A DNA stretch of 64,000 bases from a virus: the IMG/VR virus record IMGVR_UViG_3300005663_000029, positions 1 to 64,000 of that record. One strand, given 5' to 3'. The position numbers and the translations under genes were made by a program. Under the pieces are notes generated by a model. It worked only from the letters and a program-made list of their open reading frames with translations. It was not told where the DNA came from and did no database searches. This document shows, piece by piece, positions 1-64,000 of the stretch; the stretch's first letter is position 1, and every line of letters starts with the position of its first letter.

Positions 1-278
1 TCTCCAAATGTCTCTATAATCTGTGCCCGTTCTACTCTAGATTCTTGTACGGATTGGATCAGGAAGTTAGCATTATCATAACCAAACCCTGTATTAAGGT
101 TGTCTTGAGTAGGATATTCCCAACCAGAAGTAGCACCTAATTTGATGGATCTAAATCCACCAGCTATTTCTCTAACTTTGTCATCAAATCCTGCCTCTGC
201 TACCCGGTCCTCACCAAAATCACCAAAGTTAGAACGTCCCAGCTGGTAATCAGGAAAGAAAATTCCTGCTTGCTCTAT
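1..278 (-). CDS. Partial structural-module protein, possible ATA start
   Basis: An open frame on the minus strand runs off the left edge of the window. It begins where the preceding gene stops: the stop TAG and a candidate ATA codon overlap as ATAG. The frame has no ATG, GTG or TTG in its roughly 90 visible codons, and two TGA codons lie just upstream, so it must start in the overlap or be reached by a frameshift. The visible product is soluble and acidic (contains FFPDYQLGRSNFGDFGEDR). It lies downstream of the tape measure gene, so a tail or baseplate role is an inference only. Confidence 0.55.
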   Translation of the reverse strand, partial: MEQAGIFFPDYQLGRSNFGDFGEDRVAEAGFDDKVREIAGGFRSIKLGATSGWEYPTQDNLNTGFGYDNANFLIQSVQESRVERAQIIETFG

Positions 279-574
279 TGGCTGTGTAACTCATCAGCTA
301 GAAATCTTTCAGCTCTCTGATCTGTAGAGGGTATACTCTCAGGTTTAGGCCATGAGGAGTTCAAAATCATTATAGGACCTTCGTCAGTAAAAACCGACAG
401 AGATGCAAATGTGTCTTCTTTAATTGTTATACCTGTTAAAGGACGACGGACATATAATGGACGAGCGGTAAACTTAGACTTAGTAGGATCAGCCTTGGTC
501 GCTCTACGAGCTTCTTCAAACCGATCCCTGAACGGGTCGACTTCTATAGTTAAAAATCTTAAAGGAGCTACCAT
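275..574 (-). CDS. Small virion-module protein, unknown
   Basis: This 99-aa product is not recognised. It has no membrane segment or Cys motif. It starts with ATG behind an AGGTAGG-like ribosome site and is co-linear with the tape measure gene upstream and the edge gene downstream, so it is probably expressed as part of a tail gene operon. Its stop codon overlaps the putative ATA start of the next frame. Confidence 0.6.
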   Translation of the reverse strand: MVAPLRFLTIEVDPFRDRFEEARRATKADPTKSKFTARPLYVRRPLTGITIKEDTFASLSVFTDEGPIMILNSSWPKPESIPSTDQRAERFLADELHSQ

Positions 575-576
575 GA

Positions 577-798
577 TTACCTACCTAATAAAAATTCTTT
601 TATTCTATTATCGGTTGGACGTGGGTCACCTTTAGCGCCTGTGACACGTTTGGCTAGATATGCTTTCATCTTAACAGATAATGCATCCTCGACAGTAACA
701 CGATCTGATACTCTCATGGTAATAGTATTACCCTGAATCCGAATCTTCATCTCGGATTTCTTACTGTCTACGTCTACATTAAAATCTACTTGGTCCAT
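577..798 (-). CDS. Small protein after the tape measure gene, unknown
   Basis: A 73-aa basic product beginning MDQVDFNVDVDSKKSEMKI. The N-terminal half looks like beta strands and the C-terminal half is helical and Lys/Arg-rich. It starts two bases after the tape measure stop codon, so the two are probably translationally coupled. Position suggests a tail component or chaperone; the sequence itself gives no family. Confidence 0.6.
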   Translation of the reverse strand: MDQVDFNVDVDSKKSEMKIRIQGNTITMRVSDRVTVEDALSVKMKAYLAKRVTGAKGDPRPTDNRIKEFLLGR

Positions 799-800
799 AA

Positions 801-3800
801 CTACCTGACTTCTCCGGGATTGACCGGAGGCAGCACAACCGCACCAGGGGTTCCTTGCCCTTTAAATTCTACGGTTCCTGTAAATTCTGCGTTTTCAAAT
901 TTGGCTTTTATACGTCCAGCTGCATCAAGAGCTTCTGCCTTTGAAGGCCTCGCTTGGACTCCGGAGCCAGCTACTCCACCAGAAATACCTCCACCAGGAC
1001 CAACTTTTATCTCGTCACCAGTTAATCCGTATAGACCTCCTACAGTAGAGACAAATAAAGCTTCTTCTGATGCCTTACCTTTAGCTCCCTTTCTCGTTAC
1101 ACCGACCCCGCCTGCTGAACCTTCTGCAAGGATTTTGGTAACTACTTTCTTTAACTCTGCTTTCTTGGCCTCCGGCAGACCACTGCTTTCAATCATCGCT
1201 AAAATTCCTGATAGATCAGGCTTTTCCTTCATCAGTTCTCTGTATACCTTAGTCACAATAGACACGTCAGCTATCATACCTCCTTCGCCACTTAATTCTT
1301 CAAGTTCCCCTGCAGAAAGTTTACCGCCCGCCCCTGCAACTTTCCTAAACTGTTCTAAACCTCTACCGCCTAGAACATCTTTAACGCCTGCGTAAAACTC
1401 CGACACATCTCCTCGTGTCTCTTCCGAAACGTCGGGAATTATCTTTTCTAACCCTGCTTGTATCGAGCCGATATTTAATTGAGCTAGGGATCCATACCCC
1501 TCACCACCAACTCCAGCAAGCTTTTCGAAAGATGCTCGTAAATTACCATAGTTCCTCGCCCCCCATCCAGCAACTTTGTCGAGACTGAAACTATCCGTTA
1601 TTACCGATAATAAAGGTGCAGCCGCTTCATGCCCTACCAGCTTAATCAACTCTTTCTTTGTAGCGGAACGTAAAGCAGAAAGCTTGGCCCGTACACCAGC
1701 CTTCCCTTTTGGGTCTGTAAACCTACCCCCCTTGCTTTTTCCTATACCGATAGCCTGTTTATATGCACCAGCCATCAATTTAGCTATGGTCTTCTGCTGA
1801 TCTCCATATAGTACGTTACTAAGTTTACTACCTTTTACCGCTTTATCTCCTAATATGTCTTCCAAGTCCTCTTGAACATCACCTACTGCATTCAACCCAC
1901 TAGTATCGACAGCGGCCCTCATACCCGCAGCCTGCTCAGATGCATTTATTCCTAATTCTCCTCTATTCTCTTTTCCCATAAGTCTGAGAACCGTCGCCTC
2001 TATAGGTTCTCCTCCAGTGGCTCTCCGAAGTGCGTGAGGAAGATTTGGTAAGTTCGTACCTAGCTGATCTGCCAACTCTTGTTTGAACTCATTTAATCGA
2101 TCTATATCAGAAGAATCCAGGCTTAAATTTAAACCTCCTTCGGATTCTTTTCTATTTAAGTCTTCAAGATTGTATGTTTCTATTACTCTTTTGTAAAATT
2201 GTGTTTTTTGGTATGTGTTAGTTATTTTAGCTGCTGTTTCACGTCCTGCCGCATCACCACTACGGGCTTCTAAAGCTCTTGTGAGTACATCTCCAAAACC
2301 CACCTCTACGTCACTCATTAAATCCTTCATACCCTCGGTACCTATGTTGGCCGCAAAAATACCTCTAAACGCCGACTCCTTTCCCTTAAATGAAGCTTCT
2401 CTTATAGATACATCACCAGCGGATAATCTAGCAGCAGACCGACGTATATCAGCATATGAAGACAAATCCGTAACTCTGTACTTCCCCTCTCCAAAGGAAG
2501 GTCTAGAAACTTGGTCACCGCCCGCCCCGCCTAGAGACATCTTCGCCAGATAAGATTCTTGTTCAGCAAAAAAAGCTGTCTTCATACCCTGGGTAGACAT
2601 AACTGGAGTCTGACCTCCAAGAGCGCCTGTTACAGGATCCACTACTTTTTTTTGAAAAGCATTAGCTATATCAGCCGCAGCATTTTGAATAGAAGTAGCG
2701 AATTTTTCTAAAACTTTATCTAAGTGACCTCCTATAGAGTATAACTCTTCTTGCCGGTCCATCTCAGCTTTTTTAGCTACTTGGACTGTAGCTTGTTGTT
2801 GAAGGGTTTTAACGGCCTGCCTATTAGTAGGAGTAAATTCATCCATAATATTTCTAAAGGCTGGAGTGTCTGCCATATCTGGACCATAAATAGTGGCTCT
2901 AGCTTTACCTACCCCAGCTTCCTTAGAAATACCCGCGCCCACCGCTATCTGCCCACCAGTTCCTTGTGAGAACTTCTCAAGAAATAAAGGTAAGTCACCA
3001 CCTACGTCATCCAGGAACACTTTAGTGTTCTTCCCTAGTTCAGCTAAAAAAGTTCTCCCAAAATCAACAGATTTTCTAGTTGCTAAATCCCTAACTTCCG
3101 ACCAGGACATTCCACCGTTCAGGAATTTGTTCATAGCCTTTCTATCAACTGTTCCGTTTTTATTCATAAAAGCTATGGCTGGCATTACCGCTGCTCCTGT
3201 ACCGCCACTTTCTTCGGTCCGCAAAGCTCTCGATCCAGCTTCTTGCAGCAAAGCTGTGAACTTCTCTACGCCGCCGACCTGCTCTATATCTCCCGGTGTT
3301 ATATACTGTAACTTCTCCATTGTCCCTAGTTGGGTACCTATATCTAAAGCTGCCTTTGCGCCTCCTGCCTTAGTAGCATACCCTCCAGCACCAGCTCCCC
3401 GTGAAGCTAGTCTACCGGCTCCTTGCATACCCATACCGGTTAAATTTCCACTCACTTGCATGTTTAAAGCAAACTGAGCAGCATCAGAAGCACGATAAAA
3501 ACCCATACGGGTTATCTCATCGAAGATATCAACAGCTTCTTCAAGAGAAGTTTGTGTAGCTCTAGCTACATCCTTTAAGGTCTTAAGAGTATCTTTAAAC
3601 TTCTTGGCAAACTGTTCTGGGTTTTTAGACGTACCCATCATACGGAACATGTCTTTTTGTCCCATTTTTTCCATGACGGTCATTAACTCGTCTGTGGAAG
3701 TTTGGGTATCTTCGGCACCCATACCTCTAATTAAACCACCCATCTGCCTCATCTGAGAACGAGTAGCGCCACCACCAGCTCCACCACCGATACCAGCTCC

Positions 3801-4607
3801 TCCAAACATCTGATTACCATACCTACGAGTAATATCTTGGGCCTGTCTTTCAGAACGCACACCTTCAGCCATATTTCCAGTTAGGTAATCGACTCCTTGA
3901 TATAAAGCCATACCGGCAGCAAATTGAGGCATAAAAGCTGCTCCACCAGCAAGAGCGCCTATACCTCTTGCGGCAGTCATACCCATACCTCTACCGAGTG
4001 CTGCCCCTTTTGCAGCTCCATAAGCACCGGAGGTCACACTACCAAAGCCCATATTGAGAATACCACCTCCGGCACCAGCAGCTGCTCCAGCTGCTCTACT
4101 AGCTAAACCAGCACCCGGCTGCATCAAACCAGCAGATAATTTTCCTAACCCTATACCTCCAGCTAACATACCTACGGTAGCACCCATACCAATTGCACCA
4201 GCCCCCGCACTAACAGCAGCGCCGCCTAACTGTTCACCCATATATTGACCAGCTGCACCACGCATCTGAGAATTAGAAAATGGAATCGACATAGGGTTTC
4301 TACCCATCAGAGACGACATCGCTCCACCCATACCCCCAAACTGCATGTAGGGATCTCTCATACCTCCAAAAGATTGGACACTCTGCGGCATCTGCCAGGG
4401 ACTAAAATTACCGCCAGCACCGACACCTCCTGCAGGCTGGGACATAAAAGGATCATACCCAGCATACGAATTATAAGAAGGCCCACCACCTCCACCTCTA
4501 CCTCCACCGTAACCAGGACTCAACGAACTTGCATAAGCATCGCGTTGGCCGAAAGCTCCTACCTGCTGATTAATTAGACTAGCAGTTTGAGAACTAGTTA
4601 AAGGCAT
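801..4607 (-). CDS. Tape-measure-like tail protein
   Basis: At 1,268 aa this is by far the longest gene of the virion module. The N-terminal 120 residues are Gly/Ser/Tyr-rich and disordered. Residues about 120-250 are a run of small hydrophobic residues (AAGAGGG, GAGAIGMGATVGMLAGGIGLG) typical of the membrane-inserting part of tape measure proteins. Long alanine-rich helical regions follow, and the tail is again Gly-rich. In siphophages and myophages this protein sets tail length and helps DNA cross the inner membrane. It starts in a TGATG overlap with the gene before it. The assignment rests on length, composition and context rather than a catalytic motif; no lysozyme or peptidase domain was seen in it. 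Confidence 0.8.
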   Translation of the reverse strand: MPLTSSQTASLINQQVGAFGQRDAYASSLSPGYGGGRGGGGGPSYNSYAGYDPFMSQPAGGVGAGGNFSPWQMPQSVQSFGGMRDPYMQFGGMGGAMSSLMGRNPMSIPFSNSQMRGAAGQYMGEQLGGAAVSAGAGAIGMGATVGMLAGGIGLGKLSAGLMQPGAGLASRAAGAAAGAGGGILNMGFGSVTSGAYGAAKGAALGRGMGMTAARGIGALAGGAAFMPQFAAGMALYQGVDYLTGNMAEGVRSERQAQDITRRYGNQMFGGAGIGGGAGGGATRSQMRQMGGLIRGMGAEDTQTSTDELMTVMEKMGQKDMFRMMGTSKNPEQFAKKFKDTLKTLKDVARATQTSLEEAVDIFDEITRMGFYRASDAAQFALNMQVSGNLTGMGMQGAGRLASRGAGAGGYATKAGGAKAALDIGTQLGTMEKLQYITPGDIEQVGGVEKFTALLQEAGSRALRTEESGGTGAAVMPAIAFMNKNGTVDRKAMNKFLNGGMSWSEVRDLATRKSVDFGRTFLAELGKNTKVFLDDVGGDLPLFLEKFSQGTGGQIAVGAGISKEAGVGKARATIYGPDMADTPAFRNIMDEFTPTNRQAVKTLQQQATVQVAKKAEMDRQEELYSIGGHLDKVLEKFATSIQNAAADIANAFQKKVVDPVTGALGGQTPVMSTQGMKTAFFAEQESYLAKMSLGGAGGDQVSRPSFGEGKYRVTDLSSYADIRRSAARLSAGDVSIREASFKGKESAFRGIFAANIGTEGMKDLMSDVEVGFGDVLTRALEARSGDAAGRETAAKITNTYQKTQFYKRVIETYNLEDLNRKESEGGLNLSLDSSDIDRLNEFKQELADQLGTNLPNLPHALRRATGGEPIEATVLRLMGKENRGELGINASEQAAGMRAAVDTSGLNAVGDVQEDLEDILGDKAVKGSKLSNVLYGDQQKTIAKLMAGAYKQAIGIGKSKGGRFTDPKGKAGVRAKLSALRSATKKELIKLVGHEAAAPLLSVITDSFSLDKVAGWGARNYGNLRASFEKLAGVGGEGYGSLAQLNIGSIQAGLEKIIPDVSEETRGDVSEFYAGVKDVLGGRGLEQFRKVAGAGGKLSAGELEELSGEGGMIADVSIVTKVYRELMKEKPDLSGILAMIESSGLPEAKKAELKKVVTKILAEGSAGGVGVTRKGAKGKASEEALFVSTVGGLYGLTGDEIKVGPGGGISGGVAGSGVQARPSKAEALDAAGRIKAKFENAEFTGTVEFKGQGTPGAVVLPPVNPGEVR

Positions 4608-4990
4608 CAGTCACCGACTAAAACTTTCTGCAGGTAGTCATAGGCCTGACTTATCTTTATCTCTGGAGGAAAGAAGAAGAACCTAACATCTTTACGTAGA
4701 GTTAATCTTTTATTTGGCTGTCTTGGGCTACTAACCGATACATCTATAGAAGAGTACTCTTCATCAATCTCTCTAAAATCTACTGGTAGTATCCCAATGA
4801 GTCTACCACGTGGCATCATAATGACGCCATCCTCTTTATGTTGAGCCTTACCTCCTTCAAGTTTAAAAACATAACGCAGAGCATTGGTAAGATCGTCGAT
4901 AGACATGGTAGCTGGTGGAGCACCAAGGCTCTGATCAGCTGTCCCAGGTATCTCTGTAAATTGTGTATCTTTAGGTTGTTCTGTCATCAT
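4607..4990 (-). CDS. Tail-module protein upstream of the tape measure
   Basis: The 127-aa product starts at ATG 4990-4988, chosen because GGAGG lies six bases upstream; a longer frame from 5044 would overlap the previous gene. It ends in a TGATG overlap with the tape measure gene. This is the position usually held by a tail assembly chaperone, but no slippery frameshift site was identified. The product is alpha/beta with an acidic N-terminus and no recognisable family. Confidence 0.65.
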   Translation of the reverse strand: MMTEQPKDTQFTEIPGTADQSLGAPPATMSIDDLTNALRYVFKLEGGKAQHKEDGVIMMPRGRLIGILPVDFREIDEEYSSIDVSVSSPRQPNKRLTLRKDVRFFFFPPEIKISQAYDYLQKVLVGD

Positions 4991-4991
4991 T

Positions 4992-5297
4992 TTAAGCCTC
5001 CACCACACCAGAGTTGTCAACTCTTGCAGCTTCTCTCTTAGCAATAGCTCTTTTATTGAAAAAGTTTTGAATCACTCTCTTCAAGTTCTTCCTACATCTT
5101 ACACAGAGATCGTTCATCTCGACTTTAAATGTCTGATCGTCTCCAAGATCTATCTCTACGTAAGCCGCTAAGTCTGTTGGTTGTTCTAAATCTGGGGGGC
5201 TGTTCGGATTATAAGGTATAGTGTCTCCGTATTCTTTTCCACATGCGTCACACTCCCGAAAAAGTTGAAGCAGTAGATTCTTCGTCTTTATCGCCAT
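4992..5297 (-). CDS. Small two-CxxC zinc-binding-like protein
   Basis: A 101-aa product with CDAC near residue 16 and CVRC near residue 65, spaced as for a zinc ribbon or treble clef, then a basic C-terminal tail rich in Lys and Arg. It starts with ATG behind AGGAGA and is the first gene of the minus-strand tail operon, facing the divergent promoter region at 5298-5408. Role unknown. Confidence 0.65.
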   Translation of the reverse strand: MAIKTKNLLLQLFRECDACGKEYGDTIPYNPNSPPDLEQPTDLAAYVEIDLGDDQTFKVEMNDLCVRCRKNLKRVIQNFFNKRAIAKREAARVDNSGVVEA

Positions 5298-5384
5298 TTT
5301 ACTATTCTCCTGTTATTAGAGTTGAAGAGCCTTTCCTTAGTGATACCGCATAGTTCGATAAAATGCAATAGTCTAATTTTGCTG

Positions 5385-5390
5385 CTATAA
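5385..5390 (+). promoter_or_regulatory. Candidate promoter -10 (CTATAAG motif)
   Basis: CTATAAGTACTG lies 19 bases before the first gene of a plus-strand block, inside the 111-base divergent gap 5298-5408. It matches the YATAAG motif that recurs in front of plus-strand transcription units in this window. No clear -35 was seen. Confidence 0.4.
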
Positions 5391-5408
5391 GTACTGTGGA
5401 GGAAAAAA

Positions 5409-5702
5409 ATGCCAGGAGCTTTTTGTCAGATATTAAAAGACTGTTCTACTGATGGAGAGATATGGTGCAAATCCCTTAACTGCCATTCCTGTGACCATCT
5501 AGATGAGTTCATTAACGAGGTCCTAGTAGGTCTGGCGATGGGAGAAGTTCGTGGAAATTTCTTTTGGTTGTGCGACTACTGCTTGCGAGAAACTAAAAGA
5601 AGAGACAAGCTGTATCTAGGAGTATTCGAAACAGGGGAGTGCGATCATTGCAACCTACCCCACATAATTCTTAACGGAGTAATTTTACTCGGAGACAAAT
5701 AA
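5409..5702 (+). CDS. Cys-rich small protein, unknown
   Basis: A 97-aa product with pairs CHSC (about residue 28), CDYC (about 57) and CDHC (about 79) plus single Cys, consistent with one or two zinc sites. It opens a seven-gene plus-strand block and has a strong GGAGG ribosome site. It overlaps the next gene as TAATGG. Not recognised as a family. Confidence 0.65.
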   Translation: MPGAFCQILKDCSTDGEIWCKSLNCHSCDHLDEFINEVLVGLAMGEVRGNFFWLCDYCLRETKRRDKLYLGVFETGECDHCNLPHIILNGVILLGDK

Positions 5703-6127
5703 TGGAAGACCTACCTTTAATCTATGCCAACAGAAAACTTCTGCAGTTGAATATTACAGAAAACATGAAGTTAGTAGAGATACTAAGTGACATATTTGGA
5801 GCTACTGTAGACGACAGGTTGGAACTTATAATTAACCTGATTGAGGAAACCTCGTCAAAACTCGTAGTTCATAAAATGATAGACAAAGAGCTTCTGCTAG
5901 ACCCAAATACTCCAGAAGAGATCACTACAAAGATGGTGATAAAGTTAGAGGAAGGTTTAGAGCTATTAATCCAACAACTTAGCGCACACCTGTCAGAAAC
6001 CGACATACACGCACTTCTTTCTACACATCTCCCAGACAAATATAAAGGAGTACCGGAACCTGAAGATACATCAGAAGGTTTAGAGTTTGGTGCTCCGGCA
6101 CCACCGTCAGACGATAATGAAGGCTAA
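5702..6127 (+). CDS. Helical protein of unknown function
   Basis: A 141-aa acidic, mostly helical product that ends in a Pro/Asp-rich disordered tail (APAPPSDDNEG). Start codon overlaps the stop of the gene before it by one base and its own stop overlaps the next start by 11 bases, so it is part of a translationally coupled run. Confidence 0.6.
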   Translation: MEDLPLIYANRKLLQLNITENMKLVEILSDIFGATVDDRLELIINLIEETSSKLVVHKMIDKELLLDPNTPEEITTKMVIKLEEGLELLIQQLSAHLSETDIHALLSTHLPDKYKGVPEPEDTSEGLEFGAPAPPSDDNEG

Positions 6128-6578
6128 CAAACACAGCAGGGATAAACTCCTTGAGCACTACACAAATACAGCAAAAAAGTATCTAGCAGAGCATTGTCGA
6201 CACGAAGTTATCGCTTTAATATTTCCATCTACAAAGTTAATAGAGTCAGGCCGGTTTGCAAACGTAGTTCCTTTATCACTAGATTCTTCTGAAGCAGAGA
6301 ACATGAAAAGATGGCGTAAACTGTTCTCATCTATTTATATGCAAACTAGGGCTTATGGCTACGTCCTTATTTTTGAGACAATCTCGGCCGTAAATTCTGA
6401 AGAAGAAAATGTTATAAGAGATGTAGACGGTCAAACGTTAAATATTTTAGTGGACGTTCGTGGTGAAAAACCTGTTGTAAATGAAATTGTGTATAAGATA
6501 ATTGGAGGTCAAGTACATTTTCTTAGCCAACACAAAACAACAACGGTCAGAATAAATCCGTTGAATTCTAAAAGGTAA
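6117..6578 (+). CDS. Unknown protein
   Basis: The 153-aa product begins MKANKHSRDKLLEHY. Start 6117 was preferred over a non-ATG codon at 6087 because it keeps the overlap with the previous gene short. The sequence is alpha/beta with no Cys pairs, membrane segment or known catalytic motif. Confidence 0.6.
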   Translation: MKANKHSRDKLLEHYTNTAKKYLAEHCRHEVIALIFPSTKLIESGRFANVVPLSLDSSEAENMKRWRKLFSSIYMQTRAYGYVLIFETISAVNSEEENVIRDVDGQTLNILVDVRGEKPVVNEIVYKIIGGQVHFLSQHKTTTVRINPLNSKR

Positions 6579-6583
6579 TCTCA

Positions 6584-6880
6584 ATGTTAAAAACTTTAAT
6601 TGATTTTGGCTTAACCCGAAAGGCAAACATAAGATTAACCAATGTAATAGAGAAAGCAGTAGGCAACATAATAGTTGGAGATCCGAACTCTGCTTTAACC
6701 TCTGCAAAAACTCTTGCGGAAACACTACAAAAATTAGCTAACACAAAAACTTATGCCGCAGCCACTTCTAAAAAGGTAGTAGAGAACATACTGAAAATCT
6801 TCTTAGAGATGACAGAAACGTATAAGATCGACGATGTTCTAGCAGACATAACTAAGATACTGAAAGGAACAGCACTCTGA
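6584..6880 (+). CDS. Small helical protein, unknown
   Basis: A 98-aa all-helical product following the previous gene by five bases. No family recognised. A hairpin with a short T run (6904-6924) follows and may end or attenuate this part of the transcript. Confidence 0.55.
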   Translation: MLKTLIDFGLTRKANIRLTNVIEKAVGNIIVGDPNSALTSAKTLAETLQKLANTKTYAAATSKKVVENILKIFLEMTETYKIDDVLADITKILKGTAL

Positions 6881-6903
6881 TATCAGAAGGATGCCCATTC
6901 TTT

Positions 6904-6924
6904 AGGGACAGTTGTTGTCCTTTT
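6904..6924 (+). terminator. Possible attenuator or weak terminator hairpin
   Basis: AGGGACA pairs with TGTCCTT across a five-base loop (7 pairs, one G-T), followed by TT. It sits in the 65-base gap between two genes of the block. The T run is short, so termination would be partial. Confidence 0.35.
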
Positions 6925-6945
6925 AGCGATGGGGAACCCTCATGT

Positions 6946-7452
6946 ATGAAGACAATTTGTATAATTGACGATAGTAAAAGTAGACACCTAAATTCTGAAG
7001 AAGAGGACTATCTGTTTGATAACTTTGAGCCTATAGAGTCTCTTCCAGGACTTATGAGTGATGAAGCAGTACACATAAAACAGTTAAAACATAAAGGTGC
7101 AGAATATGAAATAGACGATTATCTAAACGGATGGGATTGGTGGTTCTACCACGGAGTCACTGCTGCGGGAGATACTATTATAGTTGAAGAGTCTAGTACT
7201 GGAACTAAACTTGTATTCTCGACTAGAGAGGAAAGAGGTTATGGAATCCTCACCGTTACCCCTACAGGTATAGTGACACACCAAGAGTACGGAACGTTCG
7301 ACGAAGAGTTTATCCACAAACTTCGGAAAGAAACAGGAATTAAATCTCTACGAGAATGGAGAAAACTAGACTTCGTTGTTCTAGTAGATAGGTATGGAAA
7401 TGAGTTCAGATCAAAACCCGTTTACGCACTTTCTTGCTACGCAGGAGGATGA
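6946..7452 (+). CDS. Unknown acidic protein
   Basis: A 168-aa product beginning MKTICIIDDSKSR. The start resembles a response-regulator beta strand, but the phosphoacceptor layout of that family does not continue, so that reading is not adopted. It overlaps the next gene by 50-60 bases. Confidence 0.55.
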   Translation: MKTICIIDDSKSRHLNSEEEDYLFDNFEPIESLPGLMSDEAVHIKQLKHKGAEYEIDDYLNGWDWWFYHGVTAAGDTIIVEESSTGTKLVFSTREERGYGILTVTPTGIVTHQEYGTFDEEFIHKLRKETGIKSLREWRKLDFVVLVDRYGNEFRSKPVYALSCYAGG

Positions 7453-7753
7453 GTCGATCATAGGTCTGGTAGCATTCTTCTATTCGAAGATGCGGTCTGT
7501 TATGGAGGACAAAGTGAGTAGAAAAATTCTTGAGGGCATACTTAAAGAATCTGTTATAAGCTCACGCCTTAAAACAGGAAAGTTGTGGAAAAAATATCAA
7601 CCATCCTTAGTACAAAACGTACAACTAGAACACACACTAGATAGATTTGGAGGAGATGTTATGAAACTTTGTAATGAACTAAGCGAGATAGTAGACATAC
7701 CTGAAAAAGCGGTAGTGTTCTGCCTTACGAGAAATGTTAGCGACGAACAGTAA
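7394..7753 (+). CDS. Unknown helical protein
   Basis: A 119-aa product; ATG codons at 7394 and 7400 are both possible starts. Helical, with no recognisable motif. It overlaps the genes on both sides (59 bases before, 20 bases after), which points to translational coupling rather than independent expression. Confidence 0.5.
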   Translation: MEMSSDQNPFTHFLATQEDESIIGLVAFFYSKMRSVMEDKVSRKILEGILKESVISSRLKTGKLWKKYQPSLVQNVQLEHTLDRFGGDVMKLCNELSEIVDIPEKAVVFCLTRNVSDEQ

Positions 7754-8222
7754 GCACAGCGCACTGCTGGTAGAAGACGGTATTGTGTCAGGAGGAAGGA
7801 TGATTGCTTCTGCAGATATTAGAATCAAAAGTCTCTCTCATATGAAATTAAACAGGCTATCTATACCAGACGAATTATATAGATGGTGGGTACGTAAGGG
7901 AGCAAGATCTGAGAACCCATTAAAAGAATGGTCTGATACTTTTGCCCCTGCATACATAGAGCATTTAAATATGCCCAGTTCTCAAAAAGACCTAGAGAAA
8001 CTAATGGGTGAGATACAACACAGAAAACACTTAGTCTGGTTGATAGGTCCCCTTGGAATGTATAGAAAGGTAAACGAGCCTCTCAGAATGTGTAGTCGAC
8101 GGATAATCTACGATTATATAGTGCACGGAGATTATCGCTTAGCACCTAGATACCCGGACTATTGGCTTTCAGGTGAGTACAAAAATACAACTATGTACTC
8201 ATCCTTCGAGCATTCTGGTTAA
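7734..8222 (+). CDS. Unknown protein, last of the plus-strand block
   Basis: A 162-aa basic product with several Trp residues (DELYRWWVRKGAR, DYWLSGEY). Role unknown. It meets the minus-strand gene 8219-8407 tail to tail with a four-base overlap. Confidence 0.55.
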   Translation: MLATNSKHSALLVEDGIVSGGRMIASADIRIKSLSHMKLNRLSIPDELYRWWVRKGARSENPLKEWSDTFAPAYIEHLNMPSSQKDLEKLMGEIQHRKHLVWLIGPLGMYRKVNEPLRMCSRRIIYDYIVHGDYRLAPRYPDYWLSGEYKNTTMYSSFEHSG

Positions 8223-8407
8223 GGAATAGAGTACAAATACGTATACAAAAGTACCCTCTGTCTAAGCTCATTGTCTTGTACTGTCTGAGTCACAGCTACT
8301 TCTGCCGCAGGATCTAAAGTAGCAAACCAAGTATTAATCTCATCTTCCAGATCTTCTATGTCTGTAGGAGCGTTTAACGTTTTGATAAATATCTTAACAG
8401 CTTTCAT
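8219..8407 (-). CDS. Small paralogue of the 'KIF-L-DLE-EIN' family
   Basis: A 62-aa product, MKAVKIFIKTLNAP then IEDLEDEINTWFATL. The same pattern opens the fibre-like protein at 9173-10699 and forms the whole of the products at 58891-59103 and 59140-59349. The family is not known to me. The domain as the N-terminus of a fibre-like protein suggests an attachment or virion-interaction module. Confidence 0.6.
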   Translation of the reverse strand: MKAVKIFIKTLNAPTDIEDLEDEINTWFATLDPAAEVAVTQTVQDNELRQRVLLYTYLYSIP

Positions 8408-8509
8408 ATCCCTATCCTATTGTGCCTGGCGGTAAGATCATTTATAGATCTGTAAGATAATTTTGCTTGTTTAACCATCTATCTTACTTCAAGTACATTT
8501 CTAGGTTGC

Positions 8510-8653
8510 TCATAATTCATGCATCAACTCAACATCGGCACTATCACCAGCCTGTCCACCAACTGTTACTTTTACACGAATAACTTCTCCAAGTAAATCA
8601 AGTACCTTAGCCTGTGAACCATTAGCTATAAATTGTACAGAAATCAAATCCAC
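8510..8653 (-). CDS. 47-aa protein, GTG start
   Basis: A short frame with GTG start preceded by GAGGAATAATT. It translates to a 47-aa product containing EVIRVKVTVGGQAGDSADVE, which looks like a small beta domain. It begins two bases after the stop codon of the upstream gene 8656-9126, so it is likely coupled to it. Function unknown. Confidence 0.45.
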   Translation of the reverse strand: MDLISVQFIANGSQAKVLDLLGEVIRVKVTVGGQAGDSADVELMHEL

Positions 8654-8655
8654 AA

Positions 8656-9126
8656 TTATTCCTCGATGATTTCCATGATAGCGGCTAACTGACCGCCCGT
8701 AACTTCTTCGGGAATATTATCAGGTGATAAAAGGAAAAGATTGATATCAACAGAGTCTTCCAATAGTTCGTTGTATTCCTCTATCTGTTGCTCGCGCGCG
8801 CTGATCATATCCGCGTGCTGATCTTGAAGCGCTTTTAGTTCGACATCGAAACTAACACGATCCTGTATAATATATTCAAAGTTTGAAACCTGAGGTTTGC
8901 CATCGTCATCTTTAACCGCGTGCTTGATACATAAATCGATTCTTTCTTTCTGGTAGGCCATAAATGCTTCAGGCGGTTTTGAGGCATCCTGTAAACTCTG
9001 CACGATCATTTCCAGAGTTCGCAGATTCCTGGCAACGGCATAATTCCATTTTACACCCTTGATATTGGCTACCGCAGACAACCCGGCAGCGATCCGTAAT
9101 ACATCTCTATTTTTCATTGTCTTCAT
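8656..9126 (-). CDS. Helical virion-module protein, unknown
   Basis: A 156-aa mostly helical product with a coiled-coil-like middle (residues about 95-125, rich in Glu and Gln). Its context, just after the fibre-like gene, suggests a tail-completion or fibre-assembly role. A DUF1617-type phage protein is a possibility that I cannot confirm by eye. Confidence 0.55.
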   Translation of the reverse strand: MKTMKNRDVLRIAAGLSAVANIKGVKWNYAVARNLRTLEMIVQSLQDASKPPEAFMAYQKERIDLCIKHAVKDDDGKPQVSNFEYIIQDRVSFDVELKALQDQHADMISAREQQIEEYNELLEDSVDINLFLLSPDNIPEEVTGGQLAAIMEIIEE

Positions 9127-9172
9127 GTTTTCTGTAAAGCCTCAACTTGTTTTGCGTTTATTCATAATATAA

Positions 9173-10699
9173 TCAGTTCTCGTAAGTTAATAAAATCGTA
9201 ATTGCGCCGCCTGCAATATCGGCGCTGTTAGTTGTGGTAAGTTGAATACGTACAATAGTGGCACTGATAAATACGTCGTATTCGTGCTCAGGCAGAGACG
9301 TAAACACAGGCGGCACTCGGTTCCCTGAAGTATTAGTTACCCAGACTTCCATTCCAAGAACTTTTTCTCTTACCAACTCATGAACGATATCGTTAGTACT
9401 TCCCTCTGCTCCTGCGGTTCCGGTAAGTTTCTTCATCTTAATTACGGGAGCGCCAGAGCCTAGTTTTATGTATTCGTTTATTTCTACATTACCAGTACTT
9501 TGAATAGTCACTCTTGTTGTATCATTTGTTGCAAGTGCTAAATTACCATTTTGTCTATTTATAAGTGTTATATTGTCATTGCTACTTGAACTTGATCCGA
9601 GATACCAAAGCTGTTTATTGCCCTGATAAGAATTATGGCCTGTAATAACTGCGCTAGCATTTACAGCGTCAGTAGGGCTTGTTATCTGCAAAGCCCCTGC
9701 CGGAAATCCGCCCACATTTCCGGGGGAGTTACCTGTAACATCTAATGTGGCATTCGGGGTTGCCGTCCCGACTCCAAAACGCTTGGTCGTATTATCCCAA
9801 AAGAAATTTGCGGCATCGGTTTCAATCATGCTAGAGGCTGTTGCAAAAGCAACACCGCCAACAGTTAAGGTCGCTACCGGAGTATTAATAAGTTGACGCC
9901 AATTCGCGCCTGTATAAAAATTGTACCCGTTCCCTGTTGTATTAAAAACTAATAATCCCGTCGCTGGGCTTACAATGGCGTCTCGCTGTGTGGGTGTCAT
10001 CCGAGGAGGCAGAAACCCCTTCGTAGTGCTATCCATTTGACAGATTGCCGATGCTCCCGGCGCTCCACCTAAACCAAGTCCTGCAAATTGCGGGGTGGCA
10101 GCCACCCTTACATCTTGATTTATAAAGGTATGATCGGTGCCATCGCTTGTACGATGCACCGAGTTATCGGAAATCGCGGTCAACTCAGCAGCTGTAAGAT
10201 GTTGATAATCTCCTGCTGCTCCTCCCTGAATACCCGACAAAACATTATGAGAGGAAATTGCTGCACTGGTTTTAAACCATCTACCAGTAATAGGAGAATC
10301 ACTAGGGACTATCGGACCTGCGGGAGGCGTATCAACACCAACAGCTTGTTGATCGAACCTATAAAGACCTCCTTCATCCTCTACTAACCGTACTTGTTTT
10401 TCTGCACGGTCTGCTATTTCTACATTTCTTAAACCTGTTAAATCTTGTACCGGAGACGAAATAGAATCTAGGATAGAAGAACCTACTGTAGACCCTCCTA
10501 CAACATCTGGACCATAGAGCAATGTAGCAAACAAAACATTCTGAGTATGAGTTCTGTAGTTGCTCTCTAAAAACTTATACTCTATAGTGACCAGGTCTCC
10601 TGGAGACAACGTAAGCAAGAAGGTGTTAACTCTCGCCACTAAGTCGTCTATAGACTCAGGGGTATTATACGCTTCAGAGAATATTTTAACTTGTGCCAT
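9173..10699 (-). CDS. Tail fibre or appendage protein
   Basis: The product is 508 aa from the ATG at 10699, chosen because GAGAGAAAG precedes it; a TTG at 10714 would add five residues. Residues about 1-60 match the small paralogous domain seen at 8219, 58891 and 59140. The middle carries STTKGFLPPRMTPTQRDAI followed by GLLVFNTT, a module common in phage fibres and bacterial surface proteins next to a trimeric stalk. Repeated TPNATLDVTGN-like segments follow. No intramolecular chaperone His/Ser motif was seen at the C-terminus. It would act at the virion surface in host binding. Confidence 0.75.
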   Translation of the reverse strand: MAQVKIFSEAYNTPESIDDLVARVNTFLLTLSPGDLVTIEYKFLESNYRTHTQNVLFATLLYGPDVVGGSTVGSSILDSISSPVQDLTGLRNVEIADRAEKQVRLVEDEGGLYRFDQQAVGVDTPPAGPIVPSDSPITGRWFKTSAAISSHNVLSGIQGGAAGDYQHLTAAELTAISDNSVHRTSDGTDHTFINQDVRVAATPQFAGLGLGGAPGASAICQMDSTTKGFLPPRMTPTQRDAIVSPATGLLVFNTTGNGYNFYTGANWRQLINTPVATLTVGGVAFATASSMIETDAANFFWDNTTKRFGVGTATPNATLDVTGNSPGNVGGFPAGALQITSPTDAVNASAVITGHNSYQGNKQLWYLGSSSSSNDNITLINRQNGNLALATNDTTRVTIQSTGNVEINEYIKLGSGAPVIKMKKLTGTAGAEGSTNDIVHELVREKVLGMEVWVTNTSGNRVPPVFTSLPEHEYDVFISATIVRIQLTTTNSADIAGGAITILLTYEN

Positions 10700-10812
10700 A
10701 AAGCTTTCTCTCAAAAAGGAATTGCTAGAAGCACTCTAGTTCTCAAACTGATAAGAGTCAACACTGATCAAGTTAGTATAACCTTAAAACCACCGACACG
10801 GAAAGGATAAAC

Positions 10813-10935
10813 GTGGGTAAGAAGCACAAACTAAGAGCTAAAAGAAATAAACGAAAAGGAAGGAAGGAACCAATATGTACGTCGCATTCGAAGGCGGAGA
10901 AAGATCCGGCAAAGGAACGCAAGCAACTCTCTTAA
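10813..10935 (+). CDS. 40-aa Lys/Arg-rich peptide, GTG start
   Basis: GTG preceded by GAAAGGA opens a 40-codon frame whose first half is almost entirely Lys, Arg and Asn (MGKKHKLRAKRNKRKGRK). It overlaps the start of the thymidylate kinase gene in another frame, so it may be a coupled leader or simply the purine-rich leader of that gene. Confidence 0.3.
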   Translation: MGKKHKLRAKRNKRKGRKEPICTSHSKAEKDPAKERKQLS

Positions 10936-11534
10936 CCACCAGGATTGGTGACAGAGCAAAACTTGTTAAAGAACCATCAGGAATATTTAGAGAACTCCTT
11001 AGTAACAAGGAATTAAATTTAAACAAAAGAGCACAGCTTGGTTTATATATGACTTCTATGGCACAGGGACTGCCTGAATGGCCAGAGTTTGGTTTAGGAG
11101 GTCAAACCAAAAAAATATTTGTAGGCGACAGGTCTGCTATCTCTACTATCGCTTATCAATGCTTATCGGAGCAGTTGGTGACAGTACAAGACTATTGTAA
11201 AACAGCTTCTATATTCGGGATCCATTTTCCATCTGTAGTCTACTTTATGGACATCAAACCGGAAGAAGCTTTTACACGTCCTAATCCAGACAAAGATGAC
11301 CCAGGCGGCTTTGAGGGACTCGACCTAGACTTCCATACACGTCTTTACGACATCTACAAAGATCTGATGGACGATATCCATGAAGGAAGACTAGCTTCTT
11401 ATGCAGGCCTCCCTGCCATAAATATTGTCACACTCGACGCCACTAAGACAGTAGACGAGATACACAAAGAGGTATGGGACGATATTAACTTTCGTCTGAG
11501 GTCGCGGGGGATTCCTCTGACTGCTCCTGCTTAA
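10875..11534 (+). CDS. tmk: Thymidylate-kinase-like dNMP kinase
   Basis: A 219-aa product of the dTMP kinase fold. The P-loop GGERSGKGT is at residues 7-15. A DRS signature (in VGDRSAIS, residues about 86-93) takes the place of the family's DRY/H. YFMDIKPEEAF matches the strand before the lid region. The enzyme would phosphorylate dTMP (or a modified dNMP) in the cytoplasm for phage DNA synthesis, downstream of the ThyX at 60.7 kb. It stands alone on the plus strand among minus-strand virion genes, with an AGGAAGGAACC ribosome site. Its last 50 bases overlap the convergent gene 11485-11913. Substrate is inferred from the fold, not seen. Confidence 0.8.
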   Translation: MYVAFEGGERSGKGTQATLLTTRIGDRAKLVKEPSGIFRELLSNKELNLNKRAQLGLYMTSMAQGLPEWPEFGLGGQTKKIFVGDRSAISTIAYQCLSEQLVTVQDYCKTASIFGIHFPSVVYFMDIKPEEAFTRPNPDKDDPGGFEGLDLDFHTRLYDIYKDLMDDIHEGRLASYAGLPAINIVTLDATKTVDEIHKEVWDDINFRLRSRGIPLTAPA

Positions 11535-11913
11535 CTGCCTCTTCTTGGGCTTGTAATTCTTCAGCCTCTTTTTGTTTATACCAGACACCAATACGGTAAC
11601 AAAACACAGCAAAAGAATTACAAACTGCCAGCCATGTAGACTGTTTGACCACTCCCTCTAAAGAGGGATCTGGTAAATCTCCGATACCATGCTCTTCTAA
11701 AGCTGCTACCAAATTCTGCATCATCTTTAGTAAAATAAGGAACGAGGCGTCATGTCTGTTTATTGCTTGTAGTGCCCTAGCGTGCTCTCCCTGCATAGCT
11801 TGTAGGGTTTGGATAACATTATTTAATGTCTGATCCATCAATTGCTGGTTACCTACTATAGTTTTTCTGGTAGGTAGTGCCGATTGCTTCTGTTTATTAT
11901 TCTTTTTACTCAT
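11485..11913 (-). CDS. Coiled-coil virion-module protein, unknown
   Basis: A 142-aa product with a basic N-terminus (MSKKNNKQKQ), a helical core and a Gln/Glu/Ser-rich tail. It converges on the dNMP kinase gene with a 50-base antisense overlap, so the two transcripts would interfere. No family recognised. Confidence 0.6.
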   Translation of the reverse strand: MSKKNNKQKQSALPTRKTIVGNQQLMDQTLNNVIQTLQAMQGEHARALQAINRHDASFLILLKMMQNLVAALEEHGIGDLPDPSLEGVVKQSTWLAVCNSFAVFCYRIGVWYKQKEAEELQAQEEAVKQEQSEESPATSDES

Positions 11914-11925
11914 GGTAATATCTCC

Positions 11926-12361
11926 TTAATCTAATTTAGTTGCCGATCTACCTTTAGATTTAAGATCAGCTAATTTATCTCTCTGTTCTGAAGTTAGTGT
12001 CTTGGTTTCTCCACCTGTCGTGTACCACTCTGGAACAGTGATCGCTATTTTAGTCTTCGCTGCATTATCCAACATCTTAAGCATAGTCTCTTCTGTAACA
12101 TTACGTTTAGCTTCTGCAGACGTAGTAGAACCGTACAGAAGCTCATTTAAACGCTCTAGAGAATCTATTACATACTTGTACGGCTCTTGTATAAGCTCAC
12201 CCAAGGCAGCAATAGCTATTACTTCTGTAGCCTGTAATTTGGCTAGAGAGTCTTGCATTGTCACTGATACTGCAATGCTCTCCTGTAATGAGCCTACTTT
12301 GGGATACTTCTTAAGAGTAGATAGCCACAAACGTAGCCTAGCAAGCTCGTACGGAGAGCTT
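11926..12361 (-). CDS. Virion-module protein with probable non-ATG start
   Basis: The frame gives 134 aa from a TTG at 12330, but the reading continues upstream as an amphipathic helix (SSPYELARLRLW) back to an ATA codon that overlaps the previous stop as TGATA. The same arrangement with ATG (TGATG) is common in this genome, so ATA at 12361 is a credible start; CTG just before it is another. The product is helical with a Lys-rich C-terminus. Function unknown. Confidence 0.55.
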
Positions 12362-12362
12362 A

Positions 12363-13148
12363 TCAGTTTTTTAGTGAATCTGGTGTTACAGCGTCTGCAA
12401 CCCTTTCTTCAAACCACAGCATGTTGGCCCACAGCATATCGATTAGATTACCTGGGAGTTTCACTATCCTCTTAAATTTCTTCTTGAAGGATTCTGTATC
12501 AAACTCACTGTTGTGGTCTAAATGAGGAGGGAGGTTATCTCCATTTATAGAGGAGATACCTATAGCGAGACGCCTGTACTGCATAACCCTGATTATGTAC
12601 TGTCCACTACCGTCGATAGTGTAAGAGTCTTGTTCAATACCTAGAATCGAGACACCATCTACCGATCTAAAAGTAGCCGTAAATCCTTCCATAACTCTTA
12701 CCGTCTGCTCAACATACCCGGCCACAATCAAATCGCCAATATTGATTTTCGGTAAGTCTTTCTCGATTTCTGCTCGTACCTTTTTAGAATTACGGTACTC
12801 ATCGAAGAAGTCAAACTCCTTATCTAGAGGAAGTTTGTCAATATCGATATCAGAAAGGCTGGATGTCTCGTCCTCAACTTGAACAGGTTCTTCCTCCGGT
12901 ATCTCTGTTTCAGGTTCTTCCTCTACAGGAGGAGGTTCTACTTGTTCTTCTTGAAGTATCCCTACTACAGGTAACCCTTCTTCCTCTATTGTTTCAGTAA
13001 TAGTATTAAGAGCTGTTGGCTTACCTACATTCCCTGGTTGGTTAGCGACGTAGGCAGAACCTACACCTAACGGTCTCGTAGGACCACGTCTTCTAGCAGG
13101 TTGCGGTCCATCCAGGTCAGCTGGTGTACTTTTATCTTTAGGTGGCAT
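12363..13148 (-). CDS. Virion-module protein with acidic Pro/Glu linker
   Basis: A 261-aa product in three parts: a basic, Pro-rich N-terminus (residues 1-45), a strongly acidic Pro/Glu/Val linker (about 55-95, EEEPETEIPEEEP), and a folded C-terminal domain of about 140 residues with alternating strands. No enzymatic motif. It is the fourth gene downstream of the muramidase region and probably a structural or assembly factor. Confidence 0.6.
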   Translation of the reverse strand: MPPKDKSTPADLDGPQPARRRGPTRPLGVGSAYVANQPGNVGKPTALNTITETIEEEGLPVVGILQEEQVEPPPVEEEPETEIPEEEPVQVEDETSSLSDIDIDKLPLDKEFDFFDEYRNSKKVRAEIEKDLPKINIGDLIVAGYVEQTVRVMEGFTATFRSVDGVSILGIEQDSYTIDGSGQYIIRVMQYRRLAIGISSINGDNLPPHLDHNSEFDTESFKKKFKRIVKLPGNLIDMLWANMLWFEERVADAVTPDSLKN

Positions 13149-13185
13149 TTAACTATCTCCTTATTGGTTTGTGTGGGCCTGTATC

Positions 13186-13875
13186 TTACAGAAGCTTGGT
13201 AGCTTCTATCGTGGTTTCGATAACTCTACGAGTCCAACCATACTCATATTTTTTAAACTTCTTCTTACTAGAAACTAGCTTAGCATAAAATATTTGTCTA
13301 TAGGCTTGGAAGTCTCTAAAGGCTCTCATAGGATCTTTCTTCTTAACTGCTCCTAAAGTTTGAGGACCAACTTTACCGTCAACTTTAACTTTTAAGGATT
13401 GTTGTAAAATCTTAAACGCTCGATTCTTACCTTGATTAACAGCACTATCAAATATACAGAGAGCTAGAGAAGAAGGAAGCTCATCACAGAAGGAAGGGGT
13501 CCAATATTTATCATGGTAAATCTCTCTAGCCTCTTCTTCAGTAATCATCTTGGCATCTTCAGCATCAACATCTCCATCACCGTCACGGTCAATAGGATTT
13601 GCTCGATTACTTATGCCATATTTAGTAGCCCCGCCTGGGTCATCTGGGTCGTTAACAAAACCACCCTCGTGTTTTAAGATAAGTTCAAATGCTGCATCAA
13701 ATCCGGCATCTTTTTTACTCATGGTTTTAGTTTCCTTCACTGGCGGGGGTTTCGTTACATCTACATCAGAAGCTTTTATAAACTCTGGAGGAACACTGCT
13801 TGCGATTGACTCTGCTCTTTTTCCTATAATCGCTAACAGAATCGACTTTATTAGTACAAATAATCTGGCTATCAT
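13186..13875 (-). CDS. GH108 muramidase, endolysin or tail-associated
   Basis: The 229-aa product carries the GH108 signature LKHEGGF with the catalytic Glu at residue 70, then GGATKYGIS, and a C-terminal peptidoglycan-binding part (KVDGKVGPQTL). Residues about 4-18 are a hydrophobic segment (LFVLIKSILLAIIG) followed by a basic residue pair, which looks like a signal anchor. A Ca-binding-like loop RDGDGDVDAED (about residues 96-106) interrupts the domain, as in some family members. It would cleave glycan strands for lysis or DNA entry. It starts in an ATGA overlap with the gene before it. Confidence 0.85.
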   Translation of the reverse strand: MIARLFVLIKSILLAIIGKRAESIASSVPPEFIKASDVDVTKPPPVKETKTMSKKDAGFDAAFELILKHEGGFVNDPDDPGGATKYGISNRANPIDRDGDGDVDAEDAKMITEEEAREIYHDKYWTPSFCDELPSSLALCIFDSAVNQGKNRAFKILQQSLKVKVDGKVGPQTLGAVKKKDPMRAFRDFQAYRQIFYAKLVSSKKKFKKYEYGWTRRVIETTIEATKLL

Positions 13876-14213
13876 TCTAAAGCTCCCCAGATCCAGGAGT
13901 CCTTAAAGTTAGCGGCAATCTTTTCTACAGTACTCATATTGTCGTGTACAGTCAGTTCAACACCAAGTCTTCGTGACTTCTGTAAAAGCATAAGGGCTTT
14001 GTGTGCATCTTTCAACTCATCTTGCTCAATAAATTTTAAGTTCTTAAGTTCTGGTCCAGCTAACGCTTTAGGTCTACCCTTCTTGCCTTTTTTAATAAGT
14101 ACTCCAGACACAAAAACAGGGTCTCCATCTCTGCGTACTACATTGGTCACCTCAAAAATAGATATACCAATGCGACTACCCACAAGAAAATACTTACCTA
14201 TCAGTTCGTCCAT
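13872..14213 (-). CDS. Unknown protein coupled to the muramidase
   Basis: A 113-aa basic product with a beta-rich N-terminal half and a helical C-terminal half. It overlaps the muramidase start as ATGA, so the two are translated together. It is followed upstream by another gene without a gap. A holin role is unlikely because there is no membrane segment. Confidence 0.6.
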   Translation of the reverse strand: MDELIGKYFLVGSRIGISIFEVTNVVRRDGDPVFVSGVLIKKGKKGRPKALAGPELKNLKFIEQDELKDAHKALMLLQKSRRLGVELTVHDNMSTVEKIAANFKDSWIWGALE

Positions 14214-14855
14214 CTAAAGTCCAGAGCTTGATGCTGCCCCTTTTACAGAATGGATTAGTTGAGAAACAAATAAAAGAGACCATGTTTGACACTTTATTAT
14301 AAATTCTTCCTCTGTTTCTATTGAGACTTCTACAGGCTCGTTTGTCTCTAAGTAAAGATTCTCCAGAAACATAACCTCCAAACAATTACTCAAAGCTTTC
14401 ACTAAAGGTAGAAATACGACCAATCTAGAGTCCACACTAAGTCCAGAACTTTCAGAAATAGCTACCTGTAGATCTTCTAGTTCAGCGGAGTAGTTTAAGG
14501 TCTTAGATAGGTTCTCGCCATAAGCGTCTATATCCAACATCTGGTTTGGGTCTAAGACAGAAGCTAACCTAGGCAAATCCCATCCTTCAGGGAATTCATT
14601 ACTGATCTCAAAGAAGGCAGGTATCAATGCTAATTCTACCCACTTACTATAAACTCTGATCAATTTCTCCACATCAATCTTTGAAGTATCACCTGTAATA
14701 AAAGAATCTGCAGCATACGTTAGGATCGGCCGTAATATAGTCGATGCCGTGGCAGCAAACAAAGATTTTATATCGACACCTTCATCTAACTTACTAGTTA
14801 TTAATTCAGAGACTTCTTGTAGAGTCATCTGAGGATGTAACTTAAGATCGTCCAT
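14214..14855 (-). CDS. Helical protein of the lysis/tail operon, unknown
   Basis: A 213-aa, acidic, almost entirely helical product. Two hydrophobic stretches (LVVFLPLVKAL and SLLFVSQLIHSV) are too short or too polar for clear membrane helices. It abuts the next gene with no gap. Not recognised. Confidence 0.6.
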   Translation of the reverse strand: MDDLKLHPQMTLQEVSELITSKLDEGVDIKSLFAATASTILRPILTYAADSFITGDTSKIDVEKLIRVYSKWVELALIPAFFEISNEFPEGWDLPRLASVLDPNQMLDIDAYGENLSKTLNYSAELEDLQVAISESSGLSVDSRLVVFLPLVKALSNCLEVMFLENLYLETNEPVEVSIETEEEFIIKCQTWSLLFVSQLIHSVKGAASSSGL

Positions 14856-14859
14856 CTAT

Positions 14860-15156
14860 TTAACCTCCTACAATAACAGGAGCTATTGTGTCTGGAACTG
14901 CTTCTGGTTCATAAACTACAACTGGATCGTTCATAAAAGATCCTATCTCAAACAGAGCACCTTCCCTGGTATCTGAATAGAACACATTTAAAAGCTCCTC
15001 ATCTCCTTTAGAGGACGTGATTATCTTAAAAGGTCTTGGAAGGTTCTCATAAATGTCAAGGTCGTAGCAGACTACATATTCAGGCATGAAGTCATGCTTA
15101 GAAACATAAGCGTTTATTGCTTCGGTTAAAGCTTTGTGTACCTGTTCGTTATCCAC
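14860..15156 (-). CDS. Small acidic protein, unknown
   Basis: A 98-aa acidic alpha/beta product. Its start overlaps the end of the transglycosylase gene by eight bases, which implies coupling. No motif. Confidence 0.55.
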   Translation of the reverse strand: MDNEQVHKALTEAINAYVSKHDFMPEYVVCYDLDIYENLPRPFKIITSSKGDEELLNVFYSDTREGALFEIGSFMNDPVVVYEPEAVPDTIAPVIVGG

Positions 15157-15715
15157 TAGTACCTTCCTCGTCGCCTTTTTTCTCAGCGACTATGTCTTCA
15201 GACATTAAGCGTTTCCACATCTTGTATCGTCGTTTTACTTTAGCGGCCCAGGGTTTTCCGGCCTTCCAGGAGACACCACTGTTATAATGGTTGATCCAAT
15301 AAAGACCCTTCTTCGACCTTCTAGAGTTGTTTTTAGCCCAGTTCCACCAAAAATTCAAGGCGTACGCACCAGCAACAACTTGAATTCCAATATCCGTACT
15401 ACGTTTTAAACTTTCAGGGAAAGCTTTCCATACCGGGTAGTTTATCTGAGTAAGTCCCCAAGATTTACCGCCATCACCTACCACATGAGGTTTAAAAGTA
15501 GACTCTGTATGAATGACAGCTAGTAGCAATGCCTCCTCAATACCGAACTCGCACGAACCTGCACCGACACCTCTAACAATCTCAAGAGCGGTATCTTCTT
15601 CAATCTTAGGGTTAATTTCTTGTATCTTGGACACTACCTTTCGAATCTCGACTACATCGGTAGTGAAACTCAAAGGGAATAACGTGCACACAGTGATCAA
15701 CGTACTGATAAGCAT
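15149..15715 (-). CDS. SLT-type lytic transglycosylase with signal peptide
   Basis: A 188-aa product. Residues 1-19 form a hydrophobic secretion signal (MLISTLITVCTLFPLSFTT). The SLT fold follows: catalytic Glu at residue 71 in AVIHTESTFKP, then SWGLTQIN and a later YNSG motif. The enzyme cleaves the MurNAc-GlcNAc bond with formation of 1,6-anhydro ends. With the GH108 muramidase it gives this phage two different glycan-cleaving activities; the signal peptide suggests action in the periplasm or at the outer face of the membrane. Confidence 0.85.
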   Translation of the reverse strand: MLISTLITVCTLFPLSFTTDVVEIRKVVSKIQEINPKIEEDTALEIVRGVGAGSCEFGIEEALLLAVIHTESTFKPHVVGDGGKSWGLTQINYPVWKAFPESLKRSTDIGIQVVAGAYALNFWWNWAKNNSRRSKKGLYWINHYNSGVSWKAGKPWAAKVKRRYKMWKRLMSEDIVAEKKGDEEGTSG

Positions 15716-15877
15716 CAGTGCCTCCTTTTTAAATTGTAAGGGGGGTTTGATTTGGGGGTGTGACTTTTTAAAATCTACAGCACAATAATACCAAGAAAGT
15801 GCGAACTCTTCAAAGAAACCTTGGCCTCTCTCTTTTAAGAGACCAACCTTGTCAAGGACGACTAGCTTATATCTGTT

Positions 15878-16402
15878 TTAAAAGACTAATGCGGCGGCAG
15901 CATTAATGTCGTCTAAATGATATTGCAGTATCTGCACTTGGTCGCCAGTCAGGTAGGGACTGCCTTGGATCGTAGTAACATCTGCTACATACTGATCGAA
16001 TGTAGCTTGGTCCCAAACTCCGTCCTTTACAGCTATAACTACCTGAACACTATTGGCTTGCGAAACAGGGAAGAGGTTAGAGTCATCTAATGTCGCTGGA
16101 GACACAGAATAATCCAAAGTGACTATACCTATAGGGCCGAGACCACCATTATAGGTTGGAGTGAAAGTTAACAGACCTGTAGCAGTGACTATGGTGTAGT
16201 TAGTAGTTTCTACTAAAGGAGTTACTCCGTCATAAGCAATGTAAGAACCTGCTTGTATCGGGAGGCTGGTTGCAGGACCGTAAGGACCGACACCAGTTCC
16301 GTCTAACTCTTCAGCAGTAACAACCAGATCGGTTAGCGCCAGGGTTAAACTGTCCAGCTTACTATTTATTATATTTGTCAGATGGCTGTCTGGATTCGGC
16401 AT
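15878..16402 (-). CDS. Virion-module beta-rich protein, unknown
   Basis: A 174-aa product with a helical N-terminus, then a Gly/Thr/Pro-rich beta domain (GTGVGPYGPATSL, TATGLLTFTPTYNGG) that resembles Ig-like or fibre decorations, and a helical C-terminus. It is the first gene of this minus-strand operon. Decoration or fibre-associated protein is a guess from composition. Confidence 0.55.
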   Translation of the reverse strand: MPNPDSHLTNIINSKLDSLTLALTDLVVTAEELDGTGVGPYGPATSLPIQAGSYIAYDGVTPLVETTNYTIVTATGLLTFTPTYNGGLGPIGIVTLDYSVSPATLDDSNLFPVSQANSVQVVIAVKDGVWDQATFDQYVADVTTIQGSPYLTGDQVQILQYHLDDINAAAALVF

Positions 16403-16539
16403 AGTCTAAAAATAGTACATTGCCAATCTAAACGCAACCCTTTACTGCCTGCAATTTTCTCATAAAAACTGCCATAAGGATGTTGAAGCAAATTGTGCAC
16501 GACTCTAACTAAACCAATTATTACGGAGGTAATAAACCA

Positions 16540-16758
16540 ATGCACGTGCGAGTAACTATACACAGGTTCGGAAGCGATAAACAGGTTGTTGAACTCGAAT
16601 CCGGCCAAACAGTCGAAGACGCTCTCAACAAGGCCAGCATCCCTACGGATGGTCAATCCCTTTCTATCGACGGTGAGGCTGTCACATTAGCCTCACCTCT
16701 AACTGAGGATTGCGAACTCTACGTCTCCGGTAAAATGAAGGCGGGTCTTGTAGCTTAA
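16540..16758 (+). CDS. Ubiquitin-like (beta-grasp) carrier protein
   Basis: A 72-aa protein with a beta-grasp-like pattern: two N-terminal strands (HVRVTIHRF and KQVVELES), a helix (VEDALNKAS), then strands around SLSIDGEAV and ELYVSGKMK. It ends KMKAGLVA, with a single Gly three residues from the C-terminus. In MoaD, ThiS and bacterial Ubl families a C-terminal Gly is adenylated by an E1; here removal of LVA by the JAB protease encoded two genes on would expose it. A good GGAGG site precedes the ATG. It opens an operon with E2-like, JAB and E1 genes. The fold is inferred from pattern and context. Confidence 0.75.
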   Translation: MHVRVTIHRFGSDKQVVELESGQTVEDALNKASIPTDGQSLSIDGEAVTLASPLTEDCELYVSGKMKAGLVA

Positions 16759-16805
16759 ATTTAGCTACACGCTCTGTCTCTCGTGACTTATTGATTATTG
16801 TTTAA

Positions 16806-16840
16806 CGGTGTGAGCGTCTACTTTTAGGCGCTCACACCGT
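16806..16840 (+). terminator. Strong hairpin between Ubl and E2-like genes
   Basis: ACGGTGTGAGCG and CGCTCACACCGT are perfect 12-base complements around an 11-base loop. There is no T run after it, so it may be an RNA-processing or stability element that sets the Ubl mRNA apart from the downstream genes rather than a classical terminator. Confidence 0.6.
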
Positions 16841-16892
16841 GACCAAAACTCACTTAAACTTTAGACCTATCTATCAAAGGAGACTACACAAG

Positions 16893-18284
16893 ATGGATGT
16901 CACTAGCATATTACCGGCGAGTATCAGAGAAAAATTTCCTAATATTCCTTTCATGGCTGTAGAAAGTTCTGTCGACCTGCCTTGGGGTACATCAGTTTTA
17001 GACAGTATTCGATCTTCTGGATCTTTTACCGGAATGACTATAAATTTTCCGATGTCCTGTGACAGCAATAAATACCCACCATACCAAAATTTTGGTGGAG
17101 ACTATGTATTCGAAAACGAGTACAACATGGACTGCTACCGTTTTAGAGTAAGAGAACACGAAATCCAATACCCACATTGCTGTATGTTGTTCTCAGAAGA
17201 TTACTGTGAAGGCGCTGATCACCAAGATAACCGCCTAAGAATATACCTCAAAAATAATGGACCCAACCATGAGGCCGGTTGGGTAGACACCTTAACTAGT
17301 ACTGTTATTTTATATACACCCCTAGACCTTCTTATGAGTTACACAAATAATCGAAGTGGGCACTTAGGGTACGTGTTCTCAAATAGTTTAAAAAAAATCC
17401 ATGAGAACGGAAACTTACTAGAAGCGTATCTAGACGATTTGGTAGTTGGGGACTTCGATATGCCTCTAAATCAGTTTTTTACTAGAGACATACCTATTCG
17501 TCTAAGATACTCAACACTAAACCCTCCTAGACTAGTTAATGATTACCTAGTGGCAAACATGGGTAAGAAGTTTGAGAGACAAAAATGGGACCAACTACAA
17601 AAAACTGTTAATGAAAACACTCAAATGTTATATGACAGCAGAAACAAAGTCTTACATCTACAGAACGAGGCGAGAGATATATTCTCAAAAATAAGAGGTA
17701 TCGAAATACAAAACAAGTATCTAACATCAGTAAGCAGACACCAGCACCAACAGATGGTTAAAGATATCATCAAGAAGATCGCCAGAGATTTTGTGCCAAA
17801 GAAGTTTACCTCTATTTCCATAGGAACATCTCACCACAGTGGTTCTCTTGTCTGTAAATTAAAGACACGTGCCAGAATAATACATTGGGCATGGGATTCT
17901 AACGATTTCGGCCGTGACTTCAGATTAGAATGGGGTCCCTTTGAAATTATGATAGATCTGGATAGAAAGACTATTAAAGTAGGATCCTATTCAGATACTA
18001 AACGCTGGAGTGGTGAACATTATATACATCCTCACATAACAGGAGGAGGAGATCCTTGTTGGGGAGATAATCTCTCTGAGATATCTCATTTCCTAAAAGA
18101 AGGCGATCTATATCAGATAGTGATGTTTATGGATCGGTATCTAGACTCAATCTACCCACCTAGCTGGTATGCTCCTGCACTTTTGTGGGACAAGTCATTA
18201 GAGAATAAAGAGGTGGATCGTTATATAGAATGGGATGATTCTGGAGGAGATCCTTGGGAAGACAGCGACTATGACCGCGACTAA
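16893..18284 (+). CDS. E2-like ubiquitin-conjugating domain protein
   Basis: The start at 16893 was chosen because AAAGGAG precedes it; a GTG at 16839 lies in the hairpin. Product 463 aa. Residues 1 to about 240 are an unrecognised domain, about 240-300 a coiled coil, and about 310-440 the E2-like domain: a strand pair (FEIMIDLDRKTIKVG), then HPHITGGGDPCWGD with Cys389. HPH and the Cys are separated by seven residues, exactly the spacing of HPN-x7-Cys in eukaryotic E2 enzymes, and a helix follows. The enzyme would accept the Ubl from the E1 as a thioester. The acidic tail (GGDPWEDSDYDRD) is disordered. Neighbours (Ubl, JAB, E1) support the role. The N-terminal domain may select the target. 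Confidence 0.75.
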   Translation: MDVTSILPASIREKFPNIPFMAVESSVDLPWGTSVLDSIRSSGSFTGMTINFPMSCDSNKYPPYQNFGGDYVFENEYNMDCYRFRVREHEIQYPHCCMLFSEDYCEGADHQDNRLRIYLKNNGPNHEAGWVDTLTSTVILYTPLDLLMSYTNNRSGHLGYVFSNSLKKIHENGNLLEAYLDDLVVGDFDMPLNQFFTRDIPIRLRYSTLNPPRLVNDYLVANMGKKFERQKWDQLQKTVNENTQMLYDSRNKVLHLQNEARDIFSKIRGIEIQNKYLTSVSRHQHQQMVKDIIKKIARDFVPKKFTSISIGTSHHSGSLVCKLKTRARIIHWAWDSNDFGRDFRLEWGPFEIMIDLDRKTIKVGSYSDTKRWSGEHYIHPHITGGGDPCWGDNLSEISHFLKEGDLYQIVMFMDRYLDSIYPPSWYAPALLWDKSLENKEVDRYIEWDDSGGDPWEDSDYDRD

Positions 18285-18297
18285 AGGAACAACTAGT

Positions 18298-19428
18298 ATG
18301 AAAAATATAAGTGTAACAGTACCTATGATAAAAGTATGGTCTTCAGTTCTGGCCAAAATATCTTTATGGACGAGACTATCGTCTCCAAACGAAGTGTCAG
18401 GTATAGGTCTTGTCAAAAAAGTAGGGTCAGTGTTTGAAGTCTATGCCGTTTTCCTGCTTAAACAAAAAGTGACTTCTGCTGACAGTGACCTAGATGAGCA
18501 GGAAGTTATGAAACTAATGGCTGACTTAAACAAGAAAGATATACCTACTGAGGATCTACGATTCTGGTGGCATAGTCATGGGACTACTGGCACCTTCTGG
18601 AGTGGTCAAGATAATTCGACCATAAATTCTATGAGCTATCTGCCTTGGTTTATCTCCTTGGTAGTCAACTCTCTAGGATCATACAAATTACGAATAGATG
18701 CATGGGATCCGTTTAAAATAAACTGCGACAATCTTGACTATGTAATACACCCAGACATCCCTATTGAGGACACTGAAAGGTATACAGAGGAGTACAAATT
18801 GAAAGTAAAGGAAGATTTTTTCGCAGACGATTATCTCCAGTATTATGGTTACGGAGGTACTTGGAAACAAAGAGCTGCAGCTGCTAAACAGTTTAAACCG
18901 AAAACAGCTGCTGGGTTTGCAAAACCTCCAACTACTTCGCACCCCACCAAACCTGTAGATCAAGTCTGGCCTCCTAACGAAGATTCCGACATGATTGATG
19001 AATTTACTATTGACGAAGATTCCGACATGAGTGATGTGTTGCCTGTTCTAATAGACACTACAAATCTGCCAGTTCCTCTAGATGGTATCCATAATAAAAC
19101 AGAGTTCAGTCTGTTTGATAGGTTACCTGAAAAGCTTCAAGAGTATCTGAGTGAAACAGTTCTTGCGTACTCCGATGACCCTGAACGGGCTGTATACGCT
19201 TTACTCAATGGATATATAGTAGCCACCATCAGGATTTTACAAGAGGCCGAAGTAATTAAATTTGAAACGGCGACAACAATGCTCAGATTTATGGAAAACG
19301 AGCTACAAAGATTAGAAGGGAAAGACATATGCAACGAGACCAAAGAGAATACTGGCGTCAACATGACTTCATTGACAACGACAAACTCCAAAAGCAGCGA
19401 ATCACCGTCATCGGAGTCGGAGGTATAG
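18298..19428 (+). CDS. JAMM/JAB-family isopeptidase
   Basis: The start at 18298 follows AAAGGA and gives 376 aa. The complete JAMM zinc metalloprotease signature is visible: Glu32 (NEVSGIG), His92 and His94 in HSHG, then Ser102 and Asp105, i.e. HxH-x7-SxxD. Such enzymes cleave after the terminal Gly of ubiquitin-like proteins, either maturing the Ubl or removing it from targets. After the about 150-residue catalytic domain comes a low-complexity linker with a duplicated DEDSDM-type segment, then a helical domain (about residues 265-350) and a Ser/Thr-rich tail. The stop is TAG and the gene overlaps the E1 start by 100 bases in another frame. Confidence 0.85.
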   Translation: MKNISVTVPMIKVWSSVLAKISLWTRLSSPNEVSGIGLVKKVGSVFEVYAVFLLKQKVTSADSDLDEQEVMKLMADLNKKDIPTEDLRFWWHSHGTTGTFWSGQDNSTINSMSYLPWFISLVVNSLGSYKLRIDAWDPFKINCDNLDYVIHPDIPIEDTERYTEEYKLKVKEDFFADDYLQYYGYGGTWKQRAAAAKQFKPKTAAGFAKPPTTSHPTKPVDQVWPPNEDSDMIDEFTIDEDSDMSDVLPVLIDTTNLPVPLDGIHNKTEFSLFDRLPEKLQEYLSETVLAYSDDPERAVYALLNGYIVATIRILQEAEVIKFETATTMLRFMENELQRLEGKDICNETKENTGVNMTSLTTTNSKSSESPSSESEV

Positions 19429-20006
19429 GTTCATTCGCAACCCTGGCCTTAGCTAAAATGGGCGCAAGTCGTATGCAAATTTTCGACGATGACACTGTAG
19501 AGCTTCATAACCTGCCAAACCAATTCTTTCGCAAGAAGGATATTGGAAGGTCTAAGGTAGAGGCTTTAGCAGACATTGTTAAAGAATTTACTGACTTCGA
19601 TATCAAAATTAACAACAAACGGTATGAGGACGAGAATCTGTCGGGTATAGTCATCAGTGCAGTGGATTCTATGAAATCACGGCAGGCAATCTTCGACATG
19701 GTCAGAACTCAGTCAGAGGTAGAACTCTACATAGACTCTAGAATGGGTGGTGAGGTAGCGCAGATATTTACATTACGGCCTTCCGATCAACTAGACGTTG
19801 AAGAGTACGAAAAGACTTTGTTCAACGATGACGAGGCTGAAGAACTCCCTTGCACTGCGCAGGCGATTATCTATACAGTATTAGGTATCGCTCAACCTAT
19901 AGCTAGGTTGGTAAAGAAGTTTTTAATGGGAGGACTAGAAGAGTCCGACAAAAGATTGATGGTAGATTTCTTCAATCAGCAAATGGTCAAAGAATTTGTC
20001 GTATGA
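19329..20006 (+). CDS. E1/ThiF-family Ubl-activating enzyme
   Basis: A 225-aa adenylating enzyme. GVGGIG (residues 29-34) is the ATP-binding loop; Asp53, Asp55, Asn61 and Gln65 (FDDDTVELHNLPNQFF), Lys76 and Asp113 (SAVDS) match the nucleotide- and Mg-binding positions of MoeB, ThiF and E1. Cys175 in EELPCTAQ, the only Cys, sits where E1-like enzymes carry the catalytic thiol in the crossover loop. No CxxC zinc pairs are seen, unlike MoeB and many ThiF proteins. It would adenylate the Ubl C-terminus and pass it to Cys389 of the E2-like protein. The overlap with the JAB gene and ATGA overlap with the next gene imply tight coupling. Confidence 0.85.
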   Translation: MQRDQREYWRQHDFIDNDKLQKQRITVIGVGGIGSFATLALAKMGASRMQIFDDDTVELHNLPNQFFRKKDIGRSKVEALADIVKEFTDFDIKINNKRYEDENLSGIVISAVDSMKSRQAIFDMVRTQSEVELYIDSRMGGEVAQIFTLRPSDQLDVEEYEKTLFNDDEAEELPCTAQAIIYTVLGIAQPIARLVKKFLMGGLEESDKRLMVDFFNQQMVKEFVV

Positions 20007-20176
20007 GTAACAGTACGGTAATAGTTATACTATCCCTGGCAGGAGTCTACTGCTTTGTTAAACTATTACTATACCTAAAGCGTCGTAAGAGAGTAACTGA
20101 TCTAAACACGAAATTGTTAAGTGGCTACTTACATAGTGTAAACGCTAGCAGCGGTAAGACAAAAAAATTACGTTGA
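20003..20176 (+). CDS. Small one-helix membrane protein of the Ubl operon
   Basis: A 57-aa product that starts in an ATGA overlap with the E1 stop. Residues about 5-24 are a membrane helix (VIVILSLAGVYCFVKLLLYL) followed directly by KRRKR, so by the positive-inside rule the C-terminal 30 residues face the cytoplasm. Coupled translation places it in the Ubl pathway, perhaps as membrane anchor or substrate. No family known. Confidence 0.6.
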   Translation: MSNSTVIVILSLAGVYCFVKLLLYLKRRKRVTDLNTKLLSGYLHSVNASSGKTKKLR

Positions 20177-20201
20177 AATCATTAGACGTTTACTGTTATA
20201 A
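20173..20201 (+). promoter_or_regulatory. Promoter with -35 TTGAAA and -10 TTATAA
   Basis: TTGAAA at 20173-20178 and TTATAA at 20196-20201 are 17 bases apart, a good sigma-70-type arrangement. It overlaps the end of the Ubl operon and would read toward 20537 and beyond. It is the best match to the TGAAA-N17-NATAAG motif shared by several plus-strand units. Confidence 0.6.
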
Positions 20202-20227
20202 GGGATTAGAGAGTCAAAAGTATTGAC

Positions 20228-20449
20228 TCATTCTGTTTTTGGAGAGTAGAGATCGCTAGTTCCCTCTGGAGAAATAATCCCTGACACAACTGTACAGGAG
20301 TTAGGTGCTTTAAAGGTTTTACACGTAGAGCATTTATTAATCTCACCTGAATCATTATACCCAGCAGTAGTCTGTGAAACCTTTTGGTTATCTTGGGCCT
20401 CTTTTTGTAACGTCTCAGCTAATTTTTTAGACGGTCCGTCTAGTCTCAT
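20228..20449 (-). CDS. HiPIP-like small Cys protein
   Basis: A 73-aa product with CSTCKTFKAPNSCTVVSG followed by ISPEGTSDLYSP. This layout (CxxC...C...ISPEG) resembles high-potential iron-sulfur protein-like peptides of phages, but the usual final Cys (in GWC) is replaced by Ser, leaving three Cys, so an intact 4Fe-4S site is doubtful. Single gene on the minus strand. Confidence 0.5.
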   Translation of the reverse strand: MRLDGPSKKLAETLQKEAQDNQKVSQTTAGYNDSGEINKCSTCKTFKAPNSCTVVSGIISPEGTSDLYSPKTE

Positions 20450-20536
20450 AATATAGATTCCTTATCTGTACAGGGATTTTGGAAGTCTTAAAAGCATACA
20501 TACATTCTAACGGCTGATCAAGCCATAGGAGATCTA

Positions 20537-20734
20537 TTGAACTCATCAAGTACTGCAGAGAAGATACATAACATCCACGAAGCGGTTAATCCGAGAAAAG
20601 GTTTAAAGTTTCAAACTCTAACTATATTCGACTTTTTAGGAACAGCTTTAGATATGTACACCGTGTACAGAGCTGGACATGTTCTCAAGAACTGGATAAC
20701 CGGAGCCGTAAAGCTATTCTCAAGAACTGCTTAA
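20537..20734 (+). CDS. Small unknown protein, TTG start
   Basis: A 65-aa product; TTG is preceded by TAGGAGATC. Residues about 29-57 form one or two weakly hydrophobic helices (FDFLGTALDMYTVYRAGHVL). Not recognised. Confidence 0.5.
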   Translation: MNSSSTAEKIHNIHEAVNPRKGLKFQTLTIFDFLGTALDMYTVYRAGHVLKNWITGAVKLFSRTA

Positions 20735-20798
20735 TTGAAATTTGTCCAAAAATGTTTTAACATATACATAACTGAGAAACCTTTAAAGGAGTTTCGAT

Positions 20799-20990
20799 AT
20801 GAAAACGCTTGAACTAATGGAGCTTAATACTCAACTAAGACGTTTAACGTCCGAAAGAGCAGAAGCCACAAATAAAAGAGAGCTAAAAAGATTAGACAAC
20901 TCTATAGCTGTGACTCAAAGAGACATACAATCTTTAGTTACAAATAGTAGAAATCCGATGTACCAACTCAAGTCCGCCCTAGCTTCCTAA
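20799..20990 (+). CDS. Small coiled-coil protein
   Basis: A 63-aa product predicted by eye as a single charged helix (ELNTQLRRLTSERAEATNKR). Strong AAAGGAG site before the ATG. Function unknown. Confidence 0.55.
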   Translation: MKTLELMELNTQLRRLTSERAEATNKRELKRLDNSIAVTQRDIQSLVTNSRNPMYQLKSALAS

Positions 20991-21024
20991 GACGGACCTG
21001 AAATGATTACAGTGTCTTGTAGAA

Positions 21025-22035
21025 CTAAGCAGCAGCCAATAGCTGTGCAGCTCTACTCTTTAATTGGGCACCAGACCCAAACCAAGCTGAGTTCAATCTA
21101 GAACTGTCTCGGCCACGCTCGAAGTCTGCGTACTCTACAACCGCGTTGTAGACACCCCATCCTGTTCCCCTGACACCAGCAATATCTGTCCCTATACCGT
21201 CTTCGTGTAGTTTAAGAACTTTATTACGGATATTCTGTGTTCTCGTAGAAGCCTCTTCTTTGTCTTCTAGTTTAGGGAATAACTCCTCTACAAAAGACTG
21301 TAACTTGGAGAAGTTCATCTGCTTAACCGCAAAAGCTTTATACATCTCTAAAGACTTTTCAAACTCTTGATTGGCAATCCCTAGAATATTTTTAGCCTCT
21401 TCGACTTTCTCCATAACGTTTTTACTGTGTCGAAATTTAACGGTCCTAGCCTTATCCCTACTGCTCAGAGCCAAAGACAGTGTGTTACAACATACTACTC
21501 TTATAGGAGTAAATAGAGCCGTTACAGCTAAAGACCCGTCGTGAGAGTTAGCGAAGAGGAGATACTTATCTACTATATCATCTCTAAGGACTTCCATTAC
21601 ATTAGGAAGCTTGGCTAATATCCAAACCCTCTTACCGCCCTGGAGCGATCCTGCAGTATGGATAGTAACTCCACCGGTCTCTACCAGACTATCTATAAAC
21701 CCGAAAGCGTCTCTATTTTGTAAAGGCTCGTAAGCATCAGTAAAGACCCCATAGACGTTCTTGTCTCTAACACGACGAACTATTTTTAGACCTTCAACTT
21801 CTTTAGCGTTAAATATCTCTGGAGACCCTGCAGGAGAATTGAACTCTACATCAGATTTGGGTCCAGTATGAGCCTTAAGCTCCATTGTGTAAAAAGGTAC
21901 TTGCTCTACTTCCCAGTCCAATCCTGCTTTGACAATAGCTCCTTCTGAAGTCAGGTTGTGATCTCCTACGTAAACACCTTCTCGATGCCACGGCGTTTCC
22001 CCCGCAAACATCATTGATTCGACTTGTGCTGGCAT
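21025..22035 (-). CDS. DUF932-family phage/plasmid protein
   Basis: The 336-aa product opens MMFAGETPWHREGVYVGDHN-like (residues about 7-26) and continues with the features of DUF932, a family common on large phages and plasmids: YGVFTDAYEPLQNRDAFGFID, then TALFTPIRVVCCNTLSLAL. Its biochemical role is not established. It is a single minus-strand gene with an AGGAG site. A TTATAAG motif on the minus strand near 22104-22110 may be its promoter. Confidence 0.85.
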   Translation of the reverse strand: MPAQVESMMFAGETPWHREGVYVGDHNLTSEGAIVKAGLDWEVEQVPFYTMELKAHTGPKSDVEFNSPAGSPEIFNAKEVEGLKIVRRVRDKNVYGVFTDAYEPLQNRDAFGFIDSLVETGGVTIHTAGSLQGGKRVWILAKLPNVMEVLRDDIVDKYLLFANSHDGSLAVTALFTPIRVVCCNTLSLALSSRDKARTVKFRHSKNVMEKVEEAKNILGIANQEFEKSLEMYKAFAVKQMNFSKLQSFVEELFPKLEDKEEASTRTQNIRNKVLKLHEDGIGTDIAGVRGTGWGVYNAVVEYADFERGRDSSRLNSAWFGSGAQLKSRAAQLLAAA

Positions 22036-22149
22036 TTTCAGCTCCTTTTGTTAGTGGTTATGTTCTATTTATTTTTAACAGCGAACATCAGACAGTAAAT
22101 GTCTTATAACTACAGAACAGTGCTTCTAGCACTAAATCCTATTTTTTAG

Positions 22150-22155
22150 CTATAA
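22150..22155 (+). promoter_or_regulatory. Candidate -10 box before ribonucleotide reductase
   Basis: CTATAAGGGATTCGAGG matches the recurrent YATAAG motif, about 95 bases before the reductase start. No convincing -35. Confidence 0.4.
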
Positions 22156-22249
22156 GGGATTCGAGGCTTTGACGGCATGGTAGATCGTATTATAACCTGT
22201 TTACCCTTTGGCTTCTATTTTCTAAACTCATATGAAAGGACACTATAGA

Positions 22250-24226
22250 ATGACAGCACCTAAGCGGCTGGTATTGACGGATGCGTTTTTGACACCTTAC
22301 AAACGGAGGAAACCGCAATGGGGCTACGATGCACTAGGAGGAGTGGTATACAAGAGAACATACTCTAGGCAGAAAGAAGACGGTAAGTTTGAAGAGTGGT
22401 GGGAAACTATAAAGAGGGTAGTAGAGGGGGCTTATTATGCACAGATACTACATTGCTCCAAATTCAATCTAGAATTCAATTATAATAAAGGCCAGATATC
22501 TGCTCAGAAGATGTACGACTTGATCTTCACAATGAAATTTTTACCTCCTGGTAGAGGCTTATGGGCTATGGGGACTAAATATGTAGAGGAACGAGGAGCT
22601 GCTTCCCTCAATAACTGTGGCTTTATCAGCACCAAAACCATCAGAAAACACTTCTCCTACCCATTCACATTCCTTATGGACATGAGTATGTTAGGGGTAG
22701 GCGTAGGAAGCGATACCAGAGGTGCAGGGACTACTAAGATGCATGAACCAGCACACTCAGAGGAGATCTTTGTAGTAGAAGACTCTAGAGAAGGCTGGGT
22801 AGCGTCTGTAGAAATAATACTTGATGCTTTCGGTGGTGCAGGAGCCAAACTACCAGCAGGATTCGATTACTCTAAAGTACGGAAAGCCGGGATGCCTCTC
22901 AAGTCCTTCGGCGGCATAGCTTCTGGTCCAGAGCCTCTAGAAGATCTCCACAACACCGTCATAAAGATGCTGACTAGCTATATAGGTAAGGATGTTACAT
23001 CTACCCTCATCGTCGACCTGTTTAACTACATAGGCAAATGTGTGGTCGCCGGAGGTATCAGGCGTACAGCTGAGTTAATGTTAGGATTCCCAGAAGACAT
23101 AGAGTTTAACAATCTAAAGAACCCCGATCTGTTTCCTGATGAGCTTAAGGATTATCGCTGGGCATCTAATAATTGTAACTTCGCTACAATAGGGATGGAC
23201 TATGAGCCATTCGTACCACGAATAATGGCTAACGGAGAACCAAGCTTCTTCTGGTTAGAGAACGCTCGTCATTACGGCCGGATGAAAGATGGCTGGGGTG
23301 ATTGGGATATATTTGTAGACGGCCAGAACCCTTGCGGAGAGCAATCTCTAGAGGACGGCGAATTATGCTGCCTAGTAGAGTTCTACCCCTTCAAGCACGA
23401 TTCTTTAGAAGATATGCAAGAGACTCTCAAATTTGCATACCTTTACGCCAAATCCGTAACTCTAATTCCTACACACAATCCTAAAACAAACGCTGTCATA
23501 GGAAGAAATCGTAGGATAGGAACTGCTCCATCAGGGATAGTTCAGGGAATACAGAAGTTTAAGTTTCGAAACCTGATGAATAGTTTAGATCAGGGTTATG
23601 ATTACTTAACAGAGTTGGACAAGATCTACTCAAGGTGGCTCGGAGTACCTACATCGATCAAAAGGACAAGTGTGAAACCTAGTGGGACTATCAGCTTACT
23701 AGTAGGAGCGACACCTGGAGTACACCATCCACACTCAGAATACTACCTTCGTAATGTCAGATTCGATAAGTTCTCCCCTATCTTGCCTCATTTAACAGAA
23801 GCAGGATACCCGGTAGAACCATCAATACAGAATGACAATACGATAGTAGTATCCTTCCCGGTTCACGAAGAGTATTTCTCTAAGTCAAAGAGCGATGTTA
23901 CTATTTGGGAACAGTTCGAACTTGTAGCGAGTATTCAAAGATACTGGTCAGACAACCAAGTGAGTGTAACTATTACAGTTAAACCGGAGGAAGCGTGTCA
24001 ACTAGCGATGGCTTTGTCTATGTACGAAACCAGTCTAAAATCTGTTTCTCTACTTCCTCTAGAAGATCATGGTTATCCTCAAGCACCCTATATAACTATA
24101 GACAAAGAGGCTTATGAGGGTCTAGTATCAAAGATTAAGCCGTTAAACATATCTAAACTACAAGCACACGAGTTGACAGATAAGTTCTGCGACGGCGATG
24201 CTTGTCTTATAGATACTCAACCTTAA
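22250..24226 (+). CDS. nrdJ: Class II (B12-dependent) ribonucleoside-triphosphate reductase
   Basis: The start at 22250 follows AAAGGA; 658 aa. It matches the monomeric Lactobacillus leichmannii-type enzyme. Cys123 (LNNCGF), the catalytic thiyl Cys362 (NPCGEQ) and Cys373 eleven residues later reproduce the 119/408/419 pattern, and the C-terminal pair Cys647 and Cys652 (CDGDAC) matches the 731/736 thiol shuttle. It reduces NTPs to dNTPs with adenosylcobalamin and needs no oxygen and no second subunit. The protein is shorter than the about 740-residue Lactobacillus enzyme, so the allosteric insertion is probably reduced. The host or medium must supply B12. Confidence 0.9.
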   Translation: MTAPKRLVLTDAFLTPYKRRKPQWGYDALGGVVYKRTYSRQKEDGKFEEWWETIKRVVEGAYYAQILHCSKFNLEFNYNKGQISAQKMYDLIFTMKFLPPGRGLWAMGTKYVEERGAASLNNCGFISTKTIRKHFSYPFTFLMDMSMLGVGVGSDTRGAGTTKMHEPAHSEEIFVVEDSREGWVASVEIILDAFGGAGAKLPAGFDYSKVRKAGMPLKSFGGIASGPEPLEDLHNTVIKMLTSYIGKDVTSTLIVDLFNYIGKCVVAGGIRRTAELMLGFPEDIEFNNLKNPDLFPDELKDYRWASNNCNFATIGMDYEPFVPRIMANGEPSFFWLENARHYGRMKDGWGDWDIFVDGQNPCGEQSLEDGELCCLVEFYPFKHDSLEDMQETLKFAYLYAKSVTLIPTHNPKTNAVIGRNRRIGTAPSGIVQGIQKFKFRNLMNSLDQGYDYLTELDKIYSRWLGVPTSIKRTSVKPSGTISLLVGATPGVHHPHSEYYLRNVRFDKFSPILPHLTEAGYPVEPSIQNDNTIVVSFPVHEEYFSKSKSDVTIWEQFELVASIQRYWSDNQVSVTITVKPEEACQLAMALSMYETSLKSVSLLPLEDHGYPQAPYITIDKEAYEGLVSKIKPLNISKLQAHELTDKFCDGDACLIDTQP

Positions 24227-24243
24227 AAATGGAGAAGAAGAAA

Positions 24244-24429
24244 ATGTCGGATGATAAAGTTCTAGTCAAGGCGAAAACAGTAAAAGAGTACATCAAAGAA
24301 ACGCACGACCTAAACTGCGGTGGTGATGTAGCTGAAGCTTTAGACGCCAAAGTAAAAGAGTTGGTCAACGATGCAGCTAGAAGAGCTGTCGACAACGACC
24401 GCAAGACCCTTCAAGGAAAAGACGTATAA
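24244..24429 (+). CDS. Histone-fold protein
   Basis: A 61-aa product (start 24244 behind GGAGAAGAAG). The layout is helix 1 (AKTVKEYIKET), loop, long helix 2 (EALDAKVKELVNDAARRAV), then NDRKTLQGKDV. The ending matches the loop-2/helix-3 signature of archaeal and bacterial histones (A..RA..N.RKT....D). Such proteins dimerise and bind or bend DNA. It is preceded by the reductase and followed by the tmRNA. Single-copy and without a tail. The call is by pattern, with a DUF1931-like protein as the nearest idea. Confidence 0.65.
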   Translation: MSDDKVLVKAKTVKEYIKETHDLNCGGDVAEALDAKVKELVNDAARRAVDNDRKTLQGKDV

Positions 24430-24449
24430 GTAATTATAGGTCTTTTGTG

Positions 24450-24455
24450 TTATAA
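24450..24455 (+). promoter_or_regulatory. -10 box of the tmRNA
   Basis: TTATAAGGG lies nine bases before the first base of the mature tmRNA. It matches the recurrent motif; no clear -35. Confidence 0.5.
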
Positions 24456-24464
24456 GGGTACTAC

Positions 24465-24925
24465 GGGGGTGATTTGGGTTCGACGTGGACCAAGTAAACC
24501 TCTAATAGCGTGTCGGGGATATCTACAAACCTCGTTAAAAATTGTGGGTAAAAACACAAATGCCAATCACGACAACGTGGTTAACGTGAGCTTCGGTTCT
24601 GCCGAAGTTCCCATGCAACTAGCTGCTTAAACCTACCGGGCTAAAAAAGCGAATTGCATGAGTCTAGGGACTAACAGATACCGTCTTACATCTGCCTAGA
24701 CTTCAAAACTAGTAAGACACCCGGTACTTACGATACCGTTTAAGTAAGTGCTGCTGCCTTCGGATATCTTATGAAGCCGAGGGTGTGTTGAAACGGGCAG
24801 TGCATTTCGAATAGTTGGTTCTTTACTTTATCGAAATGTGAGCAGAAATAAAAAAGGACTACACACGTAGAAGTTAGAAGAAGAACAGATCGCGGAAGCC
24901 GGTTCGATTCCGGCCACCTCCACCA
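24465..24925 (+). ncRNA. ssrA: tmRNA (transfer-messenger RNA)
   Basis: The ends form a tRNA-like domain: 5' GGGGGTG pairs with 3' CACCTCC (one G-T), followed by ACCA, and the T arm reads GGTTCGATTCC. GATTTGGGTTCGACG after the 5' stem is the typical tmRNA D-like region. The tag reading frame starts at GCC (24562) and ends TAA (24628-24630): 22 codons, starting ANHDNVV and ending PMQLAA, so it keeps the terminal LAA degron. A hairpin-rich pseudoknot region follows. It rescues stalled ribosomes and marks products for proteolysis. The tag is longer than the common 10-15 residues. Confidence 0.9.
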
Positions 24926-25023
24926 TGCAAAAATTTGTTGGCGAGACTAAGCGTCGCATCGGAGTAACATCTGGTGCGGCGTTTTAGTTACTACCAAAAC
25001 CTTTTAACTATTATGAGGTATTA

Positions 25024-25233
25024 ATGGCTGAAGCAGCAAAATCTTCACATAAATTTAAGTTCAGAGGTATAGAGTTCGGTAAATTAAGAAACAATGCTTT
25101 GTTCTCACACGATAATGTGATGTACAAGAAGCTTAAAGTCGCCGTTGATTGTATAGGAACAGGGGTCGATAGTACTGGAAACAAGATGTATTTCGGAGAC
25201 TTATTTATGGTTCAGATGGCTATACGGTTATGA
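25024..25233 (+). CDS. Small protein, unknown
   Basis: A 69-aa basic product (MAEAAKSSHKFKFRGIEFGK) likely to be a small beta domain. It stands alone between the tmRNA and the next gene. Weak ribosome site (ATGAGGT). Confidence 0.55.
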   Translation: MAEAAKSSHKFKFRGIEFGKLRNNALFSHDNVMYKKLKVAVDCIGTGVDSTGNKMYFGDLFMVQMAIRL

Positions 25234-25310
25234 TAGCAGCTCTTTACTTTTAAGACAGTTCATGTATAAACTCTCACTTAAACCCACAACTACCTTTAAA
25301 GGAAAATAAA

Positions 25311-25772
25311 ATGAATAGTAGAGATGTGACAAACCTTTTAGCGTCTGTCCCAAGAGGGGCTAATATTACAGCTATTGTAGAAGCCTCTGCAGACGAAGAC
25401 CTGTCAAGAATCATCAGCATTGCTGGACCGTCTGGTAACGGTGTAGTTAATATGGCTTACCAGAATGGAGGAGATAAGCGTAAAATCGTTTTCTTCATTC
25501 CAGGTAACGCTATACAAACCAAAGCTCGGAAGACCGCTAAAGCAGCTCCTCCAAAGAAAGCTCGGAAGCAACGTATAGTACCTCTTCGTAGAGGTATGTC
25601 GCTTGAGCAGGAAATGGAGAAGATGAATGGGTATCTCATAGAATTCAAAGGTGACGAAGAAAAAGCTGCGGAAGCAATGGGTGTAACAGACCTAGATAAA
25701 TTCCGTAATCGTGTACGACTACACGGACTTCAGAACGTCACTGGAGCGGAAAAAGCACCGGCTGCTGAATAA
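25311..25772 (+). CDS. Fis-type helix-turn-helix protein
   Basis: A 153-aa product. The N-terminal about 70 residues form an alpha/beta domain, the middle is Lys/Ala/Pro-rich (ARKTAKAAPPKKARKQR), and the C-terminus carries EEKAAEAMGVTDLDKFRNRV, which matches the Fis-type HTH of NtrC proteins. It probably binds DNA. An intrinsic terminator follows directly (25793-25833), so it ends its transcript. Confidence 0.65.
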   Translation: MNSRDVTNLLASVPRGANITAIVEASADEDLSRIISIAGPSGNGVVNMAYQNGGDKRKIVFFIPGNAIQTKARKTAKAAPPKKARKQRIVPLRRGMSLEQEMEKMNGYLIEFKGDEEKAAEAMGVTDLDKFRNRVRLHGLQNVTGAEKAPAAE

Positions 25773-25792
25773 CTTATTCAGTAAACTTACAT

Positions 25793-25833
25793 AGAGAAGG
25801 GCTTGGTGTAACAACCAAGTCCTTTTCTCTTTA
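25793..25833 (+). terminator. Intrinsic terminator
   Basis: GGGCTTGGT pairs with ACCAAGTCC around a six-base loop, extended by AGAGAA with TTCTCT; the right arm is T-rich. Confidence 0.85.
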
Positions 25834-25896
25834 TAGACAACTCACTAGTTATAGTATTATCATCTCAGTAGAACTTAAACCACAAAGGTCTATGAG

Positions 25897-26736
25897 ATGC
25901 CTACCAAAAAGAAAAAGAAAAAAGAAGATGAAGCTATTGACGAACTAGAAGGTTTAGTCGCTGGCAACTCTACCGCCAAGGCGCTTCTCAGTTTATCTAA
26001 GCTTAAAAAAGCCTCCCTATGGCAGATACTTGCTGTCCTCGTAAGTACAGGTATTCTTGGTACAGGTACTTTTAAAGGAGCTTATGAGCAAGGAGTAGAC
26101 TGGGGTTGGTGGGGTGAACGTATTGGTAAAGCTGAACAACTTAACCGTGTAGCCTCTGAAAAGTTCGTAGGTGTATCTCCAAATGCGGCTGCGATAGTTT
26201 TAGGCTGTAAGCCTAATGAAGAGTGTCCAGTAGGTGCTGATGATCATCGTTTAGAGGTCAAAGTATTCCCAGGGAATATGGTAATGATTCAGTTGACCGT
26301 AAAGAAAGAAGTAGGCATATATACCCGCCGAGTATGGCTTACTCCAATTCCTATTGACGAGTACCTTGAAAAGAATATTAAAACAAGCTATTATCCTCCC
26401 TTCATAGAAACAGCTTACGCAGAAGAAGAGAAGAAAAAACCTAAAGCTACATGCATAGTAGACAGACAAGAACGAAAATCAACTTACAAAGACAAAAAAG
26501 CTATTGAGGTCACAATTATTTACGGTGACGGTTGTACAACCACTCACCTAGAAGATATGACCTCTGGAGAAAGTATCGATGGAACTCTCAAAAAAGATTG
26601 TTCAAAGCCTGCACCTAAACAGGCGGAAAAGGATGTTGTGGATGATGTCGTGGGTATACTCATCGACGTCGTTTTATTCCCGGTCGAACTTTTAAAGCCA
26701 CTCCTCCCTAGCGGAGAAGACTCCCCTAAAAAATAA
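25897..26736 (+). CDS. Membrane-anchored protein with Lys-rich N-terminus
   Basis: The 279-aa product opens MPTKKKKKKEDE, has one membrane helix at about residues 45-62 (LWQILAVLVSTGILGTGTF) and a large C-terminal domain with paired Cys (LGCKPNEECP; ATCIVD...DGCTT) that could form disulfides outside the cytoplasm. The final 30 residues include a second hydrophobic stretch (VVGILIDVVLFPVELLKPLL). It may act at the host envelope; a spanin-like or superinfection role is speculation. Confidence 0.6.
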   Translation: MPTKKKKKKEDEAIDELEGLVAGNSTAKALLSLSKLKKASLWQILAVLVSTGILGTGTFKGAYEQGVDWGWWGERIGKAEQLNRVASEKFVGVSPNAAAIVLGCKPNEECPVGADDHRLEVKVFPGNMVMIQLTVKKEVGIYTRRVWLTPIPIDEYLEKNIKTSYYPPFIETAYAEEEKKKPKATCIVDRQERKSTYKDKKAIEVTIIYGDGCTTTHLEDMTSGESIDGTLKKDCSKPAPKQAEKDVVDDVVGILIDVVLFPVELLKPLLPSGEDSPKK

Positions 26737-26740
26737 CTGA

Positions 26741-26817
26741 GGTCGAGTAGCTCAGTTGGTAGTAGCACTAGACTGAAAATCTAGGTGTCACTGGTTCAAT
26801 TCCGGTCTCGACCACCA
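26741..26817 (+). tRNA. tRNA-Phe (GAA)
   Basis: Acceptor GGTCGAG/CTCGACC, anticodon stem CTAGA/TCTAG with loop CTGAAAA, T loop TTCAATT and encoded ACCA. First tRNA of the cluster. Confidence 0.95.
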
Positions 26818-26821
26818 CAGT

Positions 26822-26908
26822 GGGTCAGTGCCTGAGTGTGTCAAAAGGACCGGGCTGTAAACCCGGTGGCTTCGGCCTACGTTGGTTCGAATCCAACCTG
26901 ACCCACCA
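26822..26908 (+). tRNA. tRNA-Tyr (GTA), class II
   Basis: Acceptor GGGTCAG/CTGACCC, anticodon stem CCGGG/CCCGG with loop CTGTAAA, a long variable arm and encoded ACCA. Confidence 0.95.
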
Positions 26909-26931
26909 CTGCAATCTTAAAGGAGACTAAC

Positions 26932-27168
26932 ATGCAAACAGAGAAGCCTATAATACCTAACCCTATACATTGCCAAGAAGGATTTCATGGACCTGACTAT
27001 GAAGCTCACCGATTCCCTAACGGGTGGTATTATGTAAAAGTCGACAAAGATTTTAAAAGCCTGCCAGACATAGACGCAATGGTGGCAACCTTTGAAATGA
27101 TTCAGGACAAAAAAACTCCTTGGGTAGGGCCTTTTAATTCATTAGAAACACTTCAAGCAGCAGTTTAA
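26932..27168 (+). CDS. Small protein within the tRNA cluster
   Basis: A 78-aa alpha/beta product containing WYYVKVDKDFKSLPD and TPWVGPFNSLETLQAA. Strong AAAGGAGACTAAC site. It resembles many short host-takeover genes in having no recognisable domain. Confidence 0.6.
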   Translation: MQTEKPIIPNPIHCQEGFHGPDYEAHRFPNGWYYVKVDKDFKSLPDIDAMVATFEMIQDKKTPWVGPFNSLETLQAAV

Positions 27169-27177
27169 TATAACAGC

Positions 27178-27274
27178 GGAAGGATAATCCGAAAGATTGC
27201 TGGTTACCGGATGCGGTTTTGAAAACCGTTAGGTGTAAAAGCCGTGTAGGGTTCGAATCCCACTCCTTCCGCCA
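27178..27274 (+). tRNA. tRNA-Ser (TGA), class II
   Basis: Acceptor GGAAGGA/TCCTTCC, anticodon stem GCGGT/ACCGT with loop TTTGAAA, long variable arm, encoded GCCA. Confidence 0.9.
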
Positions 27275-27299
27275 GCAATTATACAAAGGAAACAGGAAC

Positions 27300-27446
27300 A
27301 TGACAGAACAAGAGAAAAAGGCTAAGGCAGCCGCAGCTGACTATGTTAGCAAGCTATTTAAAGGAGAAGCCGACTATTCCGACGGTATAGCCCTTATTGA
27401 TTACCTTGAAGAATTATGCCTACAGAGCAGCGGTTCGTCAGGGTAG
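27300..27446 (+). CDS. 48-aa protein, unknown
   Basis: Starts at ATG 27300 behind AAAGGAAACAGG. A single amphipathic, mostly acidic helix pair (EKKAKAAAADYVSKLFKGEA). The stop is TAG. Confidence 0.5.
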   Translation: MTEQEKKAKAAAADYVSKLFKGEADYSDGIALIDYLEELCLQSSGSSG

Positions 27447-27473
27447 TAGGCAGAACAATTATAGGAGAACACT

Positions 27474-27713
27474 ATGAAATTAAGCGAATTTATAAAGCAA
27501 CTACAAGAACTGGATCAAGACAAAGAAGTTATAATGTCCATAGATCCAGAAGGAAACGGCTTCCATGCTGTCCCTGAAGAATTTCTTGGAGAAGGTTTTT
27601 GTACTACGGAGTATTGTAGAGAATTTCTAAGTAGTACAGATACTGAAGCAGTCGAAGAATATAAGTGTGAATCCAGCGACAAATGGATTCCGTGCTACTG
27701 TATCTTTCCTTAA
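27474..27713 (+). CDS. Small acidic protein with Cys pairs
   Basis: A 79-aa product beginning MKLSEFIKQLQELDQDKEVI, a start seen in several small phage protein families, followed by an acidic, Cys-containing C-terminus (ends WIPCYCIFP). AGGAG site. Function unknown. Confidence 0.6.
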   Translation: MKLSEFIKQLQELDQDKEVIMSIDPEGNGFHAVPEEFLGEGFCTTEYCREFLSSTDTEAVEEYKCESSDKWIPCYCIFP

Positions 27714-27721
27714 ACAATAAC

Positions 27722-27776
27722 GCCCTAGTAGCTCAGCCCGGATAGTAGCATATGATTACGAAGCCACATGTCGGGG
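27722..27776 (+). pseudogene. 5' part of a split tRNA (Arg ACG-like)
   Basis: GCCCTAG, TAGCTCAG and a TTACGAA loop are the 5' part of a tRNA whose 3' part (28534-28556, CTAGGGC then ACCA) lies beyond an inserted endonuclease gene. The two acceptor arms are fully complementary. The break is in the T arm just after CGGGG. The anticodon stem does not pair well, so the gene was probably already decaying or has decayed since insertion. Confidence 0.6.
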
Positions 27777-28496
27777 ACTATCTTGACTACCAAATAGATC
27801 TACTAAGATATTTATATGGTATTCGATAATCCCTAAATACTTGTAAAACTCCTTTACCTTAAAGTGCGTAAGTTTTGAACAGTTAATAATAAGTAAAGAT
27901 ATATTTTCTTGAGTACATCGACTACTCTTCTTAGAATCATTAGTTTGGATCTGCTCTAACTTTTCTTGACCAAAGATAGGTTTATAATGAAAAATACCAT
28001 TTATCTCAAAAGCTAGATTTAGAGAAGGGATATAAATATCAAGTTCAGATTCAATAATTTTCTTATAATTAAAGAGAATCTCTAAATCAGGATATAGTTC
28101 AACAAGACGTCGCTCTAACCAAATTTCCAACTTAGATCTACGAATGCCGTAAGACTTATGAGCATTATTATACTTTGCCGCACACGATTTTGAGCAGAAG
28201 CAGTTTTTTGATCTGATACTCTGTGAAAAGATTCTCTTAAACACTTTCTTACACTTAACACAATAATACTCTTTGGTTAATTCTAATCCCTTACTTACTA
28301 CTTGATATTTTATAGAACAAGATGAAGAGCAGAAACGATTCTTAAATCCATGGTTAATCTTCGACTGTACTCTATTCTTTCTAGCTGAAGCATCTTTTCT
28401 ACAATACTCACAAAGCATAGGAACAACTTCCCTGGATTTAAATTGAGATAGCAATTTAGGATTTTCTATAAATTGTCGAATTTTATACGTCTTCAT
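27756..28496 (-). CDS. Homing-type endonuclease, Vsr/EDxHD-like, inserted in a tRNA
   Basis: The 246-aa product has two or three N-terminal treble-clef zinc modules (CEYCRKD, CSSSCS, CVKCKKVF, CSKSCAAK) and a C-terminal nuclease domain: RSKLEIWLERRL, then ELDIYIPSLNLAFEINGIFH. That strand-loop-strand with Asp, Glu and His matches Vsr-like or EDxHD homing endonucleases. It lies antisense inside a tRNA gene, and its last codons read into the tRNA 5' half. TATGATATAAAGG just upstream of its start is a likely -10 region. Confidence 0.7.
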   Translation of the reverse strand: MKTYKIRQFIENPKLLSQFKSREVVPMLCEYCRKDASARKNRVQSKINHGFKNRFCSSSCSIKYQVVSKGLELTKEYYCVKCKKVFKRIFSQSIRSKNCFCSKSCAAKYNNAHKSYGIRRSKLEIWLERRLVELYPDLEILFNYKKIIESELDIYIPSLNLAFEINGIFHYKPIFGQEKLEQIQTNDSKKSSRCTQENISLLIINCSKLTHFKVKEFYKYLGIIEYHINILVDLFGSQDSPRHVAS

Positions 28497-28533
28497 GTTA
28501 CCTTTATATCATAAAGAAAAAAGAAAAACACCT

Positions 28534-28556
28534 AACAAATCCCTCCTAGGGCACCA
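28534..28556 (+). pseudogene. 3' part of the split tRNA
   Basis: AACAAAT (T loop position), CCCTC, acceptor CTAGGGC and ACCA. It complements the acceptor GCCCTAG at 27722. The trailer AGCAATACTTAAAGG that follows other tRNAs here also follows this one, supporting the reading. Confidence 0.6.
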
Positions 28557-28580
28557 AGCAATACTTAAAGGAGAATTAAA

Positions 28581-28901
28581 GTGGAAAATACAACACAGTA
28601 CAACAATCATTACGGTTCGCTGACCTTAGACATAGTAGGGGAGGAACAGTTAGCTAGGAATTTCACATCTGCTGACGTTCCCGATGACTGCTTCATCGAC
28701 CTAAATACTGCTGAAGAGGTAGCGTTAATTACAGAGAACCGGGGCATCCAGATAGCATTTCGTTGGATCACTGAGAAGGAAGTACCAGACCCCAAACAAG
28801 GGTATATCCTATTACATCGGTCACCTTCTGTGGTAGTGCTAACAAGGCTTTCGAGTCTTGATTACACACACAGTACCGGACCGCGTGATGCATTGTTTTA
28901 G
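28581..28901 (+). CDS. Unknown protein, GTG start
   Basis: A 106-aa product; GTG is preceded by AAAGGAGAATTAAA. Mixed alpha/beta, no Cys or membrane segment. Stop TAG. Confidence 0.55.
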   Translation: MENTTQYNNHYGSLTLDIVGEEQLARNFTSADVPDDCFIDLNTAEEVALITENRGIQIAFRWITEKEVPDPKQGYILLHRSPSVVVLTRLSSLDYTHSTGPRDALF

Positions 28902-28943
28902 AACACTCGAAGGAACGCCCAGCATTCATTTAAGGAGAACATT

Positions 28944-29144
28944 ATGACAGATGAACAGAAAGCAGCCTATGTAGTCGCCGCAAGCGTAGAAGCTTTTGCA
29001 GAGATACAAGGTATGATCACCACCAACAAGGAACGGGAAGCAGACGGTAAAGCTCTAGCCTATGATGAAGAGGCCTTCAGTAAGATAGCCTACAAGCATG
29101 GAATAGATAACAATTCCATGATAATATTATTTCACGGCCACTAG
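28944..29144 (+). CDS. Small helical protein, unknown
   Basis: A 66-aa helical, acidic product behind AAGGAGAAC. Stop TAG. No family. Confidence 0.55.
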   Translation: MTDEQKAAYVVAASVEAFAEIQGMITTNKEREADGKALAYDEEAFSKIAYKHGIDNNSMIILFHGH

Positions 29145-29167
29145 AAGCTAATTCCGAAGGAGTGAAA

Positions 29168-29329
29168 ATGAATCAGAAAGTAACAATGCAGGCTAAGTGT
29201 ATAAACGGACATAAATTTGAGGTAGACATAAAGCAGGCCGAACGAGATGGTGTCGTTATGTGTCCTGAATGTTTTAATCCAGCAACTGTTGAGAGAGCAG
29301 AAGTAACTTCCAAATTTAAAGTAAAATAA
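29168..29329 (+). CDS. 53-aa zinc-ribbon-like protein
   Basis: ATG at 29168 behind GAAGGAG. The product holds CxNGH near its start and MCPECF in the middle, a C...H...CxxC set compatible with one zinc site. Similar tiny zinc ribbons occur at 34401. Confidence 0.55.
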   Translation: MNQKVTMQAKCINGHKFEVDIKQAERDGVVMCPECFNPATVERAEVTSKFKVK

Positions 29330-29343
29330 CCACAATTATATAA

Positions 29344-29421
29344 CCACTAGAAGCTCAGTCTGGTTCGAGCACTCGGCTGATAACCGAGCGGTCATTGGTT
29401 CAAATCCAATCTAGTGGACCA
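29344..29421 (+). tRNA. tRNA-Ile (GAT)
   Basis: Acceptor CCACTAG/CTAGTGG, anticodon stem CTCGG/CCGAG with loop CTGATAA, T loop TTCAAAT, encoded ACCA. Confidence 0.95.
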
Positions 29422-29442
29422 GCAATTTTAAGGAAATACAAA

Positions 29443-29652
29443 GTGATTACACTCAAGGCAGTTGACAATATAGGAATAGCCAATATTCCTAGTGACAATC
29501 AACCAGGTATATGTATCGACTTTAAGATGGAGAATGGAACCTTTATAGAGGACACCAGTTATACGCATGTTTGTGGGCAAGTGATGATGAGTACCCTAGA
29601 AGCAAAAACATTACATAATCTCTTAAACATACAATTTGGATCGGAACGATAA
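29443..29652 (+). CDS. Unknown 69-aa protein, GTG start
   Basis: The start at GTG 29443 follows AAGGAAATAC and avoids the tRNA-Ile; earlier codons in frame lie inside the tRNA. Beta-rich, no motif. The AAGGAAATAC is part of the conserved trailer after the tRNA. Confidence 0.5.
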   Translation: MITLKAVDNIGIANIPSDNQPGICIDFKMENGTFIEDTSYTHVCGQVMMSTLEAKTLHNLLNIQFGSER

Positions 29653-29653
29653 A

Positions 29654-29932
29654 ATGAATCAAGAACCGGGAGAACTAAGAAAACATATTACTTACGAAGA
29701 CCAAGGTGATGCAGAAAGGTTTGTAAATGAGATTCTCCATAAAGCTAAGATGAAACATGGTCGTGGAGCTTTTATTAACAAACACGAAGCACTGGGAATC
29801 TTAATAGAGGAAATATACGAATTAGTTAAAGCAGTCCACTCTAATGACGAAGAAAAAGTAAAACACGAGTTAGCAGATGTAGCTCTAACAGCAATATGGG
29901 CTATAGCTTCAATAGATGTGAATGCGGGATAG
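29654..29932 (+). CDS. MazG-like nucleotide pyrophosphohydrolase
   Basis: A 92-aa product of the MazG/MazG-like helical fold. LIEEIYELVKAV and ELADVALTAIW supply the EExxE...ExxD metal-binding set. Such enzymes hydrolyse NTPs or dNTPs, or lower ppGpp effects in infected cells. It belongs to a run of genes with TAA/ATG spacing of one base. A second member is at 32123. Confidence 0.75.
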   Translation: MNQEPGELRKHITYEDQGDAERFVNEILHKAKMKHGRGAFINKHEALGILIEEIYELVKAVHSNDEEKVKHELADVALTAIWAIASIDVNAG

Positions 29933-29938
29933 TACAAA

Positions 29939-30118
29939 ATGTCATATAAAAAACAAGCTGAAGTTTTCCAGGAGTTACGTGAACTAGTAAAAAAGTATAA
30001 TGTAACTGTTGTAACTGCTATTCAACCCAGATCTCTACATTCAATACCTACACTACCAGATGATCAGGAATTTATTTTTATAGACTATCCAGATACGATC
30101 CTGAAGGACAAAAAATGA
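29939..30118 (+). CDS. 59-aa RecA-fold-like fragment
   Basis: A short frame (ATG 29939) ending in an ATGA overlap with the next gene. ELRELVKKYNVTVVTAIQP followed by EFIFIDYPDTI looks like the Walker B strand region of DnaB/RecA-type ATPases, without a P-loop. It could be a remnant or a stand-alone peptide that mimics part of a helicase. The similarity is by eye only. Confidence 0.45.
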   Translation: MSYKKQAEVFQELRELVKKYNVTVVTAIQPRSLHSIPTLPDDQEFIFIDYPDTILKDKK

Positions 30119-30858
30119 AACTAAATCGAGTAACTATTACAGGAGTTGACGATCACGTATCTTCTGCCGATATGTACGCTCTTTCTAAAAAATACCCATT
30201 CGTAGAGTGGGGTATTTTAATAAGCACTAAACAAGGACGTGACAGGTATCCTTCAAGCAATTGGATTGGTGAATTAGGAAAATGGGCTTATCAGTTAGAG
30301 AATAAGATAAATCTGGCTTTACATATTTGCGGCTCAGTGGCTAAAGCTTTTGTTGAAGGTGAGGAAATTTCAGCCCCTCAGTGGCTAAAGTATTTTGGCT
30401 TCAATCCTGATTACATGGGAGAAGTATTTTCTCGGATACAGATAAATGTTCAAAAGTATCCTGACGATCTGACCGGATTCGCATGGTGGGTAGATGTAAT
30501 GCGTAACCGGAAGATAGATATCATCACTCAGCATAAGAGTAATACTGTAGACCTGTGGAAAAAGACAGCAGCTTTAAATATCCGACACCATGTTCTATTT
30601 GACAGTAGTGGTGGTAGAGGAGTATCGGTTTTAGAAAAAGGACTCCCTATACCTATTACTGGACACTATTGTGGATGGGCTGGAGGAATAACACCAGAGA
30701 ATATATCAGATATTTTAGAGGCTTTCGAACAATCTCCAGCAGGTATAGGTTGGATAGATATGGAGACTGGTGTACGAACAGATGATAGATTAGATTTATT
30801 TAAGGTTGAAGAAGTATTAGCTGTGTGCGAACCTTACGTACGTATAGACGCGGGATAG
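30115..30858 (+). CDS. TIM-barrel protein, phosphoribosylanthranilate-isomerase-like
   Basis: A 247-aa product with alternating strands and helices of a TIM barrel: VTITGVDDHV, VEWGILIS, LALHICGSVAKAF, HVLFDSSGGRG, and a C-terminal GITPENISDILEAF then IGWIDMETGVR. The last part resembles the phosphate-binding end of TrpF-like barrels. The usual TrpF Cys/Asp catalytic pair is not obvious, so enzyme identity is open. Its stop codon lies inside the partial tRNA that follows. Confidence 0.6.
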   Translation: MKLNRVTITGVDDHVSSADMYALSKKYPFVEWGILISTKQGRDRYPSSNWIGELGKWAYQLENKINLALHICGSVAKAFVEGEEISAPQWLKYFGFNPDYMGEVFSRIQINVQKYPDDLTGFAWWVDVMRNRKIDIITQHKSNTVDLWKKTAALNIRHHVLFDSSGGRGVSVLEKGLPIPITGHYCGWAGGITPENISDILEAFEQSPAGIGWIDMETGVRTDDRLDLFKVEEVLAVCEPYVRIDAG

Positions 30859-30889
30859 ACTGGAGTTGGTTCCAGCGTAGGTCTCATAT
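30849..30889 (+). pseudogene. tRNA-Met-like 5' half, ends after anticodon loop
   Basis: CGCGGGATAG, a D arm CTGG/CCAG around AGTTGGTT, and loop CTCATAT (anticodon CAT) are recognisable; the CGCGGGA start is fMet-like. The sequence leaves tRNA character exactly after position 38, where CTTGACA begins, and an HNH gene follows. No matching 3' half is found; a CCAGCTACCA remnant with the usual trailer lies after the HNH gene (31291-31300). Confidence 0.65.
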
Positions 30890-30925
30890 CTTGACAAAGA
30901 TATTTGAACCCCATAAGCTGTCGGT

Positions 30926-31282
30926 ATGGCCTATAAAGACAAAGAGAAGCAGAAGCAAGCGGCAAAACAACATTACGAAGCTAACAAAGAAATATATAAA
31001 GAGAGATCACGGTTATCTAAACGAAAGCAGTTCGCTCTTCGCAAGAAGTTTATCGCAGACTATTTGTCACAGCATCCTTGTGTGGACTGCGGCTTTTCAG
31101 ATATCCGTGCTCTTGATTTTGACCATGTTCGCGGGGAGAAAGAAGACTCTGTTTCAAATCTTGTAAAGAGATGTGTGTCTATGAATAGGATAAGGGCTGA
31201 GATTGAAAAGTGTGAAATTAGATGTGCTAATTGTCATCGGATAAGAACACATAAAACTTTATGGGAAAAGAAAGTAGAGTAA
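30926..31282 (+). CDS. HNH endonuclease 1 of the tRNA cluster
   Basis: A 118-aa product: Lys-rich helical N-terminus (DKEKQKQAAKQHYEA), then CVDCG, LDFDHVRG and CEIRCANCHRIRTH, a compact HNH fold with a CxxC/CxxC zinc site. The start lies 29 bases after TTGACA with TAAGCT at the -10 distance, so a leaderless mRNA is possible. It follows a tRNA-Met-like 5' half. Homing endonucleases of this type cut DNA and spread their own gene. Confidence 0.8.
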   Translation: MAYKDKEKQKQAAKQHYEANKEIYKERSRLSKRKQFALRKKFIADYLSQHPCVDCGFSDIRALDFDHVRGEKEDSVSNLVKRCVSMNRIRAEIEKCEIRCANCHRIRTHKTLWEKKVE

Positions 31283-31310
31283 GGCCCCATTCCAGCTACC
31301 AGCAATTATA

Positions 31311-31402
31311 GGAAGGGTGTCAGAACTGGCTATTGAGCCTGACTGCTAATCAGGTGGTCGGCGTAAGTCGGCTTGTGGGTTCGAGTCCCACTCCTTCCGC
31401 CA
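31311..31402 (+). tRNA. tRNA-Ser (GCT), class II
   Basis: Acceptor GGAAGGG/TCCTTCC, anticodon stem CCTGA/TCAGG with loop CTGCTAA, long variable arm, encoded GCCA. Confidence 0.95.
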
Positions 31403-31427
31403 CGCAATTATACTCGAATCTTATAGT

Positions 31428-31504
31428 GTCGGCGTAGCTAAGTTGGTTAAAGCGTCGGTCTGCAAAACCGATCATCGACGGTTCGATTCCGTCCGCCGAC
31501 TCCA
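31428..31504 (+). tRNA. tRNA-Cys (GCA)
   Basis: Acceptor GTCGGCG/CGCCGAC, anticodon stem TCGGT/ACCGA with loop CTGCAAA, encoded TCCA. Confidence 0.95.
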
Positions 31505-31505
31505 A

Positions 31506-31581
31506 GGGTCGTTGGTTGTAACTGGTAACACACAAGACTCCAAATCTTGAGTCAGGGGTTCGAGTCCTCTACTTCCCGCCA
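31506..31581 (+). tRNA. tRNA-Trp (CCA), mismatched acceptor
   Basis: Anticodon stem CAAGA/TCTTG with loop CTCCAAA and a good T arm. The acceptor GGGTCGT/ACTTCCC has two mismatches (T-T and C-T), so this copy may be weak or decaying. It starts one base after the tRNA-Cys CCA. Confidence 0.75.
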
Positions 31582-31616
31582 TTGAAATATTTGTACAGTT
31601 AGTTTATTATCTCTTC

Positions 31617-31692
31617 GGGGCCGTAGCTCAGTAGAGAGAGCATCTGCCTTACACGCAGAAAGTCGTCAGTTCAAGCCTGACCAGTCCTACCA
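31617..31692 (+). tRNA. tRNA-Val (TAC)
   Basis: D stem GCTC/GAGC, anticodon stem TCTGC/GCAGA with loop CTTACAC, T stem GTCAG/CTGAC, encoded ACCA. The acceptor has two G-T pairs and one mismatch, and the D loop lacks the usual GG. Confidence 0.85.
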
Positions 31693-31693
31693 C

Positions 31694-31774
31694 GGTGACG
31701 TAGCTTAAAAGACTAGGTAAAGTACCTCCCTGTCAAGGAGGTTTATGTGGGTTCAAATCCCATCGTCACCGCCA
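31694..31774 (+). tRNA. tRNA-Asp (GTC)
   Basis: Acceptor GGTGACG/CGTCACC, anticodon stem CCTCC/GGAGG with loop CTGTCAA, a long D loop, encoded GCCA. Confidence 0.9.
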
Positions 31775-31796
31775 TTTAATTTAGCTACTCTTTATG

Positions 31797-31802
31797 TTAT
31801 AA
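31797..31802 (+). promoter_or_regulatory. Candidate -10 box inside the tRNA cluster
   Basis: TTATAAGAGATACATAG stands 11 bases before tRNA-Glu and matches the recurrent YATAAG motif. Confidence 0.45.
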
Positions 31803-31812
31803 GAGATACATA

Positions 31813-31889
31813 GACTCCATCGTCTAGCTTGGTTAGGACACCAGGTTTTCGCCCTGGCAACATGGGTTCAAATCCCGTTGGAGTCACCA
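31813..31889 (+). tRNA. tRNA-Glu (TTC)
   Basis: Acceptor GACTCCA/TGGAGTC, anticodon stem CCAGG/CCTGG with loop TTTTCGC, encoded ACCA. Confidence 0.95.
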
Positions 31890-31891
31890 AA

Positions 31892-31977
31892 GCCGGAGTG
31901 GTGGAACTAGGCAGACACGCGAGGTTTAGGACCTCGTGCCTTCGGGTGTGCGAGTTCGATTCTCGCCTCCGGCACCA
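31892..31977 (+). tRNA. tRNA-Leu (TAG), class II
   Basis: Acceptor GCCGGAG/CTCCGGC, anticodon stem CGAGG/CCTCG with loop TTTAGGA, long variable arm, encoded ACCA. Confidence 0.95.
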
Positions 31978-31980
31978 AAC

Positions 31981-32010
31981 TATCTTCCTAACCAAAAGTT
32001 AGGTAAGATA
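31981..32010 (+). terminator. Hairpin after the tRNA-Leu
   Basis: TATCTTCCTAAC and GTTAGGTAAGATA form a 12-pair stem with one bulge and an AAAA-containing loop. No T run follows, so it may end, protect or process the tRNA transcript. Confidence 0.5.
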
Positions 32011-32062
32011 TAAACGTATCGCCAGGAAGTATCCCCTGCCTGTAAGTCGATACACCTATAGG

Positions 32063-32096
32063 CCCACCTGTCTAGCCCCACCGCTAGATGGGTGGG
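32063..32096 (+). terminator. Very stable 14-bp hairpin
   Basis: CCCACCTGTCTAGC pairs over its whole length with GCTAGATGGGTGGG (two G-T) around six bases. TCTGAAATTTT follows. It separates the tRNA run from the next gene. Confidence 0.6.
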
Positions 32097-32122
32097 TCTG
32101 AAATTTTAAAAGGAGCTTTTCT

Positions 32123-32419
32123 ATGGAGAAATACGCAGAATTTGCAATACACGCTATCCACTGGGCAAGAGAGACTTTTGGTGGAGGTAAAGAACGGATC
32201 GTACCTGTCGTTAAACATATACACAAAGAAGCTGAGGAGTTATTAGAGCATCCACTAGACCCTGTAGAAGCAGCAGACATACTTATACTCCTACTCAGAC
32301 ATTCAGACCTAGTGGGCTACGATTTACTGGAAGAGGCTAAAAAGAAGCTTGAGATAAACAAAAAACGTAAATGGGGCAAACCTGATTCGGAGGGAATAAT
32401 TGAACACATCCGAGACTAG
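32123..32419 (+). CDS. MazG-like dATP/dGTP pyrophosphohydrolase
   Basis: The 98-aa product fits the small phage dNTP-pyrophosphohydrolase family. WARETFGGGKERIVPVVKHI is followed by HKEAEELLEHP and PVEAADILILLLR, supplying the E...E and ExxD metal ligands. In phages with modified bases these enzymes remove the normal dATP or dGTP from the pool; no base-modification gene was recognised in this window. Its stop overlaps the next gene by 20 bases. Confidence 0.75.
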   Translation: MEKYAEFAIHAIHWARETFGGGKERIVPVVKHIHKEAEELLEHPLDPVEAADILILLLRHSDLVGYDLLEEAKKKLEINKKRKWGKPDSEGIIEHIRD

Positions 32420-32825
32420 AGGTAGACCTAGAACCAGGAAGTTTTATGAGAGAAACTTACGTAAAATAGACCCTTGTCTTAAAGATGAAGACATGCTTAC
32501 TGCTTTAATACTTCTCATAGCTATCTGTGAGGTAGGTCCTTGGTGTAAACCTATAGCGAAGTTTTTAGGTACTACTGAATGGCAAGTACGAAAACGGGCC
32601 AAATATTTAAGAGAACAAGGTGTATGGGACAAAAAGGGTCATATATACGGAGACTACTTGGATGAAGAAACAGGAGCTGTAGCTTTCTGGTTGGATGTTC
32701 TTGTAGCAGACGGCATTTTAGTAGTGGCCGACCGTAAGGACGAAAAAGGTAGGAATATGTACAGGCGAAGATCTACCACTAAATCTAAAACAAAAAAGAG
32801 AGAAAAGGAGATCATTAATGGATAG
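32400..32825 (+). CDS. Probable helix-turn-helix protein
   Basis: A 141-aa product starting at TTG behind GGAGGGAATAA. The middle has PIAKFLGTTEWQVRKRAKYL, a plausible HTH, and the C-terminus is highly basic (RRRSTTKSKTKKREKE). It probably binds nucleic acid. Confidence 0.55.
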   Translation: MNTSETRGRPRTRKFYERNLRKIDPCLKDEDMLTALILLIAICEVGPWCKPIAKFLGTTEWQVRKRAKYLREQGVWDKKGHIYGDYLDEETGAVAFWLDVLVADGILVVADRKDEKGRNMYRRRSTTKSKTKKREKEIING

Positions 32826-33249
32826 TGTTTTACAAGATTGGGTAATGAATTTACCTCGCAAGGAGCAAGCGACTCTAATAACTGGGCTACGTGGACCAGA
32901 CAACGCTAGCACTGAAGAAATTAAGATGATGGTTCGTTGGATACGTAGTATAATGCTTCAACCAGCAGAAAAAATACCTTCATCCTTTTTGATCAACACA
33001 GAATTCCAATCCATCAAAGATATAGGTAAAAGCAACCAGCAGGCTATTGACATGTTACCTGTTCATTACTACGGACACCTAATGCACACATTTGAAGTTA
33101 TAGCCTATCGCCATCCAGAATCAGAAACTAGAGACAAAGCTTTTGGAGTCTACTCTGAAATGTGCGACTATCTCCACCTTGGAATAGAATCTAATGAGGA
33201 CATGACAAACCGTCTACAAGGAGAAATAGGAGTTAAAGTTATAATATGA
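32818..33249 (+). CDS. Conserved phage protein with ALRGPD-like motif
   Basis: A 143-aa product. DWVMNLPRKEQATLITGLRG followed by PD and, later, MVRWIR is a pattern I have seen in conserved phage proteins of unknown role. Its partner family follows directly (33246), which adds support. No catalytic residues identified. Confidence 0.65.
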   Translation: MDSVLQDWVMNLPRKEQATLITGLRGPDNASTEEIKMMVRWIRSIMLQPAEKIPSSFLINTEFQSIKDIGKSNQQAIDMLPVHYYGHLMHTFEVIAYRHPESETRDKAFGVYSEMCDYLHLGIESNEDMTNRLQGEIGVKVII

Positions 33250-33488
33250 AAAGGCAAGAAGCAAATAAACTACTGGCCAAGATGTTAAGTGAACTCGTAG
33301 ATAAAAACCCCGACTTGAGGTTTGGGCAAATATTGCGTAACTTCGGTTTCGTATACGAGACTTCAGTTAAAATTAATCCTCAGTTACCTGCAATAGAGAC
33401 TGAAACAGTATACTGGAAAGACGAGTTTTATTTGGAAAGTGAAGATCTTGCGAAACGTATAATTGGTCCAACTGATATTAGTGGCTAA
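33246..33488 (+). CDS. Conserved small phage protein (NPDLRFGQIL)
   Basis: An 80-aa product with KNPDLRFGQILRNFGFV, a motif shared by small phage proteins of unknown role, and a C-terminal YLESEDLAKRI. It overlaps the gene before it by four bases (ATGA). Its stop is followed by a tRNA. Confidence 0.65.
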   Translation: MKRQEANKLLAKMLSELVDKNPDLRFGQILRNFGFVYETSVKINPQLPAIETETVYWKDEFYLESEDLAKRIIGPTDISG

Positions 33489-33564
33489 GGCACGGTAGTT
33501 CAAATGGTGGAACATCCCTCTCATACGGGGAAGGTTGCTGGTTCAAGTCCAGTCCGTGCTACCA
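33489..33564 (+). tRNA. tRNA-Met (CAT), first copy
   Basis: Acceptor GGCACGG/CCGTGCT, anticodon stem TCCCT/GGGGA with loop CTCATAC, encoded ACCA. A CAT anticodon may read AUG or, if lysidine-modified, AUA; the sequence does not decide. Confidence 0.9.
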
Positions 33565-33594
33565 TTGGTATTTAGACACTCCAGAAATGTTCAC

Positions 33595-33669
33595 GGGTCC
33601 ATGATGTAATTGGTAGCATCTTAGCCTTTTAAGCTAATTGTCAGCGTTCAAATCGCTGTGGACCCACCA
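33595..33669 (+). tRNA. tRNA-Lys (TTT)
   Basis: Acceptor GGGTCCA/TGGACCC, anticodon stem TTAGC/GCTAA with loop CTTTTAA, encoded ACCA. Confidence 0.95.
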
Positions 33670-33699
33670 AGCAATCTATAAACAAAAACGGAGATAATC

Positions 33700-34089
33700 A
33701 TGTCGAAACAAAAAAGTATACAAGAATGGCCGAATGACAAAGAAGTACTGAAACTTAGTCCTATATTCTTCCACACAGAAATGGCTGGAGAACAATTAGA
33801 CCTAACTAGAGTTGATACAAGAAAAGTAACAGTAGCTGCTGTAATAGCTGGATACAAAGCTTATGTAGGTATAGCGGTAGTCCACCCCAACGACAACTTC
33901 AGTAAAAGTAAAGGCAGACTTATAGCTGGTTGGAGAGCGAAACGTGCTTGGGCGTTACACCATCATCTAACGACTAGAGGTAGTTGTAGTGACCGATTAC
34001 TAGGGTACTATGACATCCGTGATGGCGCTCCTGACTTCTTACCTAAATATGTCGTAGAAACCCTTAAAACTAGGTATGAGAATAATTAA
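33700..34089 (+). CDS. Unknown protein within the tRNA cluster
   Basis: A 129-aa basic alpha/beta product with a GRLIAGWRAKRAWALHHHL segment. ATG is behind ACGGAGATAATC. No family recognised. Confidence 0.6.
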   Translation: MSKQKSIQEWPNDKEVLKLSPIFFHTEMAGEQLDLTRVDTRKVTVAAVIAGYKAYVGIAVVHPNDNFSKSKGRLIAGWRAKRAWALHHHLTTRGSCSDRLLGYYDIRDGAPDFLPKYVVETLKTRYENN

Positions 34090-34098
34090 CTCTTATGT

Positions 34099-34174
34099 GG
34101 ATCCTTAGCTCAATTGGTAGAGCGCCGCACTCATAATGCGTGGGTTTCCAGTTCAAATCTGGGAGGATCCACCA
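34099..34174 (+). tRNA. tRNA-Met (CAT), second copy
   Basis: Acceptor GGATCCT/AGGATCC, D arm GCTC/GAGC, loop CTCATAA, encoded ACCA. The outermost pair of the anticodon stem is mismatched. Elongator Met or Ile2 cannot be told apart. Confidence 0.9.
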
Positions 34175-34187
34175 AGCACTTCTCTTA

Positions 34188-34216
34188 GTGAAATAACCGG
34201 TAGGTTTGTGTCATAA
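34188..34216 (+). promoter_or_regulatory. Promoter, repeated copy A
   Basis: GTGAAA (34188-34193) and TCATAA (34211-34216) are 17 bases apart. The surrounding 70 bases are closely repeated at 51281-51345, including ATTTATGAAGGCAAAAAC. Drives the genes from 34401 on. Confidence 0.6.
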
Positions 34217-34260
34217 GATTTATGAAGGCAAAAACCACAACTCTTTACTAGGAGACTAAC

Positions 34261-34302
34261 ATGAGTAAAAGTCGACGCGATACTGTCGGGCAGGACTACT
34301 GA
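34261..34302 (+). CDS. 13-aa leader peptide frame
   Basis: ATG behind AGGAGACTAAC opens a 13-codon frame (MSKSRRDTVGQDY) that ends TGA. The ribosome site is as good as that of any neighbour. It may be a leader peptide or a truncated gene; the homologous promoter at 51281 is followed by a full 87-aa gene starting MSRK. Confidence 0.3.
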   Translation: MSKSRRDTVGQDY

Positions 34303-34400
34303 TAAAGCAGATGAAAAGCTGCCTAGTCAGTGGTATTAAAACAGGGGGTAAACACCCCTTAGCTTATCTACATTAACTTTTTACTATTAAGGAACTTCTC

Positions 34401-34559
34401 ATGGGGTATACCAAAACATGGTGTGACTGTGGTAGTGTTATGATCCTCGAATCTATAGACGATGGGGTAGAAGAGTACAAATGCTCAGACGAAGAGTGTA
34501 CTGAAACCAAAAAAATAGGATTCCCTATAGATAAGGAAGAGCAACCACATGGAAGATAA
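34401..34559 (+). CDS. 52-aa zinc-ribbon protein
   Basis: ATG 34401 behind AAGGAAC. WCDCGS and CSDEEC supply a CxC...C...C set. The stop overlaps the start of the next gene by 11 bases. Confidence 0.55.
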   Translation: MGYTKTWCDCGSVMILESIDDGVEEYKCSDEECTETKKIGFPIDKEEQPHGR

Positions 34560-35019
34560 AAAAAACGACGATGAGATGTACTACAGTATCACACGGGGGC
34601 AGGCACGCGCTCTTAGTGACATTATACACTTAGCTTCGTCAGTAGCTGGTGAATTTAGTGATAAATCTTTATCTACAATTATAGGTAGTCTTGGAGCGTT
34701 AGAAAAAAGGTTTGACGCCGCATTCAAACCAGGCTCAAACTTAGAAGCATTCCTTCTAACTCTAATGAGAGACTTCGACAAGTCAAACAGAGTTATCAAG
34801 GTAGAAATGAGTATCATGGAAGGAGATAGTAAAGGCTTCCCTGATTGCGATAATTGTTTCAAAGCTGATGAGTGCCCTATAAAAGACTTCAAGAATATAA
34901 TGGAAGGCGATAATCTGTCTCTTAATATAGGCGGACCCAGACCTACTGAACCTAACATCGAGAGTCTCATAGCAGCTATTACCAACCACACCAAAAAAGG
35001 TGGTTGCAAACCTAACTAA
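34549..35019 (+). CDS. Unknown protein with Cys cluster
   Basis: A 156-aa product with an N-terminal helical half and a CDNCFKADECP cluster near residue 106. The Cys layout could bind a metal. No family recognised. Confidence 0.6.
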   Translation: MEDKKNDDEMYYSITRGQARALSDIIHLASSVAGEFSDKSLSTIIGSLGALEKRFDAAFKPGSNLEAFLLTLMRDFDKSNRVIKVEMSIMEGDSKGFPDCDNCFKADECPIKDFKNIMEGDNLSLNIGGPRPTEPNIESLIAAITNHTKKGGCKPN

Positions 35020-35037
35020 ACACACAGGAGGATACTT

Positions 35038-35526
35038 TTGGGTTATACGCACTATTGGTACAGACCACTAGTTCTAGAACAAGACTTATTCACAGCGTGG
35101 TCTGAAGACGTGCAAAAGATAGTCGACACGGCTGGAGTACCTATTGCGGGCGGGTGCGGTACTGGCGATCCAGAACTAACCAACACCTATGTTTGGATAA
35201 ATGGAAAATTAGACGATGGTCTTGAGACTTTCGGTGTAGAGCAGAATATTGATCCGGTCATATGGATGGACTCTAAAGATGAAAAATCTGGTCTGTATCA
35301 CGATTACTGTAAGACTGGTAAATATCCCTACGACATAGTAGTTACGACTGCGCTAATACGTCTGAAAAAGTATTTTCCAGTTGTTGAGTTTAGTGACAAT
35401 GACGACGGTACCGTAGAAGAGTGGAGACCGGCTGTAGAGTTATACGAAAAACTATTTGGAGAGAAAGTACCTTTTGACGGTATCTTACCCTGGATAGCTC
35501 CTATTGAAAAAAAGAAAACAGCGTAG
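35038..35526 (+). CDS. Conserved phage protein (GYTHYW family), TTG start
   Basis: A 162-aa product beginning MGYTHYWYRP, a start shared by conserved phage and plasmid proteins of unknown role. The TTG is preceded by AGGAGGATACTT. Catalytic residues are not evident. Confidence 0.7.
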   Translation: MGYTHYWYRPLVLEQDLFTAWSEDVQKIVDTAGVPIAGGCGTGDPELTNTYVWINGKLDDGLETFGVEQNIDPVIWMDSKDEKSGLYHDYCKTGKYPYDIVVTTALIRLKKYFPVVEFSDNDDGTVEEWRPAVELYEKLFGEKVPFDGILPWIAPIEKKKTA

Positions 35527-35541
35527 TAGTATCCACAGCTA

Positions 35542-35617
35542 CGGGGTATAGCTGAATCCGGCTTAGCACCGCGTTTGGGACGCGGAGACGTAGGTTCAAA
35601 TCCTACTATCCCGACCA
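35542..35617 (+). tRNA. tRNA-Pro (TGG)
   Basis: Acceptor CGGGGTA/TATCCCG, anticodon stem CCGCG/CGCGG with loop TTTGGGA, encoded ACCA. Confidence 0.95.
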
Positions 35618-35747
35618 AGACCTTATATAAGTAGGGCGATGAGTCGCTAGTGACCGTTGTGGCGGCAGCCATATTAAACGGTGTGCTAGACTAGTAGTTG
35701 CCCCGTCAAGGAAACGGAAAGTTTATAACATTCCGGTACGCTCCGAG

Positions 35748-35924
35748 ATGCAATCATATTTCGGGAACCGTGAGGTTCCTGATGCATATTCGATAGTATG
35801 GAAGACAGGTCAAGAAGTGAGATGGTGGCTAGCTTTAATCATCTCAGCCGGGATGTCTGAAAACATAGAAGCTTATTCTAGAATAGGTGGAAAGCCGGTT
35901 ATCGAATATGCCTTGCAATTTTAA
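35748..35924 (+). CDS. 58-aa protein, possibly truncated at its start
   Basis: ATG 35748 opens a frame whose product (MQSYFGNREVPDAYSIVWKT, then EVRWWLALIISAG and RIGGKPVIEYALQF) looks like a real folded protein. The frame is open upstream for 35 more codons (KVYNIPVRSE) without an ATG and with a poor ribosome site. It may be the 3' end of a gene damaged by rearrangement in this tRNA/HNH-rich stretch. Confidence 0.5.
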   Translation: MQSYFGNREVPDAYSIVWKTGQEVRWWLALIISAGMSENIEAYSRIGGKPVIEYALQF

Positions 35925-35928
35925 CTAA

Positions 35929-35966
35929 GTCGTCCGTGGCAGATTGGTAATGCGCCGGTTTGTGGT
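35929..35966 (+). pseudogene. tRNA-His-like 5' half, ends after anticodon loop
   Basis: GTCGTCC, a D loop with TTGGTAA, stem CCGGT and loop TTGTGGT (anticodon GTG) are visible. Immediately after position 38 the sequence becomes TTGACAT, and the HNH gene 36002-36517 follows. A complete tRNA-His with a different sequence lies right after that HNH gene. Confidence 0.65.
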
Positions 35967-36001
35967 TTGACATCCAATCCAGCCTAGCTTACCATTAGTC
36001 A

Positions 36002-36517
36002 ATGCATATTCAAGAGAAAAAGATAAAAGGGGTTTGGAGAGTTAAGAAGAACTGTGCACAGTGTAGCACAGTTGTATGGAAAGAACGGAGACGACTTAAA
36101 AAACGTCCATTAGCTTTTTGTAGCCAGAGCTGTAGTGGAACTTACTATAGCATCAAACACGGGCATGGACTTATTTCCACTAAATGTAATAACTGTGAGA
36201 AACCTATTGAGGTTACCAAAAAGAGACTACGTAACAGTAAAAGTGGAAGGGTGTACTGTTCTCAGAGCTGTGCTATTACAATAAACAATCAAGAGAGTGG
36301 TGGAAGAAACTTAAAACACGGCCAATATATTTACAGAACGAGGGCATTCAAAGAGTATGGTAAAAAATGTAGTAACTCAGACTGTCCTTTTGATGAAGTC
36401 AAAGAAAAAATGTTAGATGTTCATCATAAAGATAGAGACAGAAATAACAATAATGTAGAGAATCTTGAGGTAAGATGTGTCTGGTGCCACGCACTAAAAA
36501 CCAGAGAAAACTGGTAA
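36002..36517 (+). CDS. HNH endonuclease 2 of the tRNA cluster
   Basis: A 171-aa product with two N-terminal treble clefs (CAQCSTVVW...CSQSCSG and CNNCEKPI...CSQSCAI), then CSNSDCP, MLDVHHKDRDRNNNN and NLEVRCVWCHALKTR, a full HNH module. TTGACA and TACCAT are 17 bases apart just before it, and the ATG is only six bases after TACCAT, so the transcript may be leaderless. It sits between a tRNA-His 5' half and an intact tRNA-His. Confidence 0.8.
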   Translation: MHIQEKKIKGVWRVKKNCAQCSTVVWKERRRLKKRPLAFCSQSCSGTYYSIKHGHGLISTKCNNCEKPIEVTKKRLRNSKSGRVYCSQSCAITINNQESGGRNLKHGQYIYRTRAFKEYGKKCSNSDCPFDEVKEKMLDVHHKDRDRNNNNVENLEVRCVWCHALKTRENW

Positions 36518-36529
36518 AGTCACAACATC

Positions 36530-36605
36530 GCCGCCCTTCGTCTAACGGCTAAGACACTGGTTTGTGGAGCCAGGTATGTGAGTTCAATTCTCATAGGGCG
36601 GCCCA
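36530..36605 (+). tRNA. tRNA-His (GTG)
   Basis: The encoded G-1 pairs with C73; acceptor CCGCCCT/AGGGCGG, D stem GTCT/AGAC, anticodon stem CTGGT/GCCAG with one mismatch around TTGTGGA, encoded CCA. It replaces the truncated copy before the HNH gene. Confidence 0.9.
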
Positions 36606-36607
36606 GC

Positions 36608-37142
36608 AATCATACCTAGTATGATTACCACAGGTGTATGGCGTGAAGTATATGCACGCCCATAGCCCGAATAATACGGGTGGTACTAGGTCGAGTCAGC
36701 GGTGAAAAACCATACTACAAAGCTTAGGCCGTTGGTGAAAGGTGACCCGAGTCAGACATAACCGGGTGACACCAGCAAACGGGGGATACCTCACATCGGA
36801 GTTACGTCCGAGCACCTGTGGGTTTAACTAATAAATATTCCTTATTCCGGAATATAGAATAAAAGCACAGAATCGTCCAGAGTCGAAATTGCCGAAAGGC
36901 TGTATGAAGCTTCCTTCTCTACTCTTGAACTAGGTAGGGCAGTGGCAGACCACTTAAGAGCTTATAGGGCTGTATTGGTTGGTAAGACTGAACAGTACCA
37001 TCAAAGCAAAAATTGCGTTGGCTCGTTTAAAAGGATTTCGATGTGAGCTGGTAAGGGAGCTTTCCGATCCCGATTCTCAAGGCTCTAAGGGGGTTAACTA
37101 AGATAGTTGATGTTCTGCATTAATTACCTTACCCTTAGAGCC
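36608..37142 (+). ncRNA. Candidate large structured RNA (ROOL/GOLLD-like or new)
   Basis: These about 535 bases have no credible protein frame but many long complementary segments. AATCATAC/GTATGATT forms a hairpin at 36608-36626. CCACAGGTG (36628) pairs with CACCTGTGG (36813) over 9 bp, closing a 194-base domain. Hairpins include TCGGA/TCCGA, GCC-GAAA-GGC and GTGG-CAGA-CCAC. GGCTCTAAGGG (37081) pairs with CCCTTAGAGCC (37132) over 11 bp. Large ornate RNAs (GOLLD, ROOL) are known beside phage tRNA clusters. I cannot match its consensus by eye, so the family is open. Confidence 0.6.
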
Positions 37143-37190
37143 GGGTTAAACCAGAGTAGCTCAATGATAGAGGTTGTAAATATACATAAA

Positions 37191-37274
37191 TCCGGGATAG
37201 CATAATAGGGAATGCAGCGGGCTGTTAACTCGTGGAGAAATCCTATGCTGGTTCGACCCCGGCTCCCGGAGCCA
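37191..37274 (+). tRNA. tRNA-Asn (GTT) with long variable arm
   Basis: Acceptor TCCGGGA/TCCCGGA, D stem GCAT/ATGC, loop CTGTTAA, T stem GCTGG/CCGGC, encoded GCCA. The variable region is 13 bases with an internal GGA/TCC stem, which is unusual for Asn (normally class I). Confidence 0.85.
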
Positions 37275-37287
37275 AAAGACTTATTAC

Positions 37288-37365
37288 GCCGGATTAGCTC
37301 AGCTTGGCTAGAGCAGGAGTTTTGTAAACTTCAGGTCCTCGGTTCGAATCCGAGATTCGGCTCCA
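37288..37365 (+). tRNA. tRNA-Thr (TGT)
   Basis: Acceptor GCCGGAT/ATTCGGC, anticodon stem GGAGT/ACTTC with loop TTTGTAA, encoded TCCA. Confidence 0.95.
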
Positions 37366-37391
37366 TACAATTTTTCAATATAAGGATACTA

Positions 37392-37637
37392 ATGGGGAAA
37401 CGAAACAAAAACCTGGTAGTAGGTACAATCACTTACGACAAAGACAAGGAAAGAGCCAAAGAAGCAAAACCTCTTTGTATATTTGAAACAGGCACAGTTG
37501 TTAAGCTATGTGCCCAATGCAAAGAGCCATTTGAAACTGGTTGGGCTAGGTGGCCTAGAAATTCTAATTGTCGATGCAATTCCTGTAAAGGGTCTAGAGG
37601 TAGCGATATAGGAATGGATCTGGTTAGTAGTTTTTGA
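37392..37637 (+). CDS. Zinc-finger protein (CxxC pairs)
   Basis: An 81-aa product starting at ATG 37392 behind AAGGATACTA; frames that start earlier run through tRNAs. CAQC and CRCNSC surround WARWPRNSN, a small zinc knuckle of the kind found in many short phage genes. Confidence 0.55.
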   Translation: MGKRNKNLVVGTITYDKDKERAKEAKPLCIFETGTVVKLCAQCKEPFETGWARWPRNSNCRCNSCKGSRGSDIGMDLVSSF

Positions 37638-37717
37638 CGAGACCTTATTAAAAGGTCTATACTATAAGTCCCTCCTCCTCGGAGAGGCTCTTAGAGTCTC
37701 TCCCCATCTGTGAGTGT

Positions 37718-37754
37718 AGGGGCCAGAGTCCCCCAACTCTGGCCCCTCTTTTTT
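37718..37754 (+). terminator. Strong intrinsic terminator
   Basis: AGGGGCCAGAGT and ACTCTGGCCCCT pair perfectly over 12 bp around six bases, followed by CTTTTTT. A second GAGAG/CTCTC hairpin lies just before it (37680-37702). Confidence 0.9.
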
Positions 37755-37767
37755 GCCTTTAAAAATG

Positions 37768-37773
37768 TTATAA
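37768..37773 (+). promoter_or_regulatory. Candidate -10 box after the terminator
   Basis: TTATAAGGGTTGAGAGG starts a new transcription unit directly after the terminator at 37718-37754; matches the recurrent motif. Confidence 0.5.
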
Positions 37774-37796
37774 GGGTTGAGAGGGTAAAATTCTGA

Positions 37797-37833
37797 TCAG
37801 GAGTGGTCTAAGGGTAAGACAACGGGATTTGAT
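37797..37833 (+). pseudogene. tRNA-Gln-like 5' half, ends after anticodon loop
   Basis: TCAGGAG acceptor, stem ACGGG and loop ATTTGAT (anticodon TTG), then CTTGACA and an HNH gene. The intact tRNA-Gln after that gene has the same TCAGGAG acceptor but a different body. Confidence 0.65.
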
Positions 37834-37889
37834 CTTGACACATATACCAAAACTTAGTAGGGTTGAGGAAATTTTTATTCGGGGTCTAT

Positions 37890-38369
37890 ATGAAGAAGCT
37901 CTGTGTTCGGTGCCAGAAAGAAAAAGATGTTAAACACTTTAATATTAGAGGCCAGCTTGCGACTGGTGCTCCTAAGTATGCGTCTTACTGTCGGCCCTGT
38001 AATGCTCTCAATCTTAAGGAGCATTACCGGAACAACCCACAGTACTACAAAAATAAAAGACAGCGTTTAGCTAAAAAGCACCGAGAATGGTTTCTCAAAT
38101 ATAAGGATGGAGTAAAGTGTATTAAATGTAGAGAAAGTCACCCAGCATGTCTCGATTTTCATCATACAGACGCAAGTAAGAAGGAATTTAATATCAGCCA
38201 TGCAGTACATAACCTGAAGTCAATTAAGAAGATAGAAGAAGAAATTCGAAAATGTGTCGTGTTGTGCTCCAATTGCCATAAAAAGCTGCATTGGAAACAA
38301 GCACAAAACCTTTATCCAATCAGGAGTAGCTCAATTGGTAGAGCACCAGAATTTGGCTCTGGTGGTTGA
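37890..38369 (+). CDS. HNH endonuclease 3 of the tRNA cluster
   Basis: About 159 aa from ATG 37890 (a TTG at 37863 would add nine). CVRCQKEK and YCRPCN form an N-terminal zinc site; CIKCRE, CLDFHHTDASKKEFN and CVVLCSNCHKKLHW form the HNH core. The frame runs on into the intact tRNA-Gln as far as its anticodon arm before a stop, so the gene and the tRNA overlap by 50 bases. Confidence 0.8.
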   Translation: MKKLCVRCQKEKDVKHFNIRGQLATGAPKYASYCRPCNALNLKEHYRNNPQYYKNKRQRLAKKHREWFLKYKDGVKCIKCRESHPACLDFHHTDASKKEFNISHAVHNLKSIKKIEEEIRKCVVLCSNCHKKLHWKQAQNLYPIRSSSIGRAPEFGSGG

Positions 38370-38395
38370 AGGTTCAATTCCTTCCTCCTGATCCA
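38320..38395 (+). tRNA. tRNA-Gln (TTG)
   Basis: Acceptor TCAGGAG/CTCCTGA, anticodon stem CCAGA/TCTGG around ATTTGGC, encoded TCCA. The 3' end of the upstream HNH frame overlaps it. Confidence 0.95.
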
Positions 38396-38425
38396 CAAAA
38401 AATCTCCTATATGCCATAGCGGTGA

Positions 38426-38614
38426 TTGTCGAGAACTATTCCTGAGAAAGGTACAGGGGAAAATTCATCGGCTGGACTGAATGCTATTCGTAGGAGACTT
38501 TGGGCTGTACAGGAAGCCTACAATCAGAACCACAACCTATGGACCTGTAGAGAGTCGGCATCACTTCTAGGGTGGTGTCGGCTCTTGAACACTCACAATA
38601 ATCCCTGGAGATAA
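38426..38614 (+). CDS. Uncertain 62-aa frame, TTG start
   Basis: A 62-aa frame in the 220-base gap between tRNA-Gln and the next gene. It has no clear ribosome site. NAIRRRLWAVQEAYNQNH is a plausible amphipathic helix. It may be a small gene or leader RNA. Confidence 0.3.
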   Translation: MSRTIPEKGTGENSSAGLNAIRRRLWAVQEAYNQNHNLWTCRESASLLGWCRLLNTHNNPWR

Positions 38615-38617
38615 ACT

Positions 38618-39217
38618 ATGACAAAACTAAGAATGCAACTAGACGTAACTTATGAATTAAATGGTGTACGGGAAGAAAATCTAAAAGCCAGATTACTATC
38701 TATGGTAGACCGTGCGATAGGTGATGGTCTTCTAACAGGAGATAGCCCTGCAGAAGTAACTAATTGGAAGATCGAAATACAAAACCACGACTCATTCGTC
38801 GATGACACTTGGGATGTAGATGACGTTTACGAAGTAGCAGACAATCACCATATTTATATTACTAAAGACATAGCTAAACGAACCATAGCTATGATCGCTA
38901 AACACCTAGACGCAGAATACGGAATAACCTGGGACACTCTCTGGACTAATCTGGATCTGTTATTAGAGGAATACGAATTTACTATCGCAATGTACCCAGA
39001 AGGGTCTACTAACCCCTTCAATGATGCGATAAAATATTGGTGTGGTGGTGATCCTAGAGGTTGGGTCGACGAGGAACGGCGATGTACCGTGTTCAATCAC
39101 AAAGAAAAAAACCATTTCACACTCCCTATTATAGGGAACAATAATGACCATACATACAAAGGTAACGTAGTAGTATGGGTCCCTAGAGAAAAAATAAAGG
39201 AGGAAACTAGTGGGTAA
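38618..39217 (+). CDS. Unknown protein, possibly two modules
   Basis: A 199-aa product. The first 75 residues (LDVTYELNGVREENLKARLL, GDGLLTGDSPAEVTNW) are a pattern I associate with small phage proteins of unknown role; the rest is helical. It overlaps the next gene by eight bases. Confidence 0.6.
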   Translation: MTKLRMQLDVTYELNGVREENLKARLLSMVDRAIGDGLLTGDSPAEVTNWKIEIQNHDSFVDDTWDVDDVYEVADNHHIYITKDIAKRTIAMIAKHLDAEYGITWDTLWTNLDLLLEEYEFTIAMYPEGSTNPFNDAIKYWCGGDPRGWVDEERRCTVFNHKEKNHFTLPIIGNNNDHTYKGNVVVWVPREKIKEETSG

Positions 39218-39749
39218 AAGAGTCAGACAATCCAGTAAAGATGCTTGGAAAAAGATTAAAGAAAATGGACTACTAAGTTGGACCAGATGGAAAGTCTACC
39301 ACCTTTTGTATATGAATGGACCTCTTACCGGTAGAGAGATAAACGATATACACAAAACAAATAGTGGTCATAAACGTTTATCAGAGCTTCGTAACCTTGG
39401 AGTAGTTCAGGAAGCGGGTAAGAAGATATGCTCTATTACAGGTATGAACGTAATAGCTTGGGATGTTACAGACCGTCTTCCTATTGCGTTGCCGGATAAG
39501 GATAAACCTATAATGACCTACACTATCGAAGTCTTTCCAGATGGCAATAGTAAGGTCAAAATAAAAGGTACGCCTAAACATCCTACACCACCTAGCTCCT
39601 ATAAGTACGCTAATTCCAGCTTCGCGCAACAAAAGGGTGTAAAGAAATCAGGAGAAAAATTAGCATATAATGGTAAGGGAGCGATGCAGTTAAACCTATG
39701 GACTGGCACAGAAAAGTTTAGTCTAAAACAATCGGAGCTTGATACATGA
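39210..39749 (+). CDS. Winged-helix DNA-binding protein
   Basis: The 179-aa product has an N-terminal winged helix: WTRWKVYHLLYMNGPLTGRE, HKRLSELRNLGVV and a wing with CSITGMNVIAWDVT. Similar domains regulate phage genes or appear in DprA-like contexts. The C-terminus is Lys/Pro-rich and disordered. GTG or ATG starts near 39210 both follow GGAGGAAAC. Confidence 0.65.
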   Translation: MGKRVRQSSKDAWKKIKENGLLSWTRWKVYHLLYMNGPLTGREINDIHKTNSGHKRLSELRNLGVVQEAGKKICSITGMNVIAWDVTDRLPIALPDKDKPIMTYTIEVFPDGNSKVKIKGTPKHPTPPSSYKYANSSFAQQKGVKKSGEKLAYNGKGAMQLNLWTGTEKFSLKQSELDT

Positions 39750-40108
39750 GTAGGCAACGAAAATACGTAATTGACTCCTGTATAGAATGTGATGGTCATA
39801 AAAAGAGAGATGTAGCTGTAGAAGGTAGAGTAGTCTTTGTACAGTTTAAAGACATCTACTGGGGCGAACATGGGTCAACTTATATAGGTCCACTTCTCGA
39901 AAACCCGACATGGAGCCATGTACTGGATGAAACCGATAAGATGATAGAAGTTGTGCAAGACAAGCATCATGTATTTCTGGAAGGTATAGGTGAAATAGAA
40001 GACAGACCTATTACAAAAGTTCCACAGCTTAAAGATGAATGGTTACTAGCCTACTTCCTATCTGTTGAATCAAATGTTAAGGTCTACACCTTCTACATGG
40101 GTTCTTAG
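39746..40108 (+). CDS. Unknown protein ending at a tRNA
   Basis: A 120-aa alpha/beta product with an N-terminal CIECDGH metal-binding-like segment. It starts in an ATGA overlap with the previous gene. Its stop TAG shares its last base with the first base of tRNA-Leu. Confidence 0.55.
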   Translation: MSRQRKYVIDSCIECDGHKKRDVAVEGRVVFVQFKDIYWGEHGSTYIGPLLENPTWSHVLDETDKMIEVVQDKHHVFLEGIGEIEDRPITKVPQLKDEWLLAYFLSVESNVKVYTFYMGS

Positions 40109-40194
40109 CCGGGGTGGTGGAATTGGTAGACACACTGGACTTAAAATCCAGAGTAATAAACTGCGTGCGGGTTCAACTCCCGTCCCCGGCACCA
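40108..40194 (+). tRNA. tRNA-Leu (TAA), class II
   Basis: Acceptor GCCGGGG/CCCCGGC, anticodon stem CTGGA/TCCAG with loop CTTAAAA, long variable arm, encoded ACCA. Confidence 0.95.
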
Positions 40195-40216
40195 TACAAT
40201 TATAAGAGGAGTATAG

Positions 40217-40537
40217 ATGAGCAAAGTATCTGAAGAATTAAAAGGTTTAATACATCAATCACTGAATATTTCTAGAACCCTTTATCCTGAATACGAACTT
40301 GATCTGCGAGATATTCTAAATCGTATATACGACGAAGAAGGGGTAAAAGACCTAGGTAAGGCTATGATCGAAAAGCTTGCCGAGAAACGTGACGAAGGTC
40401 GTGGTGGCTGGTTTATGGAAGACTGTGAAATATCAGACCTAAAAGAGATGTTAGTCAAACATCTAGATAGTGGGGATATGGTAGACGTAGCCAACTTCGT
40501 AATGATGATTTGGAATAAAGAACAAGATAAAACGTAG
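40217..40537 (+). CDS. Helical protein, unknown
   Basis: A 106-aa charged helical product behind AAGAGGAGTATAG. It begins MSKVSEELKGLIHQ; no motif recognised. Confidence 0.6.
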   Translation: MSKVSEELKGLIHQSLNISRTLYPEYELDLRDILNRIYDEEGVKDLGKAMIEKLAEKRDEGRGGWFMEDCEISDLKEMLVKHLDSGDMVDVANFVMMIWNKEQDKT

Positions 40538-40625
40538 CCCGTTTGTAGATACAATTACCCCCTTGTAACTCTAACCAAGAAAGGTTATATTAACGCCATG
40601 ACGTAGATTACTACATCTTCACGCG

Positions 40626-40693
40626 ATCCTCCGTTGGTTATGAACTTAACCAAAAAAAGTTCCAAATTAACAACCACTTAACCAACGGAGGAT
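40626..40693 (+). promoter_or_regulatory. Long hairpin that hides a ribosome binding site
   Basis: ATCCTCCGTTGGTTA (40626-40640) is the exact complement of TAACCAACGGAGGAT (40679-40693). The second arm contains the Shine-Dalgarno GGAGG (40687-40691) of the gene at 40697. A second inner stem GAACTT/AAGTTC lies in the loop. As folded, translation would be off, so this looks like a translational switch or autoregulatory site. Confidence 0.75.
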
Positions 40694-40696
40694 TCT

Positions 40697-41251
40697 ATGA
40701 ATCTTAGCAACCAAGTAAGAAACCTAATCGCTGCTGAATGCGGCGTATCTAAAGCCACCCTCGTAAAATCAATTCGAGAGGTCAAAACCAACTATAAAGA
40801 GTCTCAACGTGCATTTGAGCTTAATACCAAACACTCCAACTGGAGCAGCATGGTAAGCAACTTAAATGACAAAGACAGCCAAAGAGATAGGTTTAGAGCT
40901 ATTCATGTAGTTCAATGCCTCCTACGCGGGCGTGCAATGTCCGAGATAGAGCCTAAGACAGCTATCGACAACAAGATCTCTTCAACAGCTATCAAGAATG
41001 CTCTTAGGGCTGAATCTGCTGATGTAGCTAAGAAACTTAATAAGCCTTGGTTAGCAGACGCAGTGATCTTCAATATCCCTACATCTCCTACACCAAAAGG
41101 TTGGGATACAGACCCCTGTGTCCAATATGATGTAGAAGTCTCTCTCTCAGCAGAAGCTGTTGGAGAAATTTCAGCGGAACAGATAGCTAAAGAGATCAGG
41201 GAGGTTGAGGATGTACGAATTCTCGAAGAGATAGAGACAATGGCTCAGTAG
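40697..41251 (+). CDS. Protein under hairpin translational control
   Basis: A 184-aa product. LIAAECGVSKATLVKSIREV suggests an N-terminal HTH; the middle is helical; the C-terminus is acidic. Its ribosome site is buried in a 15-bp hairpin, so the protein itself may bind the RNA. An IS-like or ribosome-associated role is not supported. The stop TAG is inside the next partial tRNA. Confidence 0.6.
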   Translation: MNLSNQVRNLIAAECGVSKATLVKSIREVKTNYKESQRAFELNTKHSNWSSMVSNLNDKDSQRDRFRAIHVVQCLLRGRAMSEIEPKTAIDNKISSTAIKNALRAESADVAKKLNKPWLADAVIFNIPTSPTPKGWDTDPCVQYDVEVSLSAEAVGEISAEQIAKEIREVEDVRILEEIETMAQ

Positions 41252-41278
41252 CTCAGTTGTATATGGGAGGTGTTTCGC
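41242..41278 (+). pseudogene. tRNA-Glu-like 5' half, ends after anticodon loop
   Basis: GGCTCAG, TAGCTCAGTTG and loop GTTTCGC (anticodon TTC; the intact tRNA-Glu at 31813 has TTTTCGC) are visible. TTGACT begins directly after position 38 and an HNH gene follows. Confidence 0.6.
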
Positions 41279-41314
41279 TTGACTTAACCTGTACAAATGA
41301 GCTACAAGTTAAGG

Positions 41315-41935
41315 ATGCAGAAACACCTCCTTGAAAACCTAATAGACGAGAAATTATCTATAAGACAGATAGCAGCTAAAACAGGAAAAAGCGCTACTTC
41401 CATTCGTTATTGGATGAGAAAATATAGCTTATCCTCTAAATGGTCACAGAGATCTTGGAGTGATAACAAACTTAAAGAGTTAGTTCCTGAAAGTAAATCT
41501 GTGGCTGATGTTTTAAGAGGTTTGGGTCTAGATCCACGGGGAGCTAATTATAAAAGTGTAGGTAGACGTATAAAAGCCTTAGAACTTGACACGTCTCATT
41601 TTAATCCTTTTGGCAAAAACTGTTTTAATGGAAAAGGACGTCCAATCGAGTATTATCTTATTAAAGATGGTCCACCTATTGCTTCTTCTAAATTACGAAA
41701 AAGATTGCTACGCGAAAAGCTAATAGACGAGGAATGTGCTATCTGTAAATTAGGTCCTAAATGGAAAGGCAAACCTCTTACCTTACGTCTTGATCACATT
41801 AATGGAGATAGTGCAGACAACCGGAGGATAAACCTTAGAATAGTGTGCCCTAACTGTGATGCACAACTTCCCACATTTTGTAGAGGCAATAGATGGACCG
41901 TCTTTAATAAAATAAAAATAGACAAGACCCGGTAA
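41315..41935 (+). CDS. HNH endonuclease 4 with N-terminal HTH
   Basis: About 206 aa from ATG 41315, preferred over 41297 because it keeps the TTGAC-to-ATG distance (30 bases) seen for HNH 1 and 2. The N-terminus has LSIRQIAAKTGKSATSIRYW, a DNA-binding HTH; the C-terminus has CAICKLGPKW, LRLDHINGDSADNRRINLR and CPNC, an HNH core. The last codons read into the tRNA that follows. Confidence 0.75.
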   Translation: MQKHLLENLIDEKLSIRQIAAKTGKSATSIRYWMRKYSLSSKWSQRSWSDNKLKELVPESKSVADVLRGLGLDPRGANYKSVGRRIKALELDTSHFNPFGKNCFNGKGRPIEYYLIKDGPPIASSKLRKRLLREKLIDEECAICKLGPKWKGKPLTLRLDHINGDSADNRRINLRIVCPNCDAQLPTFCRGNRWTVFNKIKIDKTR

Positions 41936-42001
41936 CTCAACTGGTAGAGTAGGTCCTTCTAACAGATTTAGTTGTGGGTTCGAATCCCACCTGGGTCACC
42001 A
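41926..42001 (+). tRNA. Suppressor-type tRNA (anticodon CTA, reads UAG)
   Basis: The gene has 76 bases and fits canonical numbering throughout: acceptor GACCCGG/CTGGGTC, T8, D stem ACTC/GAGT, G18 G19, A26, stem GGTCC/AGATT (one mismatch, two G-T), T33, variable TAGTT, T stem GTGGG/CCCAC, loop TTCGAAT, A73 and CCA. Positions 34-36 are then C-T-A. The alternative, Arg with TCT, needs a shifted loop that breaks three of five stem pairs and drops position 26. It would insert an amino acid at UAG; which one cannot be told. Confidence 0.75.
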
Positions 42002-42008
42002 GAACTTT

Positions 42009-42042
42009 AGGGCGGCTTCCTTCGGGAGGTCGCCCTTTCTCT
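42009..42042 (+). terminator. Intrinsic terminator after the tRNA cluster
   Basis: AGGGCG...TTCC-TTCG-GGAG...CGCCCT hairpin followed by TTTCTCT. Confidence 0.85.
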
Positions 42043-42058
42043 ATATTAGGAGCAATAC

Positions 42059-42298
42059 ATGAATATGATAGAAGCTCTACTAGCTATACAAGAAGATTAT
42101 GTAAATTTATGGGCACGTCCTATACGCTGGAAAGGTCATAAACAGGCTGTAGCATATAAACCAGATTCTATACATGATTCAAAGTGTTATAATATAGTAC
42201 CTTCTCCTGGCGGGAGAGCAGTATTTATATTAAGACCTGAAGATCTTACAGAAGCATGGGAAACAGTAAACCCAACCGACGTTAATAACGGAAATTGA
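42059..42298 (+). CDS. Small protein, unknown
   Basis: A 79-aa product (IEALLAIQEDYVNLWARPIRW, then PSPGGRAVFILRPEDLTEAW). This pattern occurs in small phage proteins of unknown role. It overlaps the next gene as TTGA. Confidence 0.6.
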   Translation: MNMIEALLAIQEDYVNLWARPIRWKGHKQAVAYKPDSIHDSKCYNIVPSPGGRAVFILRPEDLTEAWETVNPTDVNNGN

Positions 42299-42579
42299 TT
42301 TGCTTACGCTGCGGCTACTGCTGTATACGTTGTTTTGTAGTTATTGTAAATGACCCAGATAAAGGTATCGTAGAAGGCAATTTAATCGCTCATAAGGGTC
42401 TTGACACAAAATGTAAACATCTCATCGGAGATACTCCAGGGCAGTACTCTTGTGCGATACACGACAAACCCTGGTATGAGGACACTCCTTGTTTCAGTCA
42501 TGGACAGATAGAATCAAGCCCAGACGCCCCTTGTAGAATGGGTGTACACATACTACCAAAAACTAAAGAGGTTACTTAA
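42295..42579 (+). CDS. YkgJ-like Cys-rich protein, TTG start
   Basis: A 94-aa product with CLRCGYCCIRC at its start, then CKHL and CAIH, the Cys pattern of the YkgJ (zinc/iron-chelating) superfamily. Two others occur at 55632 and 62354. Function of the family is not established. Confidence 0.65.
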   Translation: MICLRCGYCCIRCFVVIVNDPDKGIVEGNLIAHKGLDTKCKHLIGDTPGQYSCAIHDKPWYEDTPCFSHGQIESSPDAPCRMGVHILPKTKEVT

Positions 42580-42581
42580 TA

Positions 42582-42887
42582 ATGGACACATTACAAAACA
42601 GATTAAACCAGGAATTAGATAAAATGGGAATGGAGCCTAAAGAGTTTGCTGAACTGGTACACATAGCCCCATCTACTCTCAAAGGATATACATCCGGCCG
42701 GAGACTGCCTTCGGTAGAAATTCTGATACGAATGGCAGAAGTTTTAGGCTGCACTCTAGATTGGTTGGTAGGATATGAACTACGGCCTGAGACAGGTCCC
42801 AACCTAGTAAGCAGGGTAGAACGTATTGAGAACAAACATCTCGCAGGCATCTACCAGCGGTTAACATTCTTGGAGAATAAAAAATGA
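42582..42887 (+). CDS. XRE/Cro-like transcriptional regulator
   Basis: A 101-aa product with a classic HTH_XRE domain in residues about 5-62: MGMEPKEFAELVHIAPSTLK, then GYTSGRRLPSVEILIRMAEV and LDWLVGYE. It probably represses or controls phage genes near it. A short coiled-coil tail may dimerise. ATGA overlap with the next gene. Confidence 0.85.
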   Translation: MDTLQNRLNQELDKMGMEPKEFAELVHIAPSTLKGYTSGRRLPSVEILIRMAEVLGCTLDWLVGYELRPETGPNLVSRVERIENKHLAGIYQRLTFLENKK

Positions 42888-43213
42888 TACCAGGCGGAAA
42901 AGCTGGCGTAAATATATTAGTACGGGAACAGAGTGCTTTATGTAATGTTAGATTACGAGTACGCGGAGATGTAGAAGGTTGGCGTTCTTGGTTCCTTAAA
43001 TCGGTTGCCTGGATATTTAACTGGGCAACCAAGAACTTACTTGAAATAGAAACTACGAACCCAATGAAAACTCAACATTTTTCAGGCACACAAACTGGAC
43101 GCACAAGGTGTGATCGACCGAACATAAGTGATACTCCAAAAAGTAGATTAGAGAGTATGGCAGAGGCGACAAGTTTTGGCAAAGAGACCGACGAAGGCAG
43201 AGAGGATGGTTAA
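42884..43213 (+). CDS. Unknown protein
   Basis: A 109-aa product with an aromatic stretch (GWRSWFLKSVAWIFNWATKN) and a hydrophilic, disordered second half. It overlaps genes on both sides. Confidence 0.45.
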   Translation: MIPGGKAGVNILVREQSALCNVRLRVRGDVEGWRSWFLKSVAWIFNWATKNLLEIETTNPMKTQHFSGTQTGRTRCDRPNISDTPKSRLESMAEATSFGKETDEGREDG

Positions 43214-43505
43214 GTTTGTGATAGACATGTTAATGGCGTGGCATGAAGTAATACATCATCTATGGGTCCAACTGACGACTCTGTTCTTTGCTTTAGTATT
43301 AGGAGGTGTCTTCTATTTCATCTTAGCAAAGACTACAGATGATGTAGGAGCACCTCTAGTAGTCTACTCAATCTACTTTAGTATGGGTACTTATGTAGGC
43401 ATAGGATTAACAAGAATAACATACTGGATAGGAGCAAAACTATGGCCACCGATAATACCAAACAACAGGGGTCGCATACCAGTGGGCCACGGCTGGGACT
43501 TGTAG
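43206..43505 (+). CDS. Two-helix membrane protein
   Basis: A 99-aa product; start 43206 chosen to limit overlap. Two membrane helices: about residues 20-40 (LWVQLTTLFFALVLGGVFYF) and 52-75 (LVVYSIYFSMGTYVGIGLT). It is too long in its tail to be called a holin with confidence. Confidence 0.6.
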   Translation: MVKFVIDMLMAWHEVIHHLWVQLTTLFFALVLGGVFYFILAKTTDDVGAPLVVYSIYFSMGTYVGIGLTRITYWIGAKLWPPIIPNNRGRIPVGHGWDL

Positions 43506-43918
43506 AACGAGCTAAAGAGTTAGCTACAAACGCTCACGAAGGTGCTCTAGACAAAGGGGGTCTTCCTTACATCCTACACCCTCTAACAGTCTCTGAAACC
43601 CTCAAGGACGAGTCTGAAGAGATACAGGCTGCTGGAGCCTTACATGACATTGTAGAGGACACAACTACCACCATCGAAGGTATAGAACGTTGCTTTGGGG
43701 TACGGGTGGCTGAATTAGTAGACCTTGTAAGTCGTAGAGAAGGTGAGACCTATTTTGACTTTGTAAAAAGATCTGCTACAGACTCTGATGCTATTAAGAT
43801 AAAAAAGGCAGACATCAATGATAACATGCGTACAGACCGTGGAAGCTATATCTTACCAGACGGTATGAGAAAACGATACGAGAAAGCGTTAAAGATATTA
43901 GAGGAAGCTAATGAGTGA
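43442..43918 (+). CDS. HD-domain hydrolase, SpoT/RelA-like
   Basis: The 158-aa product matches the HD domain of bifunctional (p)ppGpp synthetase/hydrolases and small MESH-type enzymes: GALDKGGLPYILHPLTV, then GALHDIVEDTTTT with the HD pair and ED, and a later KKADINDNMRTD. It may hydrolyse (p)ppGpp or another nucleotide during infection and so blunt the stringent response. No synthetase domain. It overlaps the gene before it by 64 bases. Confidence 0.85.
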   Translation: MATDNTKQQGSHTSGPRLGLVERAKELATNAHEGALDKGGLPYILHPLTVSETLKDESEEIQAAGALHDIVEDTTTTIEGIERCFGVRVAELVDLVSRREGETYFDFVKRSATDSDAIKIKKADINDNMRTDRGSYILPDGMRKRYEKALKILEEANE

Positions 43919-44090
43919 ATCTATAGAAGCTTTTACAGAAAAGATCAATAAGCTCTACGAGAAATTAGGAGGTCTAAGGAATCAGTACAAAGTTACTGAA
44001 AACAAGATCGAGAAGTTAAGAGCAAAAAAGAGACAACTACAAACCGAAGCAAGTATTAAAAAACTTGAAGGAGAAAGTAAACAAAAATGA
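43911..44090 (+). CDS. 59-aa coiled-coil protein
   Basis: ATG 43911 overlaps the HD-gene stop, and its TGA overlaps the next ATG. The product is one long charged helix (KINKLYEKLGGLRNQYKV). It may dimerise or bridge its neighbours. Confidence 0.55.
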   Translation: MSESIEAFTEKINKLYEKLGGLRNQYKVTENKIEKLRAKKRQLQTEASIKKLEGESKQK

Positions 44091-44365
44091 AGAAACTGTT
44101 AATCCTGATGGCAATACTTCTGGTACCGATAGCTGATACAGAAGGGTACCAGGGCTCTACTGGTGATATGACTCCAGTAGCTTCATATACTACAGAGGAT
44201 GAAGGTGCAGAGGTTAGAGTATTAAACTACTCACACCCAAGAGTATTCTGTATTTACACACTAATAAAAACCAGGACAATCTCATCTAATAAAGAAGGGA
44301 TTACTACCATAGAGACCAATAGGGTAGTCCCCAACTGTTACCAGAACCCGGCGAGTAAATGGTAA
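44087..44365 (+). CDS. Secreted or periplasmic small protein
   Basis: A 92-aa product with a signal peptide (MKKLLILMAILLVPIADTEG) and two Cys (VFCIYT, PNCYQN) that could form a disulfide after export. Coupled by ATGA to the coiled-coil gene. Confidence 0.6.
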   Translation: MKKLLILMAILLVPIADTEGYQGSTGDMTPVASYTTEDEGAEVRVLNYSHPRVFCIYTLIKTRTISSNKEGITTIETNRVVPNCYQNPASKW

Positions 44366-44494
44366 ATGGGTTACACGATTTACGGCATTGTCGACATAGA
44401 TATTGGATGGGAAGACCGCTTCGTTAGCGATACCTTCTACGGCACAGTTGTAGGTAAATTAAACGCAATCGTAATACTTGGTCCCTTACTGTAG
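44366..44494 (+). CDS. 42-aa peptide, unknown
   Basis: ATG directly after the previous stop. The product ends in a hydrophobic stretch (LNAIVILGPLL). No ribosome site of its own is visible, so coupling is likely. Stop TAG. Confidence 0.4.
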   Translation: MGYTIYGIVDIDIGWEDRFVSDTFYGTVVGKLNAIVILGPLL

Positions 44495-44513
44495 GGCAGA
44501 ACGTTAGGTCAAT

Positions 44514-44669
44514 ATGGATATAGAGATTAACTATGTGTCGATAAAAGGAGCAATAGCGGTAGGCGTTATCTGCTTTTTGTTAGGTTGTCTTGCGGGAACA
44601 GTAGTGTACGGACCGCAACTTATGAAATGTGAGACCAAACTTATAATACTCGAAGAAGGGTTAAAATAA
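44514..44669 (+). CDS. 51-aa membrane protein
   Basis: ATG 44514. One membrane helix (AIAVGVICFLLGCLAGTVVY) with a polar C-terminus; a Cys follows (MKCET). The stop overlaps the next start. The end of this gene is repeated in part before 44928. Confidence 0.5.
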   Translation: MDIEINYVSIKGAIAVGVICFLLGCLAGTVVYGPQLMKCETKLIILEEGLK

Positions 44670-44931
44670 TGTCTAAAAATAAAGAATTAATATTAGCTGT
44701 AGAAGAGGCTCGAAAGAGAGTAGATTCAGCAAGGGACGATCTAACTAAAGCTTGGTACGATTGGTCAGTACATTGTTTTGAAGTCCTAGAACCAGACCCT
44801 AAAATGTTAGCGTATGTAAAAGAGGCAGAACAAAAAAGACTTCGACTAAAGAAAGAAAGGGAAAGTGTAATATAATATTTCGAGCAGTGTACAGACCACA
44901 ACTTATGGTATTCGAAGAAGGGTTACGATGA
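44603..44931 (+). repeat. Imperfect duplicated leader
   Basis: GTGTACGGACCGCAACTTATG near 44605 and GTGTACAGACCACAACTTATG near 44888 are near-identical, and each is followed by TCGAAGAAGGGTTA and a start codon. The unit (gene end plus leader) seems to have been duplicated. Confidence 0.55.
44669..44875 (+). CDS. Small coiled-coil protein
   Basis: A 68-aa charged helix (EEARKRVDSARDDLTKAWYD) in a TAATG overlap with the gene before it. Unknown. Confidence 0.55.
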   Translation: MSKNKELILAVEEARKRVDSARDDLTKAWYDWSVHCFEVLEPDPKMLAYVKEAEQKRLRLKKERESVI

Positions 44932-45422
44932 ACAAAAAAACTAAATGTGCGATAGGTAAAAATTGTGTATATGGAGACAGTAGTGGCTTCTGCAACGACC
45001 TTGAAGCAAATTCAGACTACTCCGATGCTGAATGCTTTCCAGATAATTTTGCAAAGCTTTTATCTAATTCGGATGAGGATCTGAACGAGGACAACAAGGT
45101 TCTGAGCGAGGAAGTATTAACAGCATTAGAAAACAGTCGAGTCGAAGACGATGCCGCTGAGGAATGGGCACGTACAGCAGAAATCTTAAGTATGGTGCCA
45201 CTACTTATTGCAGAAATCAGACAACTACGGGAATTGAATAAATCTCAAGGACGAGAATCTACTTTAAGACATTACTTGTTGATGGACTGTCTTAATTGGC
45301 TAGAATTAGACACCGAGACAAACACACGTAAAAAAGTAAAGAAACGTATAGAACAAAGAATGGCCGAAATTGAATACTCTCAAATATCCTCCAAACTTAA
45401 CCGCCTTCATTACAGCTCCTAA
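44928..45422 (+). CDS. Unknown acidic protein
   Basis: A 164-aa product. An N-terminal Cys set (KCAIGKNCVYGDSSGFCND) may bind metal; the rest is acidic and helical with a coiled-coil stretch (LLIAEIRQLRELNKSQGRES). It converges on the helicase gene. Confidence 0.6.
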   Translation: MNKKTKCAIGKNCVYGDSSGFCNDLEANSDYSDAECFPDNFAKLLSNSDEDLNEDNKVLSEEVLTALENSRVEDDAAEEWARTAEILSMVPLLIAEIRQLRELNKSQGRESTLRHYLLMDCLNWLELDTETNTRKKVKKRIEQRMAEIEYSQISSKLNRLHYSS

Positions 45423-45465
45423 ATCTTTAACAGAGATGGCTTCTTTTACAAAGCCTTTTAAGAAA

Positions 45466-46929
45466 TCATTGTTCACTAGTAGAACCTTTTAATAAGTCTA
45501 TGAATTGTATATTTAATAAATCTTTGTTATCGGCCAGCATCTGTAAATATTCATCAGTAGCCCTGTCTTTGTCACTACCTATAAGCTTACCAAAGAAACC
45601 AGGGTCAGGTCTACGAGCAAGGAACTTTTGTATTTGTACCTTACGGTCTTTCTTAGGTAGATGTGCGTGGCTTCCGTATCTGACAGCCCTACCGATAACT
45701 TGGTTAATCGCCTCGTTATTCCAGTGTGGCTCCATTATCTGTACAAGATTTGTGCCAACTAGGTCTAGACCCTCTCCGCCTGCGCGAGACAGTAAGAGAA
45801 CTTTTTTCTTACCAGTATTATAATCCCTGATAAGTTGGTCTCGCTCTTTCTTACGCATCTTACCTGTAAACTCTCCATAAGGTATCTTAGCTTCTTCTAG
45901 TCGACGTTTGTACGGCTCGATACCAGCACTAAGGTATTGACTATAAACAACTGCTTTACCTTTTTTACCCTTCTCTTTCAGAACTTTCTTGAGACGTCTA
46001 AATGCATCTTCTATCTTAGGTTCTTGTGGGACAGCATCTGGCTGGTGAGCCTTGGTAGTATTAGATATCTGTCTAGTACCGGTAAGGAACGAGTTCAGTT
46101 GTTTAGATTCGGACTTGGATGGCGGAAGACCTGCTCTAACCTTCATACGTACCCAAAATGGTGCCTTACCTAAAATAGAATCATGTACTTTAAGTTGCTC
46201 CTCGGTCATAGGAACTTTGATAGTCGTGGTAGTCTTCTCAGGGAATCCCTCTCTAGAATTTTCCTGGTAATCGACCCACTTACGCATAACCTCATTAAGC
46301 TCATCCCTTTTATCTGGATTAAGTTCAGCGAGTTCTCCTGGTTTAATACCTATGAGCGACTTCCAAAATCCTGGAGATATTTTCTTCTTTAGTATGTAGG
46401 CATTCTCGAAGTCCTTCTTATTTAGAGGAAGAACTTTGTTTCCGGCAGCTATATTTACCAAAGGTGCTAAATCACTTGGGTGGTTATATATAGGAGATGC
46501 TGTAAGAAGCATTCTCTTTTTAGCTGGGGATGCGGCAAGGGTACGATACTGAGCTGTATCTGGATTACGTGCGCGGTGAGCTTCGTCTATAATCAAAACA
46601 GGCTTAGAAGGAACCCTGCGCTTACGTGCGATATTTTGAAGAGACTGGATCTCTAGCTTAATGCCGCTAGTATGCTTCCTCTGTTCTTTAGCGTAGTTAT
46701 CCTGCAGTGAGGCAGGGACTACTACATCTGTCGGCTGTTTGAGTGCATCTATTACAGCAAGACTGGTAAGGGTTTTACCGCTACCTAGTCCGTGAGCTAC
46801 TACCAGACCTTCCTGGTCCTCTTCGAGCATCCTCTTAACGACACGTAGTTGGTGCTCTTTAAGGGGGGTTTTTACTTTAGCTATTTTTTCTAGCTCAGAA
46901 GTAAAACCACTATAGAATTGATAGTTCAT
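45466..46929 (-). CDS. SF2 (SNF2-like) DNA helicase/translocase
   Basis: The 487-aa product has helicase motif I AHGLGSGKT (residues about 44-52), motif II LIIDEAHRARN, motif III LLTASP, and a C-terminal lobe with VVYSQYLS, LLLSRAGGEGLDL and the arginine finger motif QVIGRAVRYGSH. These place it among phage SNF2-like ATPases that move along DNA to remodel protein-DNA complexes in replication or recombination. The N-terminus (FYSGFTSELEKIAK) resembles a short motif at the start of other large-phage proteins. It is a lone minus-strand gene. Confidence 0.9.
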   Translation of the reverse strand: MNYQFYSGFTSELEKIAKVKTPLKEHQLRVVKRMLEEDQEGLVVAHGLGSGKTLTSLAVIDALKQPTDVVVPASLQDNYAKEQRKHTSGIKLEIQSLQNIARKRRVPSKPVLIIDEAHRARNPDTAQYRTLAASPAKKRMLLTASPIYNHPSDLAPLVNIAAGNKVLPLNKKDFENAYILKKKISPGFWKSLIGIKPGELAELNPDKRDELNEVMRKWVDYQENSREGFPEKTTTTIKVPMTEEQLKVHDSILGKAPFWVRMKVRAGLPPSKSESKQLNSFLTGTRQISNTTKAHQPDAVPQEPKIEDAFRRLKKVLKEKGKKGKAVVYSQYLSAGIEPYKRRLEEAKIPYGEFTGKMRKKERDQLIRDYNTGKKKVLLLSRAGGEGLDLVGTNLVQIMEPHWNNEAINQVIGRAVRYGSHAHLPKKDRKVQIQKFLARRPDPGFFGKLIGSDKDRATDEYLQMLADNKDLLNIQFIDLLKGSTSEQ

Positions 46930-47000
46930 ACCACAATGAGTGTATACGACCCACCGATCCTATGTAAAGATCAACGGACGCAATTACAATACTAAAACTG

Positions 47001-47006
47001 GTATAA
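47001..47006 (+). promoter_or_regulatory. Candidate -10 box (GTATAAGG)
   Basis: GTATAAGGATTGTGAAGAC lies 14 bases before ATG 47020 in the divergent gap after the helicase gene; a close match to the recurrent motif. Confidence 0.5.
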
Positions 47007-47019
47007 GGATTGTGAAGAC

Positions 47020-47313
47020 ATGGAAATAACAATAGAATATTTAGAACCTTTGATATTGGTATTAGGTTTTTATCATCTGTTTCTGACAACATTGGGTGCA
47101 ATTAAAGCTTTCGTACATCGTAAGACTGTCGGTTTTTGGAAGCTGTACGTTATAGCTTTTGTAGAATTATCTCTGACAGCTTGCCTGTTTGTAATGATCA
47201 GATATATCCCCCTAAAAACTAACGGAGAAGAGATAATTGTGTACTTCTTCTTGATCGGAATCATATTAGCTTTAAAGAAAAACCCAGTCTACGTAGGAGA
47301 AGACGATGATTGA
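47020..47313 (+). CDS. Three-helix membrane protein
   Basis: A 97-aa product with hydrophobic segments at about residues 9-28, 43-60 and 68-86 and an acidic C-terminus (YVGEDDD). The short gap after the promoter leaves little room for a leader. Unknown role; holin-like size. Confidence 0.6.
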   Translation: MEITIEYLEPLILVLGFYHLFLTTLGAIKAFVHRKTVGFWKLYVIAFVELSLTACLFVMIRYIPLKTNGEEIIVYFFLIGIILALKKNPVYVGEDDD

Positions 47314-47665
47314 CACTATAATATGCAAACGTACCGGATATCTCACCCCCACAGCCCTAGAAGTAGAAGAAGATACTTTACACGATATTGAGGAGGAACA
47401 CGAACTAAGTAACAACGGAGAACTTAGTAAAATATTTGATATACTATATACAGACCAAACAGAGAGAAGATTCTTACTGTTTGACCCAGGAACAAACGAG
47501 ATAAATAGGAATGACTTAGAAGGGATGATGGCTGTTCTAGATAACAAAATACATGAAAAATCAGATATTTTTATCCTAGATCACAAAGGAGACGAGTTGC
47601 AATTGTATTTGGACTATGTAAGGCTTTTAACCAGGAAGGCGTTTAACGTCTACTTCGAAGTTTAA
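47306..47665 (+). CDS. Unknown acidic protein
   Basis: A 119-aa acidic alpha/beta product that overlaps the membrane protein gene by eight bases. No motif. Confidence 0.55.
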   Translation: MIDTIICKRTGYLTPTALEVEEDTLHDIEEEHELSNNGELSKIFDILYTDQTERRFLLFDPGTNEINRNDLEGMMAVLDNKIHEKSDIFILDHKGDELQLYLDYVRLLTRKAFNVYFEV

Positions 47666-47694
47666 AGGCCCACAACTAATCTGGAGAATGTATA

Positions 47695-47979
47695 ATGGAA
47701 CAAGGAAATATCGTGGAAGAAACAGTCAAACCTGGAGAAGAAATAAAGCTTAACAGCGATAAGATGCTGGCCTTTATTGCTACTCTGATCTACAACTGCG
47801 TACCACCAGCTGTTGTCGATAAGGTAATCGTAAACGTAGATAATGCCGACGATACTGACGAGAATCTTCAAAAATATCTTGCTAATTTAGAGATGAATAA
47901 CCCAAACGTGTTTGAGTTCGCTAGACAAGTTACTGATAGAGCTTTATTCTCAGTTAGAAAGTCTTCCGACGTTAACTAA
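47695..47979 (+). CDS. Unknown protein
   Basis: A 94-aa acidic helical product behind TGGAGAATGTATA. Not recognised. Confidence 0.55.
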   Translation: MEQGNIVEETVKPGEEIKLNSDKMLAFIATLIYNCVPPAVVDKVIVNVDNADDTDENLQKYLANLEMNNPNVFEFARQVTDRALFSVRKSSDVN

Positions 47980-47989
47980 GGAGTCTAAT

Positions 47990-48244
47990 ATGTCTGTACA
48001 GCAAGTCGATACTGTTCTTGGTCAAACCCCTTCTTTTATTGCTACTACAAAGAAACGTTTCAACTCAAATCCTGAAACCTGGGATGTGTTTAAAAATAAT
48101 CAGATGGTTAGAGGATTTATCGTCGAGCTAGACGTTACAGACCCATCATTCCCATTCATAGTAAAAGCAAAAGGCCCACTAGCAAAACCAACAGCTAAAT
48201 TTAAAACGAAGCAAGAAGCGGCTAGTCATGCCGCTAACTCATAA
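47990..48244 (+). CDS. Unknown 84-aa protein
   Basis: Start ATG 47990 behind AAGGAGTCTAAT; the longer frame from 47912 lacks a ribosome site. The product is a small beta-rich domain with a Lys-rich end (KPTAKFKTKQEAASHAAN). Confidence 0.6.
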   Translation: MSVQQVDTVLGQTPSFIATTKKRFNSNPETWDVFKNNQMVRGFIVELDVTDPSFPFIVKAKGPLAKPTAKFKTKQEAASHAANS

Positions 48245-48256
48245 GGAGAAATATAC

Positions 48257-48730
48257 ATGTCAGTTCTCAGAAAAATATCACTACAAGAAGTTGTAAGTAG
48301 CGGAATGCTACAAGAGATCAACAGGCTTGCAGCCCACGCTATGGGTACCGAGATAGCCCTTACACGCAACGAGAAGGGTGAGTTAATCTTTTTAGGGTTT
48401 ATCGACTACCGACATACCCCAGAAGGTAAAATATACGACAACCCTGAAGAATTAAACTTTGAGATGGCTGAGGCTATCGCTGAAGACTCTCAGAAAAGAA
48501 TGTCTGCTAGAGAAGCTAAATATGGTTGGCCAATACAACCGATCCCCGAACCGGCCGCTAAACATGAAGCAGTTGTTCTAGAAGCAGATGCACCACAGGA
48601 GATCACTGAAACAGCTTCAGGAGAAGAAGAGATTATACAGGAAGTTCCTTTAGGTGCAGCTGGTATGATGGGCCAAAAACCAGTATCAGACACTAAACTT
48701 AATAAGCGGGTCAAAACTGTAGATAAGTAG
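48257..48730 (+). CDS. Unknown protein with Ala/Glu-rich C-terminus
   Basis: A 157-aa product: helical N-terminal half (LQEVVSSGMLQEINRLAAHA) and an Ala/Glu/Pro linker ending in a short basic tail. A terminator follows its TAG stop. Confidence 0.6.
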   Translation: MSVLRKISLQEVVSSGMLQEINRLAAHAMGTEIALTRNEKGELIFLGFIDYRHTPEGKIYDNPEELNFEMAEAIAEDSQKRMSAREAKYGWPIQPIPEPAAKHEAVVLEADAPQEITETASGEEEIIQEVPLGAAGMMGQKPVSDTKLNKRVKTVDK

Positions 48731-48775
48731 TCCTCATCGAGAACGGGTGCGGTCCTTGAACCGCAAAATATTCCA

Positions 48776-48804
48776 ACGGGGGTCGTCAATGCCCCCGTTT
48801 TTTT
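48776..48804 (+). terminator. Intrinsic terminator
   Basis: ACGGGGG/CCCCCGT hairpin followed by TTTTTT. Confidence 0.9.
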
Positions 48805-48816
48805 AAAGGAAATCTT

Positions 48817-49200
48817 ATGTCTGACAGAAGGCAGTTGCGTATTAAAGCGGCGCTATCTACTTACAATCGTATAGAGGCAGACTCTGTATCTGAATTACAT
48901 CCTATACTCTGGTTCAACCCTAAAACTGCTGTATTTCATTACGGGATCAGTATGAAGAAGACCCCTGAAGTAGGTAAGACCTTTAAAGGTAAAACAATAG
49001 CTGAAGCTATACATAAAAGCGTACAGGGGAGAGCAGACTTAAATAACAAAAAAGTTGCATGTCCAAATTGTGCTACTAAAGGTAAACTGTATATAGGAGT
49101 CGGAGAAGAGAGAGTTTACAAAACTAAGAATAAAACTCGAAATATAGTTCGACTAAACACAAAAACCCTTAAATGGTCTTGCATCAAATGTGGAGGATAA
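48817..49200 (+). CDS. Protein with C-terminal zinc ribbon
   Basis: The 127-aa product ends in a zinc ribbon (CPNC at about residue 84 and CIKC at 122). The N-terminal 80 residues are an unknown alpha/beta domain. ATG follows AAAGGAAATCTT just after a terminator, so a promoter must lie in or before that hairpin. Confidence 0.6.
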   Translation: MSDRRQLRIKAALSTYNRIEADSVSELHPILWFNPKTAVFHYGISMKKTPEVGKTFKGKTIAEAIHKSVQGRADLNNKKVACPNCATKGKLYIGVGEERVYKTKNKTRNIVRLNTKTLKWSCIKCGG

Positions 49201-49201
49201 C

Positions 49202-49369
49202 ATGGCTGTAAAACTTGCTTTAGCGTTCTTACTTGGAGCTACTACCTATAGTATATGGGTATTGCTACAGAAGAAAATCCAGTACTGGCGTAGGTTACAC
49301 GAGCGAGCGATGCAGATACCTAAAACACTGAACCGAGTAAGACGAGACATAACAAAGGCTGTTCAATGA
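49202..49369 (+). CDS. 55-aa membrane-anchored basic protein
   Basis: ATG 49202. Residues about 4-22 are a membrane helix (KLALAFLLGATTYSIWVLLQ) followed by an Arg/Lys-rich cytoplasmic helix. ATGA overlap with the next gene. Confidence 0.55.
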   Translation: MAVKLALAFLLGATTYSIWVLLQKKIQYWRRLHERAMQIPKTLNRVRRDITKAVQ

Positions 49370-49590
49370 AGTATCTACTTCGGACCTCGTTTGTAGGTGG
49401 ATTCGTCTTTACCGTGAGTCTGTATACCTTCATACAAGACTGGATGGGCTTAGAGGCTTTTGTACAGTTCGCTAAAGACAACTGGGAATATATGTCGCCT
49501 GGATGGGGTTTTTTAGGAATGTTTGTTGGGCTGTGTATACACTCTATAGCCTGTAAATTGTCTGAAACTACTCCGTCAGAATCTCTTTGA
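49366..49590 (+). CDS. Two-helix membrane protein
   Basis: A 74-aa product with hydrophobic segments near residues 8-26 and 47-64. Coupled to the gene before it; its end overlaps the convergent gene by 23 bases. The pair looks like a membrane module of unknown use. Confidence 0.55.
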   Translation: MKYLLRTSFVGGFVFTVSLYTFIQDWMGLEAFVQFAKDNWEYMSPGWGFLGMFVGLCIHSIACKLSETTPSESL

Positions 49591-50374
49591 TCTTCTGTAT
49601 CTTAGTTTTCGGCTTGAGGTATTTGCCTAACTGACTTACAGGAGTATTACCTATCTCTACGAGCTTCTTAATAGCTTTTTTGTTTACTACATCTTCAGCT
49701 ATACCTTTAACAGGCCTCGTAAAAGCATAACCCAATGCTCTACCTGTAGCTCCACCCTTACCTTGTGGGATGTATTGAGCAGCCTCTAATACACTAGCAG
49801 GCATCCTCTTCTTGATAAACTCATTAGATGTAATTAACTTTGCAATTTTATCTGGAGCTATCGCTTTAGGTATATAACGAGAAGCTGCTCCTGCTTTATG
49901 TGCCCACTTCAATCCTTTGACTAGATCTGGAGTTAAAAAGGTTCCAGCTATATGGCCAGCAAAAGTTGATTCAGTTTTAACCATCTTGATTGGGTTTTTA
50001 ATGTTGCCTGTAAGAATACCTGGAATCTTAATAACCTTTCCTAAAGGCATACCTTCTCTACCAGCTCGGTAAGCTATACCCCCCAAACCAGCGTGCATCT
50101 TTCTGATCAATTTAAAGTTAGAACCGTACCGCTGAAACGCATTGGTGGCCCATAAAGCACTGTGAGTATAGGCATAAGCTTTAGCAGCAGCTGCAGTAGC
50201 TGTTAGTGCTGCAATAGCTTCTGGACCCATATTTGCCACTGTCGACAAGAGTTCAGCAGCTATAGAGGCTTCTTTGTCTAAACCTCTATCCCGTATAACA
50301 GAAAGTTCGTCCCTAAAGGACTGAGCACGCACTAGTTCTAACGCATACTCCTCCACATTTTTTTGGCTATCCAT
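49568..50374 (-). CDS. Basic Ala/Gly-rich protein, possibly virion-associated
   Basis: A 268-aa basic product with hydrophobic Ala-rich helices at about residues 38-75 (TVANMGPEAIAALTATAAAA). Lone gene on the minus strand. The composition resembles injected virion proteins, but no domain is recognised. Confidence 0.55.
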   Translation of the reverse strand: MDSQKNVEEYALELVRAQSFRDELSVIRDRGLDKEASIAAELLSTVANMGPEAIAALTATAAAAKAYAYTHSALWATNAFQRYGSNFKLIRKMHAGLGGIAYRAGREGMPLGKVIKIPGILTGNIKNPIKMVKTESTFAGHIAGTFLTPDLVKGLKWAHKAGAASRYIPKAIAPDKIAKLITSNEFIKKRMPASVLEAAQYIPQGKGGATGRALGYAFTRPVKGIAEDVVNKKAIKKLVEIGNTPVSQLGKYLKPKTKIQKIKEILTE

Positions 50375-50414
50375 TGAAATATAAAACTAACATAGAGTAG
50401 TCTGCACTTCAATA

Positions 50415-50443
50415 CCGAAATACCCTGTGTTAAAGTGGTATAA
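50415..50443 (+). promoter_or_regulatory. Promoter with 17-base spacing
   Basis: CCGAAA (50415-50420) and GTATAA (50438-50443) are 17 bases apart; the -10 is followed by GATTAATAGAG. It drives the gene at 50491. Confidence 0.5.
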
Positions 50444-50490
50444 GATTAATAGAGACAAAAGAACAGCTCTTTAGAAAGGAGTAAACTCAA

Positions 50491-50772
50491 ATGAAAGTCA
50501 CGCATCACGGTAAAAAGAGGATGCGTCAACGTATAGGAACCTACTCAGAAAACCTGCTGAGAAAGGTATTAGAACAAGGAAAAAGTGTGAAAGATCTGAA
50601 AGGAAGGCTCAAAAGATATATAGAAGATCGAATGAGAGACTCTAGTGGTGAACCAAAGAAAGTTCTACTCTATGGACACCAGATCTATGTATTTACCGAG
50701 CAAGCAGATGTATTCATCACTACTTATTCACTACCCAGCCCTTTAAGGAGATACGCTGACGCACAAAGATAG
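50491..50772 (+). CDS. Small basic protein, DUF4258-like
   Basis: A 93-aa product beginning VTHHGKKRMRQRIGTYSEN, a pattern (H...R..QR) seen in DUF4258-like and toxin-related small proteins, followed by KVLLYGHQIYVFTE. A terminator follows (50794-50828), so this is a single-gene unit. Not proved to be a toxin; no antitoxin is adjacent. Confidence 0.55.
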   Translation: MKVTHHGKKRMRQRIGTYSENLLRKVLEQGKSVKDLKGRLKRYIEDRMRDSSGEPKKVLLYGHQIYVFTEQADVFITTYSLPSPLRRYADAQR

Positions 50773-50793
50773 TGAACTACTATGCGTAGTTTG

Positions 50794-50828
50794 AAAGAAA
50801 GACACCTCTAGTAGGTGTCTTTCTTTTT
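50794..50828 (+). terminator. Intrinsic terminator
   Basis: AAAGAAAGACACCT and AGGTGTCTTTCTTT pair around five bases and end in TTTTT. Confidence 0.9.
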
Positions 50829-50831
50829 GCC

Positions 50832-50860
50832 CTGAAATAACAAGCACTTACGTGGTATAA
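50832..50860 (+). promoter_or_regulatory. Promoter with 17-base spacing
   Basis: CTGAAA (50832-50837) and GTATAA (50855-50860), then GAATAGTGAAGGCAAAAAC, the same downstream box as the promoters at 34188 and 51281. Confidence 0.6.
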
Positions 50861-50901
50861 GAATAGTGAAGGCAAAAACACTCATTCTAAGGAGACTAAC
50901 A

Positions 50902-51138
50902 ATGAAACTAATGACAGGCCTAGAAGTACTCAGCAGTGTGGTTAAGGACGCGGATACGGTCAAATTAATGATTAGGGAAACTAGAAATTCGTCTGAGACC
51001 ATTATACACGCTGTAGTCGAAGACGTCGAAAGAGAATTCAAAGCAGTGTGCGACAAAGTAGCGAATAACAAATTCTCCGTCTTTATAGATGGAGTCAAGC
51101 AATTCACAATAAACGGCGTCGCATACTTAGACAGTTAG
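50902..51138 (+). CDS. Unknown 78-aa protein
   Basis: Start 50902 behind AAGGAGACTAACA. Alpha/beta, no motif. Stop TAG, next gene ten bases on. Confidence 0.55.
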   Translation: MKLMTGLEVLSSVVKDADTVKLMIRETRNSSETIIHAVVEDVEREFKAVCDKVANNKFSVFIDGVKQFTINGVAYLDS

Positions 51139-51147
51139 GAGACCATC

Positions 51148-51264
51148 GTGGAAATCTTACTAGCAGCGTGTTTCGAAGTACTGGTATTTATGGCGGCGGC
51201 GGTCGTGTACTGGTGCTATCTACGTGTCTGGCCTCGCCTACGGGCGTGGGTCAAAAGGGAGTAA
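51148..51264 (+). CDS. 38-aa one-helix membrane peptide
   Basis: GTG 51148 behind AGGAGACCATC. Residues about 3-24 are a membrane helix (VLVFMAAAVVYWCYLRVW), then Arg/Lys. Unknown. Confidence 0.5.
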   Translation: MEILLAACFEVLVFMAAAVVYWCYLRVWPRLRAWVKRE

Positions 51265-51280
51265 AATCCCTTAGCTATTA

Positions 51281-51309
51281 GTGAAATAATCGGCTAATTA
51301 GTGCCATAA
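51281..51309 (+). promoter_or_regulatory. Promoter, repeated copy B
   Basis: GTGAAA (51281-51286) and CCATAA (51304-51309) with 17 bases between. Shares ATAAGATTTATGAAGGCAAA with 34211 onward; see 34188. Confidence 0.6.
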
Positions 51310-51363
51310 GATTTATGAAGGCAAAAACTACAACCCACATCCTTTTACTAGGAGGAGATTATT

Positions 51364-51627
51364 ATGAGTAGAAAAGCACACTTGAATGACACTAAGGCAA
51401 GTGAACGAGTCGATTTTGGTGAAGTCTCTGTGTCCTTTCACGAGGAGTTAACGGAAGACGAAAAGCAAACTAAAATATTAAAATCGGAAGTGTCCGAACG
51501 GCGTCGCCACAACCGTGAAATAGAAACTATTGAGCGGGAAGAGCGTGCTGCAAATCGTGAAGCCATCGTTGATGTTACCAAAGATATCATCGGCGCATTC
51601 GTAGGAGCAGGAAGACGTGAGTACTAG
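51364..51627 (+). CDS. Unknown charged protein
   Basis: An 87-aa product behind AGGAGGAGATT. The middle is a highly charged helix (SERRRHNREIETIEREERAA). Single gene after a repeated promoter; possibly abundant early protein. Confidence 0.6.
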   Translation: MSRKAHLNDTKASERVDFGEVSVSFHEELTEDEKQTKILKSEVSERRRHNREIETIEREERAANREAIVDVTKDIIGAFVGAGRREY

Positions 51628-51687
51628 AATAAGTACTCACGTAACACAAACAAGGGGGAACACCCCTTTAGCCATCGAGGAGCAAGC

Positions 51688-51939
51688 ATGAGAGACCTAT
51701 ACGAGGAATTAACACCAGGCATGGATATATTGAATTTTAATGTTTCTGACGTAATCGATGCTATGAAGTCTCTAGCCGAAAGAGGCTTTACACCAAATCA
51801 AATCATACTCACTAAAAAGGTATTAAATGACAACCCTCAACTTAAAGGTGGGAAGTTTTTAGGCCGTGACGTAATTGAAGGCGGTACATGTAAAGTCGCA
51901 GACGGCGAGATTTCTGTCGACATAGAATGGACAGGCTGA
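51688..51939 (+). CDS. Unknown acidic protein
   Basis: An 83-aa alpha/beta product. It overlaps the next gene as TGATGA. A GGGGG/CCCC hairpin with TTTAGC lies just upstream (51650-51672). Confidence 0.55.
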   Translation: MRDLYEELTPGMDILNFNVSDVIDAMKSLAERGFTPNQIILTKKVLNDNPQLKGGKFLGRDVIEGGTCKVADGEISVDIEWTG

Positions 51940-53051
51940 TGAAACATCAAGTAAAGCTTACTCACTTCGAGAAGATGAGTCGATCTACTACTGCAAAGGC
52001 ATCGATGAAATTGATGGATAGAGCTGCCAAAGAATGTGGTAAGAAATTTCCTACATTTACCGATGTTTTAAATACAAAAGCTGTAGGAGAACTCACTGGG
52101 AGAATGTTTAACCTCTATGGATTATCTGAAGAGGACGAGGTATCTTATGATGCGGCATCTATTGTAGCCTCTCTACATATTATGTATCAAATGTGGGGTT
52201 TACAGAAAGCCGGTAAAGGTATCTTCCATATACTACCTGAAATGGCTGACAGACTGCTATATACTAAACTCAATAAGGTGCCTACAGAGTCAATAAAGAC
52301 ACCCTTCGAATTCTTCTATATATCAGCTCCACCTATTATGCAGATATGGAACCAACTATCTGGTGAACACAACTTAACTGGTATCTATGTGTGTTTACCA
52401 CCAGATCAGCCCAAAGAAGATAGAAGGATGTATATCTGTGGAGTTGGTGAAGAAAAGAGCGCTAGAAAAATCGTAGAGCTAGCTGGGGGCACTATAAGAG
52501 ATGAAGTCATAGACGACGCTGTAACTTGGTTCTATATCGTACTAAACAAGCCTACAGCAGACGAGTGCTTAAAAGCTTTTCTAGCGAAGTACAAGAACGA
52601 AGCAAATAATATCATGGGTCCGAATTATGAGCGGACCAAAGAAATGTTCAGGTTCGTCTTGAATACGTGCCTGTACCTAACCTCTAAAACTCCAGACATG
52701 ATGAAGGTCTTTAATGACGAAGTAGAGATTAGAAAGAAGTTGAAACGGGCTAAAAGCTCCGGGAAGCGTAAAAAGCTTGAGAGAAAGCTTCACAACGTAA
52801 GACCTTCTTACATCATAGTAGGACCTAAAACAGAGGAAGAGGTTAATAAACCTTCTGAAAAAACTGGTATAAAGATTACAGTCCAAACTCGTGTTCGAGG
52901 TCATGGCCGATGGCAAGCTTGTGGCATTAGATGGTCACAACACAAACTGATTTGGATCGAACCCCATACCAGAGGTAGATACCTACGAGAGTCTAAAAAA
53001 CAGTACGTTATAAAAGTTAAACCTACTGAAGAGGAGGTATCAAGAGAATGA
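51939..53051 (+). CDS. Protein with C-terminal VRGHxRxQ...WIEP module
   Basis: About 370 aa (start 51939 in the TGATGA overlap, or 51927). The N-terminal about 260 residues are an unknown alpha-rich domain. Residues about 255-285 are very basic. The C-terminus has RVRGHGRWQACG and KLIWIEPHTRGRY, a module that recurs at the C-termini of phage and plasmid proteins of uncertain role. DNA binding is possible. Confidence 0.6.
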   Translation: MKHQVKLTHFEKMSRSTTAKASMKLMDRAAKECGKKFPTFTDVLNTKAVGELTGRMFNLYGLSEEDEVSYDAASIVASLHIMYQMWGLQKAGKGIFHILPEMADRLLYTKLNKVPTESIKTPFEFFYISAPPIMQIWNQLSGEHNLTGIYVCLPPDQPKEDRRMYICGVGEEKSARKIVELAGGTIRDEVIDDAVTWFYIVLNKPTADECLKAFLAKYKNEANNIMGPNYERTKEMFRFVLNTCLYLTSKTPDMMKVFNDEVEIRKKLKRAKSSGKRKKLERKLHNVRPSYIIVGPKTEEEVNKPSEKTGIKITVQTRVRGHGRWQACGIRWSQHKLIWIEPHTRGRYLRESKKQYVIKVKPTEEEVSRE

Positions 53052-53503
53052 TTAAATCGAGTGATCTTAAAAAAGTAAAAACTGAACTCAGAAAAGAACT
53101 TATACAGATTAAGAAAGAAGGTATGTTTGATGGAGATACCCCAGTAATCTTAACCTGGGTGTATATAGAGGTAATAGTCGCATCTGTAGCCTCAGTAAGT
53201 AATCAATGTATGCTTTGTGGTCAAGATAAAGAAGGTAGGGGAACAGTGAGTCTTTTATACCACAAGGAGGGGAAGGGCGCTAATGAAGTACGAGACAAGA
53301 TTACAGAGGCTTTGGTTCTTTACTCCATATGTTATAGCTGTAGGGATATAGAACAACAATTTATGGAAAAAGATTCAGAAGAATATTCGCCTCTAGTAAA
53401 AGCAGTAAAACAATTAGATAAGGAAGGAAAGATTCTACATTGGGGTGATTTTTTAGACCCTATAAGTGGTATAGGAAGTAGCAAAACATTAAGGAGTTAT
53501 TGA
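53048..53503 (+). CDS. Zinc-binding-like protein
   Basis: A 151-aa product with CMLCG (about residue 57) and CYSC (about 98) as a probable zinc site. It overlaps both neighbours by one to four bases. Confidence 0.6.
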   Translation: MIKSSDLKKVKTELRKELIQIKKEGMFDGDTPVILTWVYIEVIVASVASVSNQCMLCGQDKEGRGTVSLLYHKEGKGANEVRDKITEALVLYSICYSCRDIEQQFMEKDSEEYSPLVKAVKQLDKEGKILHWGDFLDPISGIGSSKTLRSY

Positions 53504-53667
53504 TGCCTAAACATTTCGAAAAGCTACTCACTAGAAACGTAGGTGCGTCTCTATTCGAGAAGGTAGATTCAGGTGAGTGGTATGGTAGGTACACTGCCGC
53601 AGACGAACAGTGTCTGATGGATGAACTAGATTTATGTATGACATGGGTGATGGTTACGCAAATGTGA
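53503..53667 (+). CDS. 54-aa protein, maybe frameshifted with the next frame
   Basis: ATG 53503 overlaps the previous TGA. The product ends LDLCMTWVMVTQM. The next frame (53634) would continue it naturally as ELDLYDMGDGYANVKI, so the two may be one gene with a frameshift near 53632. Confidence 0.45.
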   Translation: MPKHFEKLLTRNVGASLFEKVDSGEWYGRYTAADEQCLMDELDLCMTWVMVTQM

Positions 53668-53804
53668 AGATAGATATACCTCTAGGTATAAGTCCTACAA
53701 AAAGAACTACTCTGTCTTCTAAAACTAAGGAATTCAAAGGTAAATGTTTGATGATCCTAAACACAGAACACAACACTAAATCAGAAGAGGGTAAGAAAAC
53801 TTAG
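53634..53804 (+). CDS. 56-aa frame, maybe 3' half of the previous gene
   Basis: ATG 53634 has no ribosome site of its own and overlaps the previous frame by 34 bases. MYDMGDGYANVKIDIPLGIS is protein-like; the tail is Lys/Thr-rich. Stop TAG. Confidence 0.4.
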   Translation: MYDMGDGYANVKIDIPLGISPTKRTTLSSKTKEFKGKCLMILNTEHNTKSEEGKKT

Positions 53805-53815
53805 ACCAAAAACAG

Positions 53816-53821
53816 TTATAA
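53816..53821 (+). promoter_or_regulatory. Candidate -10 box
   Basis: TTATAAGGTGTGTAGGAGG lies 22 bases before ATG 53843; recurrent motif. The ribosome site follows so closely that the leader would be very short. Confidence 0.45.
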
Positions 53822-53842
53822 GGTGTGTAGGAGGTTTTTATT

Positions 53843-54361
53843 ATGAAAACACAACAAGAGATAGTTGATCGTATCAACAAAATTAAAGAAGACTCCTTTT
53901 TAGGATTTGAACTGGATGTGTTATTACCTTACTTAGATTGGGATAACGCTAAAGCCTTCTTAAAAGAGGATGCTTCAGAACAAAACTGGAAAGATTACCC
54001 ACTACCCTTAGACGGTGTTGAAGCTGAAGCTAAGACTTATATGGAAGACTATGGCAAAAGAAAAGCAAAAAACCACCGAAGCCTTTCCGCCAGCCGTACT
54101 ATAGAAAAGATGACAGAGTGGATGTGGTTATTAGGTAAAGATGATCTCGTCTATAAGATAAAAAACAAAGAGATCTCTTACCAGAATTATGGTGCTCCTA
54201 TTCTAAAGGCGATCTGTGAAAAGATGGGTTGGGACTTCCCTACTAAAGGTAAACTTTGGCGTATGTCTCAAGGCCTTAAATGTACAACTGATGAGGTACG
54301 TAAGAAACAGATGATAGAGTTTAAATGTACTATGGAAGATCTGGAGTGTGGTTGTGGATAA
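53843..54361 (+). CDS. Unknown phage protein
   Basis: A 172-aa product, helical, with a WKDYPLPLDGVEAEAKTYME segment, and a Cys-rich end (CTMEDLECGCG). The layout LAISLYQNYGAPILKAICE-like (residues about 114-135) is seen in conserved phage proteins of unknown role. Followed by a chain of overlapping small genes. Confidence 0.6.
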   Translation: MKTQQEIVDRINKIKEDSFLGFELDVLLPYLDWDNAKAFLKEDASEQNWKDYPLPLDGVEAEAKTYMEDYGKRKAKNHRSLSASRTIEKMTEWMWLLGKDDLVYKIKNKEISYQNYGAPILKAICEKMGWDFPTKGKLWRMSQGLKCTTDEVRKKQMIEFKCTMEDLECGCG

Positions 54362-54623
54362 ATCTATTGGGTACTACAAAACAGAGTTTACAGTCGAAGA
54401 TGCTGCTCAAATCTTACCTATTATCCAGTATATAACAAAAGTATACAATTGGTATCGTCGTAGTAAGGCACGTTATTATAACTGGCTCCTACGTAGGCAG
54501 GCTGATTACCGTGAATGTACTGGAGACGGTACGTGTGTACACTGTCATATACTTAGTGCATCTGAGTCTGAGTTTGGTCCTGGCGTGTACTTCCTTATGC
54601 GTAGGAAGGGCCAGCTGCTGTAA
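54348..54623 (+). CDS. Unknown basic protein, GTG start
   Basis: A 91-aa product with an aromatic/basic centre (YNWYRRSKARYYNWLLRR) and CVHC. Overlaps the genes before and after. Confidence 0.55.
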   Translation: MVVDKSIGYYKTEFTVEDAAQILPIIQYITKVYNWYRRSKARYYNWLLRRQADYRECTGDGTCVHCHILSASESEFGPGVYFLMRRKGQLL

Positions 54624-54895
54624 TGCGAAAAAGATTCCTAGGACGCTTATTCGATAAATTAGATAAGCTGTTAGATGAAGGTAACTGTGAACTTTGTGGT
54701 AAGAAGTTGGATAATAGCGACTTTACCAGTAAGAAGATTATTCTTAACTTTAGGCCTGTCTATATGGGAGAGGGTAAAGGCCCCTCATATACTATGTGTG
54801 CTACCTGTGAGCAGAAGATGTGGGAAGCTGCCTATGAATGGTGTGAATTAAGAAGACTAAAAACAATCGAACGAACGAAGGAGTTGGGACTATAA
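54623..54895 (+). CDS. Zinc-finger-like protein
   Basis: A 90-aa product with CELCG and CATC, plus a CELR near the end. TAATG overlap with both neighbours. Probably binds zinc; role unknown. Confidence 0.55.
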   Translation: MRKRFLGRLFDKLDKLLDEGNCELCGKKLDNSDFTSKKIILNFRPVYMGEGKGPSYTMCATCEQKMWEAAYEWCELRRLKTIERTKELGL

Positions 54896-55236
54896 TGGAT
54901 AACGATAAATGGTGTACTTGTCCTTTGAAACTAGGTTTCATTTGTCCTAGCTGCAACAATAAACCATGGAAAAGGAACTCCCCTATGTCTGAAGAAAAAG
55001 AAAAGAAACCACGAGTAGTTAGAGTAGAAGCCTGGGCAGCAACATCAGAGATGTGGAGTATAATCGGCATAGCTATATTTATACTAGCCTGTGCTCATAG
55101 CTGCGTGTATTGCTTTGGTCCACTTGGGACAGAAGCAGAAGATAACGCTAAGGCTTTAAGAGAGACTTGTGCAGAGATACAAGATCCGATGCAGAGAGCT
55201 GAATGTCTTAAACCTTTGTTTAGGGAGAATAGGTAA
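54895..55236 (+). CDS. Zinc-site plus membrane-helix protein
   Basis: A 113-aa product. CTC and CPSC (residues about 8-21) form an N-terminal metal site; residues about 51-70 are a membrane helix (WSIIGIAIFILACAHSCVYC); the C-terminus has two more Cys. It may be a membrane-tethered factor. Confidence 0.55.
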   Translation: MDNDKWCTCPLKLGFICPSCNNKPWKRNSPMSEEKEKKPRVVRVEAWAATSEMWSIIGIAIFILACAHSCVYCFGPLGTEAEDNAKALRETCAEIQDPMQRAECLKPLFRENR

Positions 55237-55538
55237 TGGAATTTTTTCAAACGGTAATAGGTAAGAGATTCTATGAAGGCACTGCTCCTAAAATAGCTAA
55301 TGCGTTAGAGCGGATCGCTACTGCACTTGAAAGAGGTAGAGTCGACGATAAAGAAGCAGCAAACCCTATATCTAATATTTTAGCTAATATTCACGGAGAT
55401 GGTGGTCACCATGAATCTGAATACGGAACAACTGAATCTCTTAAACAAGCTGCCGAGTTGTTAAAGTCTGGCGAAATACTAGTAGTCACCGAAGAATATT
55501 TACAAGGAGAAAGAGATGCCGAACCAAGACGAAAATAG
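55236..55538 (+). CDS. Unknown protein
   Basis: A 100-aa helical product with a GDGGHHESEYG segment. TAATG overlap with the gene before it. Stop TAG, overlapping the next start. Confidence 0.55.
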   Translation: MEFFQTVIGKRFYEGTAPKIANALERIATALERGRVDDKEAANPISNILANIHGDGGHHESEYGTTESLKQAAELLKSGEILVVTEEYLQGERDAEPRRK

Positions 55539-55632
55539 CCAACGAGCTGATTTTTGGGATATGATCTTTATACTGTCTGTGGTGTCTGGGGTAGTAGGTT
55601 TTGTATTCTTGCTCCTGTCGCTTTTCGAATAA
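55516..55632 (+). CDS. 38-aa one-helix membrane peptide
   Basis: ATG 55516 behind AAGGAGAAAGAG. C-terminal membrane helix (FILSVVSGVVGFVFLLLS). TAATG overlap with the following gene. Confidence 0.5.
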   Translation: MPNQDENSQRADFWDMIFILSVVSGVVGFVFLLLSLFE

Positions 55633-56132
55633 TGTATGTCACTCCGTGTATAGGTAGTGGATTCTGTTGTAAAAAAGCTCCTTGTGAAGCGTCTCTACGT
55701 GCTTACGGTAACCATACCAGATGTCCTGGATTAGCCTGGGATGAGAGTCAAACCAAGTACGTGTGTAGGTTAATGCAGCTCCCAGGCAAACTAGGAGAGA
55801 ATTACCGTAAAGAGCTGTATGCCGGTGAAGGTTGTTGCGCTAATATAGGTAACACACACCGTAAGGACATCGCTGAGGGCCGTAGACCACCTGAGATAGA
55901 TTACGACGATATAGAACGTAAGTTCCCTCCTCTATCTAAAGAACTGCAGATGTTCGCTGCTGTGTTAGGAAGACAGTTCTTATCAGGAGATGCTATGTAT
56001 TTAACTCTTTGTGATCTCGAACATCAACTAGCTAAAGAATTCTCTAAAGAGTACGCTGAATATGTTATAAGGGAGTTAGAACACTTCTACAAACAACAAC
56101 GCTCTAGCTTTCAAGAGGGATTTATGGGTTAA
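55632..56132 (+). CDS. YkgJ-like Cys-rich protein
   Basis: The start at 55632 gives 166 aa opening MYVTPCIGSGFCCKKAPCEA, the Cys cluster of the YkgJ-type superfamily; further CP and CR and CC pairs follow. One of three such proteins here (42295, 62354). A terminator follows. Confidence 0.65.
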   Translation: MYVTPCIGSGFCCKKAPCEASLRAYGNHTRCPGLAWDESQTKYVCRLMQLPGKLGENYRKELYAGEGCCANIGNTHRKDIAEGRRPPEIDYDDIERKFPPLSKELQMFAAVLGRQFLSGDAMYLTLCDLEHQLAKEFSKEYAEYVIRELEHFYKQQRSSFQEGFMG

Positions 56133-56192
56133 TACAGATTAACGTCCAGCGGCAGGTGACGTAGGTCCCATAATACCTGAACAACAGCCGCC

Positions 56193-56262
56193 GAGTGAGT
56201 ATGTTCCTCCTTGATTTGAAAGATGCTCCTAGCGTCTGGGCATACTCACTCCTTCTCTTTTT
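56193..56262 (+). terminator. Terminator-like hairpin
   Basis: GAGTGAGTATG and CATACTCACTC are exact complements 37 bases apart, followed by CTTCTCTTTTTG. The 198-base gap 56133-56330 holds only this. Confidence 0.65.
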
Positions 56263-56330
56263 GTGGTACGGGGATAGTTTACTTAGCGTATTCTGTCCTC
56301 GTACCGCTCCTCTAACTAAAGGAACTTGAA

Positions 56331-56522
56331 GTGGATACAGAACAATCATTCGATCACATCGAATTTATAATAAGATATGAAGATGGTTATCTCGAACACT
56401 CAGAAATCGTAAATGGCTTCCAGAAGCTGATTGATTCGGGACTGGTATGGAAGCTACAAGGTAGTTATGGCAGAATGGCTGAAAGGTTTATAGAAGACGG
56501 ACTCTGTACACAAAAGGAATAG
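56331..56522 (+). CDS. Small protein, GTG start
   Basis: A 63-aa product (DTEQSFDHIEFIIRYEDGYL, then FQKLIDSGLVWKLQGSYGRM), the pattern of small phage proteins sometimes annotated as unknown early proteins. GTG behind AAAGGAACTTGAA. Stop TAG. Confidence 0.6.
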   Translation: MDTEQSFDHIEFIIRYEDGYLEHSEIVNGFQKLIDSGLVWKLQGSYGRMAERFIEDGLCTQKE

Positions 56523-56524
56523 CT

Positions 56525-56746
56525 GTGGTTTATGATAACGATCCCGATTTTGTGAATGAAGACGAAATATGCTGTGTCTACTACGATGATTTCCTCCACT
56601 AGACCCCTGACGCTAAACTATTCCTTATAGATGAGAGAGAAGTGTGGATACCTAAATCATTAATTTCTCATCACGAAGAAGACGAAAAGTGGATAGAACT
56701 TCCTATGTGGCTTATACACGATAAAGAACTGGAGCAATATATCTAA
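56525..56746 (+). CDS. Small conserved-looking protein interrupted by an in-frame TAG
   Basis: From GTG 56525 the frame reads 25 codons (ending CCVYYDDFLH), meets TAG at 56600-56602, and continues in the same frame for 47 codons to TAA: TPDAKLFLIDEREVWIPKSL, then WIELPMWLIHDKELEQYI. The second half is a pattern (VWIPKS...WL...KEL) known from small phage and bacterial proteins, and it has no start codon of its own near the TAG. With the CTA tRNA at 41926 the TAG could be decoded to give a 73-aa protein. Otherwise it is a broken gene. It ends in a TAATG overlap with the next gene. Confidence 0.6.
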
Positions 56747-57198
56747 TGCAGACATTAAATCGAAGAGGAACTAACTATGGAGTTACCATAGAAATGATAT
56801 TAGAAGAGTGTTGCAAATGTGCTATTCCTTTTATGATACCTCAAGATTTTCAAAAGAGGCGTCGTAAAGACCATGATACCTTTTATTGCCCTTCAGGACA
56901 CCCACAAAGCTACAACGGTATTACCGAAGAACAGAAGCTTAAAGACCAGATCAGGAAGATAGAGTCAGAGCTTGTAGACGCTAATACTAAAGCTGATCGT
57001 CATTACAGTTATTATATAGACGAGAAGAAAGACAAAGAAACTATAGAACGCTCCAGAAACAGCTACAAAGGCCAAGTAACTAAAGTAAAGAAGCGTCTAG
57101 CTGCAGGTAAATGTCCTTACTGCGATAAGGAGTTCAAAGACCTTCATAGCCATATGCAGAACAAACATCCTGACTACGGGCGCGTAGGAGAGAACTGA
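56746..57198 (+). CDS. Zinc-finger protein with coiled coil
   Basis: A 150-aa product. CCKC and CPSGH near the start, a coiled coil (residues about 65-115) and a C-terminal C2H2-like finger CPYCDKEFKDLHSHMQNKH. It resembles phage-encoded finger proteins of unknown target. Confidence 0.65.
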   Translation: MQTLNRRGTNYGVTIEMILEECCKCAIPFMIPQDFQKRRRKDHDTFYCPSGHPQSYNGITEEQKLKDQIRKIESELVDANTKADRHYSYYIDEKKDKETIERSRNSYKGQVTKVKKRLAAGKCPYCDKEFKDLHSHMQNKHPDYGRVGEN

Positions 57199-57578
57199 TG
57201 GGATTCGAATCTGACGAGGCATTCAGCTTCTACCAGACTAAAGGAGTAGTTGCCAGGAAAAAGCATAAATGTAGTGCTTGTGGGGACTTCATCAAACCTG
57301 GCCACAAATACCAAAGAACAAATGTAGGTTACGAAGGTACCGCCGAAACTATTAAGAGGTGTTTGAGGTGTCAAACTATCTACCTACACCTCAGAGATGT
57401 CGCCGCAGGTACAGATTTAGCAATAGATGAATGGCTGAACTGCGGTATGCTGTACGAAGAGGAATGGGGTGAGTGTCCGGAAGAAATAAAAGCCTTGGCC
57501 TTTTTAACACAGACAGAGGTACAAGAATTGATAGCACAGAAGGAGGTGTCGACTAATGGATCCATTCGTATTTCCTAG
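57198..57578 (+). CDS. Phage zinc protein (CxxC...CxxC)
   Basis: A 126-aa product with KCSACGDFIKPGHKYQR and RCLRCQTIY, a treble-clef-like pattern frequent in small phage proteins. It overlaps the gene before it by one base and the next by 23 bases. Confidence 0.65.
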   Translation: MGFESDEAFSFYQTKGVVARKKHKCSACGDFIKPGHKYQRTNVGYEGTAETIKRCLRCQTIYLHLRDVAAGTDLAIDEWLNCGMLYEEEWGECPEEIKALAFLTQTEVQELIAQKEVSTNGSIRIS

Positions 57579-57876
57579 GATACCTGATGATAATGATGTA
57601 GAAGAAGTTATTACTAGGAATATAAGCGTCTACCGAATAGTGAAAAAACATCTAATACAGAGAGGTTTTGACGGTTTAGTTAGCAGCGATAGTGGGTGTA
57701 GTTGTCTTATAGAGGACTTAATGCCTTGTAGTAGTGAAGCCGTAATTTCGTGTGAGCCTGGTTATAGAGGACGCTGTAACCCAGACGATTGCTGCTTAGA
57801 CGGAGATTGTGAATACCACATCTACTCAGCTAATCACTTTAGTAGATCAGATGCAGAACGTGGGGGACGGACTTAA
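57556..57876 (+). CDS. Cys-rich protein, unknown
   Basis: A 106-aa product with CSCLIEDLMPCSSEAVISC and CNPDDCCLDGDC; the GRCNPDDCCLDGDCEYHI region is typical of phage proteins that follow zinc-finger genes. Likely metal binding. Confidence 0.6.
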   Translation: MDPFVFPRIPDDNDVEEVITRNISVYRIVKKHLIQRGFDGLVSSDSGCSCLIEDLMPCSSEAVISCEPGYRGRCNPDDCCLDGDCEYHIYSANHFSRSDAERGGRT

Positions 57877-57898
57877 CCATCCCCCACTTTCTTTTAGC

Positions 57899-58597
57899 TT
57901 ATTCAGGTGTACCGAATACCTTATCAGCGGATATGGTACGTCTTTCCTCTAGAGAGACATCTAAGGCCATCACACGATCCTCAGCATATTTAGACCACTC
58001 TAGCTGTATTTCATTAATAGAAGACGCTCCTGCCTGCATAGAACGCTCTACATCAGCAACAGAAGGTGTCTTAGAATGTTCCAAGATGTTACCGCTACCT
58101 GTTTGGAACCACCAAAACTCGAAGGCTAATATCTGTGGAAGTATCGACCTAAGAGGGTGTCTGGCAAAATACTTAGTCTCTAAATCGTACAGACAATCTG
58201 CTAGTAAATAGAAAGCGTAGTACACGTACTCTATAGCCGGTTTAAGACCTTGATCTCTAACTATAGTATCGAAGTACCATTCCTCATTCCAGGCACTTAC
58301 AGCTAACTTCGCCGCTTTTCTAACACCATCTACATAATTAGAGGATAATACGTAAACTGCCTTATCTACATCGTCTAACCATTCAGGAGCATTAGGGAAA
58401 ATAGGGATCCTATCTCCGTAACGCTTAGATGCTATATCGAGAGACTTATTCCAATCTAGAACGTAGAAGTTCTTCGGTACTGGTTCTCCATTATAGAGGA
58501 ACTCCAAATTCTTTATAGGATCTGGGCCATCTAAAGTAGCCTCTCCATGAACCTGGAAAAGTTGAGGGAAATATAGGGGGCGAAAGTATGGATACAT
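57899..58597 (-). CDS. Unknown protein, lone minus-strand gene
   Basis: A 232-aa product with many aromatic residues (FRPLYFPQLFQVHG, FEFWWFQTGSG). No motif or membrane helix. Its isolation and strand match the virion-type minus genes, so a late or virion role is possible. Confidence 0.55.
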   Translation of the reverse strand: MYPYFRPLYFPQLFQVHGEATLDGPDPIKNLEFLYNGEPVPKNFYVLDWNKSLDIASKRYGDRIPIFPNAPEWLDDVDKAVYVLSSNYVDGVRKAAKLAVSAWNEEWYFDTIVRDQGLKPAIEYVYYAFYLLADCLYDLETKYFARHPLRSILPQILAFEFWWFQTGSGNILEHSKTPSVADVERSMQAGASSINEIQLEWSKYAEDRVMALDVSLEERRTISADKVFGTPE

Positions 58598-58687
58598 GCT
58601 AAACTCCTTTAACTATTTGAGCACCAACCTTGGTGCGGTTACCTGTCTGTGGGCTGTTCTTTTGGACCAGGACTTAGGGAGTATACG

Positions 58688-58858
58688 ATGAGAAAAAGCA
58701 AAGACAAGAAACAGATCAGTAAGGCCGTGCATAAGTCTGTAAAGGCTTATAAAAACCTTCCTGGTAAGAAGAAACGCGAACAGGCCGCAGACAAAAAGTC
58801 ACGCGGCCGGTCACGCTGGAAAGCGAAGAAGGAAGCAGCTGTAGAAGCGGCTTCCTGA
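58688..58858 (+). CDS. 56-aa very basic protein
   Basis: Start 58688 (AGGGAGTATACG before it). About 40 percent Lys/Arg (KKQISKAVHKSVKAYKNLPG, KKSRGRSRWKAKKEA). Probably binds nucleic acid non-specifically, like small histone-H1-type proteins. Confidence 0.55.
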   Translation: MRKSKDKKQISKAVHKSVKAYKNLPGKKKREQAADKKSRGRSRWKAKKEAAVEAAS

Positions 58859-58890
58859 TAATAGGGGTGTAATGCCCTTAGCTATCTCTA

Positions 58891-59103
58891 TTAGAGATTG
58901 GCTCCGATAACCACTACTACAGTCATCGTAATCAAGCCACGACCATCAACTGTCTGCGTTACGTTGGTAGACACAGGAGCTAAAGCCTCTACAGTGTTGG
59001 TAACACCGATCCAATCTTGTATCTCAGCTTCAAGATCAGTTAGATCGTTAGCGTCATTCAATACTCTAGTAAAAATCTTAGTTGCGTTTTTTAATACGGC
59101 CAT
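58891..59103 (-). CDS. Small paralogue pair, member A
   Basis: A 70-aa product: KIFTRVLNDANDLTDLEAEI, then VTQTVDGRGLITMTVVVV. It shares most residues with the gene at 59140 and a shorter pattern with 8219 and the N-terminus of the fibre-like protein. Own AGGAG site. Confidence 0.65.
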   Translation of the reverse strand: MAVLKNATKIFTRVLNDANDLTDLEAEIQDWIGVTNTVEALAPVSTNVTQTVDGRGLITMTVVVVIGANL

Positions 59104-59229
59104 TTTTAAGTTCTCCTAAAAAGTAACTTGTTGATTAAATTAGACTGCTGACCCGATAACCACTACTACAGTCATCGTAATCAAGCCACGACCATCAACT
59201 GTCTGCGTTACGTTGGTAGACACAGGAGC
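58907..59229. repeat. Direct repeat of about 75 bp in the paralogue pair
   Basis: The stretch from 58907 to about 58981 is repeated without visible change at 59155-59229 (begins GATAACCACTACTACAGTCA). It covers the 3' half of each gene and marks a recent duplication or ongoing gene conversion. Confidence 0.8.
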
Positions 59230-59349
59230 TTTTGCTTCTACAGTAGTGTCACTGACAAGCCAAGCAGCTATCTCAGCTTCGAGATCAGTTAAGTCGTTAG
59301 CGTCGTTTAAAACGCGAGTAAAGATTTTGGCTGTATTTTTCAAGGCCAT
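59140..59349 (-). CDS. Small paralogue pair, member B
   Basis: A 69-aa product almost identical to member A except in the middle (AAWLVSDTTVEAKAP versus QDWIGVTNTVEALAP). A tandem duplication; both keep the same ribosome site. Confidence 0.65.
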   Translation of the reverse strand: MALKNTAKIFTRVLNDANDLTDLEAEIAAWLVSDTTVEAKAPVSTNVTQTVDGRGLITMTVVVVIGSAV

Positions 59350-59462
59350 TTTTAAGTTCTCCTAGAAATTGTTTGTCTGCAGATATTAGTAACCTAATTC
59401 TTAGAAACAGTACCACAATATTTAAACCCTAGTCAACGAACTACTAATCAAAAGGAGGTTAT

Positions 59463-60497
59463 ATGTTTCTCAACACACAACAAGTCGCACTGTTCAATCA
59501 AATGTTCGACATATTAATAGAAGAATGCAAAACAGACCCTGATAGGAGGTCTGAGTTTATAAAAGCCTTGAATGAACCTACATTCAAAGAGTTTAACGTT
59601 GGAGGCTGTCTAGGACAAACAGGTGTCTTCTCTCAAGATTACCAAACCTCTGTAGACTTACATATGGCTACCTACCCCAAACGTAAGGCAAGTAATAACG
59701 CCAACAAAAAAATAATCCAACTACTTGAGAAAGGGAATGACATGAAAACTCCGCAATCAACTGATAAAAATAAAATGAGTAATAAACAAATTGTAGTTAA
59801 ATCATTTTTAGAAAGACCGCTCGTTATGAGGTCGGTGCCAGCAAAAGTAATCCATGAACAAGTAAAGTCGTATATACCTAAGATAGCCACCTTATATGGA
59901 ACTCTAAACAGCTTAAGCAAACACGGTTTCATTCGTAGAAACACCCATGCAAGCCCATTTAAGTACGAACTTTGTGCCAATGCAATACCAAAAGACTTCT
60001 GGGCTGATATACAAAGTCCTACCCCTATTAAGAAGAGGACTTTTACAAAGAAGGGTCGGGACGAACAGATAACCAATATCGTACAAGTCTTGTCGGATAC
60101 CAAAAAAGGTACGTGGGTAAACACAGGTCTAATAGCATCGCATGTCAAATTTAGTTCGCAGACAGTGGTTAGACGTCTGAAGGAATTAGAGTCACGCGGT
60201 ATTATAGTATCTCAAATGAGTGTTTCCCCTCACGTATTCAAACTGAATGACGGGCATGGTTCTATCACTCAAAAAGACGCTATGGACAAATTCCATAGAA
60301 ACAACCAACCTGTGAAGGTCAAAAACGTAAACGATCAAACGCTTAAACAGAAACCTAATAAGGTATCTATGGATGTGATCTTCACCGAAGTTGAAGGTGG
60401 TGCGTCAGTGCCATCATTTATACCTACCTGCGCCTATACAGGACTGATAATAGTCAACAAGGGTGACGGTAGGTACGGAGTGGAGATTGAGTTCTAA
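59463..60497 (+). CDS. Protein with two winged-helix domains
   Basis: A 344-aa product. The first winged helix is about residues 112-165 (LERPLVMRSVPAKVIHEQVK...LYGTLNSLSKHGFIRR), the second about 200-255 (NIVQVLSDTKKGTWVNTGLI...QTVVRRLKELESRGI). Both are transcription-factor type. The N-terminus is alpha-rich. It may regulate phage or host genes. ATG behind AAAGGAGGTTAT, an unusually strong site. Confidence 0.7.
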   Translation: MFLNTQQVALFNQMFDILIEECKTDPDRRSEFIKALNEPTFKEFNVGGCLGQTGVFSQDYQTSVDLHMATYPKRKASNNANKKIIQLLEKGNDMKTPQSTDKNKMSNKQIVVKSFLERPLVMRSVPAKVIHEQVKSYIPKIATLYGTLNSLSKHGFIRRNTHASPFKYELCANAIPKDFWADIQSPTPIKKRTFTKKGRDEQITNIVQVLSDTKKGTWVNTGLIASHVKFSSQTVVRRLKELESRGIIVSQMSVSPHVFKLNDGHGSITQKDAMDKFHRNNQPVKVKNVNDQTLKQKPNKVSMDVIFTEVEGGASVPSFIPTCAYTGLIIVNKGDGRYGVEIEF

Positions 60498-60709
60498 TGG
60501 CTTACATAATCGGGTTGATGACTCCAGAAGAAATTGAGCGTATGGAAGATAAAGGGTGGGAGGTCGACGATCTTCCACCCAATATGCTTAAGTTCTTTAC
60601 CGAGGACATTAAAGAAGAAGATAAAATGGGTATGGAATACAAATCCGTCTTTGTCGATGGCAACGTAGATCAAATCTTAGGCGCTATACATTACATAAAG
60701 AACGTCTAG
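60497..60709 (+). CDS. Small protein, unknown
   Basis: A 70-aa product (IGLMTPEEIERMEDKGWEVD) coupled by TAATG to the winged-helix gene. This pattern is common in small phage genes of unknown role. Confidence 0.6.
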   Translation: MAYIIGLMTPEEIERMEDKGWEVDDLPPNMLKFFTEDIKEEDKMGMEYKSVFVDGNVDQILGAIHYIKNV

Positions 60710-60724
60710 CACAAGGAGACTAAA

Positions 60725-61462
60725 ATGAGCATTAGAAATATAGCCACAGAGATACCTGAAGGAGCAACCCGTATACATGAGTTTGGATTCATACGTCTTA
60801 TAGACGTTATGGGAGACGACTCCGCTATCGTAGAAGCCGCACGTGTATCTTATGGTAAAGGAACTACAAAATTACGAGAGGATGCGAAACTACTTGACTA
60901 CCTATTTCGAAATGAACACACAGGTCCGTTCGAAATGGCCGAGTTTAAGTTCCATGCCAAAATGCCTATCTTTATTGCTAGACAATGGATCAGGCATCGT
61001 ACAGCTTCGGTAAATGAGTATTCAGGCCGATACTCTGAAATGAAGAATCACTTCTATGTGCCAGAAGAAAGCCGTATCCAAGGCCAGGATACTAAAAATA
61101 AGCAAGGTAGTGATGGCGTAACTGTTGTCGATGCTCAAAACATCCAGGACTCCATGATGGCGCATATGGAGACCAGTTACCGTCTATACTCTTCCTACAT
61201 AGAGCAGGGTGTAGCTAAAGAATTAGCCAGGATAGTACTGCCGTTAGCTGTATATACCGAATGGTACTGGAAGATAGATCTAAAGAATCTGATGCACTTT
61301 CTGAAGCTACGTATGGACTCACATGCACAACCAGAGATACAGGCTTATGCCAACGTCATGTTTAAGATGATAGAACCTTACGTGCCTCACGCTTTAGCAG
61401 CATTTAGACGCCATCAACTAGGGGAAGACGTACCTTTCCCTAGCGAAGATGATGTAGCGTGA
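60725..61462 (+). CDS. thyX: Flavin-dependent thymidylate synthase
   Basis: The 245-aa product has the ThyX signature RHRTASVNEYSGRYS: Arg90-His91-Arg92, then Ser100, i.e. RHRx7S. NEHTGPFEMAEFKFH and the C-terminal LRMDSHAQPEIQAYA are also typical. ThyX makes dTMP from dUMP with FAD, NADPH and methylene-tetrahydrofolate and leaves tetrahydrofolate. It would feed the dTMP kinase at 10875 and work with the B12 reductase. Strong AAGGAGACTAAA site. Confidence 0.95.
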   Translation: MSIRNIATEIPEGATRIHEFGFIRLIDVMGDDSAIVEAARVSYGKGTTKLREDAKLLDYLFRNEHTGPFEMAEFKFHAKMPIFIARQWIRHRTASVNEYSGRYSEMKNHFYVPEESRIQGQDTKNKQGSDGVTVVDAQNIQDSMMAHMETSYRLYSSYIEQGVAKELARIVLPLAVYTEWYWKIDLKNLMHFLKLRMDSHAQPEIQAYANVMFKMIEPYVPHALAAFRRHQLGEDVPFPSEDDVA

Positions 61463-61701
61463 TAGCTATATGTACAGAACTCCCTGACCCAAATACTTCA
61501 GGGCATTTCCCTGAAGGTTTGGTGTTAGGGGACATGTATAGACTAAAGATAATCGCTGCCGAAGGTAACTGGTTCGTTGGGATATTTGAACTAAATGGGG
61601 AACTTCTAGAAGTCACTACACCTAGGTGGTCTAGTAAATGTTTCGGAGCAACACTTCTAACTCTTTTAAAACACAGAGCTTTAGCTCATAGAAAAGTATA
61701 G
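61459..61701 (+). CDS. Small protein coupled to ThyX, GTG start
   Basis: An 80-aa product. GTG overlaps the ThyX stop as GTGA. It is alpha/beta with no known motif. Stop TAG. Confidence 0.6.
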   Translation: MIAICTELPDPNTSGHFPEGLVLGDMYRLKIIAAEGNWFVGIFELNGELLEVTTPRWSSKCFGATLLTLLKHRALAHRKV

Positions 61702-61734
61702 AGTTTTAACACTGTTAAATCTTTCGATTTTACG

Positions 61735-61740
61735 TCATAA
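61735..61740 (+). promoter_or_regulatory. Candidate -10 box
   Basis: TCATAAGAGTATTAACC lies about 50 bases before ATG 61791; recurrent motif. Confidence 0.4.
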
Positions 61741-61790
61741 GAGTATTAACCAGTAAAATCTATTTACAAACACTTTTTGGAGATAAAAGA

Positions 61791-62357
61791 ATGAAACTCA
61801 AGATAGAGAACAACGAATTAATTTTAGGTGACGTTTTTAATGCAATTGGGATCGAAACCGATCAAGGTACTTTCGGGGTCGCCCAGAGAGATGGAGGGAT
61901 AGAGATAGTTCTAAATGGTGAGACTGTATTTGTCTCATCCGACAACGTTAAAGACACGTTAATAGGTATGCCGCAGGAAATTGTAGATGCTGTTGAAGGT
62001 ATTTTCGATAACTCCATAGACCCTTGTAGGCCTTTTACCGGACAGCCGCAAACTATGTTAGGTGAACGTGGTAGCACTTTTATTAAACCAGATTCTGTTC
62101 GTATAAGAGACTTAGCAGATTGTATAGTTAAGGCATTTATCCGTGCAGCAGTAGAGGATCTACCAAGCAAACTAGAAATAGAACGGCTTCGTAAAGCATT
62201 AGATGCCAACACTCTCAACTACAATGACCTCTATCTCCTGGATTTATCAAAGATGGATCCAATAGCTTTGATCCAAAATACTTGTGTTGAAATTGAGAAA
62301 GTTATGGGAACATACCCCAATATACCTGAAGCTAAAGTTATAGGTGATAGCGTTTGA
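61791..62357 (+). CDS. Unknown protein
   Basis: A 188-aa product; an N-terminal beta-rich 80 residues, a middle linker with GERGSTFIKPDSVRIRDL, then helices. No family recognised. It overlaps the next gene as TTGA. Confidence 0.6.
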   Translation: MKLKIENNELILGDVFNAIGIETDQGTFGVAQRDGGIEIVLNGETVFVSSDNVKDTLIGMPQEIVDAVEGIFDNSIDPCRPFTGQPQTMLGERGSTFIKPDSVRIRDLADCIVKAFIRAAVEDLPSKLEIERLRKALDANTLNYNDLYLLDLSKMDPIALIQNTCVEIEKVMGTYPNIPEAKVIGDSV

Positions 62358-62719
62358 GTAAAGAGCAGGCTGAACGGTTAGCTAAATTAGACCCTCCATG
62401 TCATCTATGTACGGGGATTTGTTGTAAGCAAATGGCAGTAGAAATCAATAGGTCGGAAGCTGATAATCTTATAGGACTGTTACTAGTTCTAGAGAAAAAC
62501 CCTATAAAATATATCTTTTCTGATGGAGATATGTTTAAGCTTGCAGCAGATCCCTGTCCGTTCTTAGAAGACGACAAATGTGTCATCTACGATCACAGAC
62601 CTAAAGCTTGTGAGGCATTCAACTGTATCCGTGCTCTACCGACAACAGAGATAATGAAGAAGAACGCTGATCTAAGGAAGCTACTCGGCAAATACTTAAA
62701 AGATAGCAACATATTCTAA
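62354..62719 (+). CDS. YkgJ-family zinc/iron-chelating protein, TTG start
   Basis: A 121-aa product with CHLCTGICCKQM (residues about 16-26), DPCPFLEDDKCVIYDHRPKA and CEAFNC, the full YkgJ pattern of eight conserved Cys. Family members are thought to bind Zn or an iron-sulfur cluster; role unproved. Best member of the three here. Confidence 0.8.
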   Translation: MSKEQAERLAKLDPPCHLCTGICCKQMAVEINRSEADNLIGLLLVLEKNPIKYIFSDGDMFKLAADPCPFLEDDKCVIYDHRPKACEAFNCIRALPTTEIMKKNADLRKLLGKYLKDSNIF

Positions 62720-62733
62720 AGGAGATTTAACAA

Positions 62734-63159
62734 ATGGAACTTACAAGCGATTTAGTCCAAGAGACCATGAAATACTGTCTGTATAACGATGATGAAGTTA
62801 TAGACGGTAAAACACCTGACGAAGCCGTACTGGTAGATGGTATTACTACCAAGTTTGGATTCCATCCTGGGCGCTTAGAAGAGAAAGCGTCTGTGATTAT
62901 AGATATGCTCGGCCAATTACCTGAATCATTCCAAGAAGCAGGCGGAGGTGGTATGTCCTTTATTAATGCTTGCCAGGACAAAAATGGCAGACAGTGGACA
63001 GACTTCCATCGCATAATGGAGGAGCTATTCTGCTTGGGCGAAGCTATAGGTAAAGTAAGTCAGCCAATGCCTAAAGAGATGTGGAAAGTACTTCCTGGCG
63101 GTATGCCTTACTATATAGTTCTCACCGAACGGGCTACAGGAGAGGCGGTTCCTGTCTAA
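62734..63159 (+). CDS. Conserved phage protein (GMSF...LPGGMPY)
   Basis: A 141-aa product: GMSFINACQDKNGRQWTDFH, MEELFCLGEAIG, then PKEMWKVLPGGMPYY, the pattern of a small conserved phage family of unknown role. TAATG overlap with the next gene. Confidence 0.65.
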   Translation: MELTSDLVQETMKYCLYNDDEVIDGKTPDEAVLVDGITTKFGFHPGRLEEKASVIIDMLGQLPESFQEAGGGGMSFINACQDKNGRQWTDFHRIMEELFCLGEAIGKVSQPMPKEMWKVLPGGMPYYIVLTERATGEAVPV

Positions 63160-63329
63160 TGAGAGACCCATACGTAACCGTCAAGAAGATACAGGGAACC
63201 CAACACCAATACCGTTTGAAAATTGACTCTGAATTTGCTTCAATAGAGGCCCATATGACTTCTAACGATTTAATAAAATTAAGAGATCAACTCATTAAAG
63301 TAATAAAGAAAGAAGGGCGTGGTAGATAA
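63159..63329 (+). CDS. 56-aa protein, unknown
   Basis: Start 63159 in a TAATG overlap; 63081 would lie deep inside the previous gene. A small beta/alpha domain (YVTVKKIQGTQHQYRLKI). Confidence 0.55.
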   Translation: MRDPYVTVKKIQGTQHQYRLKIDSEFASIEAHMTSNDLIKLRDQLIKVIKKEGRGR

Positions 63330-63676
63330 TGGACTTACCTGAAGCAATGAGAGAAGCCTTATGTGTCTTTGAAGCTCTACGTAGGTTAGGCGTACCTTCA
63401 GACGATATCTTTATGGCCAGAGGTTCTGATGAATTAGTAACCTCTGTTCAGAAAAACGGTAAAGAACTGTTCGCATTTCGTGTAGGAGACTTCATGTCTA
63501 GAGACGAGATGAGCAACATAGAGTTCAATAAGTTATGGGAGAGAGCATGTAACTGGTGGAACACAGGTCCTAAAATAGCTGATCAATGGTACAAGAAATC
63601 TAAAATACATATTTTTGCCGAGAAACTTGCTACAGCTACAGTGCTGCACGGCTACAAATCGGAAGGAATGATCTAA
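63329..63676 (+). CDS. Conserved-looking phage protein
   Basis: A 115-aa product (EAMREALCVFEALRRLGVPS, then ELVTSVQKNGKELFAFRVGD), the pattern of a small phage family without known function. TAATG overlaps at both ends. Confidence 0.6.
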   Translation: MDLPEAMREALCVFEALRRLGVPSDDIFMARGSDELVTSVQKNGKELFAFRVGDFMSRDEMSNIEFNKLWERACNWWNTGPKIADQWYKKSKIHIFAEKLATATVLHGYKSEGMI

Positions 63677-64000
63677 TGAAAATGTTTCCAAATGAAGATG
63701 TAAGTCAATTGATAGAAGACATTATCAACACGGACCCGAATATTAAATTAAGTGACATACTGAAACTTGATAGGATTCTGTCTGATGTAAATTATATAAT
63801 TTCTTCGAGTAATACTCTATCGTCTGTACACCATAGGCTCGGTATGGTCAGCCAGGAGTTAGAAAAAGATAAGATATATTCAACACTCTCTGGGGCACAT
63901 ATAAACGCTATTAAAGATTTTATCGGGTTAATCTATTTCTGGTTGAATATGCTTTCAGACAGCAAAATCAGAGGAATGGATAAGAAATTCACTCTAGACA
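63676..64000 (+). CDS. Unknown protein, runs off the right edge
   Basis: ATG 63676 overlaps the previous TAA. The 108 visible residues are helical (VSQLIEDIINTDPNIKLSDI). The 3' end is outside the window. Confidence 0.55.
   Translation, partial: MKMFPNEDVSQLIEDIINTDPNIKLSDILKLDRILSDVNYIISSSNTLSSVHHRLGMVSQELEKDKIYSTLSGAHINAIKDFIGLIYFWLNMLSDSKIRGMDKKFTLD

Follow-up and report, generated by a model that had tools for sequence, protein, structure and literature searches.

Until now, bacterial ubiquitin-like (Ubl) conjugation has mainly been regarded as a host defence against phages. One such defence is Bil, an ISG15-like operon of bacteria that marks phage tails and blocks infection. The Bil system comprises a Ubl, an E2, a JAB and an E1, with the JAB being needed to expose the C-terminal glycine of the Ubl (PMC11354881). 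Specifically, BilA consists of two Ubl domains, BilB carries a CEHH motif following the Cys, with Glu at position +6 and His at +8 and +13, and BilD combines an inactive and an active adenylation domain with a Cys domain (PMC11354881). Bacterial operons of types 6a to 6e were predicted to contain Ubl, E1, E2 and JAB partners, including tandem Ubls in 6e (Iyer et al. 2006, PMC1779556). E2 and E1 are fused in types 6a to 6c, the E2s of 6d have no upstream His, and the E2 of 6e is inactive; the lambda-type tail clusters TAPI/TAPK encode a Ubl and a JAB, with neither E1 nor E2 (PMC1779556).

The locus described here lies in a stretch of 64,000 nucleotides, the window, taken from a virus record of 174,885 bases. 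Positions 16540 to 20176 of the plus strand hold an operon of five ORFs, all of them verified, which is flanked by minus-strand genes. It is a real and conserved phage operon for predicted Ubl conjugation, as is evident from its parts, their folds or profiles, the catalytic residues, the gene order and the conservation. The initial annotation had proposed a phage-encoded operon of Ubl, E2, JAB and E1, and the ORFs, the profiles of relatives and the aligned catalytic residues, all of them present, agree with this proposal.

Shine-Dalgarno-like sites precede the first four genes. The Ubl modifier (16540 to 16758, plus strand, 72 aa) starts at ATG 16540, preceded by ACGGAGGT, and the E2-like conjugating protein (16893 to 18284, plus strand, 463 aa) starts at ATG 16893, preceded by AAAGGAG. 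The JAB/JAMM metallopeptidase (18298 to 19428, plus strand, 376 aa) starts at ATG 18298, preceded by AAAGGAA, and the E1-like adenylating enzyme (19329 to 20006, plus strand, 225 aa) starts at ATG 19329, preceded by AGAAGGG, with a 100-nt overlap with the JAB gene. The fifth gene (20003 to 20176, plus strand) encodes a membrane protein of 57 aa with a single helix. Its ATG at 20003 overlaps the E1 stop codon as ATGA, and it is predicted to be translationally coupled to E1. Among the last three frames, the overlaps of JAB with E1 and of E1 with the membrane protein were recovered, whereas E2 and JAB do not overlap with the JAB start at 18298.

Between the Ubl and E2 genes, an RNA hairpin with a perfect 16-bp stem is located at 16805 to 16840 of the plus strand. 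Folding gave −29.7 kcal/mol and a z-score of −7.8, a result reached by 0 of 200 shuffles. As it has no U-tract, the hairpin is read as a possible processing or stability element that parts the modifier from the enzymes, and it could keep the Ubl more abundant than its enzymes. GTG 16839, an improbable start codon because of its position within the hairpin, was dropped as the start of E2. A weak terminator-like stem-loop with a T-rich tail closes the operon at 20211 to 20229 (plus strand); three terminator-like sites were detected versus 2.9 expected in shuffles.

The Ubl is a single-domain protein. Its AlphaFold2 (AF2) model has a pLDDT of 87 and a beta-grasp fold, and Foldseek matched it to MTH1743 and ubiquitin with a probability of 1.00, which bears out the beta-grasp suspected for the 72-aa protein. 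Taken alone, the window Ubl reached SAMP2 at 0.0048, below the Pfam cut-off. The family profile, when compared with PDB sequences, found SAMP2 first (1e-11), with MoaD and ubiquitin next. Among the single-domain relatives, GG, GN, AG or GA occurs at most three residues from the end in 60 out of 70, compared with a background of 232/4745 (5%) for other small ORFs. The window protein ends in M-K-A-G69-L-V-A, with the Gly codon at 16744 to 16746, and thus has a three-residue tail and an Ala where the first Gly is usually conserved. Therefore, the JAB probably trims three residues first, and this Ubl is presumed to be competent despite the Ala and the tail. A few relatives contain tandem Ubl ORFs with an internal KGG or KGN where the units join, so that a peptidase would be required.

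The E2-like protein consists of an N-terminal region, a long coiled coil and a C-terminal E2 core. The active site of the core reads HPH-x7-Cys389-W-G, with the HPH encoded at 18027 to 18035 and the Cys at 18057 to 18059 of the plus strand, followed by Glu at +7 and His at +10 of Cys389; the proposed numbering of this Cys holds with ATG 16893. Recognition of this protein depended on the family. The window sequence alone had no E2 match in Pfam, tblastn searches of phages with the window E2 and with the E2 of one relative gave no match, and single-sequence scans of Pfam, PHROGs and NCBIfam missed the E2 and nearly missed the Ubl. When the profile of the E2 core family was compared with PDB, eukaryotic E2s were the top matches, among them UBE2L3 (4.4e-4), and HPH-x7-C was aligned on HPN-x7-C. 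In the core alignment of 48 relatives, the Pro of HPH, the Cys and the Gly at Cys+2 are invariant, and both His residues are present in at least 90%. The AF2 model of the core (pLDDT 87) has a long helix and strands, with HPH and Cys sitting on a loop, and ends in helices at the C-terminus. The top match in Foldseek was the E2 Cdc34, at E=0.23 and a probability of 0.47, which is below significance, so the E2 assignment comes mainly from the sequence profile and the motif. An E2 fold around Cys389 is accordingly favoured by the profile and the pLDDT, with Foldseek giving the weaker result.

The long N-terminus of the E2 and the long JAB had been noted as oddities. Both are normal in the phage family, where the E2 has a median length of 390 aa and some 215 aa ahead of the core, and the JAB a median of 336 aa. 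The N-terminal part of the E2 may select targets. Furthermore, in 28 of 102 E2s at least six Cys follow the core, possibly as a built-in E3-like zinc domain; the window E2 is not one of these.

The JAB and E1 were recognised from the window sequences alone, matching Prok-JAB at 3.4e-6 and ThiF at 4.6e-23, respectively. A Pfam check of the individual proteins thus reaches the thresholds for these two, whereas the Ubl stays below the cut-off and the E2 is unmatched. The JAB has a long C-terminal region and the catalytic residues E32, H92, H94, S102 and D105, with HSH-x7-S-x2-D encoded at 18571 to 18612 of the plus strand. Its family profile matched RPN11 in PDB (1.9e-7) with the catalytic residues aligned, and the JAMM motif is present in 162/170 JABs. 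A similarity search of phages with the window JAB returned marginal matches only. The E1 has one ThiF domain with GVGGIG, D53, K76, D113 and the thioester Cys175 (19851 to 19853), and the family, with a median of 229 aa, matched UBA5 in PDB at 8e-17. R10, G29, G31, D53, K76, D113 and C175 are conserved across 202 homologues, G29, G31, D53 and K76 being invariant, and of the 174 homologues whose sequence covers position 175, 169 have a Cys.

The membrane protein, proposed as a core part of the system, is accessory and is not conserved in the family. No homologue was found among the ORFs of all fetched loci, and a small hydrophobic ORF shortly downstream of E1 occurs in only a few relatives and is absent from nearly all.

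Relatives of the operon were collected by scanning viral contigs with E1 alignments, which gave 78 loci and later 401 matches, of which 80 were retained. Alignments of 3 and 10 sequences were productive as queries. A scan with a single E1 sequence returned no relative, and a mixed alignment of six sequences was too divergent to serve as a query. Among 152 viral loci, a JAB was found in 145, an E2 in 137, a Ubl in 122 and all four genes in 117, counts which say nothing on versions lacking an E1, as the loci were sampled through E1; in some cases the contig end cuts the cassette short, and the loci include near-duplicates. The usual gene order is Ubl-E2-JAB-E1, seen 47 times in a first count of the loci; this recurrence, together with the conservation of Cys175, is far beyond chance. 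The human gut contig MT835544 contains the four genes in the order of the window. OR845565 was excluded, since it represents thiS-thiF of E. coli, a host contaminant.

Based on the E2, two branches can be distinguished, with 81 members of the window type and 56 of the crAss type. The crAss branch includes crAss001 (gp79-gp76), a bajarodcaudo virus and Fpv1, and Dulem virus 41 has a matching layout by annotation. Cultured carriers are the Bacteroides phages crAss001 and DAC15 and the Flavobacterium phage Fpv1. The cultured Xanthomonas phage PhiXhv-12 carries at least E1 and E2, and in the Xanthomonas jumbo phages E2 and E1 are present, with JAB and Ubl not found. For the Ubl and E2 of distant phages, global alignments were useless and motif-centred alignments worked. 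Profile-profile comparison joined the E2s of the crAss and window types on the HxH...C-x-G stretch (89%, E=2e-6) and left the two Ubl groups unjoined (7%). The putative crAss Ubls are therefore assigned not by homology but by position and by a conserved [KR]SG with a tail after it, which 41 of 45 distinct sequences share.

Outside phages, the E2 was found in 12 of 284 genomes from the phylum of a Myxococcales genome, in one to six copies each. Three copies from one genome were examined and lie in unrelated places. One of them is located near ORFs that read as a recombinase, a TraG-like ATPase and a primase-like protein, suggesting that mobile elements of other kinds carry the cassette as well.

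In crAss-like and Flavobacterium phages, the cassette is fixed in the replication module beside primase, exonuclease and UDG, by annotation, and the three commonest neighbour clusters are found at 54, 52 and 42 crAss-type loci. The neighbours vary in the window branch, being mainly primase, helicase, RecA, SbcC, polynucleotide kinase and methylase. It is conceivable, though unlikely, that the cassette is a defence-like module against competing phages, which would do for the phage what Bil does for the host by tagging virion components of superinfecting phages. The gene order of Bil is the same as that of the phage cassette, and several copies per Myxococcota genome, at least one of them on an apparent mobile element, are reminiscent of cargo defence systems, which often occur in this way. 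The four parts are also those of Bil (PMC11354881). However, the fixed place in the replication module looks like a core set and not like swappable cargo, and PADLOC models match only the E1, as a generic E1.

Modification of the phage's own virion during assembly, comparable to the lambda TAPI/TAPK pair of Ubl and JAB, is improbable. Lambdoid phages do have tail Ubl and JAB genes (PMC1779556), and in the window an endolysin, a transglycosylase and a head-decoration-like gene lie upstream of the operon. These upstream genes are, however, on the minus strand, opposite to the cassette, and a ribonucleotide reductase lies downstream. For 111 near neighbours in the relatives, the commonest matches were to primase, helicase, SbcC, polynucleotide kinase and methylase, and the top list includes a single tail-fibre match. 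A connection with virion genes, as drawn in the initial annotation, was thus not sustained: the cassettes of relatives sit mostly amid replication, recombination and nucleotide-metabolism genes, and the window site is between minus-strand lysis genes and ribonucleotide reductase. Such neighbours argue against virion tagging; none of them is universal. Searches of the phage's own genome for Amidase_2 and Gp23 gave no match.

A counter-defence role, in which the JAB and Ubl would act as eraser and decoy against a Bil-type system of the host with E1 and E2 being secondary, had been put forward earlier and appears decidedly improbable. In its favour are the intact JAB and possible competition of the Ubl with BilA, but E1 and E2 are conserved like the JAB and keep their active-site cysteines, neither protein being needed by an eraser alone, and the cassette is spread over very different phages. 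A sulfur carrier of the ThiS/MoaD/CysO type, thiocarboxylated for cofactor, cysteine or tRNA thiolation, is scarcely credible: although the E1 matches ThiF/MoeB models, members of the Ubl family match ThiS (15/40) and SAMP2 (11/40), and bacterial sulfur clusters hold JAB, Ubl and E1 (PMC1779556), an E2-like protein with a conserved active-site Cys stands beside E1 and JAB in 136/152 loci, and no ThiG, MoaE, rhodanese, cysteine synthase or tRNA thiolase was found among the commonest neighbour clusters or family matches.

The preferred reading, which we consider likely, is that the operon encodes a self-contained, reversible Ubl protein-conjugation system of the phage, a compact counterpart of the ubiquitin tagging found in human cells. 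E1-to-E2 transfer, attachment to proteins and the targets are what we infer within it. In the proposed sequence of events, the JAB would cut off the tail LVA at a presumed trimming site, exposing the C-terminal glycine of MKAG69. The E1, as a MoeB/UBA5-like dimer, would then adenylate this glycine and form a thioester on Cys175, from which the modifier would be handed to Cys389 of the E2. The E2 would join it to target proteins, with its N-terminal region and coiled coil probably replacing a separate E3 in target recognition, and the JAB could strip the tag again. No E3 or dedicated protease was detected in the phage record, and no ClpP and no AAA above the cut-off. The likeliest targets would be intracellular proteins of takeover and DNA replication, either host proteins or the phage replisome, and not the virion, as intracellular targets are favoured by the replication-type context.

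Well over 100 further phage sequences carry the four-gene set, crAss-type gut phages included, and this wide spread points to protein tagging as a phage tool that has been overlooked. More tentatively, and with somewhat less than even confidence, a complete Ubl machine of Ubl, E2, JAB and minimal E1 may be a standard component of the replication module in large groups of tailed phages, the crAss-like gut phages among them. It would tag proteins of the host or the replisome in the course of infection, through an E2 that keeps the eukaryotic HPx-x7-C geometry. If this is true, the roles are reversed, with phages themselves tagging proteins by a widespread system for which cultured carriers are available. 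Several unnamed genes of crAss-like phages would thereby gain candidate functions, and the eukaryote-like E2 signature and the tandem "polyubiquitin" ORFs of some relatives bear on the evolution of the ubiquitin system. No description of a complete phage Ubl system was found among the open-licence papers searched; earlier reports may exist elsewhere.

Compared with the types of Iyer et al., the phage layout, a separate HPH-type E2 with a minimal E1, is absent among them. It likewise differs from the E1-E2 fusions of CBASS and 6A-MBL, since E2 (16893 to 18284) and E1 (19329 to 20006) are separate genes, and the PADLOC E1-E2 models match the E1 part only. Eukaryotic E2s (UQ_con) and the Ub/E1/E2/Rpn11 set of Caldiarchaeum share the HPx-x7-C spacing, an RPN11-like JAB and a UBA5-like E1 with the phage cassette. 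Identity to them is very low, however, with HPH in place of HPN and C-[W/L]-G in place of C-L-D, and the phage operon has no RING E3. The PRTRC cassette, composed of ThiF, E2-like B, Ubl-like C and JAB-like A, has in common the mobile-element setting and a related ThiF E1 (28.7% identity to that of a Deinococcus plasmid; family HMM 9e-31). Nevertheless, the window E1 reaches 49.9 bits with PRTRC_ThiF (TIGR03736), whose cut-off is 144.75, the window cassette matches no other PRTRC model (A, B or C), and two sequences of PRTRC protein B gave no significant match to the phage E2 profile (E values of 0.26 and 0.65). Bil shares the four-gene set of Ubl, E2, JAB and E1 and would work alike. In contrast to Bil, the window Ubl has one domain where BilA has two, as do a few relatives, the HPH precedes the Cys where the CEHH motif of BilB follows it, and the E1 is a single 225-aa domain where BilD is multi-domain. 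Lacking defining features of both Bil and PRTRC, the window cassette would work like these systems and is not to be filed as either.

The cassette of a ubiquitin-like modifier (Ubl), E2-like protein, JAB peptidase and E1-like enzyme is also present in Bacteroides phage crAss001 as gp79-gp76 (L004:2253-6663). The putative Ubl gp79, annotated solely as hypothetical, carries a KSG followed by a tail; gp78 is E2-like, gp77 is the JAB protein and gp76 the E1. The window additionally encodes a thymidylate kinase-like protein (10875-11534), an endolysin (13186-13875) and a ribonucleotide reductase (22232-24226).

The human gut contig MT835544 has the same four-gene order and encodes at least nine small proteins with a common C-terminal motif containing EC-x-C-x-SLL, their bodies being unlike one another. 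An RT-like and an integrase-like ORF are also found on this contig; 1928-2443, 9511-9993 and 10833-12280 are the stretches of interest for these small proteins and ORFs.

One Myxococcales MAG harbours several diverged copies of the cassette (L206, L207, L208), with 77-86% DNA identity across 2.6 kb. Recombinase, TraG-like ATPase and CHC2-primase-like ORFs lie near L206, which suggests that this copy belongs to an integrative element. In three variants (L013, L014, L016), an extra, second copy of E1 or E2 occurs within the same cassette.

A Cys-rich C-terminal region, probably zinc-binding, is fused to the E2 in 28 of 102 E2s, e.g., L003:3280-5958, L008:3580-5046, L012:4091-5083, L079:7749-9512 and L090:3901-5136. 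These proteins are possibly E2-E3 fusions.

The Ubl ORFs of six loci comprise two tandem Ubl domains, namely L133:6837-7247, L146:3495-3911, L145:7169-7642, L142:2800-3576, L014:6770-7237 and L016:6802-7281. Each domain ends in KGG/KGN or similar, and these ORFs resemble a viral polyubiquitin precursor.
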